64,000 nt of DNA from Bacteroidota bacterium (lineage in GTDB: Bacteria; Bacteroidota; Bacteroidia; Cytophagales; Cyclobacteriaceae): positions 149,961 through 213,960 of the forward strand of contig JAFDYU010000019.1 of NCBI GenBank assembly GCA_018267285.1. The letters are read 5' to 3'. How positions within the stretch are numbered: position 1 is the first letter of the stretch; each line of letters begins with the position of its first letter. This document shows, piece after piece, positions 1 to 64,000 of the stretch. The notes below the pieces were generated by a model. It was given only the letters and a program-made list of their open reading frames with translations, made no database searches and was not told the DNA's origin. A program made the translations under genes and the position numbers.

Positions 1-1
1 A

Positions 2-520
2 CAACACGTTAACGAACAGCTTGGCGATAAGATTGATTACATTCTCGATGGCGGGGTGTGCAACGTAGGGATAGAATCTACCATCGTAGGATTTGAAAAC
101 GATCTGCCGGTTATTTATCGCGTGGGCGGATTAAGTGTTGAAAAAATAGAATTGATTGTTGGCAAAGTTGACGTAAGAACTTATTCGGTTTCCAACCCCC
201 AAGCACCGGGGCAGTTGCAAAGCCACTATGCCCCGCTTAAAAAATTGGTACTTGGAAACATAGAAGCGCTGTTGGAAGAAAATAAAAATAAACGGGTTGG
301 TGTGTTGTCGTTTCAAAAAAAATATACGTCACACTTTATCGAAAAATTGATTGTTCTTTCGGCCGATGGCGATTTGTACGAAGCCGCCCATAAACTTTTC
401 TCTGCGCTGCGCGAGCTTGATAAATCTTCAGTCGATATTATTTTGGCCGAAGAAGTACCGGAGTTTGGTTTGGGGAGGGCTATCAACGATCGGTTGCGGA
501 GGGCTTCTGTAAAACAGTAA
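2..520 (+). CDS. L-threonylcarbamoyladenylate synthase (Sua5/YwlC type), 3' part
   Basis: The reading frame is open from base 2, so the gene starts outside the window and only the last 172 residues are seen. The segment DGGVCNVGIESTIV is the typical end of the YrdC/Sua5 catalytic domain. It is followed by a linker with APGQLQSHYAP and then a C-terminal Sua5 domain, which distinguishes this protein from the short TsaC form. The family makes threonylcarbamoyl-AMP from threonine, bicarbonate and ATP for the t6A37 modification of ANN-decoding tRNAs, in the cytoplasm. The GTG at 56 lies inside the catalytic domain and is not the real start. The family call is firm; the full length cannot be judged. 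Confidence 0.9.
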   Translation, partial: QHVNEQLGDKIDYILDGGVCNVGIESTIVGFENDLPVIYRVGGLSVEKIELIVGKVDVRTYSVSNPQAPGQLQSHYAPLKKLVLGNIEALLEENKNKRVGVLSFQKKYTSHFIEKLIVLSADGDLYEAAHKLFSALRELDKSSVDIILAEEVPEFGLGRAINDRLRRASVKQ

Positions 521-573
521 AATTGGTTTGGTTGTTAGTGCTTAGTCGTTAGTTAATTGGAAATAAAGTAAGC

Positions 574-1668
574 ATGAAAAAAATTCTCATCCTCACAGGC
601 GGAGGCGATTGCCCCGGATTAAACGCAGTTATTCGCGGGGTGGCTAAACGCGCCCGCAAAGAAAAAGACTGGGAAGTGTACGGAAGCATTGAGGCATTTA
701 ATGGCGTACTCAACGAGCCACAAGAAATTGTAAAACTCACTTCTAAACGCACGGCCGGCATTCATGTAAAAGGAGGAACTATTTTAAAGACCACCAACAA
801 GTCCAACCCCATAAAATTTCCGGTTACTCAAGCAGACGGTTCTATAAAATTTATGGATCGGTCGGATGAGCTGGTGGCCAAACTTAAAAAACTAAACTTC
901 GAAGCCGTGATCAACATCGGTGGCGATGGCTCTCAAAAAATATCAAAAGTTTTATACGATAAAGGCATTCCGGTAATCGGTGTTCCAAAAACCATTGATA
1001 ACGATTTGTCGGCTACGGATATGACGTTTGGTTTTCAAACGGCTGTACAAATTGCAACCGACAGCTTCGATAAACTGGTAACTACGGCCGAGAGCCACCA
1101 CCGGGTGATGATTATGGAAGTGATGGGCCGCGATGCCGGATGGATTGCTTTGCACACTGCTATTGCCGGAGGTGCTGAAATATGTTTGATACCGGAAATT
1201 CCGTACGATGTAAACAAGTTGGTGAAGCGTATTGATTTGCGTTATACAAAAGGCCGGGGCTTTGTGAATATTGTGATAGCGGAAGGCGCGAAACCCAAAG
1301 CCGGAGTTATCACGGCAAGTGCCGGAGAAAAAGGCTCGGAGCACGTGCGCCTGGGTGGCGTTGCGTATCAACTTTCTAAACAACTGAAAGACGCGGGCTG
1401 CAAAGTAGAAATACGCGAAACGGTGCTGGGGCACGTCCAGCGGGGCGGCACGCCTTCGGCCTTCGATCGTGTGCTGGCATCGGCCTTTGGTGTGAAAGCG
1501 TTTGAGCTGGCGTTGGAAAAAAACTTCGGAAGGATGGTGGCCTTACGAAACAACACCATCACTTCGGTTACCCTGGAAGAAGCAACCCGTGAGCCTAATT
1601 TTGTAAAACACGAAAACACCTACTTGCTGAAAGCGGCAAGAGGGCTGGGGATTAGCTTTGGAGATTGA
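574..1668 (+). CDS. 6-phosphofructokinase, mixed ATP/PPi signature
   Basis: A cytoplasmic enzyme of 364 residues, phosphorylating fructose 6-phosphate in glycolysis. The N-terminus LTGGGDCPGLNAVIRG is the phosphate-donor loop. GGDGS lies at 116-120, PKTIDND at 138-144 and MGRDAGW at 184-190; IDND holds the catalytic aspartate. From family knowledge, glycine in GGDGS fits ATP use (PPi enzymes have GGDD), while lysine in PKTIDND is the form usual in PPi-dependent enzymes (PGTIDND in ATP-dependent PfkA). The residue set is therefore mixed and the phosphoryl donor is not settled. The start ATG has AAATAAAG-like purines 10 bp upstream. It lies 53 bp behind the Sua5 gene on the same strand, with a weak hairpin and T-run after its stop. 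Confidence 0.93.
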   Translation: MKKILILTGGGDCPGLNAVIRGVAKRARKEKDWEVYGSIEAFNGVLNEPQEIVKLTSKRTAGIHVKGGTILKTTNKSNPIKFPVTQADGSIKFMDRSDELVAKLKKLNFEAVINIGGDGSQKISKVLYDKGIPVIGVPKTIDNDLSATDMTFGFQTAVQIATDSFDKLVTTAESHHRVMIMEVMGRDAGWIALHTAIAGGAEICLIPEIPYDVNKLVKRIDLRYTKGRGFVNIVIAEGAKPKAGVITASAGEKGSEHVRLGGVAYQLSKQLKDAGCKVEIRETVLGHVQRGGTPSAFDRVLASAFGVKAFELALEKNFGRMVALRNNTITSVTLEEATREPNFVKHENTYLLKAARGLGISFGD

Positions 1669-1694
1669 AAAAATTATTTACTGATTACCCCCGT

Positions 1695-1722
1695 ACCTCG
1701 TTTAAGGTCGAGGATTTTTTTT
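1695..1722 (+). terminator. weak intrinsic terminator after the phosphofructokinase gene
   Basis: CCTCG (1696-1700) can pair with CGAGG (1709-1713), followed by A and eight T. The stem is only 5 bp. It sits in the 55-bp convergent gap between the kinase gene and the NlpE-like gene and could serve the plus-strand transcript. Confidence 0.45.
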
Positions 1723-1723
1723 A

Positions 1724-2413
1724 TTACCAGCGATCGCCGGAATCGGCAACGGAGTAGGCCAACGCCTTCAGATAAACACCTTCAAATTCTTGCTTAATTA
1801 ATTCTTTGTGCCGCAATTTGATTTTGTCGATTTCGCCAAGATCGGCCACGATCCAGTTTTCACGGGTATTCATTTCAAAAAACTCAGCAGCACCTGCATA
1901 AGCACTAAAGTAGCCTTCGACTGTAAACAGTCGGGATCTTTTGTGTAAAGTAAATTTTTTGTTTGTGGTGAGCGGTTTAAAGTGGTCGTCACAAGGAATC
2001 AACTCGTCATTTCCGCGCGTGATAAAAAACATTTCATCGGTTTTATTGGGCTCGGTAGTGCTTTCGAATCTAAACATCGTTATCTCCGATCGTTTATCAA
2101 GATTTTGTATTTCAATTCCTAAAGCTCCATCCGAAAGCCCGGAAACAGTAGTGTATTTCCCTATACTTGTAGTGCCGAAGGCTCTTGTATCAGACAGTAA
2201 TGATTCTTGCAATTTGTAATCTGAGTCTATTCCAACCGATCCTTCTTTCAGCGAAAGCTCAAGAGAAAGAACTCCTCGGTCTGAGCTCCACCTTCCTTCG
2301 TAGGTTGCCCACTCATCATCGTTTACATTCAATACCTGAAGCGGTTTTTGATTTTTTGTTTCATTGCCTGTGCACGACCAAACAAAAAATATCAAGGGCA
2401 AAAATTTTTTCAT
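1724..2413 (-). CDS. NlpE-like lipoprotein lacking the CxxC motif
   Basis: Predicted lipoprotein of 229 residues: MKKFLPLIFFVWSC is a short signal with the lipid-anchored cysteine at residue 14. The C-terminal third (VEGYFSAYAGAAEFFEMNT, then a tryptophan-isoleucine-valine-alanine stretch and LKALA) resembles the second domain of E. coli NlpE (MYFYMADAATFTDCATGK...VANN). The upstream part starts with YEGRWSSDRG, where NlpE has WRGVLPCADC, so the NlpE CxxC pair is absent. NlpE is an outer-membrane lipoprotein linked to surface sensing and copper stress through Cpx. Whether this protein senses anything here is unknown, and no Cpx pair is nearby. It is read in the same direction as dnaN, but a terminator separates them. 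The assignment rests on remembered family patterns, so moderate certainty. Confidence 0.6.
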   Translation of the reverse strand: MKKFLPLIFFVWSCTGNETKNQKPLQVLNVNDDEWATYEGRWSSDRGVLSLELSLKEGSVGIDSDYKLQESLLSDTRAFGTTSIGKYTTVSGLSDGALGIEIQNLDKRSEITMFRFESTTEPNKTDEMFFITRGNDELIPCDDHFKPLTTNKKFTLHKRSRLFTVEGYFSAYAGAAEFFEMNTRENWIVADLGEIDKIKLRHKELIKQEFEGVYLKALAYSVADSGDRW

Positions 2414-2445
2414 AACCTAATTATTTTTTTAAAGAGCACATCTAT

Positions 2446-2480
2446 AAAAACAAAGAAGCCATCGTTTGAGGATGGCTTCT
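2446..2480 (-). terminator. intrinsic terminator after dnaN
   Basis: GAAGCCATC (2456-2464) and GATGGCTTC (2472-2480) form a perfect 9-bp stem with a 7-nt loop. On the minus strand the hairpin is followed by TTTGTTTTTA. It lies 25 bp behind the dnaN stop and before the NlpE-like gene. Confidence 0.7.
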
Positions 2481-2504
2481 TATATTCTAATGCCGCACAA
2501 ATTT

Positions 2505-3629
2505 TTATGCGTATTGATTCAGCATCACGGGCATCACCAACATCAAAATGTCTTCGCCTTTTTCTTTTTCTGCCGGGAAGATCACACCTGCTTTGTTCGA
2601 AGCCGACATGTTTAATTTTATTTGGTCGGTATCCAGGTTGCTGAGCATTTCAATGAGGAAACGCGCGTTGAACCCAATCTCAATGTCTTCGCCTTCGTGT
2701 TCGCAAGAAAGCCTTTCGTTTGCTTCGTTAGAAAAATCCAAATCTTCGGCCGACACTTGCAATTCGCTTCCGGTAATCTTCAGGCGTACTTGATGGGTTG
2801 TTTTGTTGGCATAAATAGAAATGCGCTTCAACGAGCTTAACAGATCGGTGCGGCTGATCGTCATTTTAATCGGGTTAGACGAAGGGATTACGTTTTCGTA
2901 ATCGGGGAAGCGTTCATCGATCAGGCGGCAAATCATGCGGATATTTCCAAAATGGAAAAACGCGTTGCTCATGTTGAAGTCGATGCTCACATCGGTATTT
3001 TCCGTGGGCAACGTGGTCTTGAGCAGATTTAAAGCTTTGCGCGGAATGATGATGGTATTTCCGTTTTCCGATTTAATATCCGTTCTGCGGTAGCGCACCA
3101 GGCGGTGGCCATCGGTTGCAACAAAGGTGGTGTTCTTATCGCCCAAGTTTACATACACACCGGTCATGGCGGGGCGCAGTTCATCGCTGCTCGTGGCAAA
3201 AATAGTGTTGTTGATGGCGCGTGCTAAAACTTCGGTAGAGATATTGGCCGAGAAATCGTTCGATACGGCCGGTACTTTGGGAAAATCCGTAGCGTTTTCT
3301 CCGGCCAGTTTATAGCGTCCGTTGTCGGAACTGATTTCGATGCTGTAGGTAGATTCGTCCATCGAGAAAGTTACCGGCTGATCGGGGAGGTTTTTCAAAG
3401 TTTCCAATAAAATCTTGGCAGGTACCGCGATGTTCCCTTTTTCCTTCGATTCAATATTGATTTCGGTGATCATGGAAGTCTGTAGATCGGAAGCAGTAAC
3501 CGTAAGTTTGCTTTTATCGATTTCAAACAAAAAATTTTCAAGGATAGGAACTACAGGGTTGGTAGTGATTACGCCATTGATATGCGACAACTGTTTCAAC
3601 AAATAGCTTGAGTTAACAATAAACTTCAT
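2505..3629 (-). CDS. dnaN: DNA polymerase III sliding clamp (beta subunit)
   Basis: Processivity clamp of the replicative polymerase, 374 residues, the usual family length. The ORF is open further upstream, but the start chosen is the ATG at 3629, giving MKFIVNSSYLLKQL, the normal N-terminus; a TAnnTTTG box lies 28 bp upstream of it. The three clamp domains can be followed: domain 1 with PVVPILENFLFEI and the loop LTVTASDLQTSM, domain 2 with FATSSDELRPAMTGVY and the ATDGHRLVRYR motif, and domain 3 ending in LVMPVMLNQYA, the counterpart of the MPMRL C-terminal end. Standing apart from dnaA and recF is normal in Bacteroidota. A strong terminator follows. Confidence 0.97.
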   Translation of the reverse strand: MKFIVNSSYLLKQLSHINGVITTNPVVPILENFLFEIDKSKLTVTASDLQTSMITEINIESKEKGNIAVPAKILLETLKNLPDQPVTFSMDESTYSIEISSDNGRYKLAGENATDFPKVPAVSNDFSANISTEVLARAINNTIFATSSDELRPAMTGVYVNLGDKNTTFVATDGHRLVRYRRTDIKSENGNTIIIPRKALNLLKTTLPTENTDVSIDFNMSNAFFHFGNIRMICRLIDERFPDYENVIPSSNPIKMTISRTDLLSSLKRISIYANKTTHQVRLKITGSELQVSAEDLDFSNEANERLSCEHEGEDIEIGFNARFLIEMLSNLDTDQIKLNMSASNKAGVIFPAEKEKGEDILMLVMPVMLNQYA

Positions 3630-3656
3630 GGTGAATAAGTGGTTAAATAAGGACGG

Positions 3657-3664
3657 CAAAGTTA
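3657..3664 (-). promoter_or_regulatory. putative dnaN -7 box (TAACTTTG)
   Basis: On the minus strand TAACTTTG fits the Bacteroidota -7 consensus TAnnTTTG and leaves a leader of roughly 20 nt before the dnaN ATG. The -33 region is only T-rich, so the call is tentative. Confidence 0.45.
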
Positions 3665-3800
3665 GCAAGAAAAGGCAATCCGAAAAACCCGAATTTACTG
3701 TCAAATTGAAGCTAAAAAACACCTGAAATTATCGCTATTGGCGTATAATTTTTGTTCGTATTCGCCTGCCCAATTTGCTAACTTCGTTGAAATTTTGTCA

Positions 3801-5618
3801 ATGAAAAAACTTATCATCTTATTTTTTCTGTCGGGTATGGCAAAGGCCCAGTCGCTCGAGCAATTTTTGAGTTACCCCAAAGAACACAACTTAGTTGCAT
3901 CGGCTGACGGAAAATGTTTGGCCTGGGTAATTAATAATCAAGGCATTCAAAATATCATGATCAAAGTGGGCATAGATCAGCCTAAAGCCTTTACCGATTT
4001 TCAATTAGATGACGGAGAAGATATTGCCGAGCTTTCGTTTTCTTCGAATGGTTCGAAATTGGTCTTTGTAAAAGGAAATACGATTTATTACAAAGGGCTG
4101 ACGTCTCAATTCTCTCCCCTAAAAATTACCGAGGGAAGCCACCCTGTTTTTTATCCGGATGGATTAAAACTGATGTTTGTTAAAAACGGACAGTTGTATG
4201 AAACGAATTTAGAAGTAAACCCCGAAGTAAAAGCCCTTGGTCAGGTTGTTGGTATTAATTCCGATTTAAAACTTTCACCTTCGAAAAACGATCTGCTTTT
4301 TACCGCAACCTCGGGTGTGGGCATTTTTCAATGGCCAACTCAAAAGGTAAAGTGGTTAACGCCAAGTAACGGTGTTAACCAATCTCCGTGCTGGTCTCCC
4401 GATGGAAAGCAGATTGCCTTTTTTAAGATTCAAGATGCGCAGAAAGGAATTGCATTATGCGTTGCAGATGTCTCTTCATTGGGCGTAAAAGAAATATGGA
4501 CTTCAACCGATCGGGTTTCCGAATTTATTACCAAAGGAATTTCGAAACCGATTTACTGGGCATCGGCCAATCAAATTTTATTTTATTCGGAACACACCGG
4601 CTGGCGACATATATATTCTGTTAAGCCAGATGGGAGCGGCCTTAAAGATGTTACGCCCGGTGATGGCGAAGCTGATAATTTTTCGATCGACTCATTCGCT
4701 CAGAATATTTATTTTTCCAGCAATAAAGAAGATGCCGAACGAAGGCACATCTGGAAATCTAATCTAACGGTTGAAAATGTAACACAGCTTACCAAAGCAC
4801 CCGGCATAGAAACAGACCCCACCCAAATTGGTCCCTTTTTATATTGCTTCCGATCAACCGCCAACTCACCGAGTGCGTTAACACGAGTTGATGCGATTAG
4901 AAAAACAACGCTGTCGATCAACCCATCGAAGCAAGCTGCGCCCAATTATTTTGTGAAACCCGAAACCATTGTCGTTCCATCTTCGGGCGAATCTCTCGGT
5001 GGTCAATTATTCATCGATCGGATGCTTAACGGAAAACGAATACCGTTGGTGTTTATTCACGGAGGTAGGCAGCAGATGTTCACCGGCTTTCATCAGGACG
5101 ATTCGTATTCCGATTTCTATGCGTTCAATCAATATCTCGCAAGTGTAGGTTATGCCGTGGTGGCCGTTAACTACCGGGGCAGCACAGGCAAAGGAACCGA
5201 TTTCAGAACGAACGATATAACCAAAGCAACTCAAGATGTAGTTGCAGCTGCTAAATATTTGCAGCTTCTGCCCGAAGTAGATAAAAGTAAAATCGGGGTT
5301 TTTGGATTTGACGAGGGAAGTTTTCCGGTACAACAAGCCCTGGCTAATAATTCTGATTTAATTAAAGCGGGGGTATGTATTCAATTTACCGGTAAGGGCA
5401 CGCCTACCGACATCAGTGGGTGGACTTCTCCGGTTTTATTAGTCAGCTCAGAAGCAAACCCGGATACCAACGAGTTGGTAAAAAAATTAAAAGCAAAAAA
5501 TATTTCCGTAGATATTTTAACAATGCCAACGCCTATGGCAGCGCTGCCGCACATAAATCGGTTAAAGATTTTTAAAGGAGTTCAAGATTTTTTCGATAAG
5601 AAATTGAAATCGAATTAA
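3801..5618 (+). CDS. S9 prolyl-oligopeptidase-like protein, nucleophile Ser replaced by Asp
   Basis: Exported protein of 605 residues. The ATG at 3801 gives the signal peptide MKKLIILFFLSGMAKAQ; the longer frame from 3738 has no sense as a start. Residues about 20-370 hold TolB/PD40-like beta-propeller repeats (CWSPDGKQIAFF, FSSNKEDAERRHIWK). Residues about 395-600 form an alpha/beta hydrolase domain with IPLVFIHGG and VNYRGSTGKG, as in DPP-IV/acylaminoacyl peptidases. Where active members read GGSYGG, this one reads GFDEGS: the codon at 5310-5312 is GAC (Asp504) instead of serine. A histidine remains near the C-terminus (ALPHINRL). By family knowledge such a protein should not hydrolyse peptides; it may be a binding pseudo-enzyme. 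The frame is intact, so it is not a decayed gene. Confidence 0.85.
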   Translation: MKKLIILFFLSGMAKAQSLEQFLSYPKEHNLVASADGKCLAWVINNQGIQNIMIKVGIDQPKAFTDFQLDDGEDIAELSFSSNGSKLVFVKGNTIYYKGLTSQFSPLKITEGSHPVFYPDGLKLMFVKNGQLYETNLEVNPEVKALGQVVGINSDLKLSPSKNDLLFTATSGVGIFQWPTQKVKWLTPSNGVNQSPCWSPDGKQIAFFKIQDAQKGIALCVADVSSLGVKEIWTSTDRVSEFITKGISKPIYWASANQILFYSEHTGWRHIYSVKPDGSGLKDVTPGDGEADNFSIDSFAQNIYFSSNKEDAERRHIWKSNLTVENVTQLTKAPGIETDPTQIGPFLYCFRSTANSPSALTRVDAIRKTTLSINPSKQAAPNYFVKPETIVVPSSGESLGGQLFIDRMLNGKRIPLVFIHGGRQQMFTGFHQDDSYSDFYAFNQYLASVGYAVVAVNYRGSTGKGTDFRTNDITKATQDVVAAAKYLQLLPEVDKSKIGVFGFDEGSFPVQQALANNSDLIKAGVCIQFTGKGTPTDISGWTSPVLLVSSEANPDTNELVKKLKAKNISVDILTMPTPMAALPHINRLKIFKGVQDFFDKKLKSN

Positions 5619-5624
5619 GAACAG

Positions 5625-5726
5625 ATGTTGCGCAAAATATATAGTTTGATTGTCAGGTTGAGTTTATCGAAACCTGATTTCTATGCTCAATAACTCCGAC
5701 TCAGCTGACAATGTTTTGCGTAACAT
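5625..5726. repeat. nested inverted repeat (MITE/REP-like), 102 bp
   Basis: Outer arms ATGTTGCGCAAAA (5625-5637) and TTTTGCGTAACAT (5714-5726) match at 12 of 13 positions. Inner arms ATTGTCAG (5649-5656) and CTGACAAT (5705-5712) match fully. The centre holds CAGGTT...AACCTG around GAGTTTATCGA. The element fills most of the 148-bp gap between the S9-like gene and the sirtuin gene. The centre recalls the widespread GGCTGAGCTTGTCGAAGCC-type repeats, from memory. There is no T-run, so it is not a plain terminator. Confidence 0.6.
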
Positions 5727-5766
5727 TGGTTAAGAAACGACAGTTTAAAAAAATCATTTTTAATAA

Positions 5767-6450
5767 ATGAAAAAACTTGTGGCATTAACAGGTGCAGGCA
5801 TCAGTGCCGAAAGCGGCCTTGCTACTTTTCGCGATTCGGGCGGCTTGTGGGAGGGCCACAACGTAGAGGATGTAGCTACGCCTCAGGCTTGGCAGAAAAA
5901 CCAAAAGCTTGTTCTCGATTTTTACAACGAACGGAGAAAAAAAGCGCTGGAAGCAAAACCAAATCGTGGTCATGAGTTGCTTGCCGAGTTACAGCATCAT
6001 TTTGAAGTTACCATCATCACTCAAAATGTAGACGATCTGCACGAACGTGCAGGCTCAAAAAATGTAATTCATCTGCACGGCAGCTTGTTTGAATCGCGCA
6101 GCACTCTGGATCCTGCTCTTGTGTACAAAATCAATGGCTGGCAATTAAACCCGGGCGATAAATGCGAGCGTGGCTCCCAGCTTAGGCCGAACATTGTTTG
6201 GTTTGGCGAGATGGTTCCCTTGATGGAGCAAGCCGCTTACGTAACCTCGCTTGCCGATATTTTTTTGGTGGTAGGCACATCGTTGGTAGTATATCCGGCC
6301 GCTGGTCTAATCCATGAAGCACCCAGGGGTATTCCTAAATACATTATAGATCCAAAAGTTCCGGATATTGTTCCGCAGCCAAATCTTCATTTTATAGCTG
6401 AAAAAGCCAGTAGCGGGATGGAAACCCTATTCAGAAAATTAAAAAGCTAA
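5767..6450 (+). CDS. cobB: NAD-dependent protein deacylase, sirtuin class III, without zinc cysteines
   Basis: Sir2-family enzyme of 227 residues that removes acyl groups from lysines using NAD, in the cytoplasm. Seen: TGAGISAESGLATFRDSGGLW (NAD site, residues 8-28, the motif being GAGIS...FR), TQNVDDLHERAG, the catalytic histidine in HLHG, VWFGE and GTSLVVYPAA. Tyr53 and Arg56 in DFYNERR are the pair that marks class III sirtuins preferring succinyl or malonyl groups. The segment that normally carries two CxxC zinc pairs is shortened and has a single cysteine (NPGDKCERG), so the structural zinc is probably absent. Start: ATG after a long AT-rich stretch. It follows the nested repeat and is read towards the repressor gene. 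Confidence 0.92.
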   Translation: MKKLVALTGAGISAESGLATFRDSGGLWEGHNVEDVATPQAWQKNQKLVLDFYNERRKKALEAKPNRGHELLAELQHHFEVTIITQNVDDLHERAGSKNVIHLHGSLFESRSTLDPALVYKINGWQLNPGDKCERGSQLRPNIVWFGEMVPLMEQAAYVTSLADIFLVVGTSLVVYPAAGLIHEAPRGIPKYIIDPKVPDIVPQPNLHFIAEKASSGMETLFRKLKS

Positions 6451-6493
6451 AATATTTAGTTTAATATTTGCTTTCACGTTAAAAATCAGCTTA

Positions 6494-6515
6494 TTTAGCT
6501 AAATAATTTAGTTAA
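6494..6515 (+). promoter_or_regulatory. possible operator: palindrome TTTAGCTAAA and repeat
   Basis: TTTAGCTAAA (6494-6503) is a perfect 10-bp palindrome. A half-matching TTTAGTTAA (6507-6515) runs into the ATG of the next ORF, and a related TTTAGTTTAA lies at 6455-6464. The position in front of a small ORF and an XRE/S24 repressor gene fits an autoregulatory operator, but this is inference. Confidence 0.35.
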
Positions 6516-6847
6516 TGGGCGATTTTAAATTAAAACTCCGCAGTAAAAAACTTCAATCCGGGAGGTATCAAATTAACTTCTCAACGGAAGGCATACCGGA
6601 TGGTTACTATGGGTATCTTCTGATGGAACCTCATACGGCTGTAACCGAAGTGATTGAAAAAATAAACCGCCACATCCAGGCGATGACCAACCGAGAGCGT
6701 TACCTACAGCGCAATCTATATTCTTTAGTTCATCGTAAAAATAATTCCGGAAGGATTCTGATTTTTAAAAAAGCCCTCACCGAAATCCCACCTCTCGGCC
6801 GAGAGGGTGGGGTGAGGCACAAAACAAATAAATTATGGCAAGCATAA
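6515..6847 (+). CDS. hypothetical small basic protein before the S24 repressor
   Basis: Not recognised. The frame encodes 110 residues rich in Lys and Arg (LKLRSKKLQSGRY, then TNRERYLQRNLYSLVHRK). The first 85 residues look like a compact alpha/beta protein. The last 25 are read through a GC-rich palindrome at 6773-6818 and look artificial (TEIPPLGREGG). The frame ends 13 bp inside the next gene. Either the ORF is a true gene whose 3' end was extended by a repeat insertion, or the natural stop was lost. No signal peptide or membrane segment is present. It may be co-transcribed with the repressor. Confidence 0.45.
   Translation: MGDFKLKLRSKKLQSGRYQINFSTEGIPDGYYGYLLMEPHTAVTEVIEKINRHIQAMTNRERYLQRNLYSLVHRKNNSGRILIFKKALTEIPPLGREGGVRHKTNKLWQA
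6773..6818. repeat. GC-rich imperfect palindrome
   Basis: CCCACCTCTCGG (6787-6798) pairs with CCGAGAGGGTGGG (6799-6811) with one bulged G, and outer CCTCACC pairs with GGTGAGG. The composition is far more GC-rich than its surroundings and the element lies inside the end of the small ORF, just before the repressor start. It resembles an interspersed palindromic repeat rather than a terminator, since no T-run follows. Confidence 0.6.
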
Positions 6848-7626
6848 GCGAAAACATCCGCGCACTGCGCAAAAAGATTCAACTCACACAAGGTGAGTTT
6901 GCAGAAAAACTGGACATTAAACGTTCTTTGGTGGGAGCCTATGAAGAAGGCCGTGCCGAACCGCGTGCCGAGCTGCTACAAAAGATGGCTTCCCTGTTTG
7001 GTATCACCATGGAATCATTCATCAGTATAGATCACACAAAATCCGATCCGAAATTGCCGCCCAACTACAATCGGGGAAAAGAAGTTGTAGTGGTTACGGT
7101 CGATTCCCAACGAAAAGAAAACATTGAGTTTGTACCGGTTAAAGCATCGGCCGGATATCTGAGCGGGTTTGCCGATACGGAATACATTAAGGAGTTACCA
7201 CGGTTCAATCTCCCTATACTAAAGCAAGGAACCTATCGAGCGTTTGAGATAAAAGGTGATTCTATGTTACCGCTCTTGCCGGGTTCGGTCATTGTAGGCG
7301 AGTATGTAGAAAACCTTAAGGATATTAAAAGTGGCAAAACTTATATTTTGGTAACGCAACATGAAGGGATAGTGTACAAACGCGTTTTTAACTACCTCGA
7401 TGAAAACGGAAAACTGTTTTTGGTTTCCGATAACCGCCAATATGCACCGTATCAGGTAGATGGAGAGGATGTATTCGAAGCCTGGCTGGCCAAAGCCTAC
7501 ATCAGCGTGCAGTTTCCCGATGTTGAAACAAAACCCGATGTATCGGTCGACCAACTGGCAAGCGTAGTTCTCGATCTCCAAAAAGAACTTTTTCAACTGA
7601 AATCAGAAAAAAACAAAAAAAAATAA
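6835..7626 (+). CDS. XRE/S24 LexA- or CI-like transcriptional repressor
   Basis: 263 residues in two parts. Residues 5-62 form a helix-turn-helix of the XRE type (LTQGEFAEKLDIKRSLVGAYE). Residues about 95-220 form an S24 peptidase domain. Ala106-Gly107 in KASAGY is the likely self-cleavage site, Ser143 in GDSM the nucleophile and Lys182 in VYKRV the general base, so the autoproteolysis machinery looks complete. The C-terminus (LDLQKELFQLKSEKNKKK) is a short coiled coil. Such proteins repress target genes until cleaved, typically on RecA activation, or act as phage-type repressors. No prophage genes are adjacent, so a chromosomal regulator is more likely. Palindromes lie upstream of the preceding small ORF. 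Confidence 0.88.
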   Translation: MASISENIRALRKKIQLTQGEFAEKLDIKRSLVGAYEEGRAEPRAELLQKMASLFGITMESFISIDHTKSDPKLPPNYNRGKEVVVVTVDSQRKENIEFVPVKASAGYLSGFADTEYIKELPRFNLPILKQGTYRAFEIKGDSMLPLLPGSVIVGEYVENLKDIKSGKTYILVTQHEGIVYKRVFNYLDENGKLFLVSDNRQYAPYQVDGEDVFEAWLAKAYISVQFPDVETKPDVSVDQLASVVLDLQKELFQLKSEKNKKK

Positions 7627-7648
7627 CTTAGCGGTTAGCCAATCCCAC

Positions 7649-7671
7649 ACTCCTTTCGTTACGAAAGGAGT
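7649..7671. repeat. perfect hairpin in the gap behind the S24 repressor gene
   Basis: ACTCCTTTCG (7649-7658) and CGAAAGGAGT (7662-7671) form a perfect 10-bp stem with loop TTA, and flanking CCCA/TGGG can extend it. There is no T-run, so termination is possible but not shown. It may also be a regulatory site for the patatin gene that follows. Confidence 0.5.
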
Positions 7672-7754
7672 ACTGGGAAAGGTGATGGAAACAACTATTC
7701 AAGAAAGCACGGGCGGATTCATAAAAATCTGTAACTTGAAAATGAATTCTGTCT

Positions 7755-10022
7755 ATGCGTAAACTCTATTCGTTACTACCCAAAATCGTTTTCTCGTTTC
7801 CGGTTCAGCTGTTCCTTAATAACATCAGGCGAAATATTGTGCTTGTGTTGTGTTGGATATTGCTTTTCGCTATGATCACCGGCAACTTTGGAAAATACCT
7901 TGGCATCCCGTATTTGTTTTTAGATCCCGAGTACCTCAACAACGTGGGTTTCACCAGTTTTCTGATTATGGGTTTGCTTACGGCCGGCTTCAGCATGGCT
8001 TTTCATATCACGTGTTATATCTCCGACAGCCACCGTTTCAGTTTTGTGGGTGCACTACCGCGACCGTTCAGAAAATTTGTAGTAAACAATAGTTTTTTCC
8101 CCATGGCCTTTTTAGGCACCTACATTTATCAGGTGGTTGCATTTCAGGATAATAACGAACACAGCAGCCCTAATGAAATTATTTTTTACCTGTCGGGATT
8201 TTTTTTAGGATACTTGATAATGACACTCCTTTTTTCACTTTACTTCCGGCTCACCAACAAAGACATTATTAAGTACATGGTTTGCCGCATCGATGAGAAG
8301 ATCAAGCAAAACGTACAAGTAACCCGGGCCAGTGTAATGCGGAAATTGGATATCGCCCGCAAACGACAAATTCGCGTTGACTATTACATTGATAATAGAC
8401 TTCGAGCACATAAAGTTGAAGACACCTCTTTTTACGATAAGGCCGCTATCATTCAAGTGTTCGATCAAAACCATTTTAATCTGGTGATCATTGAACTGCT
8501 CATATTCACCGGTGTACTGGTGCTTGGCATTTTTAAAGATTACCCCATGTTTCAGTTGCCTGCTGCCGCCAGCTTCATGATCTTCCTTACCATTTTTGTG
8601 ATGTTGTTCGGAGCGTTTTCGTATTGGTTTGGAGAGTGGAGCGCCACCATGGGCTTAGTGGCTTTTCTGTTCATCAACTATCTGGTGGGTGAAGATTTTT
8701 TTGCTAAAAAATACGAAGCATTCGGGTTAGACTATCAAGAAGCACCGGTTCCATACACCATCAAAACCATACGAAAACATGTGGATAGTGCCGCCATGGA
8801 ACAAGACAAAGAGGAAACACTTATTCAATTAAACAACTGGAGGAAAAAATTTACCGAGAAGCCAAAAATGGTTTTTTTATGTGTGAGTGGCGGTGGCAAA
8901 CGGGCAGCACTGTGGACGATGAACACACTTCAATATTGCGACAGTGCTACACACGGAAACCTGATGAAAAATGCGGTCTTAATCACCGGAGCCTCCGGTG
9001 GCCTGATCGGGGCCAGCTATTTTCGAGAGCTGAAGCTTAGAAGATTTATGGGCGAATCCATCGACCCGTATGCAGCTATTCATCGTAGAAATATTTCTAC
9101 GGATAATTTGAACCCTCTTATTTTTAGCCTGCTCGCAAACGACCTTTTCGTTGGGTTCACTAAATTTCAATATGCCGGAATTAATTATGAACGAGATCGA
9201 GCCTATACTTTTGAAGACCAACTTAACCAAAGTACGCTCGGGCTGATGGACAAACCTATCACCGACTATGAGGTGTATGAAAAGCAGGGGATTATTCCGT
9301 TAGCCATACTTACACCCACGGTAATTAATGACGGGCGTAAACTTTATATCGCCTCGCGCCCCATTTCGTTTATGAATTATGAAGTGAGGCGAGATTACCC
9401 GCGTGCTAAAATAGGTGGCATTGATTTCCAGCGTTTTTTTCGCGATCACGGAGCACCTCAGTTGCGTTTTTTGTCTGCGTTGCGCATGAGTGCAACTTTC
9501 CCATACATCACCCCCAACACTTCGCTGCCCACCGAACCACGGATTGAGATTATGGACGCGGGTATTTCAGATAACTTTGGTTTATCCGATGCCGTTCGGT
9601 TTTTGTATGCCTTTAAAAATTGGGTAGATGAAAATACCTCAGGGGTAATTTTTGTCTCCATTCGCGACTCACCCAAACTTAAAGACATTAGCTCGGCCAT
9701 TGGCTCAACTATAGTTGACGATTTAACTCAACCCATCAGCAGTGTTTATAATAACTTTGAAAATTTTCAGGACATCAACAGCGACTTACTCATTGGCGAA
9801 GCACACAGTTGGTTGAAAGCTCCAATCCATCGAATCGACATTCAATACCAAGCCGAAAACTACGTGCCCATTTTGCAAAAGATGGATAGCATTCGTCAAA
9901 ACAACGCACGCGCTTCACTAAGTTGGAGGCTCACCACCCGAGAAAAAGAGGGAATCATCAGCAACATTCATTCGGGGCGCAACCAAAAACAGGTAAAAAA
10001 ATTGATGGAGCTTTTGCCATGA
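7755..10022 (+). CDS. membrane-anchored patatin-like phospholipase
   Basis: 755 residues. The first 340 or so hold about six or seven hydrophobic segments (IVLVLCWILLFAMI, FLIMGLLTAGFSMAF, FFLGYLIMTLLFSLYF, LVIIELLIFTGVLVLGIF, FMIFLTIFVMLFGAF). The rest is a patatin domain: oxyanion loop SGGGKR (glycines 379-381), nucleophile Ser414 in GASGG, and the second dyad residue Asp601 in MDAGISDNFG. The dyad Ser/Asp is complete, so lipid acyl-hydrolase activity is expected at the cytoplasmic membrane face. The natural substrate is unknown. The stop codon overlaps the start of the DNA glycosylase gene (ATGA), so the two are translationally coupled although no functional link is known. Confidence 0.88.
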   Translation: MRKLYSLLPKIVFSFPVQLFLNNIRRNIVLVLCWILLFAMITGNFGKYLGIPYLFLDPEYLNNVGFTSFLIMGLLTAGFSMAFHITCYISDSHRFSFVGALPRPFRKFVVNNSFFPMAFLGTYIYQVVAFQDNNEHSSPNEIIFYLSGFFLGYLIMTLLFSLYFRLTNKDIIKYMVCRIDEKIKQNVQVTRASVMRKLDIARKRQIRVDYYIDNRLRAHKVEDTSFYDKAAIIQVFDQNHFNLVIIELLIFTGVLVLGIFKDYPMFQLPAAASFMIFLTIFVMLFGAFSYWFGEWSATMGLVAFLFINYLVGEDFFAKKYEAFGLDYQEAPVPYTIKTIRKHVDSAAMEQDKEETLIQLNNWRKKFTEKPKMVFLCVSGGGKRAALWTMNTLQYCDSATHGNLMKNAVLITGASGGLIGASYFRELKLRRFMGESIDPYAAIHRRNISTDNLNPLIFSLLANDLFVGFTKFQYAGINYERDRAYTFEDQLNQSTLGLMDKPITDYEVYEKQGIIPLAILTPTVINDGRKLYIASRPISFMNYEVRRDYPRAKIGGIDFQRFFRDHGAPQLRFLSALRMSATFPYITPNTSLPTEPRIEIMDAGISDNFGLSDAVRFLYAFKNWVDENTSGVIFVSIRDSPKLKDISSAIGSTIVDDLTQPISSVYNNFENFQDINSDLLIGEAHSWLKAPIHRIDIQYQAENYVPILQKMDSIRQNNARASLSWRLTTREKEGIISNIHSGRNQKQVKKLMELLP

Positions 10023-10684
10023 CCTGGGCTCAACGCATCTTAACGTTTCAAAAAAAATTGAATCTTGAGGTAGCATTACCCGCAGGTGTTGAGGTGATGA
10101 ATCCGTATCGGCAACCAGAAACATTTGGTTTTTGTGAGAAGTTTTATACAAAATTTTACAATGATCGATATACGCGAATGTTGATTATTGGCATCAACCC
10201 CGGGCGTTTTGGCGGAGGGATAACGGGTATTCCGTTTACAGACCCCGTTAAACTTCAAGAACTTGGCATTCCTAATTCACTTGATAAAAAGCGTGAGCTT
10301 TCCGCAGAGTTTATCTATAAAGTAGTAGAGGCAAGCGGTGGTGCTTCAAAATTTTACAAGCAATTTTATATTTCTTCCGTCTCACCGCTGGGCTTTGTGT
10401 ATAAAGGTAAGAACCTGAATTATTATGACCATCTCAACTTGCCCGAATTGTTGCATCCATTTATTGTTATGTGCATGAAAGAACAACTATCCTGGGGAAT
10501 AAGTCGCGATCGATGCTTTTGCCTTGGAGAAGGAAAGAATTTTAAATTTGTGAAGGCACTAAATATACACTATAATTTTTTTAAGGAGGTTGTGCCGCTT
10601 CCGCACCCCCGGTTTATCATGCAATATCGCAGGAAAAGGATGGAAGAGTTTGTTTCAATGTACCTTGAAAAGCTTTTAGTTTAA
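10019..10684 (+). CDS. SMUG-type uracil-DNA glycosylase family protein
   Basis: 221 residues from the ATG at 10019, which overlaps the patatin stop by 4 bp; the longer frame from 9923 runs inside the patatin gene and is rejected as the start. GINPGRFGGGITGIPF corresponds to motif 1 of SMUG1 (GMNPGPFGMAQTGVPF), and HPRFIMQYR to the second catalytic-loop motif that starts HPS in SMUG1. The family removes uracil and oxidised pyrimidines from DNA, starting base-excision repair. The match is closest to the bacterial SMUG2-like branch, so substrate range is inferred. No metal cluster cysteines are present. Confidence 0.82.
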   Translation: MTWAQRILTFQKKLNLEVALPAGVEVMNPYRQPETFGFCEKFYTKFYNDRYTRMLIIGINPGRFGGGITGIPFTDPVKLQELGIPNSLDKKRELSAEFIYKVVEASGGASKFYKQFYISSVSPLGFVYKGKNLNYYDHLNLPELLHPFIVMCMKEQLSWGISRDRCFCLGEGKNFKFVKALNIHYNFFKEVVPLPHPRFIMQYRRKRMEEFVSMYLEKLLV

Positions 10685-10695
10685 ACACATTCCGT

Positions 10696-10703
10696 TATTT
10701 TTG
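10696..10703 (+). promoter_or_regulatory. putative smpB -7 box (TATTTTTG)
   Basis: TATTTTTG fits TAnnTTTG and lies 11 bp before the smpB ATG, so the leader would be only a few nucleotides. The upstream -33 match is poor. Confidence 0.4.
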
Positions 10704-10714
10704 CGTCCTTCAAA

Positions 10715-11176
10715 ATGAAGCAACGGTTTTCAAACGATATAAACATCCGAAACAAACAAGCATCGTTTAACTACGAGTTGCTTGAAAAATTTGTTGCCGG
10801 GATTTCTTTAATGGGAACTGAGATTAAATCCATTCGCGAAGGAAAGGTAAGCCTTCAGGACGGCTATTGTTATTTTAACAACGGAGAGTGTTTTGTAAAA
10901 GGAATTACGATAACCGCCTACGCGCAAGGCACGCACTACAACCACGAAGCAGCTCGTGAGAGAAAACTTTTACTAAAAAAAAATGAAATCAAAAAGCTCG
11001 AAACAAAAGTTGAAGAAAAAGGATTGGCATTGGTGCCCACACGACTTTTTATTAACGATCGGGGTTTTGCCAAGCTGGAGATAGCCCTTGGGCGCGGCAA
11101 AAAACTTCACGACAAGCGTGCCAGCATCAAAGAGAAAGACATCAAACGCGAATTAAGCAGAATAAAATTATCTTAG
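10715..11176 (+). CDS. smpB: SsrA-binding protein SmpB
   Basis: 153 residues, the normal SmpB length. The protein binds tmRNA and delivers it to stalled ribosomes for trans-translation. Family features are clear: NKQASFNYELLEKFVAGI, LMGTEIKSIREGKVSLQDGY, the loop ITAYAQGTHYNHEAARERKLLL, and the basic C-terminal tail with GRGKKLHDKRASIKEKDIKRE, which folds into a helix in the mRNA channel. No tmRNA gene was seen in this window. Start ATG 11 bp after a -7-like box. The NlpC/P60-like gene follows after 3 bp, so they are probably co-transcribed. Confidence 0.97.
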   Translation: MKQRFSNDINIRNKQASFNYELLEKFVAGISLMGTEIKSIREGKVSLQDGYCYFNNGECFVKGITITAYAQGTHYNHEAARERKLLLKKNEIKKLETKVEEKGLALVPTRLFINDRGFAKLEIALGRGKKLHDKRASIKEKDIKRELSRIKLS

Positions 11177-11179
11177 TCT

Positions 11180-11965
11180 ATGGCGCACGATTTTGGCGTA
11201 ACACGCTTGGCTACTGTTCCGGTTTACCAAAGTGCAGAAGCTACTCACCAAGTAACTCAGCTTTTATTTGGGGATATCTATGAGGTTTCTGAATACAGCA
11301 GCGATAAAAAATGGATTGCTGTTAAAATTTATTTTGATGGCACTGAAGGATGGATATCTAAAAATCATCATCATTCTATAACACCAGAATATTTCGTGCA
11401 ATTAAGTCAGGGCGATTTTAAAATAACACTCGATCTGATTTCTACTTTATTGTATAAAAAGAATCCTCTTTCTATTTTGTTGGGCAGCATCGTGCCGATT
11501 TCAACATCTGAGCTTTTTAAAATGGAAGAGCAATTTGCATTTAATGGCGAAGCCAAATCGGTAAGCCAAAAGAGAGACGGTGATTTTGTGCGTAGCATTG
11601 CTTTAAAATATTTAAATGCACCCGAGGTGAAAGGAGGCAAGACCCCGTTCGGCATTTGTGCCAATGGGTTTGTGCAGATGGTATTTAAAATATCGGGTTG
11701 GTCGTTGCCTTGGAATCTTAAAGATCAGATCAAGGTTGGAAAAAAGATAGAAGGCTTAGCATCTGCCCTGCGCGGAGATTTAGTTTTTTTGAAAGCTAAG
11801 AATGATAAAATCGATCATGTAGGTATTCTTTTGGAAGGACATAAAATCGTTCATGCTTTTGGTTCGGTGCGGATAGATTCGATCGATGAAAAGGGAATTT
11901 TGGATGCAGAAACCAAAACGTATTCACACACTTTGACGGAAGTACACAGGATTATTAACCTTTAA
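11180..11965 (+). CDS. NlpC/P60 (C40) family protein with displaced catalytic cysteine
   Basis: 261 residues. An N-terminal SH3-like part (residues about 8-65, VPVYQ...LFGDIYEV...GTEGWI) is followed by an NlpC/P60 domain from about 125. The typical Bacteroidota arrangement is YLWGG-x-TPFGIDCSGFVQ, but here it is EVKGGKTPFGICANGFVQ. The position of the nucleophilic Cys is Ala161 and a cysteine sits one residue earlier (Cys160). The tyrosine normally in YLW is also gone. The histidine in DHVGILL and a second one in HAFGSVRIDSI remain. Active members cut peptide stems of peptidoglycan; this one is probably inactive or altered. No signal peptide is seen, as in many relatives. It lies 3 bp behind smpB. 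Confidence 0.85.
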   Translation: MAHDFGVTRLATVPVYQSAEATHQVTQLLFGDIYEVSEYSSDKKWIAVKIYFDGTEGWISKNHHHSITPEYFVQLSQGDFKITLDLISTLLYKKNPLSILLGSIVPISTSELFKMEEQFAFNGEAKSVSQKRDGDFVRSIALKYLNAPEVKGGKTPFGICANGFVQMVFKISGWSLPWNLKDQIKVGKKIEGLASALRGDLVFLKAKNDKIDHVGILLEGHKIVHAFGSVRIDSIDEKGILDAETKTYSHTLTEVHRIINL

Positions 11966-11981
11966 ACCACCCTCGCTTTTT

Positions 11982-12006
11982 GATAAAACCAAACTTTGGG
12001 TTTATC
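11982..12006. repeat. hairpin before the HNH gene
   Basis: GATAAAACC (11982-11990) pairs with GGGTTTATC (11998-12006) at 8 of 9 positions with a 7-nt loop. It ends 8 bp before the GTG start of the HNH gene and could act as the terminator of the upstream gene or as a leader structure. Confidence 0.4.
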
Positions 12007-12014
12007 TTAACAGC

Positions 12015-12521
12015 GTGAATAGCCGTGTATTAGTGCTTAACCAGGATTTTAGCCCTCTGATGGTTTGTTCCGTGGAGCGTGCTTTTGTTATGGTGTACCT
12101 CAACAAAAGCGAGCTGGTACGCCCTGCCAACGGCTATAAACTGCATACCGTTACACATGCGTATCCCATGCCTTCGGTTATCCGGCTTAATCGCTATGTA
12201 CACGCACCATACAAAGGGGTAACACTTACCAGGCAAAATGTTTTTAAAAGAGATAATCAGGAATGCCAGTATTGCGGCACAAGGAGGGACCTCACCCTCG
12301 ATCATGTAATTCCAAGTTCAAAAGGAGGGCAGCACAGTTGGATAAACCTGGTTACCGCGTGCAAAAGGTGCAATGCCAAGAAAGGCGACTTCACACCGGA
12401 AGAAGCCAATATGCCGCTAAAGCGCAGACCCTTCAAACCGAGTTATGCGCTTTTTTTGCGCGATGTTACAGGCTCTAACCACAATGATTGGGATGAGTTT
12501 TTAGAAATGAAATCGGCCTGA
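12015..12521 (+). CDS. HNH endonuclease family protein
   Basis: 168 residues from a GTG start (VNSRVLVLNQDFSPL is the normal N-terminus of this group). The second half has the HNH fold with a zinc knuckle made of CQYC (84-87) and CKRC (116-119), and the catalytic LDHVIPSSKGG (Asp96-His97) followed by an Asn at the WINL turn. HNH proteins nick or cut DNA; this small chromosomal group is widespread and its cellular role is not defined. No restriction methylase or phage gene is adjacent. It is convergent with the OmpA gene, whose stop lies one base away. Confidence 0.85.
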   Translation: MNSRVLVLNQDFSPLMVCSVERAFVMVYLNKSELVRPANGYKLHTVTHAYPMPSVIRLNRYVHAPYKGVTLTRQNVFKRDNQECQYCGTRRDLTLDHVIPSSKGGQHSWINLVTACKRCNAKKGDFTPEEANMPLKRRPFKPSYALFLRDVTGSNHNDWDEFLEMKSA

Positions 12522-12522
12522 A

Positions 12523-14538
12523 TTATTTTTCTGTTCCCGCATCTGTTTCAAGGATTTCGATCTCCGTTCTCCGGTTGATTTCCCGCCCGCCCGATTCGTC
12601 ATCGTTTGAAACAATGGGCCGTTCTTGACCAAAGCCCACGGCTTTTAATCGTTCGGCTTTTACCCCGCGGTTCACCAGAAAATCCATAACCGTTTCTGCG
12701 CGTTTGAGTGAAAGGACTTTGTTAGTGCCCGGGTCGCCAGAGTTGTCGGTATGGCCGTTAACCTGAAGTTTTATTCCTGGATTTTTTTCCATCAACTCAA
12801 GGATGCGTTCGAGTTCTCCAACCGATTCTTTTTTGAGATCGGACTTGCCAATATCGAAGAAAATATTTTTCATCACCGCTTTAGAACCAACCGTTACTTT
12901 CTGCATCAAGATGGCTGTTTCTATTTCTTGGTAATCGGAATACAGAGGAACTTCAAAATTCAGGGAGTTAAATAAATACCCTTCTACCGAAGTATTGATA
13001 CCGTAATTACCCCCGTGCGGAATGGTGATGATAAATTCGCCCGTGCTGTCGTTGGTGTACACCCGCGATTTAACCGAGTTGGTGGTGTTCTCAATTAAAA
13101 CAACTTGTGCTTTCAACGGTTTGGCGGTTTCAGCGTCAATGACTCTGCCGATCAGCTTCGAAGCAAAGCCCAGATCTTTTTTTAAGCTTACGATGGCATC
13201 TGAGAACTCATCGCTTTGTGCAGTTTGTTGAACCGGTTCCGGTTTCGGTTTTTCTATGGGTGTAGGCGGTGGTGCTTGAACTACAACTTCTTTTTTGGGA
13301 GGAGGATCCAGAAATGTAACGGAGCAAATATCTAATTTCCCTACACCATCTTTACGGGCTGAACTGAAATAGCCACGCTTTTTATCGGGAGCGAGGTAGA
13401 AATAATTATCAAGTTTGGGTGTATTTATGGGGAAACCCAGATTTACCGGCTTCGACCATTTTTTTTCGATGAGTACGCTCTTGTAGATGTCGTAATCGCC
13501 AAGCCCTTGGTGGCCGTCAGACCCGAAATAGAGCGTGCCATCTTGATGAACAAAGGGGGCATCTTCGTTGCCGGGCGTATTAACGGATGGCCCTAAATTA
13601 ACAGCCTTTCCCCAATTGCCGTTGGCCAGTTTTTCGGTGTAATAAATGTCGAGCCCGCCTTCGCCCCCTGCGCGGTCGCTGGTAAAATAAAAACGATTTC
13701 CATCGGGCGAAAGACAACCGGATGTTTCCCACGAAAGTGTGTTGATCTCAGGGCCCATGGATTTGGGCTGCGACCACTCCGAGCCATCAAAAGTAGATTG
13801 GTAGATGTCGCCATTTCCCCGTTCGTAGTATAAGAAAATGGTTTTTCCATCGGGTGTTAAATACGTGGCGGCATCGTGAAAGGTGTCATTAATTTGCGAG
13901 CTGATTTTTTCGGGTGAAGTCCAGCTTTGACCGTCCCACTTGCAGATCAACACATCTTCAAATATTGTTTTGTTTTTTTTGCTCAGTTTGGTGGTGTCTC
14001 GGGCAGAAGTGAACACCAGTTTGCTGCCATCAGCCGGCAATGCGGGGCCGTAGTCCTGATAAAGAGAGTTAAGCGGCCACTCAAAAACTTTGATGTTGCA
14101 AAGCACCGGGTTCCTCATCAGCGAGTCGCCCAGTTTACATTCTCTTATTTTGTGCTCGGCCAACAAAGTTGATCGGCCGTTTTTGGCTTTGTACGAATCA
14201 AAAAAACTGATTGCCCGCTGAAATTGAAAATCCAACTGCAAGGCTATACCAAGAAAATAATCAATGTCTGCATCTACATTGGGCTCTTTACGATAGGTTT
14301 CTTCAAAATATTGGAGGGCTTTGCTGTCCTGCCCCAACGACAGAAAAACATGGCCAAGTCGGTATTTTATTTTGGCATCTCCGGGAGTTAATTCTTCAGC
14401 TTTTTCATAATTCTGTAAAGCCGAGTGGTAGTCGCCTTTAGAAAAAAAACGATCTCCTTTGTCGATCAAAGATTTTGCTGTTTGAGCACGTGATGAGAAC
14501 ACAGCGACTAAAAGGCAACAAATCAATAAAAACCTCAT
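12523..14538 (-). CDS. OmpA-family protein with TPR, PD40 propeller and carboxypeptidase-like domain (PorE-like)
   Basis: 671 residues. The signal peptide MRFLLICCLLVAVFSSRAQ is followed by TPR units (about 20-110), PD40/WD40-like repeats (about 160-400, such as LSPDGNRFYFTSDRAGGEGGLDIYY), a proline-rich linker, a carboxypeptidase regulatory-like beta domain (about 460-540) and a C-terminal OmpA peptidoglycan-binding domain with VNGHTDNSGD and GREINRRTEIEI. This order matches PorE of Porphyromonas, a periplasmic part of the type IX secretion system. Many paralogues exist, so a T9SS role is only a possibility. A paralogue of the same architecture is at 30398-32284. It anchors to the cell wall through the OmpA domain. 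Confidence 0.85.
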   Translation of the reverse strand: MRFLLICCLLVAVFSSRAQTAKSLIDKGDRFFSKGDYHSALQNYEKAEELTPGDAKIKYRLGHVFLSLGQDSKALQYFEETYRKEPNVDADIDYFLGIALQLDFQFQRAISFFDSYKAKNGRSTLLAEHKIRECKLGDSLMRNPVLCNIKVFEWPLNSLYQDYGPALPADGSKLVFTSARDTTKLSKKNKTIFEDVLICKWDGQSWTSPEKISSQINDTFHDAATYLTPDGKTIFLYYERGNGDIYQSTFDGSEWSQPKSMGPEINTLSWETSGCLSPDGNRFYFTSDRAGGEGGLDIYYTEKLANGNWGKAVNLGPSVNTPGNEDAPFVHQDGTLYFGSDGHQGLGDYDIYKSVLIEKKWSKPVNLGFPINTPKLDNYFYLAPDKKRGYFSSARKDGVGKLDICSVTFLDPPPKKEVVVQAPPPTPIEKPKPEPVQQTAQSDEFSDAIVSLKKDLGFASKLIGRVIDAETAKPLKAQVVLIENTTNSVKSRVYTNDSTGEFIITIPHGGNYGINTSVEGYLFNSLNFEVPLYSDYQEIETAILMQKVTVGSKAVMKNIFFDIGKSDLKKESVGELERILELMEKNPGIKLQVNGHTDNSGDPGTNKVLSLKRAETVMDFLVNRGVKAERLKAVGFGQERPIVSNDDESGGREINRRTEIEILETDAGTEK

Positions 14539-14595
14539 GAGGGGTGAAAAGTACCAACAAACCTAATTTGTTGCAACGGCTTGTGTAAAATCTTT

Positions 14596-15636
14596 TTAAG
14601 ATCGTCTGTTTTTTTCAAGGTCTTCATCACCCAGTAAAATAACAAGGGGCTTGAAAGTAGTGGAATACGAAAGCAGTATTTTAAAAATGCCAATGGCAGG
14701 CACGGCCAGAATCATACCTGCAATGCCCCACAATTTCCCGCCAATTAACAAGGCCAATATGGCTGCCAAAGCATTGATGCTTATTTTTGAGCCTGTTATT
14801 TTTGGCGTAATGAAATTTGCTTCCAAAAACTGAACGAAAGAGTGCACCCCGATTACGCCCACGGCATACCAAATGCTGTCTTTGGTTACCAGAGCCAACA
14901 AGGTGGGCAGTGTTGCCCCGATGGTAATGCCAACGTAGGGGATCATGGTGAGGACCCCCGAAAGAAACCCAAAAAAGATGGCGTGCTCAATTCCTAAAAC
15001 CAGCAACCCAATGCTGTTGAGTGCACCAGCAATAAACACAACCAAGCCTAGACCGGAAATGTACCCGCGCACCACATGTTGCACTTCGCTTATCCAATGC
15101 TGATCCGACCCCGAATTTACAGCCGATAAAAAATCTTTAAACCTGCTCCGGTAGAGCAGCAACAAAAAGATATAGATCGGTACCTGAATAAAGAAATAGG
15201 CGAGATAGGTTGTGGAGATTAATAAAGAAGGTGCATACGATGAAATATTTTTGATGGCATCTTTGAGTAGTTGCCCCTGTTCGACTGCGCTAATATTCAA
15301 CTTTTCGTGAAGGGTTTGACTCACTGAGTTAATGAAAACAAAGAATTTCCCCTCCAGGCCGGGTAGGCTGGCAACAAGCCCTGTAATCTGTGTAACGATA
15401 AACCAGGTGCCCAGCGCCAACAACGCCAACGAGCAAAAGAGGATAACAGAAATGGAAAAGACCTGGCCTGTTTTTCTTTCGAGACGTTTTACCAGCGGCA
15501 GCATTACCGTAGAAAATAAGGCTGCAAAGATGATGGGCAGCACAATGTCTTTTAATAATATCAGCCCGGTAATGACGATGACCACAATCATTAACGTTTT
15601 GAAAATTCGGTCGAGGGCTTCGGTTCGTAGCTCCAT
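14596..15636 (-). CDS. AI-2E family transporter (PerM-like)
   Basis: 346 residues from the ATG at 15636 (MELRTEALDRIFK). A longer frame overlaps the end of the aminotransferase gene and is less likely. About eight hydrophobic segments are visible, among them IVVIVITGLILLKDIVLPIIFAAL near the N-terminus and the conserved FGFLSGVLTMIPYVG, plus a C-terminal AGMILAVPAIGIFKILL, both typical of this family. Members export small molecules such as AI-2 or act as sodium/proton antiporters; the substrate here is unknown. It follows the aminotransferase gene by 11 bp on the same strand. Confidence 0.9.
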   Translation of the reverse strand: MELRTEALDRIFKTLMIVVIVITGLILLKDIVLPIIFAALFSTVMLPLVKRLERKTGQVFSISVILFCSLALLALGTWFIVTQITGLVASLPGLEGKFFVFINSVSQTLHEKLNISAVEQGQLLKDAIKNISSYAPSLLISTTYLAYFFIQVPIYIFLLLLYRSRFKDFLSAVNSGSDQHWISEVQHVVRGYISGLGLVVFIAGALNSIGLLVLGIEHAIFFGFLSGVLTMIPYVGITIGATLPTLLALVTKDSIWYAVGVIGVHSFVQFLEANFITPKITGSKISINALAAILALLIGGKLWGIAGMILAVPAIGIFKILLSYSTTFKPLVILLGDEDLEKNRRS

Positions 15637-15647
15637 GTGTTGAAAGA

Positions 15648-16832
15648 TCAGGATTTTTCTATCGCATTCAAAATTATAGCACAAGCCTCTTTGATTTCGC
15701 TATCGGAAATAGTTAGCGGTGGAGCCAGCCGGAGACTGTGCGGGTTCGATAAAAACCAATAACCAATCACTCCGTTTTCTTTGCACGATTGTACAATTCG
15801 GTTTACGCGCTCGGAACTGTCAAAATCAAGGGCAAACATCAACCCAATTCTTCGCATTTCTTTAATTTTAGTGTGAGCAAGTATCGACTCGATTAGCTCA
15901 CCTTTTCTTTCAACATGGGGCAATATATTTTCCTGTTCAATAACTTCAAGCGTAGCAAGTGCAGACGCACAACAAACCGGGTTGCCGCCAAAGGTGGTGA
16001 TGTGGCCCAGCATGGGGTCGTGCGTCAGGGTTTGCATTTTTTCTTTGTTCGAAATAAAAGCGGCTATGGGTAACCCCCCGCCAAAAGCTTTGCCTAGGGT
16101 GAGGATATCGGGAACAATATCGTAATGTTCAAACGCAAATAAAGCTCCGGTTCGGCCCATGCCACATTGAATTTCGTCTAAAATCAGTTGAGCACCTGTT
16201 TCGTTACATTTTTTCCTCACGGCTTGCAAATATTTTTTGGAAGGGATGCGCACCCCGGCATCTCCCTGAATCGTTTCCATAATCACACAAGCGGTGCGCT
16301 CGGTAATTGAGCTTAGATTGGCTTCGTTGCCAAATTCAATAAAATTAACATCGGGCAAGAGGGGGCGAAACGCTTGCTTTTTAATCTCGTTGCCCGACAC
16401 ACTCATAGAGCCGTGGGTACTGCCGTGGTAGGATTTTTTGCACGAGATAATTTCGGTGCGACCCGTAACCCGCTTGGCCAACTTTAGGGCTGCTTCGTTT
16501 GCCTCGGTACCCGAATTAACAAAGTAGGAACAATTCAGCGGTGCAGGCAAAACCTTACTTAATTTTTGAGCGAGCAAATTGGATGGCGCCTGAATATATT
16601 CGCCATACACCATAACATGCAAGTGCTTGTCAAGTTGATTTTTAATAGCCTTCACCACATGCGGGTGCCGGTGGCCGATATTGCTCACGCCAATCCCAGA
16701 AATCATGTCGATATACTTTTTGCCTCCGGGTTCGAAAAGATAAACACCTTCCGCTCGTTCAATCGGTATAAGAAATGGAAACGGGGAGGTTTGGGCTAGG
16801 TTATTTAAAAAGATGTCTTTACTGTATTGCAT
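15648..16832 (-). CDS. class III PLP-dependent aminotransferase (acetylornithine/ornithine type)
   Basis: 394 residues. The fold-type I class III pattern is complete: FVNSGTEANEAALKLAKR (cofactor phosphate site), SYHGSTHGSMSV, LILDEIQCGMGRTG, the PLP lysine in LTLGKAFGGGLP and TTFGGNPVCCASALA. Members move amino groups from omega-amino compounds (acetylornithine, ornithine, 4-aminobutyrate) to 2-oxoglutarate. No arginine-synthesis genes are adjacent, so the substrate is not fixed by context. The ATG is at 16832. A TAGCTTTG box only 4 bp before it would make the message nearly leaderless. Confidence 0.88.
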   Translation of the reverse strand: MQYSKDIFLNNLAQTSPFPFLIPIERAEGVYLFEPGGKKYIDMISGIGVSNIGHRHPHVVKAIKNQLDKHLHVMVYGEYIQAPSNLLAQKLSKVLPAPLNCSYFVNSGTEANEAALKLAKRVTGRTEIISCKKSYHGSTHGSMSVSGNEIKKQAFRPLLPDVNFIEFGNEANLSSITERTACVIMETIQGDAGVRIPSKKYLQAVRKKCNETGAQLILDEIQCGMGRTGALFAFEHYDIVPDILTLGKAFGGGLPIAAFISNKEKMQTLTHDPMLGHITTFGGNPVCCASALATLEVIEQENILPHVERKGELIESILAHTKIKEMRRIGLMFALDFDSSERVNRIVQSCKENGVIGYWFLSNPHSLRLAPPLTISDSEIKEACAIILNAIEKS

Positions 16833-16941
16833 GAGGCAAAGCTATTCCATCTTTGTTTATGTTTGAAACCTAACTGAACACAAGTAATACCAAAATAATG
16901 TGAATTTTTTAATCCGTGAAACTATACTAATTTAGTAAAGG

Positions 16942-19900
16942 ATGAATCATTTAAAAATATTTTTGTTTTTTATATTATTTATACTTGCACAGCTCAGTAT
17001 TGCTCAGCGACACCCTTCCGAGAATACGCTGTTGTCACAAAGTACGTTTACACAATGGACGAGTGAAACGGGTCTGGCTTCGAGTAACATAACATCTGCC
17101 ATACGAGATCGCAACGGTTTTGTATGGATTACTTCCTATGGTGGGATCATGCGCTTTGATGGCAGCCAGGTTTATCTTTTTGATGAGACCAATCTTTCCT
17201 TTGCACCTTCGGGTGCGTTTTACACGGCATACGAAGACACAAAAGGTACGCTCTGGTTCACCTCACAAAATGATGGCATTATTACTTATCGTAATAACAA
17301 ATTTGAACAGCTTGACCCGGGAAGAAAAATATTACCGAAATCCATCAGGTGTCTTCTCCTGGACGATAGCATTGTTTGGGTTGGGGCCAATAATTTCGGC
17401 CTTTATAAAATCAAGAATGGCAATATTGAGCGGATAGAGCATGAACGGCTAAGTAAAACAACTATCTTGGAGATGGCCATGGATTCAAAACGAAACCTTT
17501 GGATTGCAACAGCAGGGGAGGGGCTTTTTAAATATGATGGCCATACTTTTCAATCTATTCCGGGGGTATCTAACCCGGTAATCTATTCTGTTTGTGCAAC
17601 CCCCGATGACCATATCCTCATAGGAACACTATCGGGTCTAGACATTATGCAAGGAGACAAGCTTACGCATTATAGTCATCTCAAAGGTTTTCAGGTTAGT
17701 AAAGTAATCTGCGATAAATCTGGCCGTGTGTGGATTGGCTCGGGCCTTGGGCTTGGCCAGTTTACTCTCAACTATGAAGAAGATTTTTCCTATATAGGTG
17801 AGCGCGAAGGTTTCCCGATGGCACGTATCAATTTTTTGAACCTTGACTATGAAGACAATCTGTGGGTAAGCACCGGACGAAACGGGTTAATACAGCTTCG
17901 AGAATCCAACATCGTTACTATTTCCAAGCAACAAGGACTCGAATCAAACAATGCAAATATTATTTACGAGAGTGCAGATCACACATTTTATATAGGGTGT
18001 GATGGAGGACAATTGGATTTTTACAAAGATGGAAATGTTAAACCGATGCCCATTTTAACACCTATTCATAATGTAGCGATAAGAGACATTTACATAGATG
18101 CCGAGCAAAATATGTGGATAGCTTCTTATAAAGGGTTGATCAAAAAAACAAAATATGGTGAAAAACTTTATGGAGCTGATGTTGGGATGGCATCTACTGA
18201 TCTGAGAAGGATTCTCCCCGCAGACGATGGCAGTTTATGGTTGGCTTCAAGGTCAGGCGGATTGATGAAATTCAATCAGGGTAAGGTGACTGAAACATAT
18301 AATAAACTGCACCTGCTCGAGTCTAATTATGTTTTGGCTGTTGAAAAGGATGGCGTAGGTAATTTATATGTTGGCACGCACAGCGGAGGAATGAGTGTGC
18401 TGCGAACTGATGGAACCGTTAATACTTTCCATATTGAAAAAGATGATGCAGGTGTATTGATTTTTAACATTAACATCGATAATGAAGATAAAGTATGGGT
18501 GGTAAGTACCATCGGGTTGCTATATTTTGACGGGCAAACCTTCAAAAAAATAAAACTCTCAAAAATGGTTAGCGAAGTAGATTTTTTTGATTGGATAGAA
18601 GATAAAATTGGAAACGTATGGATTACCAGCAATAAAGGAGTTTTCAAAATAAGAAAAGATGCTTTGCTTCAATTTTTGAACGGAAAAATAGCTGAGGTGC
18701 CCTACAAGCTTTTGGATGACCGGGATGGTATGAAATCTAAAGAATGCACAGCTGCTACACGTGGCTTACTATCGGCTAGCGGAAAAATATGGGTACCCAC
18801 CGTTAATGGCGTTTCTGTTTTTTATCCCAAGCTTACCAACGAGAACAAAATAATACCACCGGTTTATATTACGTCTATCGTTGCCGAAGACAAAAAGATT
18901 GATGCTCCCTATGAGATTGAACCCGGTAAAATACGCTATAAATTTTCGTACACGGCTCCTACCTTTATAGCTCCGCAGAAAGTACAATTCAAATATAAAC
19001 TGGATAAGGTAGATGAGAACTGGATTGCCGCGGGTTCAAAGCGCGAAGCCGAATACACCAACCTTGCCCCGGGCAATTACACCTTTCGTGTTACGGCTTG
19101 CAACAGCGATGGTTACTGGAACGAACAAGGTGCTTCTATTAATTTTGTGGTGAAGCCATTTTTTTACCAGACTAAAGTATTTTATGTTTTATTGATCATA
19201 TTGGGAGGATCTATTTTCTACGCCATTTACAAATGGCGTGTATACACCATTGAAAAAAGTAACCTTCAATTAAAGAAGGTAAACGCTGAGCTCGATCAGT
19301 TCGTGTACAGTGCTTCGCACGATTTACGCGCACCCTTGGCTTCGGTGCTGGGCTTGGTTAATATCGCCCGCCTCGATAAAGAAGGAAATGTTACCGACTA
19401 CCTCAATAAGATAGAAGCGAGCATTTCAAAGTTAGATGGCTTCATCCGCGACATCATCGATTTTTCAAGAAACGCCCGTGTAGAGCTGGAGGTTACTGCC
19501 ATAGAGTTTGAGCCTTTAATTAACGAGTTGTATCAAAACCTAAAATACCTGGATGAGCACGGCACGATTAAGTGGATAGTAAATGCTAAAACCGATGGGG
19601 CGTTTTATTCCGATCAACACAGATTAAACGTGGTGCTCAGCAATTTGATATCGAATGCGTTTAGATACTACAATTCGCAAATTGATAATCCGTTTATTGA
19701 AATAGATGTAACCCAAAATTCAAGTATAGCAGAGATTCATGTTAAAGACAACGGCATTGGCATTGCCCCACAGCATATACAAAACATTTTTAAAATGTTT
19801 TACCGTGCCGATGTACGAAGCAAAGGCTCGGGAATAGGTTTGTACATTGTGAAGGAAACGTTAGATAAAATCAGGGGAGAGATAACGGTGCAGTCGGATT

Positions 19901-19959
19901 ACGGAGTTGGAAGCACCTTTACGATTAAGCTCCATGCGCTCGAACCGCCCCAACATTAA
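16942..19959 (+). CDS. orphan periplasmic-propeller sensor histidine kinase
   Basis: 1005 residues. The signal peptide (MNHLKIFLFFILFILAQLSIAQ) leads to a long periplasmic sensor of two-component-regulator propeller repeats (units with WITSYGGIMRFDG, LWIATAGEGLFKYDG, VWIGSGLGLGQF), then a Y_Y_Y domain (about 650-735). One membrane helix follows (about 745-765), and then a HisKA domain with His793 in SASHDLRAPLASVLG and a HATPase with NLISNAFRYY, DNGIGIA and GSGIGLYIV. Unlike the Bacteroides hybrid sensors, there is no receiver or AraC output domain, so it must signal to a separate regulator. None is adjacent. Ligand unknown; relatives often sense glycans. Confidence 0.9.
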   Translation: MNHLKIFLFFILFILAQLSIAQRHPSENTLLSQSTFTQWTSETGLASSNITSAIRDRNGFVWITSYGGIMRFDGSQVYLFDETNLSFAPSGAFYTAYEDTKGTLWFTSQNDGIITYRNNKFEQLDPGRKILPKSIRCLLLDDSIVWVGANNFGLYKIKNGNIERIEHERLSKTTILEMAMDSKRNLWIATAGEGLFKYDGHTFQSIPGVSNPVIYSVCATPDDHILIGTLSGLDIMQGDKLTHYSHLKGFQVSKVICDKSGRVWIGSGLGLGQFTLNYEEDFSYIGEREGFPMARINFLNLDYEDNLWVSTGRNGLIQLRESNIVTISKQQGLESNNANIIYESADHTFYIGCDGGQLDFYKDGNVKPMPILTPIHNVAIRDIYIDAEQNMWIASYKGLIKKTKYGEKLYGADVGMASTDLRRILPADDGSLWLASRSGGLMKFNQGKVTETYNKLHLLESNYVLAVEKDGVGNLYVGTHSGGMSVLRTDGTVNTFHIEKDDAGVLIFNINIDNEDKVWVVSTIGLLYFDGQTFKKIKLSKMVSEVDFFDWIEDKIGNVWITSNKGVFKIRKDALLQFLNGKIAEVPYKLLDDRDGMKSKECTAATRGLLSASGKIWVPTVNGVSVFYPKLTNENKIIPPVYITSIVAEDKKIDAPYEIEPGKIRYKFSYTAPTFIAPQKVQFKYKLDKVDENWIAAGSKREAEYTNLAPGNYTFRVTACNSDGYWNEQGASINFVVKPFFYQTKVFYVLLIILGGSIFYAIYKWRVYTIEKSNLQLKKVNAELDQFVYSASHDLRAPLASVLGLVNIARLDKEGNVTDYLNKIEASISKLDGFIRDIIDFSRNARVELEVTAIEFEPLINELYQNLKYLDEHGTIKWIVNAKTDGAFYSDQHRLNVVLSNLISNAFRYYNSQIDNPFIEIDVTQNSSIAEIHVKDNGIGIAPQHIQNIFKMFYRADVRSKGSGIGLYIVKETLDKIRGEITVQSDYGVGSTFTIKLHALEPPQH

Positions 19960-19967
19960 AAAATCTA

Positions 19968-20126
19968 TTACTTTACTAATTGTGCCGGCTGCGGCTTAAA
20001 GTAAGTAGCTTTTACACTGAAGGCGCGCGTTACAAGAATGCCGATAACGATTACAATTACAAGAAACAAAACCTGCCGCATTCTTCCCTTTAGACTTGTA
20101 TTTTGAAGCATTTTCATAGTGCTCAT
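19968..20126 (-). CDS. small single-pass membrane protein, hypothetical
   Basis: Not recognised. The start chosen is the ATG at 20126 because AGGAAAG lies at the right distance upstream; this gives 52 residues. One hydrophobic helix (VLFLVIVIVIGILVTRAF) is preceded by basic residues (LKGRMRQ), so the N-terminus should stay inside, followed by a short outer tail. The stop lies 8 bp from the end of the convergent kinase gene. It could be a real small membrane protein or chance. Confidence 0.4.
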   Translation of the reverse strand: MSTMKMLQNTSLKGRMRQVLFLVIVIVIGILVTRAFSVKATYFKPQPAQLVK

Positions 20127-20273
20127 GGCTTTCCTTGATTGACTGTGCAAAGGTGCAAATAGGGATGGTTTGAAATAGTTTAAAATGATGGGCAAACCCT
20201 ACATCCGTAACTAATTTTTATTCAACTTGAAGCCAAAGTTGCTTTTGTCTTCAAATTATACAACCGAATAAAA

Positions 20274-20687
20274 TTAGGGGTTATGCACTTTTATGAAATC
20301 CTCCACATCGCGTTGCATATCGGAAGAAGACTTATCATACGCCATGGTGGCTATGGACTTGAACAAATCGCCTACGAGCCCTTTTTCGAAGCCGAGTTTT
20401 TCGGCATAAGCAGCCGCAACTTCCAGTTCCAGATCTTCCACCACTTTATCGAGGTAGATTAAATACACCAAATGGTATAAGGCTTCAATGCGCGAAGGCT
20501 TGTCCGTTGGGATGGTGGGTGTGGTACGTTCTAAATCGGTGAGGTCGGAAATATTGATGCCCAGTTGAATACCCCATTTCACAATACAGGGCAAGTACTT
20601 GCCCTCCATGTTGCCGGTTGTTTTGTAAACCGCCAGCAGGTTAAAATAGCTTTTCTTGACCTTGTCTAAGTCAATGTTCGAATCCAT
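20274..20687 (-). CDS. TerB-like helical protein, hypothetical
   Basis: 137 residues, all-helical, soluble, with no signal peptide. The middle segment (IEALYHLVYLIYLDKVVED, then LEVAAAYAEKLGF) resembles the TerB/DjlA N-terminal fold, where an acidic residue-rich helix pair follows a helix ending in DG or DK. The function is unknown; TerB-like domains appear in stress and envelope-associated proteins. It stands alone between a small ORF and gapA on the same strand, separated from gapA by a strong hairpin. Confidence 0.6.
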   Translation of the reverse strand: MDSNIDLDKVKKSYFNLLAVYKTTGNMEGKYLPCIVKWGIQLGINISDLTDLERTTPTIPTDKPSRIEALYHLVYLIYLDKVVEDLELEVAAAYAEKLGFEKGLVGDLFKSIATMAYDKSSSDMQRDVEDFIKVHNP

Positions 20688-20723
20688 ATTGCAAGATAGT
20701 GATTTGCTGCAGAGTTTGTTAAA

Positions 20724-20755
20724 ATGAAAAAGACACCTCGCAGTGCCTTTTTCAT
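20724..20755 (-). terminator. intrinsic terminator after gapA
   Basis: ATGAAAAAGACAC (20724-20736) and GTGCCTTTTTCAT (20743-20755) pair at 12 of 13 positions with a 6-nt loop. A-runs and T-runs inside the arms let it work in both directions. It lies 15 bp behind the gapA stop. Confidence 0.7.
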
Positions 20756-20769
20756 AGGGTTAGAATCCT

Positions 20770-21909
<1,140 letters not shown>

Positions 21910-21919
21910 TTAATAGAAT

Positions 21920-21991
21920 GGTCCGTTCGTCTAGGGGTTAGGACATCAGATTTTCATTCTGGTAACACGGGTTCGATTCCCGTACGGACTA
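21920..21991 (+). tRNA. tRNA-Glu (anticodon UUC)
   Basis: A full cloverleaf folds from 72 bases. Acceptor arms GGTCCGT/ACGGACT pair over 7 bp including one G-T; the anticodon arm TCAGA/TCTGG carries the loop TTTTCAT with anticodon TTC at positions 34-36; the T arm is CGGGTTCGATTCCCG. The CCA end is not encoded. A promoter lies in front and a strong terminator behind, so it is transcribed singly. It is followed by a broken integrase gene, which suggests that its 3' end served as an integration site. Confidence 0.96.
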
Positions 21992-22016
21992 CAAAAACGC
22001 CTATTTTTTTTAATTT

Positions 22017-22049
22017 CCCGCTTTTCAAACCAGAAAGCGGGTATTTTTT
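22017..22049 (+). terminator. intrinsic terminator of the tRNA-Glu transcript
   Basis: CCCGCTTT (22017-22024) and AAAGCGGG (22034-22041) form a perfect 8-bp stem with a 9-nt loop, followed by TATTTTTT. Confidence 0.8.
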
Positions 22050-22082
22050 GATTGGGTTGCTATCAAATGGCTATAAAAAAAT

Positions 22083-22895
22083 ATGAATAGAACATATTAT
22101 GGCACATTTAGTTGCAAAATAATTCTTGCACCTTACAAAAGAGACAATGGAGATCGGATGGTGTATTTGCGGGCGATTATTAACCGCATTGAGAAGAGAA
22201 TCGCGCTCGGGTTTTATTTGCGCGATGAATTTTTTGATAAAAAAACTGGCCGGGTGAAAACATCTCACCCAAACGCAGATAATTTCAATACAGAACTTTT
22301 ATTGGCTGTTGCAAAAGCAAACAATATTGCATCGGTGTTTAGGCAAAATAAAAAAATGTTGACCTCTAAGTTGTTCAAAGAAGAGTTTACAAACCCATCT
22401 GATGAACTTGACCTTATTAAATTCATTGAACTTGAATTGAAATTACGAACTCCTGATTTGTCGTTCAGCACGATCAAGCAGCACAATACTGTAATTAATA
22501 AATTAAAGTTGTTCAGTAAAGTGATAAGGTTTAGAGATATAAACCCTGATCTTATGCATAATTTTAAAAATGGACTTATCAAACAAGAGTTACACAACTC
22601 CACGATCAATAAGTTGTTGAAGATTGTAAAGCAATATTGTGCTGACGCGAGGAAGAAAGGTCATGAATTTGAAGATCCATTTCTTACAATAAAAATAAAA
22701 ACTTTTAAGAGCAACCGCATTGCACTAACTGAGAAAGAGCTTAAGCGTATTGAAGAGTATTATAAAAAAGGAGATATTCCTCACAACCACAAAAAACTAT
22801 TGCGTTACTTTCTATTTAGTTGCTTTACCGGATCTGCCCGTGGTCGGTGTTATCACCGCACCGCCACAAAATGTTTAAATTTGAAACATGGATAA
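22083..22895 (+). pseudogene. tyrosine recombinase (integrase), truncated by a RAYT element
   Basis: The frame gives an Arm-type DNA-binding domain (about 10-75), a SAM-like core-binding domain (about 115-215, with IKQHNTVINKLKLFSKV and NSTINKLLKIVKQYC) and the start of the catalytic domain (LTEKELKRIEEYY, then LLRYFLFSCFTG). At FTG, exactly where the first catalytic arginine (TGLR) is expected, the sequence enters the inverted end of the transposase element at 22836. The last 20 residues are encoded by the element. The catalytic R-H-R-H-Y set is missing and no continuation is found beyond the element, so the gene is dead. It starts 91 bp behind tRNA-Glu, the usual place for an island integrase. 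Confidence 0.85.
22836..22859 (+). repeat. left REP-like inverted end
   Basis: Starts TGCCCGTGG and ends in the hairpin CGGTG-TTAT-CACCG. It is a perfect inverted copy of 23432-23455. Its outer edge marks the point where the integrase frame breaks. Confidence 0.75.
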
Positions 22896-23400
22896 CGGTA
22901 TCGAATTTTTCACTGCAACATGTTTGAACTGGCGGCCGCTGCTTCAGTTCGATGGACGGAAAGACATAGTGATGAACAGTTTGAGATTTTTGGTTAAGGA
23001 CAACCGGATCTGGCTTTATGGTTTTGTCATCATGCCCAACCACCTCCACCTGATGTGGAGCAAGCAGAATGAATGGGTTAGCAAAAGCGTATCGCAGATG
23101 TTTTTGAAATACACGGCACAGCAGATAAAATTCGGTATGCAGAATCAGTACCGGGAAGAGTTGGAGGGCTACCGGAGCACTCAATCGGACAGGCAATACC
23201 ATTTTTGGGAAAGAAGGTCTTACCCCGCCACGATGCACAACAGGAAGGTGGCCTCGCAGAAGATTGATTATATGCACTATAATCCTGTGAAGGCTGGATT
23301 GTGCGCGTTGCCGGAGCAGTACCATTATTCATCAGCACGCTATTACGAATTAAACCAAGATGATTGGGGGTTTATTACGCATTATGCCGAACATTTATGA
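22888..23400 (+). CDS. REP-associated tyrosine transposase (IS200/Y1 superfamily)
   Basis: 170 residues. The HUH motif is HLH in IMPNHLHLMW, with the ITA..L strand before it (FFTATCLNWRP). A tyrosine in the helix QMFLKYTAQQI is the likely nucleophile. HYNPVKAGL near residue 135 is a signature of RAYT proteins (YIHNNPVKAGL). RAYTs are single-strand transposases domesticated to mobilise REP or REPIN repeats. The ORF overlaps the end of the truncated integrase frame by a few bases and lies wholly within the inverted ends. The frame looks intact, so the enzyme may be functional. Confidence 0.87.
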   Translation: MDNGIEFFTATCLNWRPLLQFDGRKDIVMNSLRFLVKDNRIWLYGFVIMPNHLHLMWSKQNEWVSKSVSQMFLKYTAQQIKFGMQNQYREELEGYRSTQSDRQYHFWERRSYPATMHNRKVASQKIDYMHYNPVKAGLCALPEQYHYSSARYYELNQDDWGFITHYAEHL

Positions 23401-23456
23401 AGGGGAATTTATTTAATGTGAATGTGTGGTTCGGTGATAACACCGACCACGGGCAA
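23389..23456 (+). repeat. direct repeat A, copy 1 (RAYT 3' end plus right REP)
   Basis: This 68-bp block holds the last codons and stop of the transposase gene, an AT-rich spacer and the right REP. It recurs at 24030-24097 with two mismatches. Confidence 0.8.
23432..23455 (-). repeat. right REP-like inverted end
   Basis: Starts CGGTGATAACACCG and ends CCACGGGCA on the plus strand. It is the exact reverse complement of 22836-22859. Confidence 0.75.
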
Positions 23457-23512
23457 GGTACTAAACCTCTTCCATCGGGAAACATTTTTAACTCGATTAA
23501 GACAGATTAAAT

Positions 23513-23659
23513 ATGAATGCTTCAATTGTTTTAGTTGTCATTTATTTGGTTTTTTTATTTGGCTCGTTTTATTTGTATCGCTGGGCAGTTGCAGTGAAAG
23601 GGGAGTATTATCTACCTGTATATATTAGGGTACTTTGTTTTGATGAATTTTTATCTTGA
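23513..23659 (+). CDS. small single-pass membrane protein, hypothetical
   Basis: Not recognised; 48 residues. One hydrophobic helix (ASIVLVVIYLVFLFGSFYLY) is followed by a basic-aromatic tail (RWAVAVKGEYYLPVYIR). It lies right behind the RAYT element and overlaps the next small ORF by 17 bp. In RHS regions such small membrane proteins may be immunity partners, but nothing here proves it; the pair could also be halves of one frameshifted gene. Confidence 0.35.
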   Translation: MNASIVLVVIYLVFLFGSFYLYRWAVAVKGEYYLPVYIRVLCFDEFLS

Positions 23660-23828
23660 CTTCGTCAATTACATTCATTACACCCTTCGAGATGATGGAA
23701 TCTATATAGAATTTGGACATGCAAGTATATTGCTCCTATTTTTATCCTTTGTCTGTTATTTAACGGGAGTTGTATTTGTTATTTTATTGTTGGTAAAGAG
23801 AAACAAAGGAGTTCGGAGCGAGCAGTGA
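23643..23828 (+). CDS. small membrane protein, hypothetical
   Basis: Not recognised; 61 residues from the ATG at 23643, inside the end of the preceding ORF. One strong helix (SILLLFLSFVCYLTGVVFVILLLV) is followed by a basic tail. The N-terminal 25 residues are polar and aromatic (NYIHYTLRDDGIYIEF). It ends a few bases before the RHS remnant. Low certainty because the region is a mosaic of fragments. Confidence 0.35.
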   Translation: MNFYLDFVNYIHYTLRDDGIYIEFGHASILLLFLSFVCYLTGVVFVILLLVKRNKGVRSEQ

Positions 23829-23834
23829 CATTGA

Positions 23835-23969
23835 GGAAATTACTTCACATTAGGGCTAACCTTCAACTCCTATCAACGGGAAATCAGTGTGCCGCAGAAC
23901 TATCTCTACAACGGCAAGGAGAATATAAGTGACTGCCGTGTGATTTTTATGGAAGGAAGGGTTGATTGA
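23835..23969 (+). pseudogene. fragment of an RHS repeat-associated core protein
   Basis: The frame between stops reads GNYFTLGLTFNSYQRE and then VPQNYLYNGKE. FNSYQRE...NYxYNGKE is the characteristic core signature near the end of RHS/wall-associated proteins of Bacteroidota. Only about 30 informative residues remain, and the frame then diverges and stops. No start codon or upstream YD repeats are present. It is a remnant, probably left when an RHS locus with its toxin tail was deleted or replaced. Confidence 0.7.
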
Positions 23970-24030
23970 GCTGAGTTATGTTGTTTGAAAGAAAAGAGAA
24001 GCACAAGCGAGACGCTTGCGCTAGAAAGAG
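23937..24030 (+). repeat. direct repeat B, copy 1
   Basis: A block of about 94 bp beginning CGTGTGATTTTTATGG and ending in the hairpin GCACAAGCGAGACGCTTGCGC. It recurs at 24101-24192 with several differences. It follows directly on the RHS fragment. Confidence 0.7.
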
Positions 24031-24097
24031 AACATTTATGAAGGGGAATTTATTTAATGTGAATGTGTGATGCGGTGATAACACCGACCACGGGCAA
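24030..24097 (+). repeat. direct repeat A, copy 2 (orphan RAYT end with REP)
   Basis: A second copy of the transposase 3' end and right REP (REP at 24073-24096), 66 of 68 positions identical to 23389-23456, without any transposase body. It marks a former second RAYT copy or a duplication. Confidence 0.8.
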
Positions 24098-24100
24098 AGC

Positions 24101-24192
24101 CGCGTGATTTTTATGGCCGGAAGGGTTTTGATTGAGCTGAGTTATTTTGTTTGAAAGAGCGAGCACAAGCGAGACGCTTGCGCCAGAAAGAG
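24101..24192 (+). repeat. direct repeat B, copy 2
   Basis: Second copy of block B, starting CGCGTGATTTTTATGG and ending with the hairpin GCACAAGCGAGACGCTTGCGC and CAGAAAGAG, 8 bp before the first possible start of the lipoprotein ORF. Confidence 0.7.
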
Positions 24193-24220
24193 GTTAGACG
24201 TGCATTTAGAGAAATTGTTG

Positions 24221-24946
24221 ATGAAAGTTTTCCAAATAATTGTTCTCACTCTATTAATTGGCTGCAAACAGAAAGCTCATACCCAAGCTACTTTGAAAAG
24301 CAATCTAATTGATTTAGATAGTTACCAAGCTGAGAAAGTAGATTTGAACGACATCTATAAAGGTCATCCGTTTCTCCATAAAATAGGTGCTCAAGATGAA
24401 TTTTCAATTGGAGATAAACTTGAAAGTCTAAAAGTCGCAAAATATACCGTCAAAAATGGGGAATCAGATTTATTCTTAAGCAAACTTGAAATCCGTAACG
24501 GAGATAAGGTGGTTTTCACAATGGATAGTGTCCTTAATATGGGCATGTACTTCTTTGAAAAGAATAAGAATATGCTTGCAATTCCAATCATATTGAGCCA
24601 AAGTGAGGATCTAAGCATTGAGACTGAATTATATGTTTTGGATTTAGATGACAATCACATTATAAAGCTTGATGAGATTCTTACCAATTGTTCCTTTGCG
24701 TTCATCTGCCCCAATGGAAGTGTAGTTATATATAACTCTGCGGATAAGATATTGTCCTATAATTTAAACACGAACGAAAAGCGGATTTTAGCTGACTTTG
24801 ATAATCCGGACATAAGAATTATTAAACTAGGAATTGTTAATGATTTGACAGAAATTTTTTATTCTGATGACTTTTTGAATGATTTTATTGAACACAAACA
24901 AATTAAACTAGTTAAGTTTAGGCTTACTGAAGCTACATGTAAATAG
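24221..24946 (+). CDS. hypothetical lipoprotein with possible beta-propeller fold
   Basis: Not recognised; 241 residues from the ATG at 24221, which gives a good lipoprotein signal (MKVFQIIVLTLLIGC, cysteine at 15). The GTG at 24200 would put seven extra residues in front. The body is rich in short strands with repeated turn motifs (ELYVLDLDDNHIIKL, SVVIYNSADKILSYNLN), like WD40/6-bladed propellers with a missing half (full-length 6-bladed relatives such as BF2992-type proteins are about 380 residues). It stands behind the RHS remnant and repeats. Codon use is more AT-rich than in the core genes, consistent with accessory origin. Confidence 0.65.
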   Translation: MKVFQIIVLTLLIGCKQKAHTQATLKSNLIDLDSYQAEKVDLNDIYKGHPFLHKIGAQDEFSIGDKLESLKVAKYTVKNGESDLFLSKLEIRNGDKVVFTMDSVLNMGMYFFEKNKNMLAIPIILSQSEDLSIETELYVLDLDDNHIIKLDEILTNCSFAFICPNGSVVIYNSADKILSYNLNTNEKRILADFDNPDIRIIKLGIVNDLTEIFYSDDFLNDFIEHKQIKLVKFRLTEATCK

Positions 24947-25013
24947 AGGGAACATGTTCCAATGTGACACTGCCTAATTAAGTGTGTAAGTGTCGCGTCT
25001 AAGTAACTGCGCT

Positions 25014-25035
25014 GGCACAAGCGTCTGCTTGTGCC
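25014..25035. repeat. hairpin of the same family as in repeats B
   Basis: GGCACAAGC and GCTTGTGCC pair perfectly around GTCT. Related hairpins lie at 24001-24021 and 24163-24183 (CACAAGCGAGACGCTTG). No T-run follows, so it is more likely an interspersed palindrome. The rest of the 24947-25125 gap shows no gene. Confidence 0.55.
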
Positions 25036-25125
25036 AATAAAGAATCTGTACGTATAAAATATTTGATGGCCTCTTTGTGTTTTTTGAAAAGCCTTGACCG
25101 AGCCCGTCAGTCAACATAGCTTTGC

Positions 25126-28100
25126 TTACCCGCCACTTAAAATAAACGCCCCCCAATAAAACGGTTCGGGATATTTTTCTTTCACGGCTTGCTGCGCAGC
25201 ACGGTATGCCTCGGTTAAGCTTTTGTTTTTAATCCAGGCTCTGTAAAAGGCCGTCATAAAAAGATGTGTGGCTTCGTCATCTACTTTCCAAAGGCTCATT
25301 AAGATGTTTCGCGTGCCGGCCATAAAAAAAGCACGCTGTAAACCATAGACGCCTTCACCATTTTTTACTTCGCCCAGCCCTGTCTCGCACGCGGACAAAG
25401 CCACGAGCACCGTTTGGTGCAATGGCAAGGTAGATGCTTCGTAGGCGGTGAGTATTCCATCTTCATTTTGGTTGTTGGTAGACTGAATTTTTTGTTGACA
25501 ACCCGCAAACAACAACCCCGATCGCGTTAATGGATTGGTTGCTTTACCTTGACGCGGTTTTGTTAAAAAATATCCATGCGTTGCGATGTGCAGCGCCTGT
25601 GCCGATTTAATTTTTTTTATTGCTTCTTCTGTAGCATCGGCCCCTTGGTAAGCTGCATACGGTATCCGGCCTTCAGTCATCAATGAAGTTAGGTCGGTTA
25701 GCTCAAGGGCAGTGCCGGGCAGATCGCTTACATTTTCCAGATCGAGCGAGCGGGTGAGGTCTGCTTTTTTCTCGGCAGACGGAGCACCGTAGTTGGGATG
25801 TGCAAAAACTACGAAGTTATTGAGGTCAGGCGTTGGCGATTTTTTTTTGAGAAGCCGTGTTGTGGAAGGCACATAGTGAATGTTTTTTTCTTCACCGAGA
25901 AATTTATTTGTGTTAGGATTATAGAGCGTGCCAAAATTTATTTGATGGAAAATGCCGTCTGCTGAACAATAGACTGTACTGCTTCCCTGCAAACTTTTTT
26001 GAAGAGGTTCCCAATAGTGCGAATAGGAAACCAAATCTTGCTGAAGTGATTTTATTGAGTTTCGATAAAACTTAAACGATCTTCCTTCCAAATCGCGGGC
26101 AGACCCCAAGCGAACGATCTCGGGTTTTGTTAACGATGGTTTAATCACGAGTGCGTAGTAAGAGGTGTCAATCCCTTCGGGTTTATCGGAAATCGTAAAA
26201 ACTATTTCTACAGCCGCCTCGTTGGCAGTCAGGCTTTTTTGCACTTCTTTCCACGAAACGGATGAAAACGTTAAGCTTAAACCGGCATCCGCAACTTTAG
26301 CTGAAATTTGTTTTTCTAATCCGTTGAGGTAATCTTTTTTTTTCTCCATCAGATTTTTGTCGTACGAATCTTCCTGCAGCATTTTTCCATATTCATTTTT
26401 TAGTTGCTGCCACTGAACGAAAAGATTTTTTAGTTGAGAATCGGTTGAGCTATAAATCGCTTCGCGTGTTGCGTGGAGCGAATGAAGCACAATACCTTTT
26501 TGATCTAGCACCAGGTTGCACCAACTTTCGGCAAGCCCCGGCACGTAGCCTGAATGTTGTGCCGCAAAACCCATGAAACTGCGAATCACATCATGGGTGG
26601 TTTCGTAAAACTGCTCTTTCTCAACTTCGCTTAAGTATGGAAAAACACGTTGTATATATTTTTGGTGAAGCACAATTGCCTTTTTATAGTTGGCAAAACT
26701 AGTAGCGTAATCTTCTCGCAACTCAGATTTTTTCGCAATCAGGAAGAGCACATTAATTAGAAACGGATGGTTTTCGCCCCAGTGGGCTTTCACTTGGTTA
26801 TACACGTAAGTATAGTCTCGGTCGGCCTGACGAGGCTCTTGGTTCAATTCATGGATCGTTGCACGAACGAGGTACGTGTCTATAAAGTCTGGCGAGAAAG
26901 CTCTTTCACGCAACGATTCAAAAATAGAAATGGCTTCGTCTGTGTATTGGCCGGCCGATGTCAACTTTGCCGCCTCCGGCTTGGCCAGGTTTTGCATTAG
27001 ATAAATGGTGCCAAGCCTGGATTTTAGTAACGACAGATTTCTTTTTTCTAGATCGCTCAACGAATTAAAATCATGAGTTGAGTAAATACCTACAGCTTCC
27101 TTAATGTAACTAAGGCAAGTTTCCCAATCTTTGCGTGCAAACGAAACATCGGTAAGCAACAAAAGCGTGCGGGCATATTCCAACGATTTTGATCCAAACA
27201 AATTAGCTGCGATCTCTTTTCGCTGCTGTGCAGTTGCTTGCAGCTTTTCGTAGTTGCCCAGGGATGTATAGATCAAAGAAAGCTTTGAAAGGAATTCCAG
27301 ATAAGCCGGATCGGTATGAACTTTGGTTTCATAAATTTTTTTAGCCTTGTTAATGTATTCATCGGCCTTGGGTATGTCTCCTTTTGCAACGAACAGCTCG
27401 GCAAGAGAGGCCAGTATTTGTGCATACTCTTCCGATTCAGCACCACGTGTAGAGCCGATAACCGACAGTACTTGATTCCATTCGGTTTCTGCTATGGCAT
27501 ACTTTGCTTCACCCACATGAATACGTGCCAGCAAACCGAGTGCTGTATAATAATATTCGGATGTCTCGCCATATTGTTTTTTTAATTTTGGAAGTTCGGA
27601 CGCGAGCAATTGTTCGCCACTTGTAAGTTCGCCCATATCGAAATATAAAGTGGCCAGATTGAAGATATTGGACAAACGCAAGTACTCGTGTTCAATCGGG
27701 TCTGCATCAAATATAATTTTGGCATCGCTAAGATAGGTGAGTGCGCTGCTGTAGTCGTGAAGGTAATAGCAAGCCGTGCCTATATCTTGCAACACCGATG
27801 GCAAGTCGGGGTGGTTTCCGTTGAAATAGCTTGAGTTGTAATTCAAAAACTCTTTAAGTTTTGCTTTAGAGGCCGACCAATCTTTTATTCGCCTGTAGTG
27901 CGAACCGAGACTGCTTAGTGTGTTGAGCAGTAAGGTGTCGGGCTGTGAGTGGATTATTTTCCGTACGGCAACAACTTCTTCTTTGAAGTAAATGGTCTGC
28001 TCGTACTTATTTTGGAGACCACATACAATTCCGAGCCAATCGGCTACGGTGGCGTATTCTTCGCTTTCGCGAGAATAGAATGCCTCTGCGTTTTCGAGCG

Positions 28101-28632
28101 ATATCAAAAATTCTTTTTCGGATTCTTTATAGTTCTTTTCGTCACTCAATTTTTCGCCTTTCCGGTAATGATCGGTAACCCAATTCAGCTCAGCCGGTTC
28201 GCCCGATCGCAACAATATTTTTTGATTTAAGGATTTCCCTTTATCGTACAATTCCACCACCCGTTTTTCACCGCTGGGATAGTACCAGGTCTGCTCGCCA
28301 TCCATAATTTCTTCGGGTCGGTCTTCGATCAGTCTGCCTTCGTATTGCTTGGTTCCATCTCTGTAATAATCGGTTACCAACCCCAACGGTTTATTGTCTT
28401 TGTAGGTAACGGCTCGGTAGTAAATTATTTTTGTTGAATCTTTCGTGGGTTGCCAAAGAGCATCCATTGAAATGATCCACTGACCTTGCCGATGTTGATG
28501 TTGATCCACCCGATTGGCAGCGAATGGAATTTTCTGCGAACAGCACGGAACAGAATTGTATCCCAGTAAAAGAATAATGCAAAAATAAAAACAGGAGCTT
28601 GCGCTCCTGTTTCGATTAAAGCCATATTTCAT
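25126..28632 (-). CDS. exported MORN-TPR-CHAT (caspase-like) protein
   Basis: 1168 residues from the ATG at 28632 (MKYGFNRNRS, then the helix FYFCIILLLGYNSV), so the protein is probably exported or membrane-anchored. Residues about 70-140 hold MORN/YwqK-like strands (YYRDGTKQYEGRL, TWYYPSGEKRVVELYDKG). A long array of TPR helices follows to about 750. The C-terminal 350 residues are a CHAT domain, a caspase/separase-like peptidase fold, with the dyad His1019 in HIATHGYF and Cys1082 in LSACETGLG, both intact, and the usual end YWGAFILSGG. It starts one base after the stop of the secreted-protein gene, so they are coupled. CHAT substrates are usually a partner protein; here the partner may be that neighbour, by inference only. 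Confidence 0.88.
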   Translation of the reverse strand: MKYGFNRNRSASSCFYFCIILLLGYNSVPCCSQKIPFAANRVDQHQHRQGQWIISMDALWQPTKDSTKIIYYRAVTYKDNKPLGLVTDYYRDGTKQYEGRLIEDRPEEIMDGEQTWYYPSGEKRVVELYDKGKSLNQKILLRSGEPAELNWVTDHYRKGEKLSDEKNYKESEKEFLISLENAEAFYSRESEEYATVADWLGIVCGLQNKYEQTIYFKEEVVAVRKIIHSQPDTLLLNTLSSLGSHYRRIKDWSASKAKLKEFLNYNSSYFNGNHPDLPSVLQDIGTACYYLHDYSSALTYLSDAKIIFDADPIEHEYLRLSNIFNLATLYFDMGELTSGEQLLASELPKLKKQYGETSEYYYTALGLLARIHVGEAKYAIAETEWNQVLSVIGSTRGAESEEYAQILASLAELFVAKGDIPKADEYINKAKKIYETKVHTDPAYLEFLSKLSLIYTSLGNYEKLQATAQQRKEIAANLFGSKSLEYARTLLLLTDVSFARKDWETCLSYIKEAVGIYSTHDFNSLSDLEKRNLSLLKSRLGTIYLMQNLAKPEAAKLTSAGQYTDEAISIFESLRERAFSPDFIDTYLVRATIHELNQEPRQADRDYTYVYNQVKAHWGENHPFLINVLFLIAKKSELREDYATSFANYKKAIVLHQKYIQRVFPYLSEVEKEQFYETTHDVIRSFMGFAAQHSGYVPGLAESWCNLVLDQKGIVLHSLHATREAIYSSTDSQLKNLFVQWQQLKNEYGKMLQEDSYDKNLMEKKKDYLNGLEKQISAKVADAGLSLTFSSVSWKEVQKSLTANEAAVEIVFTISDKPEGIDTSYYALVIKPSLTKPEIVRLGSARDLEGRSFKFYRNSIKSLQQDLVSYSHYWEPLQKSLQGSSTVYCSADGIFHQINFGTLYNPNTNKFLGEEKNIHYVPSTTRLLKKKSPTPDLNNFVVFAHPNYGAPSAEKKADLTRSLDLENVSDLPGTALELTDLTSLMTEGRIPYAAYQGADATEEAIKKIKSAQALHIATHGYFLTKPRQGKATNPLTRSGLLFAGCQQKIQSTNNQNEDGILTAYEASTLPLHQTVLVALSACETGLGEVKNGEGVYGLQRAFFMAGTRNILMSLWKVDDEATHLFMTAFYRAWIKNKSLTEAYRAAQQAVKEKYPEPFYWGAFILSGG

Positions 28633-28633
28633 A

Positions 28634-30286
28634 CTAATCAAATGTTACTTGGCTTATCCAAAGGTTTTCGTGGTCTTCATCGCGGCCCACAAACGTAGCC
28701 GTTGAAGTTTTGTCGTTGAAGAATATTCCGCTGTTATAGACAAAATATTTCTGTTGTCCTGGTGTTTTAAATTCGCTCAGTGAAGCTGCGGTGAGGTCGA
28801 TTTTGGTAATGCGGGGAAAATACCGTGGACGGAATGTTTTGCGGCCATTGTAGGCGTCTGCAAAACTGTTGTAGCCGCTGTAGCCCTTCACTTCCATGAT
28901 TTCCCAGTACGTTGTTTTGCCATCGGCACTGGTGTAAAATTTCTGTGGCATATCAAAAATCTCGCTTTTTTTATCCTCATAGATTTTATCGATAGCATAT
29001 TCGGCTTTTAAATTCCCGTTCGTATCAAAATGAAAGCAAACCACATCACCATAAGCGGTTCTGAAATCTGGGTTTTTTAAATCGCCAATATTTACGCGAG
29101 ACGTAATCTGGCCGGCAATCAGATATTCATGGGCGGGCGTAACTTCAAAATTGCTTACGTAGAATTTCTTTCCGTTATACACCTTGCCGCTTTTTTCGCC
29201 CGGTGCTATTTTCTTTTTGCTTTTAAATTCGCTAACAGACGCTGAGGTAGCAAATACCATTTTGTTGCCACTGAATTTGAGCAGGTGGAAATTATCCATC
29301 TCGTTGTTGGCAGCTTTGTCGTATTTATCTTTTTGATAGTTAACGTTGCTGCTGTAGGCCGGGCTTTCGATGGTGGCGTATTCTTCGAAAACGTCTTCAT
29401 AGGCTTTCGTGCCTTTTTTAGACAAACCCAACAAATACACTTCACCGTTTTTCACATCTATGCTGTTGACCAACATACTGGTGGCCGGGCTATTGAACTC
29501 TACTTTACTTTTAAGGTTACCCTTAATGCCGTAATGCAAGTAAACGTACTTGCTTAAATCGGGCGACTGCCTGTTGGGTGCAAGAACAACTATAAAATCA
29601 TTTTTTTCTACTGCACCCTGCGCGTCATCGGAAATGCTTTGACAAAACGTCATGGCATACGAACCCGTAGCATCGATGTTTTTCTCTATTATGTTACCAT
29701 CGTGGCTAATGGTGAGTAGAACGTATTGCTTCGGGTTTTTTTTGTCTTTTGTTTCATAATACGCCAACACCACGATATCGTTACTGTCTTCGTTATCAAG
29801 TTCGGCTACACCATAATAAGAATGACCGTTTTCGTCTTTCAACTTGATCACATCATTGCTGATCACTTCATCTCTAACATAGGCTTGCCGTTTGTAATCC
29901 CATTTCTGCGAAACATTCATCAGTCTTACTTTTAATTTCATGCTCAGCACATCAAACGAAGTTTTACCACCTACAAAGGCACTTAAGTACTTCATTTCGC
30001 GATTGGGCTTGGACTCCTCTTTAGGCTGATTGGCAGACTTTGTTTCAATAAATTTTAAGTCTTTATCGAACGAATAGTTTTCGTAAAATAATTCGTTTTT
30101 CTTTTTGTCGCCCCCGATTTTATACAGCACATTGATGTTTCCATCGGCAAAAGTAACATCGTCCAAAAATCCTTTGTGGGCTTGCTTGGTTAGAGGTTGA
30201 GCAGTTTCTTTTATTGTTTGTGCCGACAACGTGCAGGCTACGCTTATACAACTACACAATAAGAGTTTGAACTTAACAGTTTTCAT
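28634..30286 (-). CDS. secreted protein of unknown function, coupled to the CHAT gene
   Basis: Not recognised as a named family; 550 residues. The signal peptide is MKTVKFKLLLCSCISVACTLSAQ. The body is rich in short beta strands and charged turns, with repeated patterns such as LLTISHDGNIIEKNID, KYVYLHYGIKGNLKS and HLLKFSGNKMVFA, which suggests a beta-propeller-like fold. No catalytic motif or cell-wall anchor is seen. It is the first gene of the unit: its stop lies one base before the CHAT start. The intergenic region upstream is shared with a divergent OmpA-like gene. Confidence 0.7.
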   Translation of the reverse strand: MKTVKFKLLLCSCISVACTLSAQTIKETAQPLTKQAHKGFLDDVTFADGNINVLYKIGGDKKKNELFYENYSFDKDLKFIETKSANQPKEESKPNREMKYLSAFVGGKTSFDVLSMKLKVRLMNVSQKWDYKRQAYVRDEVISNDVIKLKDENGHSYYGVAELDNEDSNDIVVLAYYETKDKKNPKQYVLLTISHDGNIIEKNIDATGSYAMTFCQSISDDAQGAVEKNDFIVVLAPNRQSPDLSKYVYLHYGIKGNLKSKVEFNSPATSMLVNSIDVKNGEVYLLGLSKKGTKAYEDVFEEYATIESPAYSSNVNYQKDKYDKAANNEMDNFHLLKFSGNKMVFATSASVSEFKSKKKIAPGEKSGKVYNGKKFYVSNFEVTPAHEYLIAGQITSRVNIGDLKNPDFRTAYGDVVCFHFDTNGNLKAEYAIDKIYEDKKSEIFDMPQKFYTSADGKTTYWEIMEVKGYSGYNSFADAYNGRKTFRPRYFPRITKIDLTAASLSEFKTPGQQKYFVYNSGIFFNDKTSTATFVGRDEDHENLWISQVTFD

Positions 30287-30332
30287 GGTGTTTGTTTTTG
30301 AGCCAAAGTAGGTGTGAATGTTTCAAGCATAC

Positions 30333-30352
30333 AATCACATTTTAGTGTGATT
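30333..30352. promoter_or_regulatory. dyad AATCACA-N6-TGTGATT in a divergent gap
   Basis: AATCACA (30333-30339) and TGTGATT (30346-30352) pair perfectly and are followed by five T. It could be an operator between the divergent CHAT unit and the OmpA gene, or a weak terminator. The polarity (TCACA first) is opposite to a CRP site. Confidence 0.35.
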
Positions 30353-30397
30353 TTTTTAAATCACCAGGTGTTTAGTTTTACTGAAAATCCCATTGCT

Positions 30398-32284
30398 ATG
30401 AATAACGGAATGCTAACACTTTTTATTTTTTGTGTTTCATTTTATACAACGGCCCAAAATATTGTTTTGAAAAACCCGGCAGCGCAGGCTATTGAACAGG
30501 CAAAGGAACTTATGCTGCAAGAAAAATACGAAGAGGCCGTAGCCCAACTAAATGCTTCAATAGCTCAAGACCAAAATAACGAGATGGCCTACTATTATTT
30601 GGGAAGCGCCTATCAGGCACTTGATAAACATTCTGAAGCGGCACTCAATTTTACAAAAGCCAAAATGTTGATGGAGGCAACCATTAAATCGAGGCCGTTT
30701 AGCTCAGCAGAAACAAAAGAATTTCATATTCTTCAATACCGTTTAGCATATGCTGCCGAGCAAGCCCTGCTTTTGAAGTCTCCCAATACCATGAAAGAAC
30801 CCATGCGGTTGAGTAATTTGATTAACAGCGACTTTGGCGATTACTTCCCGATGCTCGACCCAACTGGTACTAAACTTTATTTTACTTCTACACGCCCGGA
30901 ACCTACGGGTGCACGATCGTTCCTAAAAAATAAAACAACTAAAAAAGAAAACCCTGCGCCATCTATAAAGGAGGGTGATGAAGATATTTATTATGTAGAG
31001 AAAGTAAATGGCGTTTGGGGTAACCCTGTGAAAATGCCCGAACCTTTAAATACCGATAATAACGATGGGGCGGCTTGCTTTTCGGCAGATGGCCGGTTGA
31101 TGGTTTTTGGTGCGTGTGGCCGCAGCGATGCGTTGGATAAGAGTTGCGATTTGTATATGGCAACGTACGAGGACTGGCATTGGTCGCTGCCAAAAAATAT
31201 GGGCAACATAGTGAATAGCAATGAATGGGATGCCCAAACCACACTTTCGTACGATGGATCTAAAATTATTTTTGCTTCGGGCAGGTGTGGCGGCTATGGC
31301 GAAACCGATCTGTACCTCGTTGAAAAAAATATTTTTGGCGAGTGGGGCATACCGGTTAACCTGGGCGGAATGGTGAACACTCCGTTTAATGAGTACGCAC
31401 CCTTCTTCAGCCAAGATGGAAAAACATTGTACTTCTCTTCCGATGGACACCCCGGCTTTGGTGGCCTTGATATTTTTAAGTCGGTGCTCGAAAACGGTAA
31501 ATGGTCAACTCCGCTTAACCTCGGCAAACCGTTAAATACTTCAGCAGACGACAAGTATTTTACGATTGGAGGCTCGGGTGAAACCGGATATTTTGCTTCT
31601 GACCGCGATGGCAAAGGGCTTGATATTTATGAAATTGAGATACCCGAAGAAATGCGTCCGCAACCCACCATTGTTGTTATCGGCACCGTAACGGATGCAA
31701 AGACCAATGCCACCATAAGCGCCTATATTATGATAGAGGATATGAACAGCAACGAAATGATAGCGGTAAATAAAAGCAGTGCAGACGGAAAATATATTAT
31801 CGTTCTGCCGGCCGGTAAAACGTATAGTGTGTCGGCCAACAAAGAAGGCTTCTTTTTTTATTCGCAACTTTTTGATGTTCCACTCAAAACAGAGTATAAA
31901 GAAATTAAAAAAGACTTGCAGCTAAAGCCTATCGAAAAGGGCACTAAGGTTGTTTTTAATAATATTTTTTTCGAAAGCGGGAAAGCAGTTCTTACTCCGC
32001 AAAGTAATCTTGAATTGGAAAAAATTTTTGATCTGCTCAAGGCCAACCCCACCATGGTGGTGGAGGTGGGCGGCCATACCGACAACGTGGGCGATGAAGA
32101 TTTTAATAGGAAGCTTTCGCACGATCGGGCAAAAGCGGTAAGGGAATATCTTGTTAACCGAGGTGTAAACCCGGACCACATTCAGGCCAAGGGGTATGGT
32201 GAATTGAACCCGGTAGCCACTAACGATACCGAAGACGGGAGAAAAGCAAACCGCAGAACCGAGTTTGTTATCCTCGATTTTTGA
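30398..32284 (+). CDS. OmpA-family protein with TPR, PD40 propeller and carboxypeptidase-like domain (second PorE-like copy)
   Basis: 628 residues from the ATG at 30398, which gives the signal MNNGMLTLFIFCVSFYTTAQ; the longer frame from 30314 lacks this logic. The domain order is that of the protein at 12523-14538: TPR (about 25-115), PD40 repeats (about 160-400, for example LSYDGSKIIFASGRCGGYGETDLYLVE), carboxypeptidase-like beta domain (about 420-500) and an OmpA domain with VEVGGHTDNVGDEDFN and RKANRRTEFVILDF at the end. It should sit in the periplasm bound to peptidoglycan. It is convergent with the response-regulator gene, 3 bp away. Confidence 0.85.
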   Translation: MNNGMLTLFIFCVSFYTTAQNIVLKNPAAQAIEQAKELMLQEKYEEAVAQLNASIAQDQNNEMAYYYLGSAYQALDKHSEAALNFTKAKMLMEATIKSRPFSSAETKEFHILQYRLAYAAEQALLLKSPNTMKEPMRLSNLINSDFGDYFPMLDPTGTKLYFTSTRPEPTGARSFLKNKTTKKENPAPSIKEGDEDIYYVEKVNGVWGNPVKMPEPLNTDNNDGAACFSADGRLMVFGACGRSDALDKSCDLYMATYEDWHWSLPKNMGNIVNSNEWDAQTTLSYDGSKIIFASGRCGGYGETDLYLVEKNIFGEWGIPVNLGGMVNTPFNEYAPFFSQDGKTLYFSSDGHPGFGGLDIFKSVLENGKWSTPLNLGKPLNTSADDKYFTIGGSGETGYFASDRDGKGLDIYEIEIPEEMRPQPTIVVIGTVTDAKTNATISAYIMIEDMNSNEMIAVNKSSADGKYIIVLPAGKTYSVSANKEGFFFYSQLFDVPLKTEYKEIKKDLQLKPIEKGTKVVFNNIFFESGKAVLTPQSNLELEKIFDLLKANPTMVVEVGGHTDNVGDEDFNRKLSHDRAKAVREYLVNRGVNPDHIQAKGYGELNPVATNDTEDGRKANRRTEFVILDF

Positions 32285-32287
32285 ATC

Positions 32288-32917
32288 TCACATAAACCCT
32301 GTTTTTTTCAAAGCCTCCACACGGCTGTTCACATGCAGCTTTTCATAAATGTTGCGCGTGTGGGTGCGCACCGTGTCAAGGCTCAAAAATAATTTGTCTG
32401 CAATTTCTTTATAACGAAATCCCTTGCTCAGCAAATCTAGAATCTCTTGCTCCCTGCGGCTGAGTTCCTGAAAATATTTATTTGTTTTGTTCCGGCTGGC
32501 AAAAGCTTCTATTACCTTACGGGCAATCTGGCTGCTGATGGGCGAGCCCCCCTGATTTACTTCTTCAATGGCTTCTACAATTTTATGAGGAGGCGTGCTT
32601 TTCAAAAGGTAACTGGTGGCCCCCGCTTTCAGGGCATCGAAAATTACATCGGGGTTATCGTAAACGGTGAGCACCATCATTTGCATTTTAGGATGCACTA
32701 TTTTTAAACGCTGGATGCAGTCGATGCCATTCATGCCCGGCAAGTTAATGTCGAACAACCCAATTTGTACCGGGTTTGCAGTAAGTTCTTCGAGCGCTGT
32801 TTCCGCATCTTTGAAGGAGCGCAGATCGTTTACTTCAATACTCCGGTGAATTTCTTCGGCAAGGTATTGCCGTACTTTGTCATCATCTTCTACGATGGCT
32901 ATGGAATCAATTTTCAT
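32288..32917 (-). CDS. NarL/LuxR-family response regulator
   Basis: 209 residues. An N-terminal receiver domain has the acidic triad EDDD (10-13), the phosphorylation site Asp56 in LFDINLPGMNG and a lysine in LLKSTPP. A LuxR-type HTH at about 145-205 reads LSRREQEILDLLSKG and then TVRTHTRNIYEKL. It lies 44 bp behind the sensor kinase gene on the same strand, and the kinase is of the HisKA_3 type that normally pairs with NarL regulators, so they form one two-component system. Targets are unknown. Confidence 0.93.
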   Translation of the reverse strand: MKIDSIAIVEDDDKVRQYLAEEIHRSIEVNDLRSFKDAETALEELTANPVQIGLFDINLPGMNGIDCIQRLKIVHPKMQMMVLTVYDNPDVIFDALKAGATSYLLKSTPPHKIVEAIEEVNQGGSPISSQIARKVIEAFASRNKTNKYFQELSRREQEILDLLSKGFRYKEIADKLFLSLDTVRTHTRNIYEKLHVNSRVEALKKTGFM

Positions 32918-32961
32918 CTACTTGCAATATGGCCGTAACGACTTGTAATAACAATGTGATT

Positions 32962-35961
32962 TTAGTGGTAGCTGTTTTCGTCTTTCATCGGAATTAAGAT
33001 CGTTACCGTAGTGCCTCTTTCATTGGAAGTGATTTTAAGACCGGCATTTATTTCAGTTGCGCGAGCTTTTATGTTCCTTATTCCGTTGCCCGAGTGTCCG
33101 TTGTTTGGGTTAAACCCTTTACCGTTATCACGCACACACACTTCAAGAAAGTTATTTTTTATTTCTCCATTTACGTTGATCTCCGTTGCACAAGAATGCT
33201 TTAAGGCATTGTTCACCGATTCCTTCACTAATAGAATGATGTTTCGTTTCAATGGGCTATCCATCAAAAAATGACCTTGTGTTGGCAAGTTGATTTGATA
33301 ATCGGTTTCTGAAGGCTCGAGCAAGTTGTGTAATTGATCGCGCAAATAGCTCATCAGTTGCTCAAACGTTTTGTTATCCGGGTTTAAGCTCCAGATTATT
33401 TCGCTCATAGACTGAACCACTTGGCGGCTGGTTTGTGCAATCTGATCCAAAGAATTTTCCTTGTTGATTTTATGTTTGGTGGCCTCGCTGATCAGCGCTA
33501 TGCGTGTAAGGTTAGCGCCAATATCATCGTGCATTTCCATACTGATGCGCCTTCGTTCGCGTTCGAGTGCATTTTGTTTTTCGAGCTCAACTATCCGAAG
33601 TTTATAGCGTTGTCTGGCAGTGAACCAAACTACAACTGAAATAAATATCACTAAGAGCATAAAGGCCAAACTATAAAACCACCACCGTTGCCAAAAGGGT
33701 GGGTGGATAACAATAAAGAAAAATTGTTGACTGCTCCACATACTGGTGGGCGTACGCGCACAGTAGGTCAGTGTATATTGGCCGGGTGGCAAATTAGGGT
33801 AACGGATTTCTGTACGATTACTGACCATCGGCTTTTCGTCAATGCCATCCAGTTGATATTTTATTTTGTTTCCTTCCGGTAGGCCGTAATCGAAAATTGA
33901 AAACTGAATTGTGAAGTCGTTTTTATGATAGGGCAACTCAATATTTCGAGTACTTAAAATGGAATCGCTTATTGCTTTCTGATTGACAGTTAACCCGGTT
34001 ATAGCTACGGAAGGAGGAGTGCCGAAGTTGACAATATCAGCAGGGCAGAACCAATTTACCCCTTTTATGCCACCAAAATACATAGTGCCCGATGCCCCGT
34101 AATGATAGGCTCCGGTATTAAACTCATTGCTTTGCAATCCGTCTTTGCTAGTATAGTTTGTAAAGGTTTGTTGCGTCTTGTCAAAGAAACTAAGACCTCC
34201 GTTGGTACTGCACCAGATTCTTTTTTTATCATCTTCTAAGATGCCATACACATAACTGCTGCCCATGCCATCACGTTCAGAGTAAAGACTATATTTTTTT
34301 GAATTCTGGTTAAAACGCAGAAGCCCCCGGTCTGTTGCAAGCCAAAAAACATCGGATGAATCTTTGTCGATATGAATAGCTTTTACATCAAGATTTTCAA
34401 AAAAATCGCTTTCGCTTTCATAATTTTTATTTTCTTTCTTGAAAAGATGAAGGCCTGTGTTTTTCGAACTTACATAAATATGCTCATCTTTAGTTTCTAC
34501 GGCATCGGTTACAAATAAGCTTGAAATGGTTAAATCTTTAATGAGTTGATCCCCTTGCTGCTTAACAATGGCTAAACCATTTGGTGTGCAGGCCGCTACA
34601 CGCCCATCTTTCAATTTTAAAAGCTTATTAATTGAATAGCCGGATGAAGATGTGAACTTCCCGGAAGCAATTATTTTTTTTTGAGAATTTATTTTTGTGA
34701 TAAACACCTCGTGTCCGATCCAATAATTTTTTTCATCATCTGCAATGATGGCAGAGATCCCAGTTATGCCAAGTTGATTGATTTTAGAATCGAGCGTAAT
34801 TGCACCGGTAGATTTATCGAGAATGTAGATGGGATTATTCAATGAACCAATCCAAAAAGTATTTTTGTTTATTTCAAAAATGGATTTCACAAACAAATCT
34901 TTTTGAAGGGATAACTGTTGGCTCGTAACCGAAGTATTAAAAATCGGTGGTTTCGTTTTCAGCTTTGTAATACCACCGCCCTCTGTTCCTATCCATAAAT
35001 TTTCGTTGCGGTCTAATAAGAGACAAGTAAGTTGGTCCGTGGGTAAAGAATAAATGGTATTAGACTGTTTCTTGTACTGCTTTGTTTTTTTTATAGCCGG
35101 ATCGTAAACCCACAATCCATCTTGAGTGGTTGCAATCCAGAATCTATGCCGGCTGTCTTCTGCAGTCATTGTTATCGACAAAGTGCTTTTCGTTAAGCCT
35201 ATTGGTAATTGCTCTGTTTTTTTAGAAGCAGAATCGTAATAGTGTACTGTATTATAGCCAATAAGGTAATGTCCGGCTTTGGTAAAATGGATGGACGATA
35301 AGTCTGCCTTGTCGAAGTAATGTTCGAAAGTATACGTATCAATGTTGAATTTGTAAATTCCATCACGGGGTTTAACAACAAACCAAAAGTTACGTTCGTT
35401 TTGAACGGTAATGTTTCCGTGGTAATTAAAAGAAGACTGGTAGTTGTTATCGAATGGTGCAACCACAAATTGGCCCGATGGAATTTCATAAAAGGCAAAA
35501 CCAACCCTTGGGTTGAAGAGCCATACACGCTGGTTCGAGTCAATCGTTACAACCTTAAAATTGGTACGGGTTAGCTCTAGCTTGGAAGGAGTATGTTTTT
35601 TTAGAATCCGGTCTTCGCTGCGATCGTACGTGTACAAACCATTTTCGGTATAATACCAAAGGTTTTCTTTTTTGTCTTCGGCAATACGGCCGCGGATAAA
35701 GTTGGCGTTGTAAGGTTCGGCTACATCAAGCGGTGCCTTGTATAATTTTAATTCGGTACCATCGTAACGATTCAAGCCATCGGCAGTGCCAATCCACAAG
35801 AAGCCTCTCTTGTCTTGGTAGAGCGAATAGACGCTGCTTTGCGAAAGGCCCTCGTCAACACTTATTGTTTCAAAATGATACGGAACTGATTGAGCACTGC
35901 ACAAAGAAAAAATCAAGCCGTATCCAATGAAAAGAAAGGTGCGTTGAACGGTGTGCTTCAC
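32962..35961 (-). CDS. propeller-type sensor histidine kinase (HisKA_3), partner of the NarL regulator
   Basis: 999 residues from a GTG start. The signal peptide (KHTVQRTFLFIGYGLIFSLCSAQ) leads to a periplasmic sensor of Reg_prop repeats (FLWIGTADGLNRYDG, LWIGTEGGGITKL, IWCSTNGGLSFFD), a Y_Y_Y domain (about 660-745), one transmembrane helix (about 755-780), then the HisKA_3 dimerisation domain with His811 in SMEMHDDIGANLTRI and a HATPase_c domain (VRDNGKGF, GNGIRNIKAR). The ligand is unknown. It is the first gene of a two-gene unit with the response regulator, and divergent from a TPR kinase. A consensus promoter lies in front with a very short leader. Confidence 0.92.
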   Translation of the reverse strand: MKHTVQRTFLFIGYGLIFSLCSAQSVPYHFETISVDEGLSQSSVYSLYQDKRGFLWIGTADGLNRYDGTELKLYKAPLDVAEPYNANFIRGRIAEDKKENLWYYTENGLYTYDRSEDRILKKHTPSKLELTRTNFKVVTIDSNQRVWLFNPRVGFAFYEIPSGQFVVAPFDNNYQSSFNYHGNITVQNERNFWFVVKPRDGIYKFNIDTYTFEHYFDKADLSSIHFTKAGHYLIGYNTVHYYDSASKKTEQLPIGLTKSTLSITMTAEDSRHRFWIATTQDGLWVYDPAIKKTKQYKKQSNTIYSLPTDQLTCLLLDRNENLWIGTEGGGITKLKTKPPIFNTSVTSQQLSLQKDLFVKSIFEINKNTFWIGSLNNPIYILDKSTGAITLDSKINQLGITGISAIIADDEKNYWIGHEVFITKINSQKKIIASGKFTSSSGYSINKLLKLKDGRVAACTPNGLAIVKQQGDQLIKDLTISSLFVTDAVETKDEHIYVSSKNTGLHLFKKENKNYESESDFFENLDVKAIHIDKDSSDVFWLATDRGLLRFNQNSKKYSLYSERDGMGSSYVYGILEDDKKRIWCSTNGGLSFFDKTQQTFTNYTSKDGLQSNEFNTGAYHYGASGTMYFGGIKGVNWFCPADIVNFGTPPSVAITGLTVNQKAISDSILSTRNIELPYHKNDFTIQFSIFDYGLPEGNKIKYQLDGIDEKPMVSNRTEIRYPNLPPGQYTLTYCARTPTSMWSSQQFFFIVIHPPFWQRWWFYSLAFMLLVIFISVVVWFTARQRYKLRIVELEKQNALERERRRISMEMHDDIGANLTRIALISEATKHKINKENSLDQIAQTSRQVVQSMSEIIWSLNPDNKTFEQLMSYLRDQLHNLLEPSETDYQINLPTQGHFLMDSPLKRNIILLVKESVNNALKHSCATEINVNGEIKNNFLEVCVRDNGKGFNPNNGHSGNGIRNIKARATEINAGLKITSNERGTTVTILIPMKDENSYH

Positions 35962-35973
35962 GTGATAAAGTTA

Positions 35974-36006
35974 CAAATCTATAGTATCTACAGTCGGTTA
36001 ATCAAA
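35974..36006 (-). promoter_or_regulatory. promoter of the sensor kinase unit
   Basis: On the minus strand TTTG (36006-36003), 21 bp, TAGATTTG (35981-35974). The match to the Bacteroidota consensus is good, but the GTG start is only 12 bp from the -7 box, so the leader would be very short. Confidence 0.5.
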
Positions 36007-36060
36007 ACTTTATCCTTAACTTTTGTAAGTTGTTTGTCAGTGGATGCCCTCAACACCATA

Positions 36061-38529
36061 ATGATTTATCTGTATGGCACGATATTACACGTTCGGAGTT
36101 TGTTTTTTTTGGCTTGTATTTTAATTTCAGCTAGCCTATCTGCACAGGATGGTCAAGGAAATAAAAAGGTACTGGAAATCATCAGCCAATCACAACAATA
36201 CTTAAACAACCATCAATACGGAGAAGCCATAACCTCAGCCCAGGTTGCATTAGATCAATCAACTCGTTTAAATTATAAAGAAGGAATGGTCAATAGTTTG
36301 CTGCTCCTGGCGCAGGCACAAAAGCACCGGCTGAATTATACATCGAGTCTAAATTATTTTTTGCAGGCATTGCCCGAAGTAAAAAAACAAAACAACAACG
36401 CGCTGCTCGTTCGCACCAATACGCTGATTGGTGAACTTTTTCAAGAGTGGGGGGTACCCGAAAAAGCTCTTTTGTATTATCAAAGTGCATTGCAGATTCA
36501 TGATGGAAAAGACAATCGACAAACATTGGTTTTGATAGAACGAACAGCCGAAGTACACAACAGCCTTCATCAAAAAGATATGTCACTCAAAATGTATTTT
36601 CAGCTACTTGATCTGACAAAAAAGAACAATGATCCTGCCCTGAGCATCAGCGCACTTCAAAAGATAGTTTCAATCTATTATGGAGCTGGTGATATTGACA
36701 ATTCATTAAAGTACAATCTTCAAATACTCGAACTCTACCAACAACAAAACGATAAGGTGGGTACGGCCTCTACCTTAAACTCGGTGGGCAATTATTATAA
36801 AGATTTAAAAAACCCCGGCAAGGCAATAGAGTATTATCAGGCTGCGCTTGAAATCAACCGTCAGCTAAGTGCAAGCAATGAACGAGACAACCGATTGGTT
36901 ACTAACCTGATTAATATTGGAACCATTTACCAGGAGCGAGGCGACACGCGCAATTCAATCAAAACATTTAAAGAAGCATTGGCCGTTAAAATTGAAAACG
37001 GAACACCGGTAGAGCAGGCGGTTATGTACAATTATCTTGCTTCGCTGTATCTCTCGCAAAGCGATTTTGCAGAAGCCGAACAGTACACACGCGAAGCCAT
37101 TTCGTTACTGACGGGTACGGAAAACAGACGCATGTTGGCAACCAACCACAAAAGACTTTCAAGCATTTATGCACAACAAGGCAATTACGAAAAAGCATTG
37201 ATGAGCTATAAATCGTATTCGTTGTTAAACGATAGCCTGCTGTATCAGGAACAACTCGTATTGGAAAAAGAAAAATTAAAACAATACCTGATTGAAACTA
37301 CCGAGAAAGAAGCAAAACTGAGTTTGATCGACCAGGAAGTACAATCCCTGAAATTGCGAAACGAAAAAGAAACAGCCGAGCGAGAAAGACAGGAGATGAT
37401 GTTACTGCTCAAAGAAAAAGAATTGCAGAATGTGTCGTTGCAGAAAGACCAATCGGAACAAGCACGGGCCGTACAGCAGCTTCAGTTGCAACAAGGTAAA
37501 ATTGAAAAAGAAAAACAAGAACAAGAAATAGTGCTGTTGGAACAAAAACGCGTTCTTCAAAATGCCGAAATAGAAAGGAAGGAATCTCAAGAAAAAGAAA
37601 GGCTCAAAGAGCTCGCCTACAAAAATACCCGGCTGGAGCTGCAACAATATCAATTGGAGCGAGCGGATATTCGGCAACAGAATTTAATTTATGTTTCCGT
37701 TTTATTTTTAATGCTGATTCTTTTTGGAGCCATAGCCTATTTTGTAAAACGGAGAGACAATAAAAGACTGGAAGTTCAATTCCATGAAATCAATAAACAA
37801 AAAGAAGAGATTGAGGTCATCAACAAATCGTTGATTGAATTGAACGAAGAAAAGAATGACTTAATCGGTATTGTAGCTCACGACCTGAAGAGCCCGCTCA
37901 ACCAAATCAGCGGAATGCTGGAGATCATGAAACTTACGGCCAAACAGTCCGAAGAACAACAAGGTTATGTGAGTAGGATTGAGCAATCTACCACAAGATT
38001 GAAAAACATGGTTACCAAAATATTGGATGTAAGCGCCATTGAATCGAAAACGCTGAACATAACACCGGAGTCGATTGATCTTACCCGCTTACTCGATGAA
38101 ATGGTTAATCGATTTTTGCTGATGGCAGAAAAAAAGCAGATTAGAGTAATTAAGAATTTTGAAGAAAATTTGCCTAAGATCAACAGCGACAGGAGCTATG
38201 TTTCTGAAGTGCTGGAGAATCTTATGTCGAACGCTGTGAAATATTCACCCCTTGGGAAAGAGATTACCGTAAGGCTTGGCAGGTGTAACCAATTTCTCAA
38301 AGTTGAATTTATGGATCGAGGTCAGGGCATCAGTGAAAAAGACATGAAGAATCTGTTTGGCAAATACCATAAACTTTCTGCAAGGCCAACTGCGGGTGAA
38401 GACTCCACCGGGTTGGGGTTATCCATCGTGAAAAAATACGTTTTGGCTCTTGGAGGGAAGGTATGGTGCGAGAGTGAGGTAGGGAAGGGCTCGAATTTTA
38501 TTGTCGAGTTGCCGCTAACCTTGAATTGA
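36061..38529 (+). CDS. TPR-containing sensor histidine kinase
   Basis: 822 residues from the ATG at 36061 (MIYLYGTILHVRSLFFLACILISASLSAQ, a signal peptide); the frame upstream runs into the divergent gene. TPR units fill about 30-410 (for example EKALLYYQSALQIHD, GKAIEYYQAALEIN). A long Glu/Gln/Lys-rich coiled coil spans about 410-540, a membrane helix follows (IYVSVLFLMLILFGAIAYFV), then HisKA with His607 in IVAHDLKSPLNQISG and a HATPase (NLMSNAVKYSP, DRGQGIS, GLGLSIVKKY). There is no adjacent response regulator in the same direction. The periplasmic TPRs suggest sensing of a protein partner. Only about 100 bp separate it from the divergent kinase. Confidence 0.92.
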   Translation: MIYLYGTILHVRSLFFLACILISASLSAQDGQGNKKVLEIISQSQQYLNNHQYGEAITSAQVALDQSTRLNYKEGMVNSLLLLAQAQKHRLNYTSSLNYFLQALPEVKKQNNNALLVRTNTLIGELFQEWGVPEKALLYYQSALQIHDGKDNRQTLVLIERTAEVHNSLHQKDMSLKMYFQLLDLTKKNNDPALSISALQKIVSIYYGAGDIDNSLKYNLQILELYQQQNDKVGTASTLNSVGNYYKDLKNPGKAIEYYQAALEINRQLSASNERDNRLVTNLINIGTIYQERGDTRNSIKTFKEALAVKIENGTPVEQAVMYNYLASLYLSQSDFAEAEQYTREAISLLTGTENRRMLATNHKRLSSIYAQQGNYEKALMSYKSYSLLNDSLLYQEQLVLEKEKLKQYLIETTEKEAKLSLIDQEVQSLKLRNEKETAERERQEMMLLLKEKELQNVSLQKDQSEQARAVQQLQLQQGKIEKEKQEQEIVLLEQKRVLQNAEIERKESQEKERLKELAYKNTRLELQQYQLERADIRQQNLIYVSVLFLMLILFGAIAYFVKRRDNKRLEVQFHEINKQKEEIEVINKSLIELNEEKNDLIGIVAHDLKSPLNQISGMLEIMKLTAKQSEEQQGYVSRIEQSTTRLKNMVTKILDVSAIESKTLNITPESIDLTRLLDEMVNRFLLMAEKKQIRVIKNFEENLPKINSDRSYVSEVLENLMSNAVKYSPLGKEITVRLGRCNQFLKVEFMDRGQGISEKDMKNLFGKYHKLSARPTAGEDSTGLGLSIVKKYVLALGGKVWCESEVGKGSNFIVELPLTLN

Positions 38530-38636
38530 AATAACAAGATTTAATATGCAACCCAACTGTTGTTTTGGTGTCTATAAAATGTTTTTCTAAAGAGTAACCT
38601 TTTTAAAAAACAAAAGTATTCAACCAAACACAGCTT

Positions 38637-41003
38637 ATGCTCAAAAATTATTTGTGGGTTACGCTTCGTAGCCTGAAAAAGAACGGCATCTATTCTTTCA
38701 TCAATATCTCCGGTCTTGCGCTGGGAATTACGTGCAGTGTATTGATTTTACTCTGGGTTTTTGACGAGCTGTCGTTCGACAAATTTTTTCCGAAAGCCGA
38801 TCGTCTTTATCAGGTTTGGAGCAATGGCCATTACGATGGGAAGATCAACTCTTGGCGAAGTGTGCCGCTGCCAACCTACGAGGCAATGAAAACAGCCGAC
38901 AGTCACATCAAGCACGCGCTCGTTACCGATTGGGGAGGCGATCACCTGATTGCCGCCAATGAAAACCGGTTGATTAAAAGAGGGTATTATGTAAGCGAAG
39001 AATTTTTGGAGATGTTTGAGTTTGAGTTACTCCAGGGAACATCGGCACAGGTATTGGATGACCCCCGTTCTATTGTAATTACTCAATCTACCGCCAAAGC
39101 TCTTTTTGGAGATGCCGACCCCATTAATAAAATCATTCGGGTAGACAACGATCAAGACTTGAAAATAACCGGAGTGTTAAAAGATATCCCCAACAATTCC
39201 ACTTTTCAGTTTGATTTTTTAATGCCTTGGAAATTTTATGAACAGACCAGCGAGTGGGTAAGAAAAAATACGACCAACTGGGGCAATTATTCCTTTCAGG
39301 TTTTTGTCGAACTCAACAGCTCTGCAGATAAAGATGCTGTTGAAAACTCGGTGCGCGATATGCTTACCAAACATGGCGAAACCGATTTTAAACACGAGTT
39401 GTTCATTTACCCACTACTGCATTGGCGGCTGCACTCCAACTTCGAAAACGGAATTGAAACAGGTGGTATGAACGACTACGTACAGTTGTTCACCGTGATC
39501 GCCATTTTTATTCTGGTGATGGCGTGCATCAATTTTATGAACCTCGCTACGGCCCGCTCAGAACGCAGAGCACGCGAAGTGGGCATTAGAAAAACAGTAG
39601 GATCAAAACGACTTGAACTAGTGGCTCAGTTTATAGGCGAATCGATACTCATCGCTTTAATTGCGTTTACGGTTGGTATTCTGCTAACCGAATTAATACT
39701 TCCCTACTACAATAATTTGGTTGAAAAGAAACTTCACATAAACTACCTACAGCCCGAGTTCTGGATCTTTGCATCCGCCCTTATTTTATTTACCGGAATT
39801 GTTTCCGGCAGTTATCCGGCACTTTATCTGTCTTCGTTTCAGCCCGTGAAAGTGCTCAAAGGGAAAATTCAGGTGGGGAAAAACGCCAGTACTCCGCGAA
39901 AAATTTTGGTGACCCTACAATTTGGGTTTGCCATCTTTTTAATTATCGGTACGCTTGTGATCTACCAACAAATTCAATTGGTGAAAGGAAGAGCACTGGG
40001 GTACGATCAGGAAAACCTCATGGCGGTAGACTATACCACGGAAGTAGATAAAAACTATCGGGCTATAAAATTAGATTTGCTTGCCACCGGTGTGGTAGAG
40101 GCCGTAACCAAATCCAACAGCGACATTACCAACATAACTTCAAATAATTTTCTGGGGTGGCCTGGCAAACCTGAGCAGTTGCGGGTAATCTTTACTACAA
40201 TCGCCACCGAATTCGATTACACAAAAACCATGGGAATAAAAGTAGTGGAAGGCCGTGATTTTTCTGAGGAGTTTAAAAGCGATACCGCGGCAATTCTTGT
40301 TAACCAGGCAGCGGCAGAGTTGATGAACTTGAAAGAGCCCATTGGTACAGAACTGGATCTTTGGAACGGAAAGAAAAAACTGATCGGCATTGTGGATAAT
40401 GTGCTTATGGGTTCGCCTCACGAACCCGTAAAGCCCATGTTTGTAATTCTTGATCCCCAGTGGGCAAATTCGGTATCGATTCGTTTAAGAAAGACGAAAG
40501 ACATTCAGGGTTCTGTGGAGGCTGTAAAAAAAGTATTCGAAAAATACTCACCGGCCTATCCTTTTACGTATCGTTTTGCCGATGTGGAATTTCAGAAAAA
40601 ATTCACCACCATAAACCTTACCAGCAAATTGGCAAACTTATTTGCCGTGCTGGCAATCTTTATTACCGGCTTGGGATTATTTGGGTTGGCGGCTTTTACA
40701 GCCGAGCAAAGAACCAAAGAAATCGGTATCCGAAAAGTGATGGGTGCTTCTGTGCCCAACCTGGTGGGGTTGATCTCGAAAGATTTTTCGTTGTTGGTAA
40801 TGCTGTCGTTTATATTGTCTGCTCCGGTAGCTTGGTGGTTGCTAAGCAAGTATCTTGAGCGGTATCCCGTGCGTACGGAAATAACCTGGTGGGTTTTTCC
40901 GGCAACGGGCGTGATTGCGTTGGCGTTTGCACTGTTGATTGTGAGCACTCAGGCACTGAGGGCAGCGCATACCAATCCGGCTACTTCACTTCGGAACGAC
41001 TGA
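38637..41003 (+). CDS. MacB/FtsX-type ABC transporter permease
   Basis: 788 residues. The N-terminal transmembrane helix (about 20-42, NISGLALGITCSVLILLWVF) is followed by a large periplasmic MacB_PCD domain, then three helices of the first FtsX core (about 285-400, with ARREVGIRKTVGSKR-like ARSERRAREVGIRK), a second periplasmic domain and three C-terminal helices (EQRTKEIGIRKVMGAS). The two FtsX halves in one chain are typical of Bacteroidota MacB-like permeases. No ATPase gene is adjacent; such permeases share a distant ATPase. These proteins act as mechanotransmitters exporting peptides or lipids rather than as channels. The 3' end overlaps the convergent PAP2 gene by 23 bp. Confidence 0.9.
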   Translation: MLKNYLWVTLRSLKKNGIYSFINISGLALGITCSVLILLWVFDELSFDKFFPKADRLYQVWSNGHYDGKINSWRSVPLPTYEAMKTADSHIKHALVTDWGGDHLIAANENRLIKRGYYVSEEFLEMFEFELLQGTSAQVLDDPRSIVITQSTAKALFGDADPINKIIRVDNDQDLKITGVLKDIPNNSTFQFDFLMPWKFYEQTSEWVRKNTTNWGNYSFQVFVELNSSADKDAVENSVRDMLTKHGETDFKHELFIYPLLHWRLHSNFENGIETGGMNDYVQLFTVIAIFILVMACINFMNLATARSERRAREVGIRKTVGSKRLELVAQFIGESILIALIAFTVGILLTELILPYYNNLVEKKLHINYLQPEFWIFASALILFTGIVSGSYPALYLSSFQPVKVLKGKIQVGKNASTPRKILVTLQFGFAIFLIIGTLVIYQQIQLVKGRALGYDQENLMAVDYTTEVDKNYRAIKLDLLATGVVEAVTKSNSDITNITSNNFLGWPGKPEQLRVIFTTIATEFDYTKTMGIKVVEGRDFSEEFKSDTAAILVNQAAAELMNLKEPIGTELDLWNGKKKLIGIVDNVLMGSPHEPVKPMFVILDPQWANSVSIRLRKTKDIQGSVEAVKKVFEKYSPAYPFTYRFADVEFQKKFTTINLTSKLANLFAVLAIFITGLGLFGLAAFTAEQRTKEIGIRKVMGASVPNLVGLISKDFSLLVMLSFILSAPVAWWLLSKYLERYPVRTEITWWVFPATGVIALAFALLIVSTQALRAAHTNPATSLRND

Positions 41004-41622
41004 CGAAATAGTTTAGAAAAACATATCTATAAAACAGAAAAGCAACACTCGACCCGATGAACATCCCAACGAAAATATCGAACGGATAATGTACGCCAAG
41101 GTAAATTCTGGAGATAGCCACCAACGAAGCCCAGCAAAACATGGCCGCAGAAATTTTCCAGGCTCTCGTTAATAGAGTTACGGCCATAGTTGAGGCGAAG
41201 GCCTCCGTTGTGTGCCCCGAAGGAAGCGAGTAACCTCCGCCCACACTCAACTGAATAATCCGGGAATCAACTTCGTAGGGGCGAGGCTCTGTAAAGGTCT
41301 TTTTAACGAGATACGAAATCAGCCCGGCTATGGCTATGGCCAACACTATATACAGAAACGACATCCGGTTTTCCCTTTTGTTTGTATCCGGCTGATATTC
41401 TAACCACGCTGTGATTAAAACCGGAATACCAAAACTGAAATAGCTTACCGAATCCGAGAAAAACTGAAATATGCCTACCGTAAGTTTCTCATCAGGATTT
41501 TGCCAGGCTGCTATAAAATCAAGCTGGTGTATAGACTGAGCGAAAACCATACAACCGATTAAGGCAACCAGGTAAATAATGATCACTCTATTTTGATAGG
41601 GGGAAAGTGGGCTTGTTTTCAT
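40981..41622 (-). CDS. PAP2-family phosphatase
   Basis: 213 residues, about six membrane segments. The three lipid-phosphatase motifs are intact: KKTFTEPRP (KX6RP), PSGH, and SRIYLGVHYPFD (SRX5HX3D). Such membrane enzymes dephosphorylate undecaprenyl diphosphate or phosphatidate at the outer face of the inner membrane. The exact substrate is not fixed by sequence. The gene is convergent with the permease gene and overlaps it by 23 bp. The first helix is near the N-terminus (VIIIYLVALIGCMVFAQ). Confidence 0.9.
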   Translation of the reverse strand: MKTSPLSPYQNRVIIIYLVALIGCMVFAQSIHQLDFIAAWQNPDEKLTVGIFQFFSDSVSYFSFGIPVLITAWLEYQPDTNKRENRMSFLYIVLAIAIAGLISYLVKKTFTEPRPYEVDSRIIQLSVGGGYSLPSGHTTEAFASTMAVTLLTRAWKISAAMFCWASLVAISRIYLGVHYPFDIFVGMFIGSSVAFLFYRYVFLNYFVSRSEVK

Positions 41623-41769
41623 TTAAAAGGCAAATATAACCCCACACCAAAACATTAGTTTTTTTCAGTTTAGCACCTAATTAGATCATTTTTTATATGG
41701 TAAAATAATATAAATAAAATATTTTATCAAAAATAGGTTTAAAAATAACCCTACTGTATCAAAAAAATA

Positions 41770-41777
41770 TATTTTTG
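41770..41777 (+). promoter_or_regulatory. putative glnN -7 box (TATTTTTG)
   Basis: TATTTTTG fits TAnnTTTG, 29 bp before the glnN ATG. The upstream gap (41623-41769) is very AT-rich and has no good -33 element at the expected distance. No gene is seen in this gap. Confidence 0.45.
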
Positions 41778-41806
41778 TGCAACATTAACCCATAATAACA
41801 ACCACT

Positions 41807-43972
41807 ATGGCAAAATTGAGATTTGAAGCCCTTAAAAAACTAAACGAGCGAGGCAAAGTACACTCCGAGTTGTCAACTCCACACATCTCACAGTTTTTTG
41901 GCGAGAATGTGTTTGGTATGGAACAAATGCGAGCCACTCTTGCTCCGGCAGTTTTTAAAAAAGTAAGTAGTGCCATTAAGAACCATGAAAAAATTGATGA
42001 AGCCACAGCCGATGCCGTTGCTTCAGCAGCCAAAAGTTGGGCCATAGCCAAAGGTGCCACACACTTTACTCACTGGTTTCAACCTATGACGGGCGGCACG
42101 GCCGAGAAGCACGATTCTTTTTTTGATGCCTTGGCAGGAATAGAAAAATTTAAAGGAAGCGAACTGGTGCAGCAAGAACCGGACGCATCATCGTTCCCCA
42201 GCGGAGGGATCCGAAGCACATTTGAGGCGCGCGGATATACAGCTTGGGACCCAACCTCACCCATGTTTTTGTACGGGCGCACCTTGAGCATCCCAACGGT
42301 GTTTGTTTCCTACACCGGTGAGACTTTGGATACAAAGTCGCCCTTACTTAAAGCCTTAAAAGCCGTTGACCTTGCCGCTACCAGTGTGTGCCAGTTGTTC
42401 GATAAAGACATTCAGCACGTAGTAGCTTCGCTTGGCTCAGAACAAGAATATTTTGTGGTTGATAAAGCGTTGTTCAACGCACGCCCCGATCTGGTGATGG
42501 CCGGCCGCTCAGTATTTGGCCATGCACCCGCACGCGGCCAACAATTAGAAGACCACTATTTCGGTGCCATCCCTTCGCGCATTTATGACTTCATGCGCGA
42601 CTTTGAAATCGAATGCTGGAAACTGGGTATCCCTGTGCGCACACGCCACAACGAGGTTGCACCAAGTCAGTTTGAAGTAGCCCCGCTGTTTGAAGAAGTA
42701 AACGTGGCCAACGACCACAATCAGTTAATGATGGACATCATGAACCGCGTGGGAGAGAAACACGAATTGAAAATCCTGTTTCACGAAAAACCGTTTGCAG
42801 GTGTTAATGGAAGCGGCAAGCACAACAACTGGTCATTAATTACCGACACCGGAGTAAATTTATACGCACCCTCCAGTTCTGCCCGCGACAACTTACTCTT
42901 CCTCACATTTTTTGTCACCACCATCAAAGCCGTGCACGAGCATGCCGATTTGCTCAGGGCAAGCATAGCAACACCGGGCAACGACTTCCGGCTTGGCGCA
43001 AACGAAGCACCCCCGGCAATCATGTCTGCATTTATTGGTTCACAGATGACCTCCGTGCTCGATGAACTGGAGAAAAACGGAAACCTGAAAATAGAAAAAG
43101 GCGATAACATGTACATGAAACTGGGCATCGACCAGATTCCGGAAATAATACTTGATGCTACCGATCGCAACCGTACTTCACCGTTCGCCTTTACTGGAAA
43201 TAAATTCGAATTCCGTGCCGTTGGCAGCAGCGACAACTGCGCCACCGCCATGACGGTTTTAAATTTAATTGTAGCCGACCAACTCGATAAGTTTTTCGCA
43301 GAAGTAAGTAAGCTGATTGATAAGGGAGAAGAAAAACGGTTGGCCATTGTAACCGTACTGCGCAAGTACATCAAAGAATCTAAAGACATCCGCTTCGAAG
43401 GAGACGGCTATTCGGATGAGTGGGTGAAGGAGGCAGAAAAAAGAAAATTGGGCAACGTAAAGAATATGCCCCGCGCCCTCGATGCCTATTTGTCTAAGAA
43501 GTCGCTGGATCTTTTTGAAAAACACGAAGTGCTTACACACAAAGAAGTGGAGGCGCGCAATGAGATCCGTCTTGAATCTTACATTAAACGGGTGCAGATC
43601 GAAGCACGGGTGATGGGCGACCTTGCCATGAACCACATTGTGCCTACGGCCATCGCCTACCAGAGCAAACTTATAGAAAATGCCAGAGGGTTGAAGGAAC
43701 TTGGCTTTGCCGATACCAAATCCGTACTGCAAACCATCAAGGAGATTTCCGGGCATATCGATACAATTAAAAACGGTGTACGTGCCATGGTTGAAGAGCG
43801 TAAACGTGTGAACAAAATTGCCGAAGCACACAAACGGGCCGTTGCCTATTGCGATGACATCAAAGAAAAATATTTTGATGTAATCCGTGAGGCAGTAGAC
43901 GAATTGGAATTGTTGGTAGATGATGAAGACTGGCCGTTGGTAAAATACAGAGAGATGTTGTTTTTGCGATAG
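41807..43972 (+). CDS. glnN: glutamine synthetase type III
   Basis: 721 residues, the size of GSIII and far longer than GSI. It makes glutamine from glutamate, ammonia and ATP in the cytoplasm. Family motifs: FGENVFGMEQMR near the N-terminus, HFTHWFQPMTGGTAEKHDSF, EQEYFVVDK, RHNEVAPSQFEVAP, the ATP-binding NGSGKHNNWS, and the substrate-side arginine region ANEAPPAIMSAF plus EFRAVGSSDNCA. The C-terminal helical extension (ARVMGDLAMNHIVPTAIAYQ and later) is specific to GSIII. Transcribed alone: a -7 box in front and a strong terminator behind. Confidence 0.97.
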   Translation: MAKLRFEALKKLNERGKVHSELSTPHISQFFGENVFGMEQMRATLAPAVFKKVSSAIKNHEKIDEATADAVASAAKSWAIAKGATHFTHWFQPMTGGTAEKHDSFFDALAGIEKFKGSELVQQEPDASSFPSGGIRSTFEARGYTAWDPTSPMFLYGRTLSIPTVFVSYTGETLDTKSPLLKALKAVDLAATSVCQLFDKDIQHVVASLGSEQEYFVVDKALFNARPDLVMAGRSVFGHAPARGQQLEDHYFGAIPSRIYDFMRDFEIECWKLGIPVRTRHNEVAPSQFEVAPLFEEVNVANDHNQLMMDIMNRVGEKHELKILFHEKPFAGVNGSGKHNNWSLITDTGVNLYAPSSSARDNLLFLTFFVTTIKAVHEHADLLRASIATPGNDFRLGANEAPPAIMSAFIGSQMTSVLDELEKNGNLKIEKGDNMYMKLGIDQIPEIILDATDRNRTSPFAFTGNKFEFRAVGSSDNCATAMTVLNLIVADQLDKFFAEVSKLIDKGEEKRLAIVTVLRKYIKESKDIRFEGDGYSDEWVKEAEKRKLGNVKNMPRALDAYLSKKSLDLFEKHEVLTHKEVEARNEIRLESYIKRVQIEARVMGDLAMNHIVPTAIAYQSKLIENARGLKELGFADTKSVLQTIKEISGHIDTIKNGVRAMVEERKRVNKIAEAHKRAVAYCDDIKEKYFDVIREAVDELELLVDDEDWPLVKYREMLFLR

Positions 43973-43994
43973 GTAAGTTTAAAGTTAAGTAGGG

Positions 43995-44022
43995 GAGAGC
44001 GGGAGTCCGCTCTCTTTTTTTT
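43995..44022 (+). terminator. intrinsic terminator after glnN
   Basis: GAGAGCGG (43995-44002), loop GAGT, CCGCTCTC (44007-44014), then eight T. It is the strongest terminator in the window. Confidence 0.9.
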
Positions 44023-44282
44023 GCCGACTTTGATGAGGACGAACTGTATCTTTTGTCCATCCAAATTAGAAATGAATTAATACTCATGTAAGACCGAATG
44101 AGTAAAAATATTTTGGTTGGTTCACAATCACTTTTTTTCGAGTATTTAGATTCACTCTAAAAAGCATAACAAAGAAGCGGTGATTTTGTAAAAGTGCTTG
44201 AGTTATCAGGGCTTCCACAGATAGGTTGCACGGCATTCGGCTCGTAACAGCAGCCCTTACAATTAATGTGGATAAAAAAATA
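44023..44282. other. gene-free stretch between glnN terminator and the act promoter
   Basis: About 260 bp with no convincing ORF, RNA fold or repeat. The minus-strand frame here lacks family features and start signals. Confidence 0.5.
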
Positions 44283-44313
44283 TTTGAAAAAATGCGTTCG
44301 AGGTGTAGATTTG
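44283..44313 (+). promoter_or_regulatory. promoter of the act-cox respiratory operon
   Basis: TTTG (44283-44286), exactly 19 bp, TAGATTTG (44306-44313). The leader to the actA ATG is about 32 nt and contains a small CCGC/GCGG hairpin. Confidence 0.7.
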
Positions 44314-44351
44314 TGCCATTCCGCATAAAAAAGCGGTCACCTAAACGTACC

Positions 44352-45611
44352 ATGATGAACGAGAAAATATCTGGTCTCCTCAAGTTTAACCTTTTCGCGC
44401 TGCTCACACTCTTCAGCTTTACCATTCAAGCACAAGACATCTCTCAAGATGCCGCTGTGATAAAAGCAGGCGAAGGTTTATTTAACGGCAACTGTAAGTC
44501 GTGCCACCGTGTAAAGCAAGAATTGGTAGGCCCTGCCTTGGCGGGCGTCACCGATCGAGCTCCGTCCATAGCCTGGATTAAAGACTGGGTGCGCAACTCT
44601 GCTAAGGTTGTTGCCAGTGGCGACAAATATGCGGTAGCGTTGTTCGATAAATATAAGAAGAGCCAGATGACGGCCTTCACCAGTTTTACAGACGATCAGA
44701 TCATGAGCATTCTGGCTTATGTAAAGGCGGAAGCCGATAAACCCGATGCCCCTCCTCCAGGCCAGCAAGTTGCGGGTAATGGTGCAGCTCAACCCGGTGC
44801 CCCTTCAGGTTACCTTGATGCAATCATGGTGGGGATGATCATCATACTTATATTAATGGTGGCAATTCTTGGTCTCATCACCAACGCACTAAAAAAATAC
44901 CTCAACGATAAGAAACTTAACGAGGAAGAAAGTGATGTGGTCAATAACCCGTACACCATGTCTTCGTTTGTGCGGAGCCCGGGATTTATTTTCCTGGTAA
45001 TCTTTGTAGTAGGTTCAATTACTTTCAAGACAGTTATTGATGGTCTTTATTCAATAGGCATTCAACAAGGATATCAGCCTAAACAACCCATTGCCTTTTC
45101 GCACAAACTTCACGCAGGCGCTTATGAAATAAACTGTGTGTATTGCCATACCGGGGTAATGAAGGGCAAACAGGCCAACATTCCTTCTCCCAATATCTGT
45201 ATGAACTGCCACTCGCAGGTAAAACAAGAATCGCCTGAGATACAAAAAATTTATGCCGCCATTGGCTACGATGTTCAGACAGCCTCCTACACAGGCAAAC
45301 AAAAGCCTATTGAGTGGGTTAGAATTCACAACCTCCCCGATTTAGCTTACTTCAACCACTCTCAACACTACAATGTTGGGGGCATAGCATGCCAAACATG
45401 CCATGGTCCTATTGAACAAATGGATGTAGTGAAGCAATACGCTATCCTTACCATGGGCTGGTGTGTTGATTGCCACCGCAAAACAGATGTGAACAACGCG
45501 GGCAATGCGTACTACGATAAACTGACGGAACTTCACAACGAAACTAAGAAAGGAACCAAGATGAAAGTAGAAGATATCGGTGGTCTCGAATGTTCTAAGT
45601 GCCACTATTAA
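44352..45611 (+). CDS. actA: Alternative Complex III subunit A, hexaheme: N-terminal cytochrome c plus pentaheme part
   Basis: 419 residues from the ATG at 44352 (MMNEKISGLLKF; the following ATG is also possible), with a signal peptide ending in IQAQ. Six CxxCH heme sites are seen. CKSCH lies in an N-terminal class I cytochrome c domain (about 20-120). CVYCH, CMNCH, CQTCH, CVDCH and CSKCH form the pentaheme domain. A transmembrane helix (IMVGMIIILILMVAILGLIT) links them. ActA passes electrons from the iron-sulphur clusters of ActB towards cytochrome c or the oxidase in the quinol:cytochrome c oxidoreductase. The heme number of six, against five in the described pentaheme subunit, comes from the fused cytochrome domain. 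First gene of the operon. Confidence 0.92.
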   Translation: MMNEKISGLLKFNLFALLTLFSFTIQAQDISQDAAVIKAGEGLFNGNCKSCHRVKQELVGPALAGVTDRAPSIAWIKDWVRNSAKVVASGDKYAVALFDKYKKSQMTAFTSFTDDQIMSILAYVKAEADKPDAPPPGQQVAGNGAAQPGAPSGYLDAIMVGMIIILILMVAILGLITNALKKYLNDKKLNEEESDVVNNPYTMSSFVRSPGFIFLVIFVVGSITFKTVIDGLYSIGIQQGYQPKQPIAFSHKLHAGAYEINCVYCHTGVMKGKQANIPSPNICMNCHSQVKQESPEIQKIYAAIGYDVQTASYTGKQKPIEWVRIHNLPDLAYFNHSQHYNVGGIACQTCHGPIEQMDVVKQYAILTMGWCVDCHRKTDVNNAGNAYYDKLTELHNETKKGTKMKVEDIGGLECSKCHY

Positions 45612-45648
45612 ATTTTGAATTCAAATTCAATCGATCTGATATAGATTT

Positions 45649-48600
45649 ATGAGCGAAACAAAAAAGACATATTGGAAAGGGTTAGCCCAACTTAAAAACG
45701 ATTCCAACTACGTTAAACATGCCGACAAAGAGTTTGTCGACTTGGGTGTAGAAGAAAACCCGGGCCACTCACGCAGAGACTTTCTGCGCATGATGGGTTT
45801 TAGTGTAGCGGCAGCATCGTTGGCTGCTTGCGAAGCCCCGGTACGCAAAGCAATTCCATACATTATGAAGCCTGTGGATGCCGATGCGGGCATCCCTAAT
45901 TATTATGCTTCTACCTACGTAAATGGCGGTGATTATTGCAGCGTAGTGGTGAAAGTGCGCGATGGACGCCCGATAAAAGTTGACGGCAACACGTTGTCAT
46001 CGGTAACGATGGGGGGAACGAGCGCGCAAGTTGAAGCCTCGGTACTTTCATTGTACGATAATTACAGGCTTCGTGGGCCAATGAAAGGCGGCAACAAGTC
46101 CGATTGGGAAACCCTCGATAAAGAAATAAAATCCAAGCTGGATGAAGTGGCCGCAAGCGGTGGCGCTATTCGCATCGTAAGCAATACCATCCTTAGCCCG
46201 AGTACGTTCGATGTGCTCGACAAGTTTAAAGCAAAGTACCCCACAACAGAACATGTTGTGTACGATCAGGTGTCGGCTTACGGAATACAAAAAGCTAATG
46301 AAGAGTCTTTCGGTGCAGCCGTTATACCCTCCTACGATTTCAGCAAGGCAAAGACTATTGTTAGCCTAGATGCAGATTTTCTGGGCACTTGGATTTCGCC
46401 CATTGAATTTACGAAGCAATATGCCTTAACGCGTGAAGTGAATGAAGATAAGCGTGATATGTCGCGTCATTTCCAGTTTGAATCCATGCTGTCGCTAACG
46501 GGTGCGAATGCCGACTATCGTTCGATGATTAAGCCTTCGCAAGTTGGCTTGGTGGCTGCCCAGTTGTATAATTTACTCGCAGCAAAAGCAGGAAAGGCAA
46601 TTTTATCGGTAAGTTTTGAAAATAAAACATTGGAACAAGCCGCAGAAGAACTTTGGAGCAACAAAGGAAATGCTCTGGTGGTCTGTGGATCAAACGACAA
46701 GGCGGTTCAAGTAATTGTCAACGGAATCAACGATATGCTTGGCAGTTACGGTTCTACAATTAACGTAGGATCACCGGTAAATTTCCGTAAAGGAAATGAC
46801 GAGAAGATGGCCTCCTTTGTTGCGGATGCCAAAGAGGGGAAAATAGGAGCAGTTATTTTTTACAATTGCAACCCGGTTTATGATCACCCGATGGGTGCAG
46901 AACTCGGAGAATCTTTAAAGAACATCGCATTAAGTGTTTCCACCTCGTACACTCCGGATGAAACAGCATCATCGTGTGGGTACATGGCACCCGACCATCA
47001 TTACCTGGAGTCGTGGAATGATTTCGAGCCAAAGAACAATTCATTTAGCTTATCTCAACCTGCCATTACACCGATTTTCAAATCGCGTCAAGCGCAAGAG
47101 AGCTTCCTCACTTGGGCCGGAGAAAGCGAAACAGACTATTACAATCTATTGCAGAAGAACTGGAAGAAAAGAGCCGGAGATAAAACCGATTTCCAGAATT
47201 TCTGGGATAAAAGTTTGTACGATGGGGTTTATCAAGGCTCAACAGCAGAATCAAAACCCGTATCGTTTGCTGGCAATATAGAAGTGGCTGCTGCTGCGGT
47301 TGCCTCGAATTACAAACCTTCCAGCGATGGGCTTGAACTTTGCATTTATGAAAGCTATGGCGTGGGTAATGGAACCCAAGCCAATAACCCGTTGCTTCAG
47401 GAATTACCCGATCCGATTACAAAAGCGGTTTGGGATCATTATGTTACGATCTCGCAAGCAGATGCTGCCAAAAAGGAAATCGATACCGATGCCGAAGGCC
47501 GTACTCAATTAGTGAAAGTAACGATCAACGGTAAAGCAATGACCTTACCCGCACTTGTTCAACCGGGTCAGGCACCGGGCACATTGGGCATTGCCCTCGG
47601 ATACGGGCGTACCAAAGTAGGAGACGTAGCTAAAAACCTCGGAATAAACATTTACCCGATGGTGGCTACACTTAATGGCACATTGAATTATGCGGTTTCC
47701 TCCGGTGTAAATATTGAACGTACAGACGAAGACTTCCAACTTGCTCAAACCCAAATACATCAAACGTACATGGGGCGCGAGAACGTAATCCAGGAAGCTA
47801 CCCTTACCGAGTTTAAAGAAAACCCAGCTGCCGGAAGAGAATACCCCAAGGTTACAAAGTGGGATAAAAAAGTAGATGCTTCCGAAATCAGCATGTGGAA
47901 AGGGCACTCATACCCCAACCACCATTGGGGCATGGCCATCGACATGAATACCTGTACCGGTTGTGGTTCTTGCGTAGTAGCCTGCAACGTGGAAAATAAT
48001 ATTTCGCTGGTGGGTAAACAAGAAGTGATAAACAGACGCGAGATGCACTGGCTGCGTATAGACCGATATTTCAGCAGCCCGGAAGGAACGCTTTCAAATG
48101 ACTATAAAGGATTGGAAAAAGCTGCAGAAAACCCTGAAGTAACTTTCCAACCTATGTTGTGCCAGCATTGCAACAACGCTTCGTGCGAAACGGTATGCCC
48201 CGTGGTTGCAACCACTCACAGCACCGAAGGGTTGAATCAAATGGTGTACAATCGTTGTATTGGCACACGTTATTGTGCAAACAACTGTCCGTATAAAGTG
48301 CGCAGGTTTAACTGGTTCAAATACCACGATAATCAGCAGTTCTATCAATCCAATCCGGCAATGAACACCGACCTTGGCCGTATGGTATTGAACCCGGATG
48401 TAACCATCCGCTCACGCGGTGTGATGGAAAAATGCTCTTTCTGTATTCAGCGTATTCAGGCCGGTAAATTAACCGCTAAGCGCGAACGCAGACCTGTAAA
48501 AGATGGAGAAGTTACCACCGCCTGCCAGACCGCCTGCTCAACCGGAGCAATTTTGTTTGGCGATATGAATGATCCCGAAAGCCGCCTGAGCAAGTTGCTG

Positions 48601-48783
48601 AAGATTGATCATTACATTGAAGTAACAAAAGACGGAAAGACGGAAAAAGTATTCAATCACAGTTTCGATAAAAAGATAGGAAACCCACGCGCTTACCGCG
48701 CACTAGAAGATCTTGGTGTGAAGCCAAATGTATTCTATCTCACGAAAATCAGGAATAAAGACAAAGCAAAAGAACAAGCTTAA
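45649..48783 (+). CDS. actB: Alternative Complex III subunit B (iron-sulphur, molybdopterin-like fold)
   Basis: 1044 residues. A Tat-type signal is placed inward (Arg42-Arg43 in [11 protein letters not shown]) and is followed by a lipobox cysteine at 61 (SLAAC), the Tat-variant typical for this subunit in Bacteroidota. The first 750 residues have the fold of molybdopterin oxidoreductases but lack the cofactor ligands, so no Mo centre is expected. The C-terminal ferredoxin part carries four cysteine groups: CTGCGSC from 769, CQHC from 838, [12 protein letters not shown] from 870 and CSFC from 929, for three 4Fe-4S and one 3Fe-4S cluster as known for the family. It receives electrons from menaquinol via ActC. 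Confidence 0.95.
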
Positions 48784-48805
48784 CGACAAACGATTAACGA
48801 TACCT

Positions 48806-50179
48806 ATGCAAGTAACCTCAACCATTCGCGAACCGCTGGTAACTGGTGGCAAGACCGTCAGAGATGTTTCAGAAGATATCAGCAGACAAGTAGAAGGTAA
48901 GCCCACGCGCTTGTGGTGGGCAGCACTTGGTGTTTCTCTGGTGCTTTTGCTTTTTGGATTTTACTGCTTGTGCATGCTGCTTTGGGAAGGCATTGGCATG
49001 TGGGGATTGAACAAAACGGTAGGCTGGGCATGGGATATCACCAACTTCGTGTGGTGGGTAGGTATTGGTCACGCGGGTACACTTATTTCAGCCATTTTAT
49101 TGCTTTTCCGCCAGCGTTGGAGAATGTCGATCAACCGTGCGGCAGAAGCCATGACAATCTTTGCCGTGATATGTGCCGCAACCTTTCCGGCCTTTCACAT
49201 GGGCCGTTTGTGGCTCGGGTTTTATTGGGCACTTCCATGGCCCAATACTTTCGGCTCCCTTTGGGTAAACTTTAATTCACCATTGCTTTGGGACGTGTTC
49301 GCCATCTCAACATATTTCTCGGTTTCGTTGGTGTTCTGGTACATGGGACTGATTCCGGATTTTGCTGTGATTCGCGACCGTGCCGTGCGTATGGGCCACA
49401 ACACCAGAGCAATGATATACAATGCATTGAGTTTTGGCTGGCAAGGAGGTGCACGTGCCTGGATGCGCTACGAATCGGTAGCCTTGATTCTTGCCGGTTT
49501 GTCGGCCCCACTTGTGCTCTCCGTTCACACCATTGTGTCGATGGACTTTGCTACTTCGCTTATACCCGGGTGGCACACCACCATCTTCCCGCCTTACTTT
49601 GTGTCGGGTGCAATTTTCTCGGGGTTTGCTATGGTGTTGACACTATTATTGATTACCCGAAAATTATTCAGGCTCGAAGATTACATCACTATCTATCATA
49701 TCGAGTTGATGAATATCATCATTATCATTACCGGATCTATTGTAGGTATTGCTTATATCACCGAGTTCTTCATCGCGTGGTACGGTCAGGTGCCTGCCGA
49801 ACAATACGAATTCATTAACCGTGCCACCGGCCCTTACTGGTGGGCGTATTGGTCCATGATGACGTGCAACGTTATCTCCCCTCAATTATTCTGGTTCAAA
49901 AAGATACGTACCAACCTCGTATCTACTTTTGTGATTTCAATTATTGTAAACATCGGTATGTGGTTCGAGCGTTTTGTGATTATCGTGATTTCTTTACATC
50001 GCGATTATCTGCCATCAAGCTGGTCTATGTTTTACCCTACTATGTACGATGTGGGTCAATATTTATTCACCTTTGGATTTTTCTTCACGGCTTTCCTATT
50101 GTTTGCCAAATTTTTCCCGGTGATCAACATGGCCGAAGTAAAAAGTATTGTTAAAGCCACTTCAGAAAAGAAACATTGA
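48806..50179 (+). CDS. actC: Alternative Complex III subunit C, NrfD-like quinol-binding membrane protein
   Basis: 457 residues from the ATG at 48806 ([15 protein letters not shown]); the frame is open upstream through the end of actB but that part is out of context. About ten hydrophobic helices are visible, including [38 protein letters not shown] and [17 protein letters not shown]. The NrfD/PsrC fold holds the menaquinol oxidation site next to ActB. It is followed after 2 bp by actD. Confidence 0.94.
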
Positions 50180-50181
50180 TT

Positions 50182-50706
50182 ATGGAAAGCAATAAAAATT
50201 TTGTAGTTGGAATTTTTGATGATGAAGATGTGCTGGTTAGCGCGGTAGAAAACGTGCGCGAAAAAGGCATACACATCCATGAAGTTTATTCTCCCTTTCC
50301 GGTGCACGGATTGGATGAAGCGCTCGGCTATCGCAGAACCCGTTTGCCGATTGCTTCATTTATGTTTGGCATCACAGGTACGTGCATTGCTTTGTTTGTG
50401 CAAACCTGGATGTTGGGCTACGACTGGCCGATGGACATTGGCGGTAAAAACCATGCTTCGTTGCCGCCTTTTATCCCGGTTACATTTGAGTTCACCGTGC
50501 TTTTGGCTGCTTTCGGAATGGTAATTACATTTTTGATTGTCAGCGACATGAAACCGTACAGTTGGCCTCGCCAGTTCGACATCCGGAGCACAGATGATAA
50601 GCACGTGATGGCCGTAGACCTTGCAAATAATAAGTTGAGCAAAGATGAAATAGGCCGTATCTTAAAAGATCATGGCGCTTCAGAAGTAAACGAAAAGAAT
50701 TTTTAA
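50182..50706 (+). CDS. actD: Alternative Complex III subunit D (DUF3341)
   Basis: 174 residues from the ATG at 50182. The N-terminal cytosolic part (FVVGIFDDEDVLVSAVENVREKGI and IHEVYSPFPVHGLDEALG) is the DUF3341 signature, followed by two membrane helices (SFMFGITGTCIALFVQTWML and FTVLLAAFGMVITFLIVSDM). It is a membrane scaffold subunit of ACIII with no cofactor. Start codon 2 bp behind actC. Confidence 0.95.
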   Translation: MESNKNFVVGIFDDEDVLVSAVENVREKGIHIHEVYSPFPVHGLDEALGYRRTRLPIASFMFGITGTCIALFVQTWMLGYDWPMDIGGKNHASLPPFIPVTFEFTVLLAAFGMVITFLIVSDMKPYSWPRQFDIRSTDDKHVMAVDLANNKLSKDEIGRILKDHGASEVNEKNF

Positions 50707-50715
50707 CACATACCT

Positions 50716-51372
50716 ATGCGTTTGACTGCAAATTTCTTCATAGCCGTTTCTGCCGCCCTGTTGCTTGCCGGTTGTAAGGCAGGTGGTGAGTATCAGGGTT
50801 TGGAATACGCGCCCAACATGTACCACTCAGTGGCCTACGAACCGCTTACTCAGATCACAAATAAAGATGCGGGTTGGTATTTCAATGCCCTCGATGCACG
50901 AAGTGGCGAGTTTTACAATTCTAATCCGTACAATCCGTACCGGATGAATTTGCGGTTACCACCCAAAAACACGGTGAGAAGAAACAAGCAAGGCTGGTTG
51001 CCTTATCGTGGTACAAACGATGCAGACGGATTGGTTAATGCTGCCAAGCTGATAAGCCCTTTAAAGGATACCACGGCTGCAGTTATAGATCAGGGTAAAG
51101 TGCTGTTCGAAATGTACTGCAAACATTGCCACGGTGCTAAAGGTGAAGGCAATGGAAAAGTAGCAGAAGGAGTTAAGATTGATGGTGTTGACCATAGTGC
51201 ATTTGCTGGCGTGGCTAATTTGCGCGGTGAGGCATTTAAATCTATTACCGAAGGACATATTTTTCATGTGATCACCTACGGCAAAGGGCGGATGGGGGCA
51301 CACGGATCTCAGGTGAGCGAAGAAGATCGTTGGAAAATTGCCAGGTATGTAAAAGAACTTCAAAAAAACTGA
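50716..51372 (+). CDS. actE: Alternative Complex III subunit E, monoheme cytochrome c lipoprotein
   Basis: 218 residues. The signal ends in LLLAGC, so it is a lipoprotein anchored by Cys20. A long N-terminal segment rich in Tyr, Asn and Pro (YNSNPYNPYRMN, LPPKNTVRRNKQGW) wraps other subunits in the family. One heme site, CKHCHG, starts a class I cytochrome c domain at about 130, with a methionine in GRMGAHG as likely sixth ligand. It carries electrons from ACIII to the oxidase. Confidence 0.95.
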   Translation: MRLTANFFIAVSAALLLAGCKAGGEYQGLEYAPNMYHSVAYEPLTQITNKDAGWYFNALDARSGEFYNSNPYNPYRMNLRLPPKNTVRRNKQGWLPYRGTNDADGLVNAAKLISPLKDTTAAVIDQGKVLFEMYCKHCHGAKGEGNGKVAEGVKIDGVDHSAFAGVANLRGEAFKSITEGHIFHVITYGKGRMGAHGSQVSEEDRWKIARYVKELQKN

Positions 51373-51396
51373 TTTTAAATCTCAATAAAGAAGCAA

Positions 51397-52749
51397 ATGA
51401 TAGCTGACGAAAAATACGAGTTCAAACCGGAGACCAAGCGTAAAATTTTTATACTTGGGGCGGTGGGCGTTTTGCTTTTGGTTCTCGGTGTGTTTATGTC
51501 CAGAAATAGTGGAGGGCATGAAAATAATCATGAGAAAAAAGCAGCCGCAGAAATTTCCAAAAGCCTTACCGCGAGTATAGAGGTGCAGGAATCTCCCGAA
51601 CACAACGAGGGAGCTGAGCATCATGGTAGTGCAGTTTGGCTCAAACGCGTTTATACCTCACTTTGGCAAAATGATATTTTCTTTGTTGGCATCGGTATAA
51701 TCGGGTTGTTCTTTGTAGCCATACAATATGCTTCACAAGCAGGTTGGTCGGCAGGGGTAAAACGTATTCCGTTAGCCATGGGAAGTTGGATTCCCATTGG
51801 TGGTGTACTTACCATTGTATTGTGGTTTATCACCAAAGGAGATATCTTCCATTGGTCGCACAGTTCGGTCTTCGATCCGGCAAGCGATCAATACGATAAA
51901 ATTATCACCGGGAAGTCCGGCTATTTCTATTGGCCATTGGCAGCGGGCAGTTTCCCTATTTTCTTTTTCTTAAGAATGGTAGCCTTCTTTGGCTTATGGT
52001 ACATTTTCTTTGTATGGATAAAAAAAGAAATGCTTGCCGAGGATTTAGACGGGGCTACAGAGCACTGGTATTCAGCACGTAAATTTTCAGCCATCTTTCT
52101 TGTAATCTTTGCATTGTCATCTTCAATTGCCGCCTGGGATTGGGTGATGAGTATCGATACACATTGGTACAGCACCATGTTTGGTTGGTATCTGTTTGCG
52201 GGTTGGTGGGTTACCGGGCTTTCTGTAATTACTTTGATTGCCGTTTACCTTAAAGAAGCAGGGTACTTAAAAGTGGTTAATGCAAACCATCTTCACGATT
52301 TGGGTAAATTTATTTTTGCGTTCAGTATTTTCTGGACGTACATCTGGTTCGGGCAATTCCTGCTGATCTATTATGCCAACATACCTGAAGAGACTGTTTA
52401 TTTTGTTAATCAGATGAAGTCTGCTCCATACAATTGGATATTTTACACCAATTTGTTTTTGAACTTTGTTTTCCCTTTCCTGTTGTTGATGACCCGCGAT
52501 GCCAAACGACACATGTCTATGCTGAAAGTGGTTTGCCCGATAGTAATTGTTGGTCATTGGTTTGATCACTTTAACATGATTACTCCGGGTGTGATGCAAC
52601 ACGATGGAGGCTTTGGCTTTATCGAAATCGGGATGACCTTGATTTTTGCTGCTGTATTCTTGTACGTGGTGTTGAGTGCCTTATCAAAGATTCAATTGGT
52701 AGCCAAGCATCACCCGTTTATGGAAGAGAGTTTAAACCACCACATTTGA
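51397..52749 (+). CDS. actF: Alternative Complex III subunit F, integral membrane protein
   Basis: 450 residues with about ten hydrophobic helices. After a charged N-terminus (ADEKYEFKPETKRK) comes the helix IFILGAVGVLLLVLGVFM, a His/Glu-rich loop and then the NrfD-like helices (DIFFVGIGIIGLFFVAIQYASQAGW, LRMVAFFGLWYIFFVWIKKEM, IVGHWFDHFNMITPGVM). It is the partner of ActC and may contribute to proton transfer. It is in the operon between actE and coxB, 24 bp from actE. Confidence 0.93.
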   Translation: MIADEKYEFKPETKRKIFILGAVGVLLLVLGVFMSRNSGGHENNHEKKAAAEISKSLTASIEVQESPEHNEGAEHHGSAVWLKRVYTSLWQNDIFFVGIGIIGLFFVAIQYASQAGWSAGVKRIPLAMGSWIPIGGVLTIVLWFITKGDIFHWSHSSVFDPASDQYDKIITGKSGYFYWPLAAGSFPIFFFLRMVAFFGLWYIFFVWIKKEMLAEDLDGATEHWYSARKFSAIFLVIFALSSSIAAWDWVMSIDTHWYSTMFGWYLFAGWWVTGLSVITLIAVYLKEAGYLKVVNANHLHDLGKFIFAFSIFWTYIWFGQFLLIYYANIPEETVYFVNQMKSAPYNWIFYTNLFLNFVFPFLLLMTRDAKRHMSMLKVVCPIVIVGHWFDHFNMITPGVMQHDGGFGFIEIGMTLIFAAVFLYVVLSALSKIQLVAKHHPFMEESLNHHI

Positions 52750-52771
52750 TAAATGCATTAACGTACCGACT

Positions 52772-53830
52772 ATGAGCATGATTATTGGTTTAGGAGTAGT
52801 TTTAGTAGTTGTCATCCTCTTCATGATCTTCCGGATAGGAAACCTCATGGAGGTTGCCAAAGAAAAGAAAGAAGACTCGTGGAACAACATTAACGCGATA
52901 CTGTTTTTGCTGTTCATGGTATTTGGCCTCATTGGATTTTTCTGGTATTCGTACGAAAAATGGGGAACCTACGAGCCACCCGTAGCATCTGTACACGGTG
53001 AAGTAACCGACAATCTTTTTTGGGTTACCATGTGGATCACGGTAGTTGCCTTTACTATTCTGTTTATCGTGATGTTTTGGTTTGCGTTTGCGTACCGCTA
53101 CGATAAAAATAGAAAGGCAGCCTTTTTTGCCGATAGCCACGTATTGGAATTAACCTGGACAATAATTCCCGCTGCCATCCTCACACTTCTTATCATTAAA
53201 GGCTTAAGTGTTTGGAACGATATCACAAGCCCACCGGCTAAAGATGCAACCGTCATTGAGATGATTGGTCAGCAATTTGCCTGGACTGCACACTATCCGG
53301 GTGTGAAAGATCAGGAGCTGGGGCATCACAATTACAAGATGATTGATGCCATAAATGAATTTGGCCTTGACTTGGCCGATAAAAATTCATTTGACGATTT
53401 TAAATCGCTGACACTTTACTTGCCTAAAGGCAAAGAAGTTTTGCTGAAAATCCGCGCCAAGGATGTTATTCACAGCGTGTATTTGCCACATTTTAGAGTT
53501 AAGATGGATGCCGTGCCCGGTGTTGAAACACATTTCAAATTCACACCTACAAAAACTACCGAAGAGATGCGTGAAGAAACAAATAATCCGAACTTTAATT
53601 ATGAGATGGCATGTGCAGAGGTTTGCGGCAAAGGACATTTTTCAATGAGGTTTCCGGTGGTGGTAGTAGAGCCGGAAGAATACGATAAATGGATGGCTGC
53701 ACAAGAGCCTTGGCTCAAGCAGAATCCGGATTACATGAAATATGTGCCCGCTAACTTAAAAGAAGCGGCAATGATTAAGGCAGGCCTGCCTATGGAAAAC
53801 TCAACATCCAATACTGTAACATTGAAATAA
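52772..53830 (+). CDS. coxB: cytochrome c oxidase subunit II (CuA)
   Basis: 352 residues. Three hydrophobic helices: a first one at the very N-terminus (SMIIGLGVVLVVVILFMIFRI), NAILFLLFMVFGLIGFFWY and LFWVTMWITVVAFTILFIVMFWF. The C-terminal cupredoxin has all CuA ligands: His234 (VIHSVYLPHF), Cys281 and Cys285 (CAEVCGKGH), His289 and Met292. It lacks the fused cytochrome c of caa3 enzymes, so electrons must come from ActE or ActA. It lies 22 bp behind actF. Confidence 0.95.
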   Translation: MSMIIGLGVVLVVVILFMIFRIGNLMEVAKEKKEDSWNNINAILFLLFMVFGLIGFFWYSYEKWGTYEPPVASVHGEVTDNLFWVTMWITVVAFTILFIVMFWFAFAYRYDKNRKAAFFADSHVLELTWTIIPAAILTLLIIKGLSVWNDITSPPAKDATVIEMIGQQFAWTAHYPGVKDQELGHHNYKMIDAINEFGLDLADKNSFDDFKSLTLYLPKGKEVLLKIRAKDVIHSVYLPHFRVKMDAVPGVETHFKFTPTKTTEEMREETNNPNFNYEMACAEVCGKGHFSMRFPVVVVEPEEYDKWMAAQEPWLKQNPDYMKYVPANLKEAAMIKAGLPMENSTSNTVTLK

Positions 53831-53835
53831 GAATC

Positions 53836-55695
53836 ATGGCACACGATACACATACACACGATGAAGGCCACGGCCACGAACATCACGGAAATTTTTGGAC
53901 GACCTATATTTTTAGCGAAGACCATAAAGTTATAGCCAAACAATTCCTCATCACCGGCATGGCTTGGGCACTGCTCGGTGGAATTCTTTCGGTTATCTTC
54001 CGCCTCCAACTCGGCTTTCCCGATGCCAACCTCTCCTGGCTCAAACCGATTTTGGGAGGATGGCTTACTGCCGAAGGAAAAATCGATCCCGAATTCTATC
54101 TTGCATTAGTTACCATGCACGGCACCATCATGGTGTTTTTTGTACTTACCGCAGGACTAAGCGGCACGTTCAGCAATTTCTTAATTCCTTTACAGGTCGG
54201 TGCAAGAGATATGGCCTCCGGATTTATGAACATGTTATCCTACTGGTTTTTCTTTATTTCCAGTTGTTTCATGTTCACTTCCTTGTTCATTTCCACAGGG
54301 CCCGCAGCCGGAGGTTGGGTCATCTATCCGCCATTGAGTGCATTGCCACAAGCAATATCCGGTTCTGGTTTGGGTATGACTTTGTGGCTAATTTCCATGG
54401 CTTTGTTTATCGTGAGCTCATTGCTCGGTAGTATTAACTACATCACTACGGTTATCAACTTACGCACCGTTGGTATGTCGTTTTCAAAACTACCACTCAC
54501 AATCTGGGCGTTCTTTTTAACGGCCATCATTGGCATACTTTCATTCCCGGTTTTATTTGCTGCGGCTTTACTCTTGATTTTTGATCGAAGTTTTGGAACG
54601 AGTTTTTATCTGTCAGACATCTACATTGGAGGCGAAGCTTTACCCAATCAGGGAGGCAGCCCAATTTTGTTTCAACACTTATTCTGGTTTTTAGGACACC
54701 CCGAAGTTTATATCGTACTGCTACCTGCATTGGGTATCACTTCAGAGATTATTGCTACCAACTCGCGTAAACCTATTTTTGGATATAAAGCGATGGTAGG
54801 ATCAATTTTGTTCATCGCAATCTTGTCGTTTGTGGTGTGGGCGCACCACATGTTTGTAACAGGTATGAATCCGTTCCTGGGTTCTATATTTACTTTGCTA
54901 ACCCTGATTATTGCGGTACCTTCTGCAGTAAAAATATTTAATTACGTAACTACGATATGGCGGGGAAATCTCCGGTTCACACCGGGTATGTTGTTCTCAC
55001 TTGGCCTTGTTTCGTTCTTTTTAACGGGTGGTATCACCGGTATCTTCCTTGGAAATTCAGCCGTAGATATTCAACTACACGATACTTATTTTGTGGTGGC
55101 GCACTTCCACTTAGTGATGGGTAGTGCTTCGTTTTTTGGTATGTTGGCGGGTATCTATCATTGGTTTCCTAAGATGTTTGGCCGCATGATGAATGAGAAA
55201 CTAGGCTCTATTCACTTTTGGATCACTTTTATTGGTGTGTACATGGTGTTCTTCCCAATGCACTATATCGGCATAGCTGGGTTTCCACGTAGGTATTACA
55301 CCTGGACAAACTTCGAAACATTCAGCGGTTTTGCCGACCTCAACTTTGTAGTTTCGGTAGCTGCTATTGTTACGCTTGGTGCTCAATTCATCTTCTTATT
55401 TAATTTCTTCTACAGTATGTTCAGAGGAAGAATTGCTTCGGCAAACCCTTGGCAATCGAATACACTCGAATGGACAACACCGCGTAATCCCGGACACGGA
55501 AATTGGCCCGGTGAAATTCCAACCGTGTATCGTTGGCCATACGACTATAGTAAGCCCGGTGCAAAAGAAGATTTCATTCCGCAGAATATTCCGTTCTCCG
55601 AAACTCCCGAATCGAACCTGCCACATGAGAATGAGCTTATTAAACTGGAAGGCGTAGAAGGAAATGCGATTGTAGTAGAGGAGAAGAAACACTAA
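53836..55695 (+). CDS. coxA: cytochrome c oxidase subunit I (aa3 type)
   Basis: 619 residues with 12 membrane helices. It holds heme a, heme a3 and CuB. Seen: TMHGTIMVFF (heme a His), FWFLGHPEVYIVLLPALG (CuB His and the cross-linked Tyr), WAHHMFVTGM (CuB His pair), DTYFVVAHFHLVMG (heme ligands). The N-terminus is His/Asp-rich (AHDTHTHDEGHGHEHH), a possible metal-binding tail. It starts 5 bp behind coxB. Confidence 0.96.
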   Translation: MAHDTHTHDEGHGHEHHGNFWTTYIFSEDHKVIAKQFLITGMAWALLGGILSVIFRLQLGFPDANLSWLKPILGGWLTAEGKIDPEFYLALVTMHGTIMVFFVLTAGLSGTFSNFLIPLQVGARDMASGFMNMLSYWFFFISSCFMFTSLFISTGPAAGGWVIYPPLSALPQAISGSGLGMTLWLISMALFIVSSLLGSINYITTVINLRTVGMSFSKLPLTIWAFFLTAIIGILSFPVLFAAALLLIFDRSFGTSFYLSDIYIGGEALPNQGGSPILFQHLFWFLGHPEVYIVLLPALGITSEIIATNSRKPIFGYKAMVGSILFIAILSFVVWAHHMFVTGMNPFLGSIFTLLTLIIAVPSAVKIFNYVTTIWRGNLRFTPGMLFSLGLVSFFLTGGITGIFLGNSAVDIQLHDTYFVVAHFHLVMGSASFFGMLAGIYHWFPKMFGRMMNEKLGSIHFWITFIGVYMVFFPMHYIGIAGFPRRYYTWTNFETFSGFADLNFVVSVAAIVTLGAQFIFLFNFFYSMFRGRIASANPWQSNTLEWTTPRNPGHGNWPGEIPTVYRWPYDYSKPGAKEDFIPQNIPFSETPESNLPHENELIKLEGVEGNAIVVEEKKH

Positions 55696-55710
55696 GATTT
55701 TAAAAAAGAA

Positions 55711-56733
55711 TTGATTTCTGCAGCGACCAATGGATTTCGCAGGCTGTGCCTGTCAACATTGGTCGCTGTTTATATTTTAATTTTTGTAGGCGGAGTGGTG
55801 CGCACCACGGGCTCGGGTATGGGCTGCCCCGACTGGCCCAAGTGTTTCGGTTCCTGGGTACCACCCACATCGGTTGACCAACTGCCTGCTAACTACAAAG
55901 AAAACTATTCAGCCTATCGGGATAAAAAGAACCAGAAATTTGTAAACTACTTGCGGCTGATGGGCATGAACAATACAGCCGATAAAATTCTGGCCGACAA
56001 GTCGATTCTAACGGAGACGGAATTTAACCCTATAAAAACCCGGATTGAATATTTTAATCGCTTAGTAGGTGTAACTGTAGGCTTGTTGATTGTTTTTTTG
56101 TTTTTAAAATCGTTGTCATTCCGGAAAGAAATGTCAATCGTGTTTTGGGTTTCGTTAGCCACATTGGTAAGCGTAGTTTTTCAGGGATGGTTTGGCTCCA
56201 TTGTGGTTTCAACGAACCTGACCACGTGGACCATTACGGTTCACTTCTTTTTAGCATTGCTGATAGTTGGTTTGTTAGTTTGGCTACTGCATAGAACCAA
56301 AGGAATGCATGTTAACTCACATCCAACCACGAGGAGGTGGTTGATGGCAGCACTTGTACTGCAAATAATACAAATATTTTTTGGCACGGAGGTTCGCGAA
56401 GCAATAGATTTATTGGCGCTTTCCTTACCCCGTACGGAGTGGGTAGATTCTCTCGGGAGCGAGTTTATCGTTCACCGATCATTTTCATGGCTTGTTCTGT
56501 TGATTAACGGTATTTTCTTTTTGCAAGTGCGTAAAACTATTGGCCTGAAAACTTTATCACTTGCCCTGTTCCTGTTAATTTTGTGCTCCTTGATAACCGG
56601 AGTAGGAATGGCTTATTTTGAGATGCCCGCCACATTGCAGCCTGTTCATTTAGTGATCGCCACGATCGTTTTCGGTTTACAGTTGTTGCTGATTTTTAGG
56701 ATGCACCCCGAATTAAAACCTGCATTAAAATGA
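55711..56733 (+). CDS. ctaA: heme A synthase (COX15/CtaA)
   Basis: 340 residues, with a TTG start at 55711 because no ATG lies before the first helix and AAAAAAGAA precedes it; a start at a nearby codon is possible. The conserved VGGVVRTTGSGMGCPDWPKCFGSWVPP is followed by about eight helices. Heme-binding histidines are in TVHFFLALL and IVHRSFSW, plus VHLVIAT. It oxidises heme O to heme A for the oxidase encoded upstream. Its stop overlaps ctaB (ATGA). Confidence 0.93.
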   Translation: MISAATNGFRRLCLSTLVAVYILIFVGGVVRTTGSGMGCPDWPKCFGSWVPPTSVDQLPANYKENYSAYRDKKNQKFVNYLRLMGMNNTADKILADKSILTETEFNPIKTRIEYFNRLVGVTVGLLIVFLFLKSLSFRKEMSIVFWVSLATLVSVVFQGWFGSIVVSTNLTTWTITVHFFLALLIVGLLVWLLHRTKGMHVNSHPTTRRWLMAALVLQIIQIFFGTEVREAIDLLALSLPRTEWVDSLGSEFIVHRSFSWLVLLINGIFFLQVRKTIGLKTLSLALFLLILCSLITGVGMAYFEMPATLQPVHLVIATIVFGLQLLLIFRMHPELKPALK

Positions 56734-57623
56734 TAAGCGTCCAACCATATTCAGGAATTGCTCAGACGCTTTCTAAATCAAAAGCTTTTGTTGAGCTATT
56801 GAAAATGAGGCTTTCGTTATTGGTGGCTTTTTCCTGTGCTTTTGGCTATGGCTTGGCCACAAAAGGAGATATAGACTGGATGGTATTAGTAATGCTTACA
56901 CTTGGCGGATTCCTGCTTTCTGGGGCATCGGTTTGTATCAACCAGATTATAGAGCGCGACTTTGATAAAGTGATGACGCGCACTATGAACCGCCCGATAC
57001 CTACCGGCCGGATTACCGTTCAAGAGGCTAAAGTATTTTCATTCGTTTGCCTGATCGTGAGCCTTTTTATATTGATTGTTTTTACAAACCCGTTAACGGT
57101 ATCCCTTTCAATCGTATCCATGGTATTGTACAGTTTTGTCTATACACCTTTGAAACGAGTTGGCTCTATAGCGGTCTTTGTAGGTGCAATACCGGGAGCG
57201 TTGCCACCATTGCTCGGATGGGTGGCGGCCACTTCGACAATTTCACACGAAGCGATGATTATTTTTGGTATTCAGTTTGTGTGGCAATTTCCTCACTTCT
57301 GGGCCATTGCCTGGGTGGCGGATGATGATTACAAGAAGGCCGGTTTTAAGCTGCTGCCTTCCGGTGGAGGAAAAGATTTGAACACGGCCATACAGATAAT
57401 GATCTACACCATGTTCCTGATTCCGCTGGGTTTACTTCCGGCCAAATTTGGAATTACCGGTTTAAACTCTGCTATCGTGGCAACGGTGTGTGGTGTTGCA
57501 TTTTTCGCTCAGACGTTTTCGTTAATGAAAACCGGCAACCGTAAATCGGCTTTGCGTATTATGTTTGGATCATTTTTGTATTTACCTATAGTGCAGATTG
57601 CTTATTTGTTGGATAAAGTATGA
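56730..57623 (+). CDS. ctaB: heme O synthase (protoheme IX farnesyltransferase)
   Basis: 297 residues with about nine helices. The prenyltransferase motif NQIIERDFDKVMTRTMNRP and the second loop DDDYKKAGFKLLP are present. It adds farnesyl to heme b, giving heme O, which CtaA converts to heme A. Four-base overlaps with ctaA before it and with the subunit III gene after it show translational coupling. Confidence 0.95.
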   Translation: MISVQPYSGIAQTLSKSKAFVELLKMRLSLLVAFSCAFGYGLATKGDIDWMVLVMLTLGGFLLSGASVCINQIIERDFDKVMTRTMNRPIPTGRITVQEAKVFSFVCLIVSLFILIVFTNPLTVSLSIVSMVLYSFVYTPLKRVGSIAVFVGAIPGALPPLLGWVAATSTISHEAMIIFGIQFVWQFPHFWAIAWVADDDYKKAGFKLLPSGGGKDLNTAIQIMIYTMFLIPLGLLPAKFGITGLNSAIVATVCGVAFFAQTFSLMKTGNRKSALRIMFGSFLYLPIVQIAYLLDKV

Positions 57624-58213
57624 GTACAGATAACACCGTTGATTTGAAAATTGTTGAGGAGCCCAAGCGCCCGTTGGCCATGCATCCTAAAAAATTTGGG
57701 ATGTGGCTTTTTATGGCCAGTGTAATGATGCTTTTTATGGCACTTACTTCCGCTTATATTGTGCGCCAGGCTGAAGGAAACTGGGTGTACTTTGAGTTGC
57801 CCTCCCTGTTTTACACAACATCGGTGATCATTATTTTAAGTAGCATTTCGATGCAGTGGTCTTACAATGCAGCAAAAAAAGATAATACTTCCTATTCAAA
57901 AATAATGCTGCTCATAACTTCCCTTTTAGGGTTTGGGTTTTTGATCGGACAGTTTTTTGGGTGGAAACAATTGGTTACGGGCAACATTTATTTAGTAGGT
58001 AATCCATCGGGTTCTTTTCTATACATAATTACAGGGCTGCACGGATTGCACATCGTTAGCGCTATTGTCTTTTTATTGATCATGTTGAATGCGGTCTACA
58101 CCGGGAAAGTCGATTCAAAAAACATGACAAAAATGGAAATGTGCACAACTTATTGGCATTTTTTAGGTGGCCTTTGGCTATATTTGTTCATCTTCTTATT
58201 ATTGTACAGGTAA
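57620..58213 (+). CDS. cytochrome c oxidase subunit III-type protein, first copy
   Basis: 197 residues with five helices. KFGMWLFMASVMMLFMALTSAYIVR is the standard first segment of the short COX3 type, and YIITGLHGLHIVSAIVFLLI plus YWHFLGGLWLYLFIFLLL are its conserved helices. It supports subunit I and its oxygen path. A second COX3-type gene follows after 10 bp, an arrangement usual in Bacteroidota. Confidence 0.93.
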   Translation: MSTDNTVDLKIVEEPKRPLAMHPKKFGMWLFMASVMMLFMALTSAYIVRQAEGNWVYFELPSLFYTTSVIIILSSISMQWSYNAAKKDNTSYSKIMLLITSLLGFGFLIGQFFGWKQLVTGNIYLVGNPSGSFLYIITGLHGLHIVSAIVFLLIMLNAVYTGKVDSKNMTKMEMCTTYWHFLGGLWLYLFIFLLLYR

Positions 58214-58223
58214 ATTCATCAAC

Positions 58224-58991
58224 ATGTCACAATCAACAGTAACAACAATTCCGGGAAGAAGCGAGTGGGATGGCGGAGTATCGCCCATGGGTGTAAGCTA
58301 CGGCAAACTCATGATGTGGTTCTTCTTACTCTCCGATGCTTTTACGTTCTCCGGTTTACTGATTACGTACGGCCTTATCCGTTCGCAACATCCTGCCTAC
58401 GTGGGCGATCACAGTGCTTTTGTGTTCTCCCATAATTATTGGCCGATACCCGAGAAAGTTTTTGAAGCAGTTCCATTTTTTCATGGCGTAGACCTTCCGC
58501 TTGTGTTTGTGGGTATTATGACCTTCGTTCTCATTATGTCAAGTGTAACGATGGTGTTGGCGGTTGAAGCAGGTCAACGCATGGATCGCAAAGCGGTTGA
58601 AAAATGGATGCTTTGGACTATCCTTGGGGGTATCACTTTTTTAAGTTGCCAGGCATGGGAATGGACTCATTTTATTATTGGAACAGAAACAGGAACTATT
58701 GTGAAAGATTTTGTCAATGGCGAGTGGATAACCCGTACGGTTTATGGAGCAAGCCTTCATGAAAATCAATACGGCCCCCACGATTTTGCCGATTTCTTTT
58801 TCTTCATCACCGGGTTTCATGGATTTCACGTGTTTAGCGGTGTTTGTTTGAATTTCCTCATTTATTACCGAACGGTAACGGGCATGTACGAACGCAGGGG
58901 AAGTTATGAAATGGTGGAGAAGGTAGGGTTGTACTGGCACTTTGTAGATTTGGTTTGGGTCTTTGTATTTACATTTTATTACCTCGTTTAA
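58224..58991 (+). CDS. coxC: cytochrome c oxidase subunit III, second copy
   Basis: 255 residues from the ATG at 58224 (MSQSTVTTIPGRSEWDGG). KLMMWFFLLSDAFTFSGLLITYGLI, FLSCQAWEWTHFI, FFITGFHGFHVFSGVCLNFLIYY and LYWHFVDLVWVFVFTFYYLV are the classical COX3 helices. It is longer than the first copy and includes an insertion about 50-85 with the loop HNYWPIPEKVFEAVPFFHG. The two subunit III genes may occupy different positions in the supercomplex; this is inference. Confidence 0.94.
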   Translation: MSQSTVTTIPGRSEWDGGVSPMGVSYGKLMMWFFLLSDAFTFSGLLITYGLIRSQHPAYVGDHSAFVFSHNYWPIPEKVFEAVPFFHGVDLPLVFVGIMTFVLIMSSVTMVLAVEAGQRMDRKAVEKWMLWTILGGITFLSCQAWEWTHFIIGTETGTIVKDFVNGEWITRTVYGASLHENQYGPHDFADFFFFITGFHGFHVFSGVCLNFLIYYRTVTGMYERRGSYEMVEKVGLYWHFVDLVWVFVFTFYYLV

Positions 58992-59002
58992 AAAATAAAA
59001 TC

Positions 59003-59347
59003 ATGGCGCATCATTCGCACGAACCTCAAGTGGTGGTATTGCCACCCAACAAAGAAAAGATTGCTCACTTGTGGAAAGTAGCAGGTATTCTTTTGGTGAT
59101 AACCATTTTCGAATTTATCGTTGCCTTCACCATGCATGCCGGCCCTTTGAAGACTTCCATCTTCGTGGGTATGACCATTATCAAAGCATTTTATATTGTG
59201 GGTGAGTTTATGCACCTACGGCACGAGGCTAAGGTGTTGATTTGGTCGATCTTAGTGCCAACGGTTTTTATTATTTGGATGCTGGTGGCGTTTGTTTACG
59301 AAGGGATGAAAATGTCTGACATCAATTTCCTTAGGTTTCTGAATTAA
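59003..59347 (+). CDS. cytochrome c oxidase subunit IV-type protein
   Basis: 114 residues from the ATG at 59003 (MAHHSHEPQVVVLPPNK). Three helices (VAGILLVITIFEFIVAFTMHA, FVGMTIIKAFYIVGEFMHL, LVPTVFIIWMLVAFVYEGM) match the short prokaryotic COX4 type; GEFMHLRHE is the conserved loop. It is the last gene before a terminator, closing the act-cox operon. Confidence 0.92.
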   Translation: MAHHSHEPQVVVLPPNKEKIAHLWKVAGILLVITIFEFIVAFTMHAGPLKTSIFVGMTIIKAFYIVGEFMHLRHEAKVLIWSILVPTVFIIWMLVAFVYEGMKMSDINFLRFLN

Positions 59348-59367
59348 TTTGAAAGACGTTACATACG

Positions 59368-59400
59368 AAAGGCTAAAGTATAAGCTTTAGCCTTTTTTAT
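59368..59400 (+). terminator. intrinsic terminator of the act-cox operon
   Basis: GGCTAAAG (59371-59378) and CTTTAGCC (59385-59392) pair perfectly, extended by AAA/TTT, followed by TTTTTTATTT. The next ATG is at 59403, so downstream genes need read-through or their own promoter. Confidence 0.8.
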
Positions 59401-59402
59401 TT

Positions 59403-59873
59403 ATGGTAAAAAAACTGACCTATCTCTTTCTTGCTTTATTGCTCCCCGGAATCATTTTTTTGTTTCTACGTTTTTTTGGTCAAAATCGATTCGATATCCC
59501 GGTTTATTTTCAGAATGGGGTGACGGATTCAATCCGTTGCAAGATTAAAACACACGGACAGTATTGTATTGCGGATTCTGTAATGGAAAAATGGAGCCGA
59601 AAAGGAACGGCTATTTTAATCGTTTATTCAAAAGAGAAAGAACCGGGATGGATGCAAAAAATGACAGATGCAAATAAACTGAAATTTATTGCGCTCGATA
59701 CAAAAAATGATAGTGAAAAATTCTTGAAAGATTGCGTGTTCTTTCTAAAAAACCCTTGGAGCGCGGTATTAATTGATGATCAAAACCGCATTCGGGGCTA
59801 TTACAAAATGGGCGACCGTGAGGAGATGGACCGCCTTGAAGTGGAAGTAAAAATTTTATTAAAAAACTATTAG
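59403..59873 (+). CDS. SCO-like membrane-anchored protein without copper motif
   Basis: 156 residues. One N-terminal helix (YLFLALLLPGIIFLFLRFF) anchors a thioredoxin-like domain. The C-terminal part (WSAVLIDDQNRIRGYY, then DREEMDRLEVEVKILL) is the typical ending of Sco1-family proteins in oxidase clusters. The CxxxC copper motif and its surroundings (FFTxCPxICP) are missing; two lone cysteines at about 47 and 56 lie in the N-terminal part and are not a CxxxC pair. It therefore cannot load CuA in the usual way. It directly follows the oxidase operon, which supports an assembly-related past or present role. Confidence 0.7.
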   Translation: MVKKLTYLFLALLLPGIIFLFLRFFGQNRFDIPVYFQNGVTDSIRCKIKTHGQYCIADSVMEKWSRKGTAILIVYSKEKEPGWMQKMTDANKLKFIALDTKNDSEKFLKDCVFFLKNPWSAVLIDDQNRIRGYYKMGDREEMDRLEVEVKILLKNY

Positions 59874-59874
59874 G

Positions 59875-60390
59875 ATGGCAGAACACGAGCCGCATCGAAA
59901 ACTGATTCTTTTTCTTTCCGTGGCTATTCCGTTAACAATTGCTGCGCTGTTCAGGGTGAAAATTCCAGGCTACGATTTTTCATTTCTCCCTCCAATCTAT
60001 GCGTCTATTAATGGACTTACGGCTGCATTATTAATTGTGTCTTATGTTTCTATCCGAAATAAAAAAATTGAGGTGCATCAAACTATAAACAAAATTTGCA
60101 TTGGGCTCTCATTGATATTTTTAGTGATGTATCTACTATACCACGCTACAAGCGTTGAAACTCATTATGGTGGAACAGGTTTTATCAAGTATGTGTATTA
60201 TTTTATTTTAATCACGCACATTATTCTCTCTATTGCTGTAATACCTCTTGTGCTGTTTACGTTTTCGAGAGCGCTTGCGGGTAACTTTGAAAGACATAAA
60301 CGATTGGCTAAATTTACACTCCCGTTGTGGCTATATGTTGCGGTGACGGGAGTTGTTGTTTATCTAATGATAAGCCCGTATTACCCATGA
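59875..60390 (+). CDS. DUF420 membrane protein
   Basis: 171 residues with about four or five helices (LILFLSVAIPLTIAALFR, LPPIYASINGLTAALLIVSYVSI, ICIGLSLIFLVMYLLYH, YYFILITHIILSIAVIPLVLF, PLWLYVAVTGVVVYLM). The DUF420 family (COG2322) commonly sits in cytochrome oxidase clusters and is thought to help assembly. Function is not proven. It starts one base behind the SCO-like gene. Confidence 0.9.
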   Translation: MAEHEPHRKLILFLSVAIPLTIAALFRVKIPGYDFSFLPPIYASINGLTAALLIVSYVSIRNKKIEVHQTINKICIGLSLIFLVMYLLYHATSVETHYGGTGFIKYVYYFILITHIILSIAVIPLVLFTFSRALAGNFERHKRLAKFTLPLWLYVAVTGVVVYLMISPYYP

Positions 60391-60638
60391 AGTCCGTCAT
60401 TATTTTGTGCGTATTGTTGTTGCTCTCTGTTACTGGGTTTGCGCAGTGCGCCATGTGTAAGGCCACGTTGGAGAATAATATCAGTAACGGAAATATTGGT
60501 ATTGCTGCGGGCATCAATTTTGGAATATTATACCTGTTTGTTGCTCCGTATTTGTTCATTGCACTTTTAGCCTATTTTTGGTATCGAACCAGTAAACGAA
60601 ATGCCACGAAATCTCTTGGGAAGTATCATGCAGGGTAG
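60387..60638 (+). CDS. small membrane protein with CAMC motif
   Basis: 83 residues from the ATG at 60387 that overlaps the DUF420 stop by 4 bp. A signal (KSVIILCVLLLLSVTGFAQ) is followed by CAMCKATLENNISNG, a CxxC pair just outside the membrane, and a C-terminal helix (INFGILYLFVAPYLFIALLAYFWY). Such small proteins recur next to DUF420 in Bacteroidota oxidase loci. The cysteine pair could bind metal or take part in thiol exchange for copper or heme delivery, by inference. Confidence 0.8.
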   Translation: MKSVIILCVLLLLSVTGFAQCAMCKATLENNISNGNIGIAAGINFGILYLFVAPYLFIALLAYFWYRTSKRNATKSLGKYHAG

Positions 60639-60966
60639 GTGTCCGCGATGCGGTGAGGGGTATATTTTCAAATACCCAATTACCCAATTCAATAAGTTTA
60701 GTGTGATGAATCAATCATGCGATAAGTGTGAGGCCAGTTTTATGCCGGAGCCGGGTTTCTATATTGGTGCTATGTATGTGAGCTATGCTTTTACGGTGGT
60801 AATTTTTACCGTAGTTTCGTTGATACTTTATTTTTTTGTTAAACCATCGGATTGGGTTTATCTGGTTGCCATTCTTATTTCTGCATTTTTATTTACGCCT
60901 ATCAGTTTCCGATATTCAAGGATTTTGTACCTCTATTGGTTCGGAGATATTCAAGCTAAAGAATAA
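60601..60966 (+). CDS. DUF983 zinc-ribbon membrane protein
   Basis: 121 residues. Two CxxC pairs, CPRC (about 14-17) and CDKC (about 40-43), form a zinc ribbon, followed by PEPGFYIGAMYVSYAF and two helices (VVIFTVVSLILYFFV and WVYLVAILISAFLFTPISF). DUF983 proteins stand beside oxidase genes in several phyla; the role is unknown. The start overlaps the preceding gene by 38 bp, so the last codons of that gene and the first of this are shared in different frames. Confidence 0.9.
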   Translation: MPRNLLGSIMQGRCPRCGEGYIFKYPITQFNKFSVMNQSCDKCEASFMPEPGFYIGAMYVSYAFTVVIFTVVSLILYFFVKPSDWVYLVAILISAFLFTPISFRYSRILYLYWFGDIQAKE

Positions 60967-61014
60967 ACCTGTTTTTTCTATCCAATATTTCACGTAGGTT
61001 TAAGACAGAAGCCT

Positions 61015-64000
61015 ATGAAAAGGTATTTTCTATTCTTAATTCTGAGCGCATTATTCCTGACGGCTGCCATGGGTTGGGATTATTATCAGAAGAAAAATTT
61101 GACGAATGATGTTTTGTCTTCTCAAATTAGTAGAAACCTGTTTGCTGAAACCAACAAATTACAGTCAGAGTTAGAATTAATAATAAATGATTCGACAATT
61201 CAGTGGGCTACTTTATCTCACCCTTTTTTTTTATTGAATAACGGAAAGATTGATAAATGGAGTTCAATAGAATTCCCAATCACCGTACAAGAATTGTCCG
61301 GAGATTTTACCCGTAAGCTTATTCATGTTTCCCGTTCTGAGTTACTGGCTGTCAAACAGATAATTAATACTAATCAATCTTTAGTCGGTATTATACCGTT
61401 GCATCGCGGATACGAACTCACTAACCAATATTTGACTGAGCAATGGAACCGACAGGTATTTCCTGTTGAGGGAATAAAAATTCTCGAACCAGATCAGCCC
61501 GAAGGTTACCCAGTGTACGATCATAACCATTGTTTATTTAAAGTGACGATATCCGATACTCATTTTATCTCAAATTATGTGTCGATTATATTGGTATCGA
61601 TAGCAGCTCTCTTATTCCTTTCCTTTGTTTTTGTACTCGTTCGCGACTTACATAACCGGAAGGAGTTTGTATTTTCTTTTGCAGTATTGTTGCTGAGCTT
61701 ATCACTGCTTCGCGTTGCTATGGTGCAATGGACGTTTCCCGGCCGTTGGGTATATTCAAAAATTTTCGATGCCCGCTTTTTTGCATCCTCATCGTTTAAT
61801 GCCTCTGCTGGCGATTTTTTGTTTAACTCATTAATTGTTTTCATCTGCAGCGCTTATCTGTTTTACAGTTACCCACAATGGCGGGCGATTAGGAAACTCT
61901 ATAAGGCACGCATCTGGATTAGAATTGCTGTTTCTTCCTTACTTATTGCCGGTGCCTATTTTTCTACTTTATTCCCTCAGCTCTTTGTAGAATCAATTTT
62001 CCACGACTCCGTTATTCCTTTCGATATAACCGAAAGTATTTATTTTGACGATTTAAGAATCACGGTTTTAGCCGCTCTGGTTCTTGGTGTACTCAGTTCA
62101 TTTTTCTTTGTTCATTTTCTTGTTCGTATTGTTAAATTGTGCGTATCAACGCATCATTTTTTGGTTTCTTTATTTTTAGGAGGACTTCTGTTTTTAATCT
62201 ACTTTCTATTTTCCGAACTCAATTATTCGGTCACGCTTCTGGTGGGATCATTATATTTTATTTTCTTATTTTATTCAGGTTACAATAAAGCCGTGGCAAC
62301 TATTGGTTATCGCACCTTTCCGGTTATTGCCGTGATTATTATTCTATACGCAGTGCAAGCAGCCGTTGGAATTAAACACTTTGTTGGAGAAAAAAAAGTG
62401 AAGATGATGCTCAGCTCTGCCACAAGCCTTTATAATAGAGATGTGTTGGGCGAATATTTATTGCAGCAAGCGTACAGTAAAATAATTCATGATCCTTTTG
62501 TGGCCGCCAGTGTGCGCAACCCACTGCTATCGAAAAATGAGGCACGACAAAAAATTAAACAGCTATACCTGAATGATTATTTCAATCGATATACTATTAA
62601 AATTGACTTTTACCGTAATGACGGCAGCCCGGCCGATAAAGAATCTTTAGTCGATTTTGCGTCTGCTATTGAACAAGTTCATGACGATGCTTTTAAAACG
62701 CCTTATGAGGGGATCTATCTCATTCAAAACAGTAATGCAACTATTTTGAAACATTACCTTGTTGTTGCGCCACTTAACAATGTAGATAAAGTAAATGGGT
62801 ATGTGGTGATAGATTTGTCGATCAGGCACATTGCACAACAACAAGTGTATCCCACACTTTTGGTCGATAGTAGATTCGCACAGTCTATTCGCAATAAGAA
62901 TTTCAGCTATGCTACGTTTAGCCAAAATAAACTGATCGATCATTTCGGTGACTACAATTTTGAACGTGATTTTGATGTAAAATTACTTCATAACCGTGAA
63001 TTGTTTCTGAATGGAATAGCAAAAGACACTCATCAGTTTATTAGGGTAGAAAACGACAATGGTAATAGTTTGGTGCTAGCTGCTACTTTATACTCTGAAT
63101 TAAATGTAATCGCCAATTTTTCTTTTCTTTTTTCAGTAGGTGTGTTTTTGATTTTGTTGATTGCAATTTTGTTTTTTTTTAAACACCGTTTTAGAGAAAG
63201 ACATCTGAATTATTCAGCGCGTATTCAGATTTTCGTGTACTTGTCTTTTGTAGCGCCACTGATTGTGGTGAGTATAATGGCCCTGAGAATGATTGGCCTG
63301 TCGAACGAAACTCAGTACGAAAATGAAATTCAAAAAAAAGGACAAGCGATTGCGGAGTCGTTAGCACAGTTAGAGGAGCGAGGAACTGATATTCAAAGTA
63401 ACTTAAGTGGTAAGTTAGATGACTTATCGCAGACACAAGGTGCCGAAATGAACTTGTATAACTCTGCGGGAGAGCTTACCGCATCTAGCCAGCCGGCCAT
63501 TTTTAAAAATCATTTGGTCATGCGAATGGCTAATCGTTCGGCATGGGAAAAGATTGTAAAATATGGATATTATTTTGCCAATGAACCTTGCCGGATTGGG
63601 CTACTTGATTACAATAGCTCTTTTTTTGCAGTTAAATCGAGAAACACAAATAAATTACTAGGAATTCTTGAGTTGCCATTTTTTGAACAAACTTCAAACG
63701 CTGCAAAGGCAACTATATTTTCGAATATTATTATTGCGTTTGCTTTTGTGTTTATTCTTTTTTCTTTCCTTTCGCTCATTACTCTACAAAAATTAACTTG
63801 GCCACTTCGGTTTATAGCTAAGAGATTGAACGCTACCTATCTTTCAAGCAATCAAACTATCCACTGGGAAACCAACGATGAAATCGGGCGGCTGGTTAAA
63901 GAATACAACAAGATGCTCAGAAACCTTGAAGAAAGTAAATCGGAACTATTAAAGAGAGAAAAGGAAAATGCTTGGCGTGAGATTGCACAACAAGTTGCGC
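61015..64000 (+). CDS. large membrane histidine kinase, 5' part
   Basis: The frame is open from the ATG at 61015 to the window end without a stop (995 codons). The N-terminal helix (YFLFLILSALFLTAAMG) is followed by an external domain, a run of about eight membrane helices (about 185-470), a second sensor domain (about 470-690), another helix (about 700-720), a further external segment, a helix at about 905-925, and a HAMP-like region (LTWPLRFIAKRL, DEIGRLVKEYNKML). It ends in LKREKENAWREIAQQVA, the segment that precedes the HEIKNPLTP H-box in this Bacteroidota family. The H-box and ATPase lie outside the window. It starts 48 bp after DUF983. Confidence 0.85.
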   Translation, partial: MKRYFLFLILSALFLTAAMGWDYYQKKNLTNDVLSSQISRNLFAETNKLQSELELIINDSTIQWATLSHPFFLLNNGKIDKWSSIEFPITVQELSGDFTRKLIHVSRSELLAVKQIINTNQSLVGIIPLHRGYELTNQYLTEQWNRQVFPVEGIKILEPDQPEGYPVYDHNHCLFKVTISDTHFISNYVSIILVSIAALLFLSFVFVLVRDLHNRKEFVFSFAVLLLSLSLLRVAMVQWTFPGRWVYSKIFDARFFASSSFNASAGDFLFNSLIVFICSAYLFYSYPQWRAIRKLYKARIWIRIAVSSLLIAGAYFSTLFPQLFVESIFHDSVIPFDITESIYFDDLRITVLAALVLGVLSSFFFVHFLVRIVKLCVSTHHFLVSLFLGGLLFLIYFLFSELNYSVTLLVGSLYFIFLFYSGYNKAVATIGYRTFPVIAVIIILYAVQAAVGIKHFVGEKKVKMMLSSATSLYNRDVLGEYLLQQAYSKIIHDPFVAASVRNPLLSKNEARQKIKQLYLNDYFNRYTIKIDFYRNDGSPADKESLVDFASAIEQVHDDAFKTPYEGIYLIQNSNATILKHYLVVAPLNNVDKVNGYVVIDLSIRHIAQQQVYPTLLVDSRFAQSIRNKNFSYATFSQNKLIDHFGDYNFERDFDVKLLHNRELFLNGIAKDTHQFIRVENDNGNSLVLAATLYSELNVIANFSFLFSVGVFLILLIAILFFFKHRFRERHLNYSARIQIFVYLSFVAPLIVVSIMALRMIGLSNETQYENEIQKKGQAIAESLAQLEERGTDIQSNLSGKLDDLSQTQGAEMNLYNSAGELTASSQPAIFKNHLVMRMANRSAWEKIVKYGYYFANEPCRIGLLDYNSSFFAVKSRNTNKLLGILELPFFEQTSNAAKATIFSNIIIAFAFVFILFSFLSLITLQKLTWPLRFIAKRLNATYLSSNQTIHWETNDEIGRLVKEYNKMLRNLEESKSELLKREKENAWREIAQQVA

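Follow-up and report, generated by a model that had tools for sequence, protein, structure and literature searches.

Sequence comparison indicates that, in this genus and order, RAYT units are found both as recent whole copies and in the form of deletion derivatives, contrary to the published picture of these genes. The unit at 22835..23455 (plus strand) of the window, by which we mean the whole analysed stretch of 64,000 nucleotides on C10, one of the 25 contigs that make up this 3.33-Mb genome, is a REPtron, in which an HUH/Y1 RAYT gene lies between two inverted REPs of its own, and we consider it probable that RAYT units act as transposons with MITE derivatives in this lineage. With somewhat more reserve, we favour the reading that the RAYT and its REPs still form a self-moving transposon here, the deleted derivatives of which are arising and spreading, and that the lineage preserves a living stage between elements of the IS200 type and the domesticated RAYT/REPIN systems known from Proteobacteria.

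The anatomy of the window element is that of a normal REPtron, as judged from an exact inverted pair, the terminal score and the protein family. Its ends form a perfect 24-nt inverted pair (22835-22858 and 23432-23455) that extends to 28 nt when one mismatch is allowed; a search of the window at 500-700 bp spacing gave no exact inverted pair of greater length, and the terminal inverted score of the unit is 24 versus a maximum of 9 in 200 shuffles. The left REP (22835..22862, plus strand), with a 22-nt core that is repeated in the genome, and its inverted copy, the right REP (23428..23455, minus strand), were both located by inverted-pair search and folding. The end sequence reads TGCCC-GTGG-TCGGTG-TTAT-CACCG and folds as a single-stranded hairpin (left REP -8.0 kcal/mol, z -2.7; right REP -9.7 kcal/mol, z -3.7), so that the succession of a GT(A/G)G head and a hairpin by which REPtrons are recognized is present with GTGG as the head. 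Four comparison REPs, three from relatives and one from the second RAYT family of this genome, fold better (z -5.2 to -7.5) than the window copies. The first-pass annotation had described perfect 24-bp inverted ends with a GTGG head and a CGGTG/CACCG hairpin, all of which are present; it placed the right end correctly at 23455 and the start at 22836, one base too far in, the outer limits of 22835 and 23455 being inferred from multi-copy units in relatives.

Between the ends lies, as annotated, an intact HUH protein of 170 aa (ORF 22888..23400, plus strand) with an HUH motif (H52, H54) and a tyrosine (Y128), all three of which are invariant in the nine aligned proteins (the window protein and eight relatives). 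The protein matches the NCBIfam equivalog model for RAYT, NF047646, with 87.1 bits at a cut-off of 80, which places it in the RAYT branch of the Y1 HUH transposases and, together with the exact inverted pair, supports the annotated RAYT with REP-like inverted ends. Moreover, phmmer returned a weak match to the solved TnpArep structure 4er8 (E 0.0045). In four of nine tested proteins NF047646 scores 59-76 bits, below its cut-off of 80, yet it is still their best NCBIfam family; in Pfam, the protein of L012 weakly matches DotU alone and those of L076 and L125 match nothing. The nearest RAYTs found among named genomes come from Flammeovirgaceae and other Bacteroidetes metagenome genomes, followed by Pedobacter (12 loci), where P. 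psychrotolerans has a relative at 62%.

The inverted ends do not by themselves show mobility, since the REP-RAYT-REP arrangement is the usual one: in a survey of 33 hand-chosen loci, conducted with no shuffled control and leaving out L024, L032, L039-L046 and L084, 27 had inverted ends around the RAYT scoring at least 14 ungapped, and the six scoring below 14 include one locus where a contig begins and another with an incomplete gene. REP stems vary between RAYT families, while the inverted arrangement is constant. Clean inverted ends were rejected on these grounds as proof of mobility. Likewise, the view of the first-pass annotation that an element with clean ends is less usual in Bacteroidota does not hold, as the arrangement is common there and RAYT-like genes with flanking structures are known from Bacteroidetes, according to the accessible part of PMC6006769. 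At two Pedobacter loci (L077 and L079), direct repeats of 93-98 bp, 92-98% identical, stand on both sides of the RAYT and are possibly REP doublets.

Whole-unit duplication was assessed by same-genome comparison of 89 RAYT loci from 28 genomes (133 locus pairs plus within-locus comparisons), these loci being a selection of matches, mainly the longer ones plus a few others, from a collection with one genome per species; 25 of the 28 genomes gave two or more RAYT loci. Full-unit pairs with at least 90% identity were found in five of the 28 genomes, four of them from the genus of the window (G000, which is this genome, G001, G023 and G024) and one from the same order (G054), and their similarity stops just outside the outer REP edge. 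In this genome, the units on C2 and C18 are 96.0% identical with gaps and 98.4% over 634 aligned bases; they belong to a RAYT family 47% identical to the window RAYT, and the C18 copy has a stop. The pairs of the other genomes reach 90.8% in G001 (one copy at a contig start), 99.7% over 740 in G023 (copies 4.7 kb apart) and 94.6% over 734 in G024 (copies 6.7 kb apart), and G054 carries three unit copies at 94.8-97.5% plus a second family at 94.7%. The terminal inverted scores of the duplicated units range from 18 to 41 versus shuffled maxima of 8-11, and their 80-bp flanks are unrelated in 18 of 19 comparisons from ten pairs (the second G054 family left out), the exception being the G024 left flank with 11 versus a shuffled 95% value of 10, just above. 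Two of these results call for a more guarded reading: a second, separate stretch of 371 bp (96.8%) is common to the C2 and C18 loci, on opposite sides of the unit, so that their surroundings are not wholly unrelated, and the G023 and G024 duplicates are close enough that local recombination could also yield them. Furthermore, the duplicated units represent RAYT families 24-47% identical to that of the window and not its own subfamily, for which G071 has two copies just 75.5% alike over 462 bp, one of them incomplete. No common target sequence was visible by eye at the outer flanks of the units, and a frame-interruption test on joined flanks, in which the longest frame arose at an own-genome unit, carries no evidential weight. 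Other repeats in G022, G028, G054 and G055, a third G023 copy at 82% and the G024 C95/C81 pair at 80.8% (contig start) were not counted.

On C2 of this genome (L012, 1191-1441), the full unit of the second family is immediately preceded by two head-to-tail pieces of its right end (136 bp at 99% and 118 bp at 97% identity), and similar tandem right ends are seen in L073 (3461-3733).

Internal-deletion derivatives were found within the RAYT subfamily of the window itself. G003, the RAYT of which is 70% identical to the window RAYT, contains three derivatives of about 215 bp with the same internal junction, each joining about 82 bp of the left end to about 128 bp of the right end; two lie within about 2.2 kb of the RAYT on its contig and the third on another contig, and their flanks are unrelated. 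They are mutually 90.7-94.0% identical, two of them having been compared over stretches offset by 3 bases, and a separate comparison gave 94.9% for the first pair. The G003 alignments are thus evidence that fragments with a REP at either end have arrived at new sites. In addition, the single-contig genome G023 has a 489-bp copy without the unit middle as well as several single-end pieces. The derivatives of both genomes keep both ends but are few, and so differ from REPINs, which occur in many copies. The earlier suggestion that the element behaves like a mobile unit is not borne out by the window copy itself; it draws its support from the whole-unit duplicates and the deleted derivatives.

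In the genome of the window, the 22-nt REP core occurs five times exactly and ten times within two mismatches (reversed control 0), and the 24-bp end is therefore not a single occurrence, which the first-pass annotation had named as speaking against its reading. The whole unit as query gave 26 matches in its own genome, many of them to the REP only. Seven further pieces, of 43-152 query bases, extend beyond a REP or exceed its size, with left-end pieces on C2 (98% identity), C11 (95% and 91%), C18 (85%) and C24 (81%) and right-end pieces on C10 (97%) and C24 (88%). Six of the seven reach the RAYT gene, the right-end piece on C24 covering the spacer and REP alone; the 95% piece on C11 (query 30-181) is without the terminal bases and adjoins a REP. 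An internal 35-bp piece of the unit lies on C19. None of the own-genome pieces found with the whole-unit query retained both unit ends, and the REPIN pattern of two inverted REPs with a short spacer in many copies was not seen among them. Across the genus, a related REP pattern (2 mismatches) occurs in 33 of 62 genomes with at most 19 matches per genome, a maximum in which some palindromes are counted twice, once per strand; the reversed control matched 13 of the 62 genomes (14 matches), so many of the single matches are chance.

Several REP-bearing regions show further local structure. On C11 of this genome (L014), identical 31-nt direct repeats at 1005-1035 and 1219-1249 flank a REP and a 5' piece of the RAYT unit, and this piece stands at an apparent gene 3' end, as if insertion had duplicated the gene end. 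Related REPs are grouped on contigs C1 and C2 of G063 (17 matches, mostly GGTTGGTGTTTTCACCAAC), and several stand together on contigs C34 and C60 of G003.

In the first-pass annotation, the RAYT unit was said to have cut an integrase gene beside tRNA-Glu. A tRNA-Glu (ttc) indeed adjoins the integrase (21920..21992, plus strand, ARAGORN), and the 5' part of a tyrosine-recombinase integrase gene (22083..22835, plus strand; Pfam PF17293 and PF13102), comprising the arm-binding and SAM-like domains only, is broken at the left REP. The break was placed exactly before the catalytic arginine. Eight homologue loci (23-30% identity) were fetched, of which seven gave an alignable frame and one (L054) none; the alignment reached the FTG of the window integrase in five of the seven, followed by LR in four and GIR in one. 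With the arginine that we take to be the catalytic one, the placement is right to one residue and not exact. A plain insertion would leave the catalytic half at the right of the element. No integrase was seen there when 23456-24500 was read by eye in all six frames, PF00589 is absent from the window, and the genome has its seven PF00589 matches at other places, in frames of 299-534 aa; on these grounds, a position of the other integrase half to the right of the element was rejected. Insertion alone thus does not explain the junction; the frame is broken as claimed, insertion as the cause is unconfirmed with the 3' half missing, and an insertion of the unit into the integrase is plausible but incomplete as an account. 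The remainder of the earlier observation was confirmed, and its interpretation is partly supported.

No closer intact homologue of the window integrase was found among 39 genomes searched, six of which, own genome included, matched the integrase query, with 23-30% identity in the others. When the window was searched for a further copy of the tRNA-Glu end that could serve as an att repeat, just the tRNA itself was returned, and such a repeat was rejected. At eight same-genus loci (L186-L193), the same gene, which we take to be GAPDH, neighbours a tRNA-Glu at a comparable distance, and other frames follow this tRNA; inspection by eye of up to 1.3 kb after the tRNA-Glu showed an integrase-like frame in none of the eight, and among these genomes the integrase query matched G002 only, on another contig. 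The second condition that the first-pass annotation had set against its own reading, a junction conserved in relatives as an ordinary gene arrangement, thus points in two directions: REP-RAYT-REP is indeed ordinary, but the junction with the integrase is not conserved.

The region between the tRNA-Glu and a large opposite-strand gene ending at 25126 consists of about 3 kb of broken, repeated sequence. To the right of the unit it is a patchwork of two copies of another repeat and a 67-bp second copy of the right end (24030..24096, plus strand, 97% identical), which comprises the last 12 bases of the RAYT gene, the spacer and the REP. The two copies of the other repeat (23935-24030 and 24099-24192) are 88% identical, and each contains the palindrome CAAGCGTCTCGCTTG (24004-24018 and 24166-24180). 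The same palindrome frames a RAYT family in G054 (L089-L091) and is absent from the ends of all five own-genome RAYT loci inspected, and may therefore represent an orphan REP family. A short frame at 23853-23921 reads LTFNSYQREISVPQNYLYNGKE, which resembles what we take to be an Rhs core motif, and is apparently a gene remnant.

This context bears on the possibility that the window unit is a domesticated, immobile REPtron as in Proteobacteria, with the integrase junction arising from deletion or recombination that ended at a REP. We regard this as unlikely. It agrees with the absence of the integrase 3' half, with a right flank made of fragments and repeats, with the one full-length copy of the window RAYT subfamily in this genome, and with published descriptions, in the accessible parts of the sources, of RAYTs as single-copy or without evidence of mobility (PMC3116915, PMC6006769, PMC8266576, PMC8049555). 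Whole-unit duplicates in five of 28 genomes and the three same-junction derivatives in G003 argue against it.

Units might also have multiplied through homologous recombination or gene conversion, acting between REP pairs that the sites already had, the RAYT being a passenger and its protein unneeded. Similarity that ends at the REPs is what would be expected were these the recombining sequence, REP arrays lie beside the G054 units, and the second-family pair of that genome (L090/L091) ends inside one. Such copying appears quite unlikely to us, considering that REPs of about 30 nt would be short for homologous recombination and that G003, G023 and the first G054 family share extra bases beyond the hairpin at both ends.

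Returning to the preferred reading of RAYT units as transposons, the RAYT would, by homology with TnpAREP, recognize its own REP, a hairpin with a GTGG head, in single-stranded DNA and would cut just outside this head. The cut unit, or a part keeping one or both REPs, could then be joined into new places, whole units representing the transposons and shortened derivatives the MITEs of this lineage; single-end pieces could result when one cut falls at a REP and the second somewhere inside the gene. In the window, the unit or one of its ends may have landed in the integrase gene beside the tRNA-Glu, and the catalytic half of the integrase, because it is absent on the other side of the unit, would have been lost in the same or another event. 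A CC stands a few bases outside the head or stem in most units, near the end of the copied region, the left end of the G024 unit being an exception, and this position is consistent with RAYT cutting without proving it. According to the accessible text of PMC8266576, the head helps to choose the cutting site in the Marinomonas REPtron, where a GTGG head gave cutting at CA and CC, and the inverse REP is said to undergo no binding and cleavage in the E. coli and Stenotrophomonas systems.

Near-identical units together with same-junction derivatives in one genus provide a natural system in which to ask whether a RAYT is able to mobilize the gene that encodes it, and also whether REP repeats arise by internal deletion of a RAYT unit. 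Movement of the whole package would run against the usual statements on the RAYT gene family. Bertels 2017, on domesticated transposases, reportedly sorts RAYTs into groups possibly differing in mobility, and part of the contrast with immobile RAYTs may, given these groups, already be in print. In the accessible parts of the literature searched, we found no report of mobile RAYT units in Bacteroidota, and the published accounts, as far as their accessible text goes, leave the origin of REPINs open (PMC3116915, PMC6006769, PMC8266576, PMC8049555).

Among known systems, an ordinary IS200/IS605 insertion sequence in place of a RAYT is highly improbable: HUH/Y1 motifs are shared, the window protein has a Pfam Y1_Tnp match below cut-off (17.2 bits vs 23) and some of its relatives weakly match the IS200 model, yet in NCBIfam the window protein matches, up to E 1, NF047646 alone and does so above cut-off, the profile search gave no match to the IS200 model NF033573, and known elements, in the accessible part of PMC2817692, lack terminal inverted repeats whereas the window unit has a perfect one. 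IS200/IS605 elements and their MITE derivatives resemble the units described here in their Y1 transposase, end hairpins and mobility as a unit, and differ in the protein family model and in that the hairpins of the window unit are inverted to each other. A TIRtron likewise has a tyrosine transposase gene (TIRYT) between terminal inverted repeats, but these are described in the accessible text of PMC3733652 as unrelated to GTAG repeats and as carrying GGGGWSAS, whereas the window ends are GTGG hairpins.

Further comparisons rest on the accessible part of PMC6006769. TnpAY1 subclass 2.6 is likewise mostly from Bacteroidetes, with flanking structures that have copies elsewhere in the genome; it is said to have no GT[AG]G consensus and weaker structures, whereas the window REP has GTGG, the two being compared by description. 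TnpAY1 class 3 resembles both insertion sequences and REPtrons and includes three closely related genes in one genome, so that Y1 genes that have REP-like ends and occur in several copies are not entirely without precedent; set apart by its description and not by sequence, it occurs in Planctomycetes, Acidobacteria and Proteobacteria and has the foot CnGA. The same source also notes, for one subclass, that tnpAREP genes have invaded recently.

REPINs, in the accessible part of PMC3116915, are likewise short, bounded by two inverted REPs and presumed to move through a RAYT acting in trans, and one possibility offered there is that they originated as flanking sequences of an IS200-like element. 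Unlike REPINs, the 215-bp G003 and 489-bp G023 derivatives retain both RAYT-unit ends, and their origin by internal deletion is therefore directly readable. The proteobacterial REPtron is alike in its HUH/Y1 family, its inverted REP hairpins with GTGG heads on both sides and its cognate REPs elsewhere in the genome. It differs in REP number, usually above 100 according to the accessible text of PMC2817692 versus 10 within two mismatches here, and in that REPtrons, according to the accessible part of PMC6006769, do not seem to transpose as a unit, whereas this lineage has near-identical units in multiple copies.
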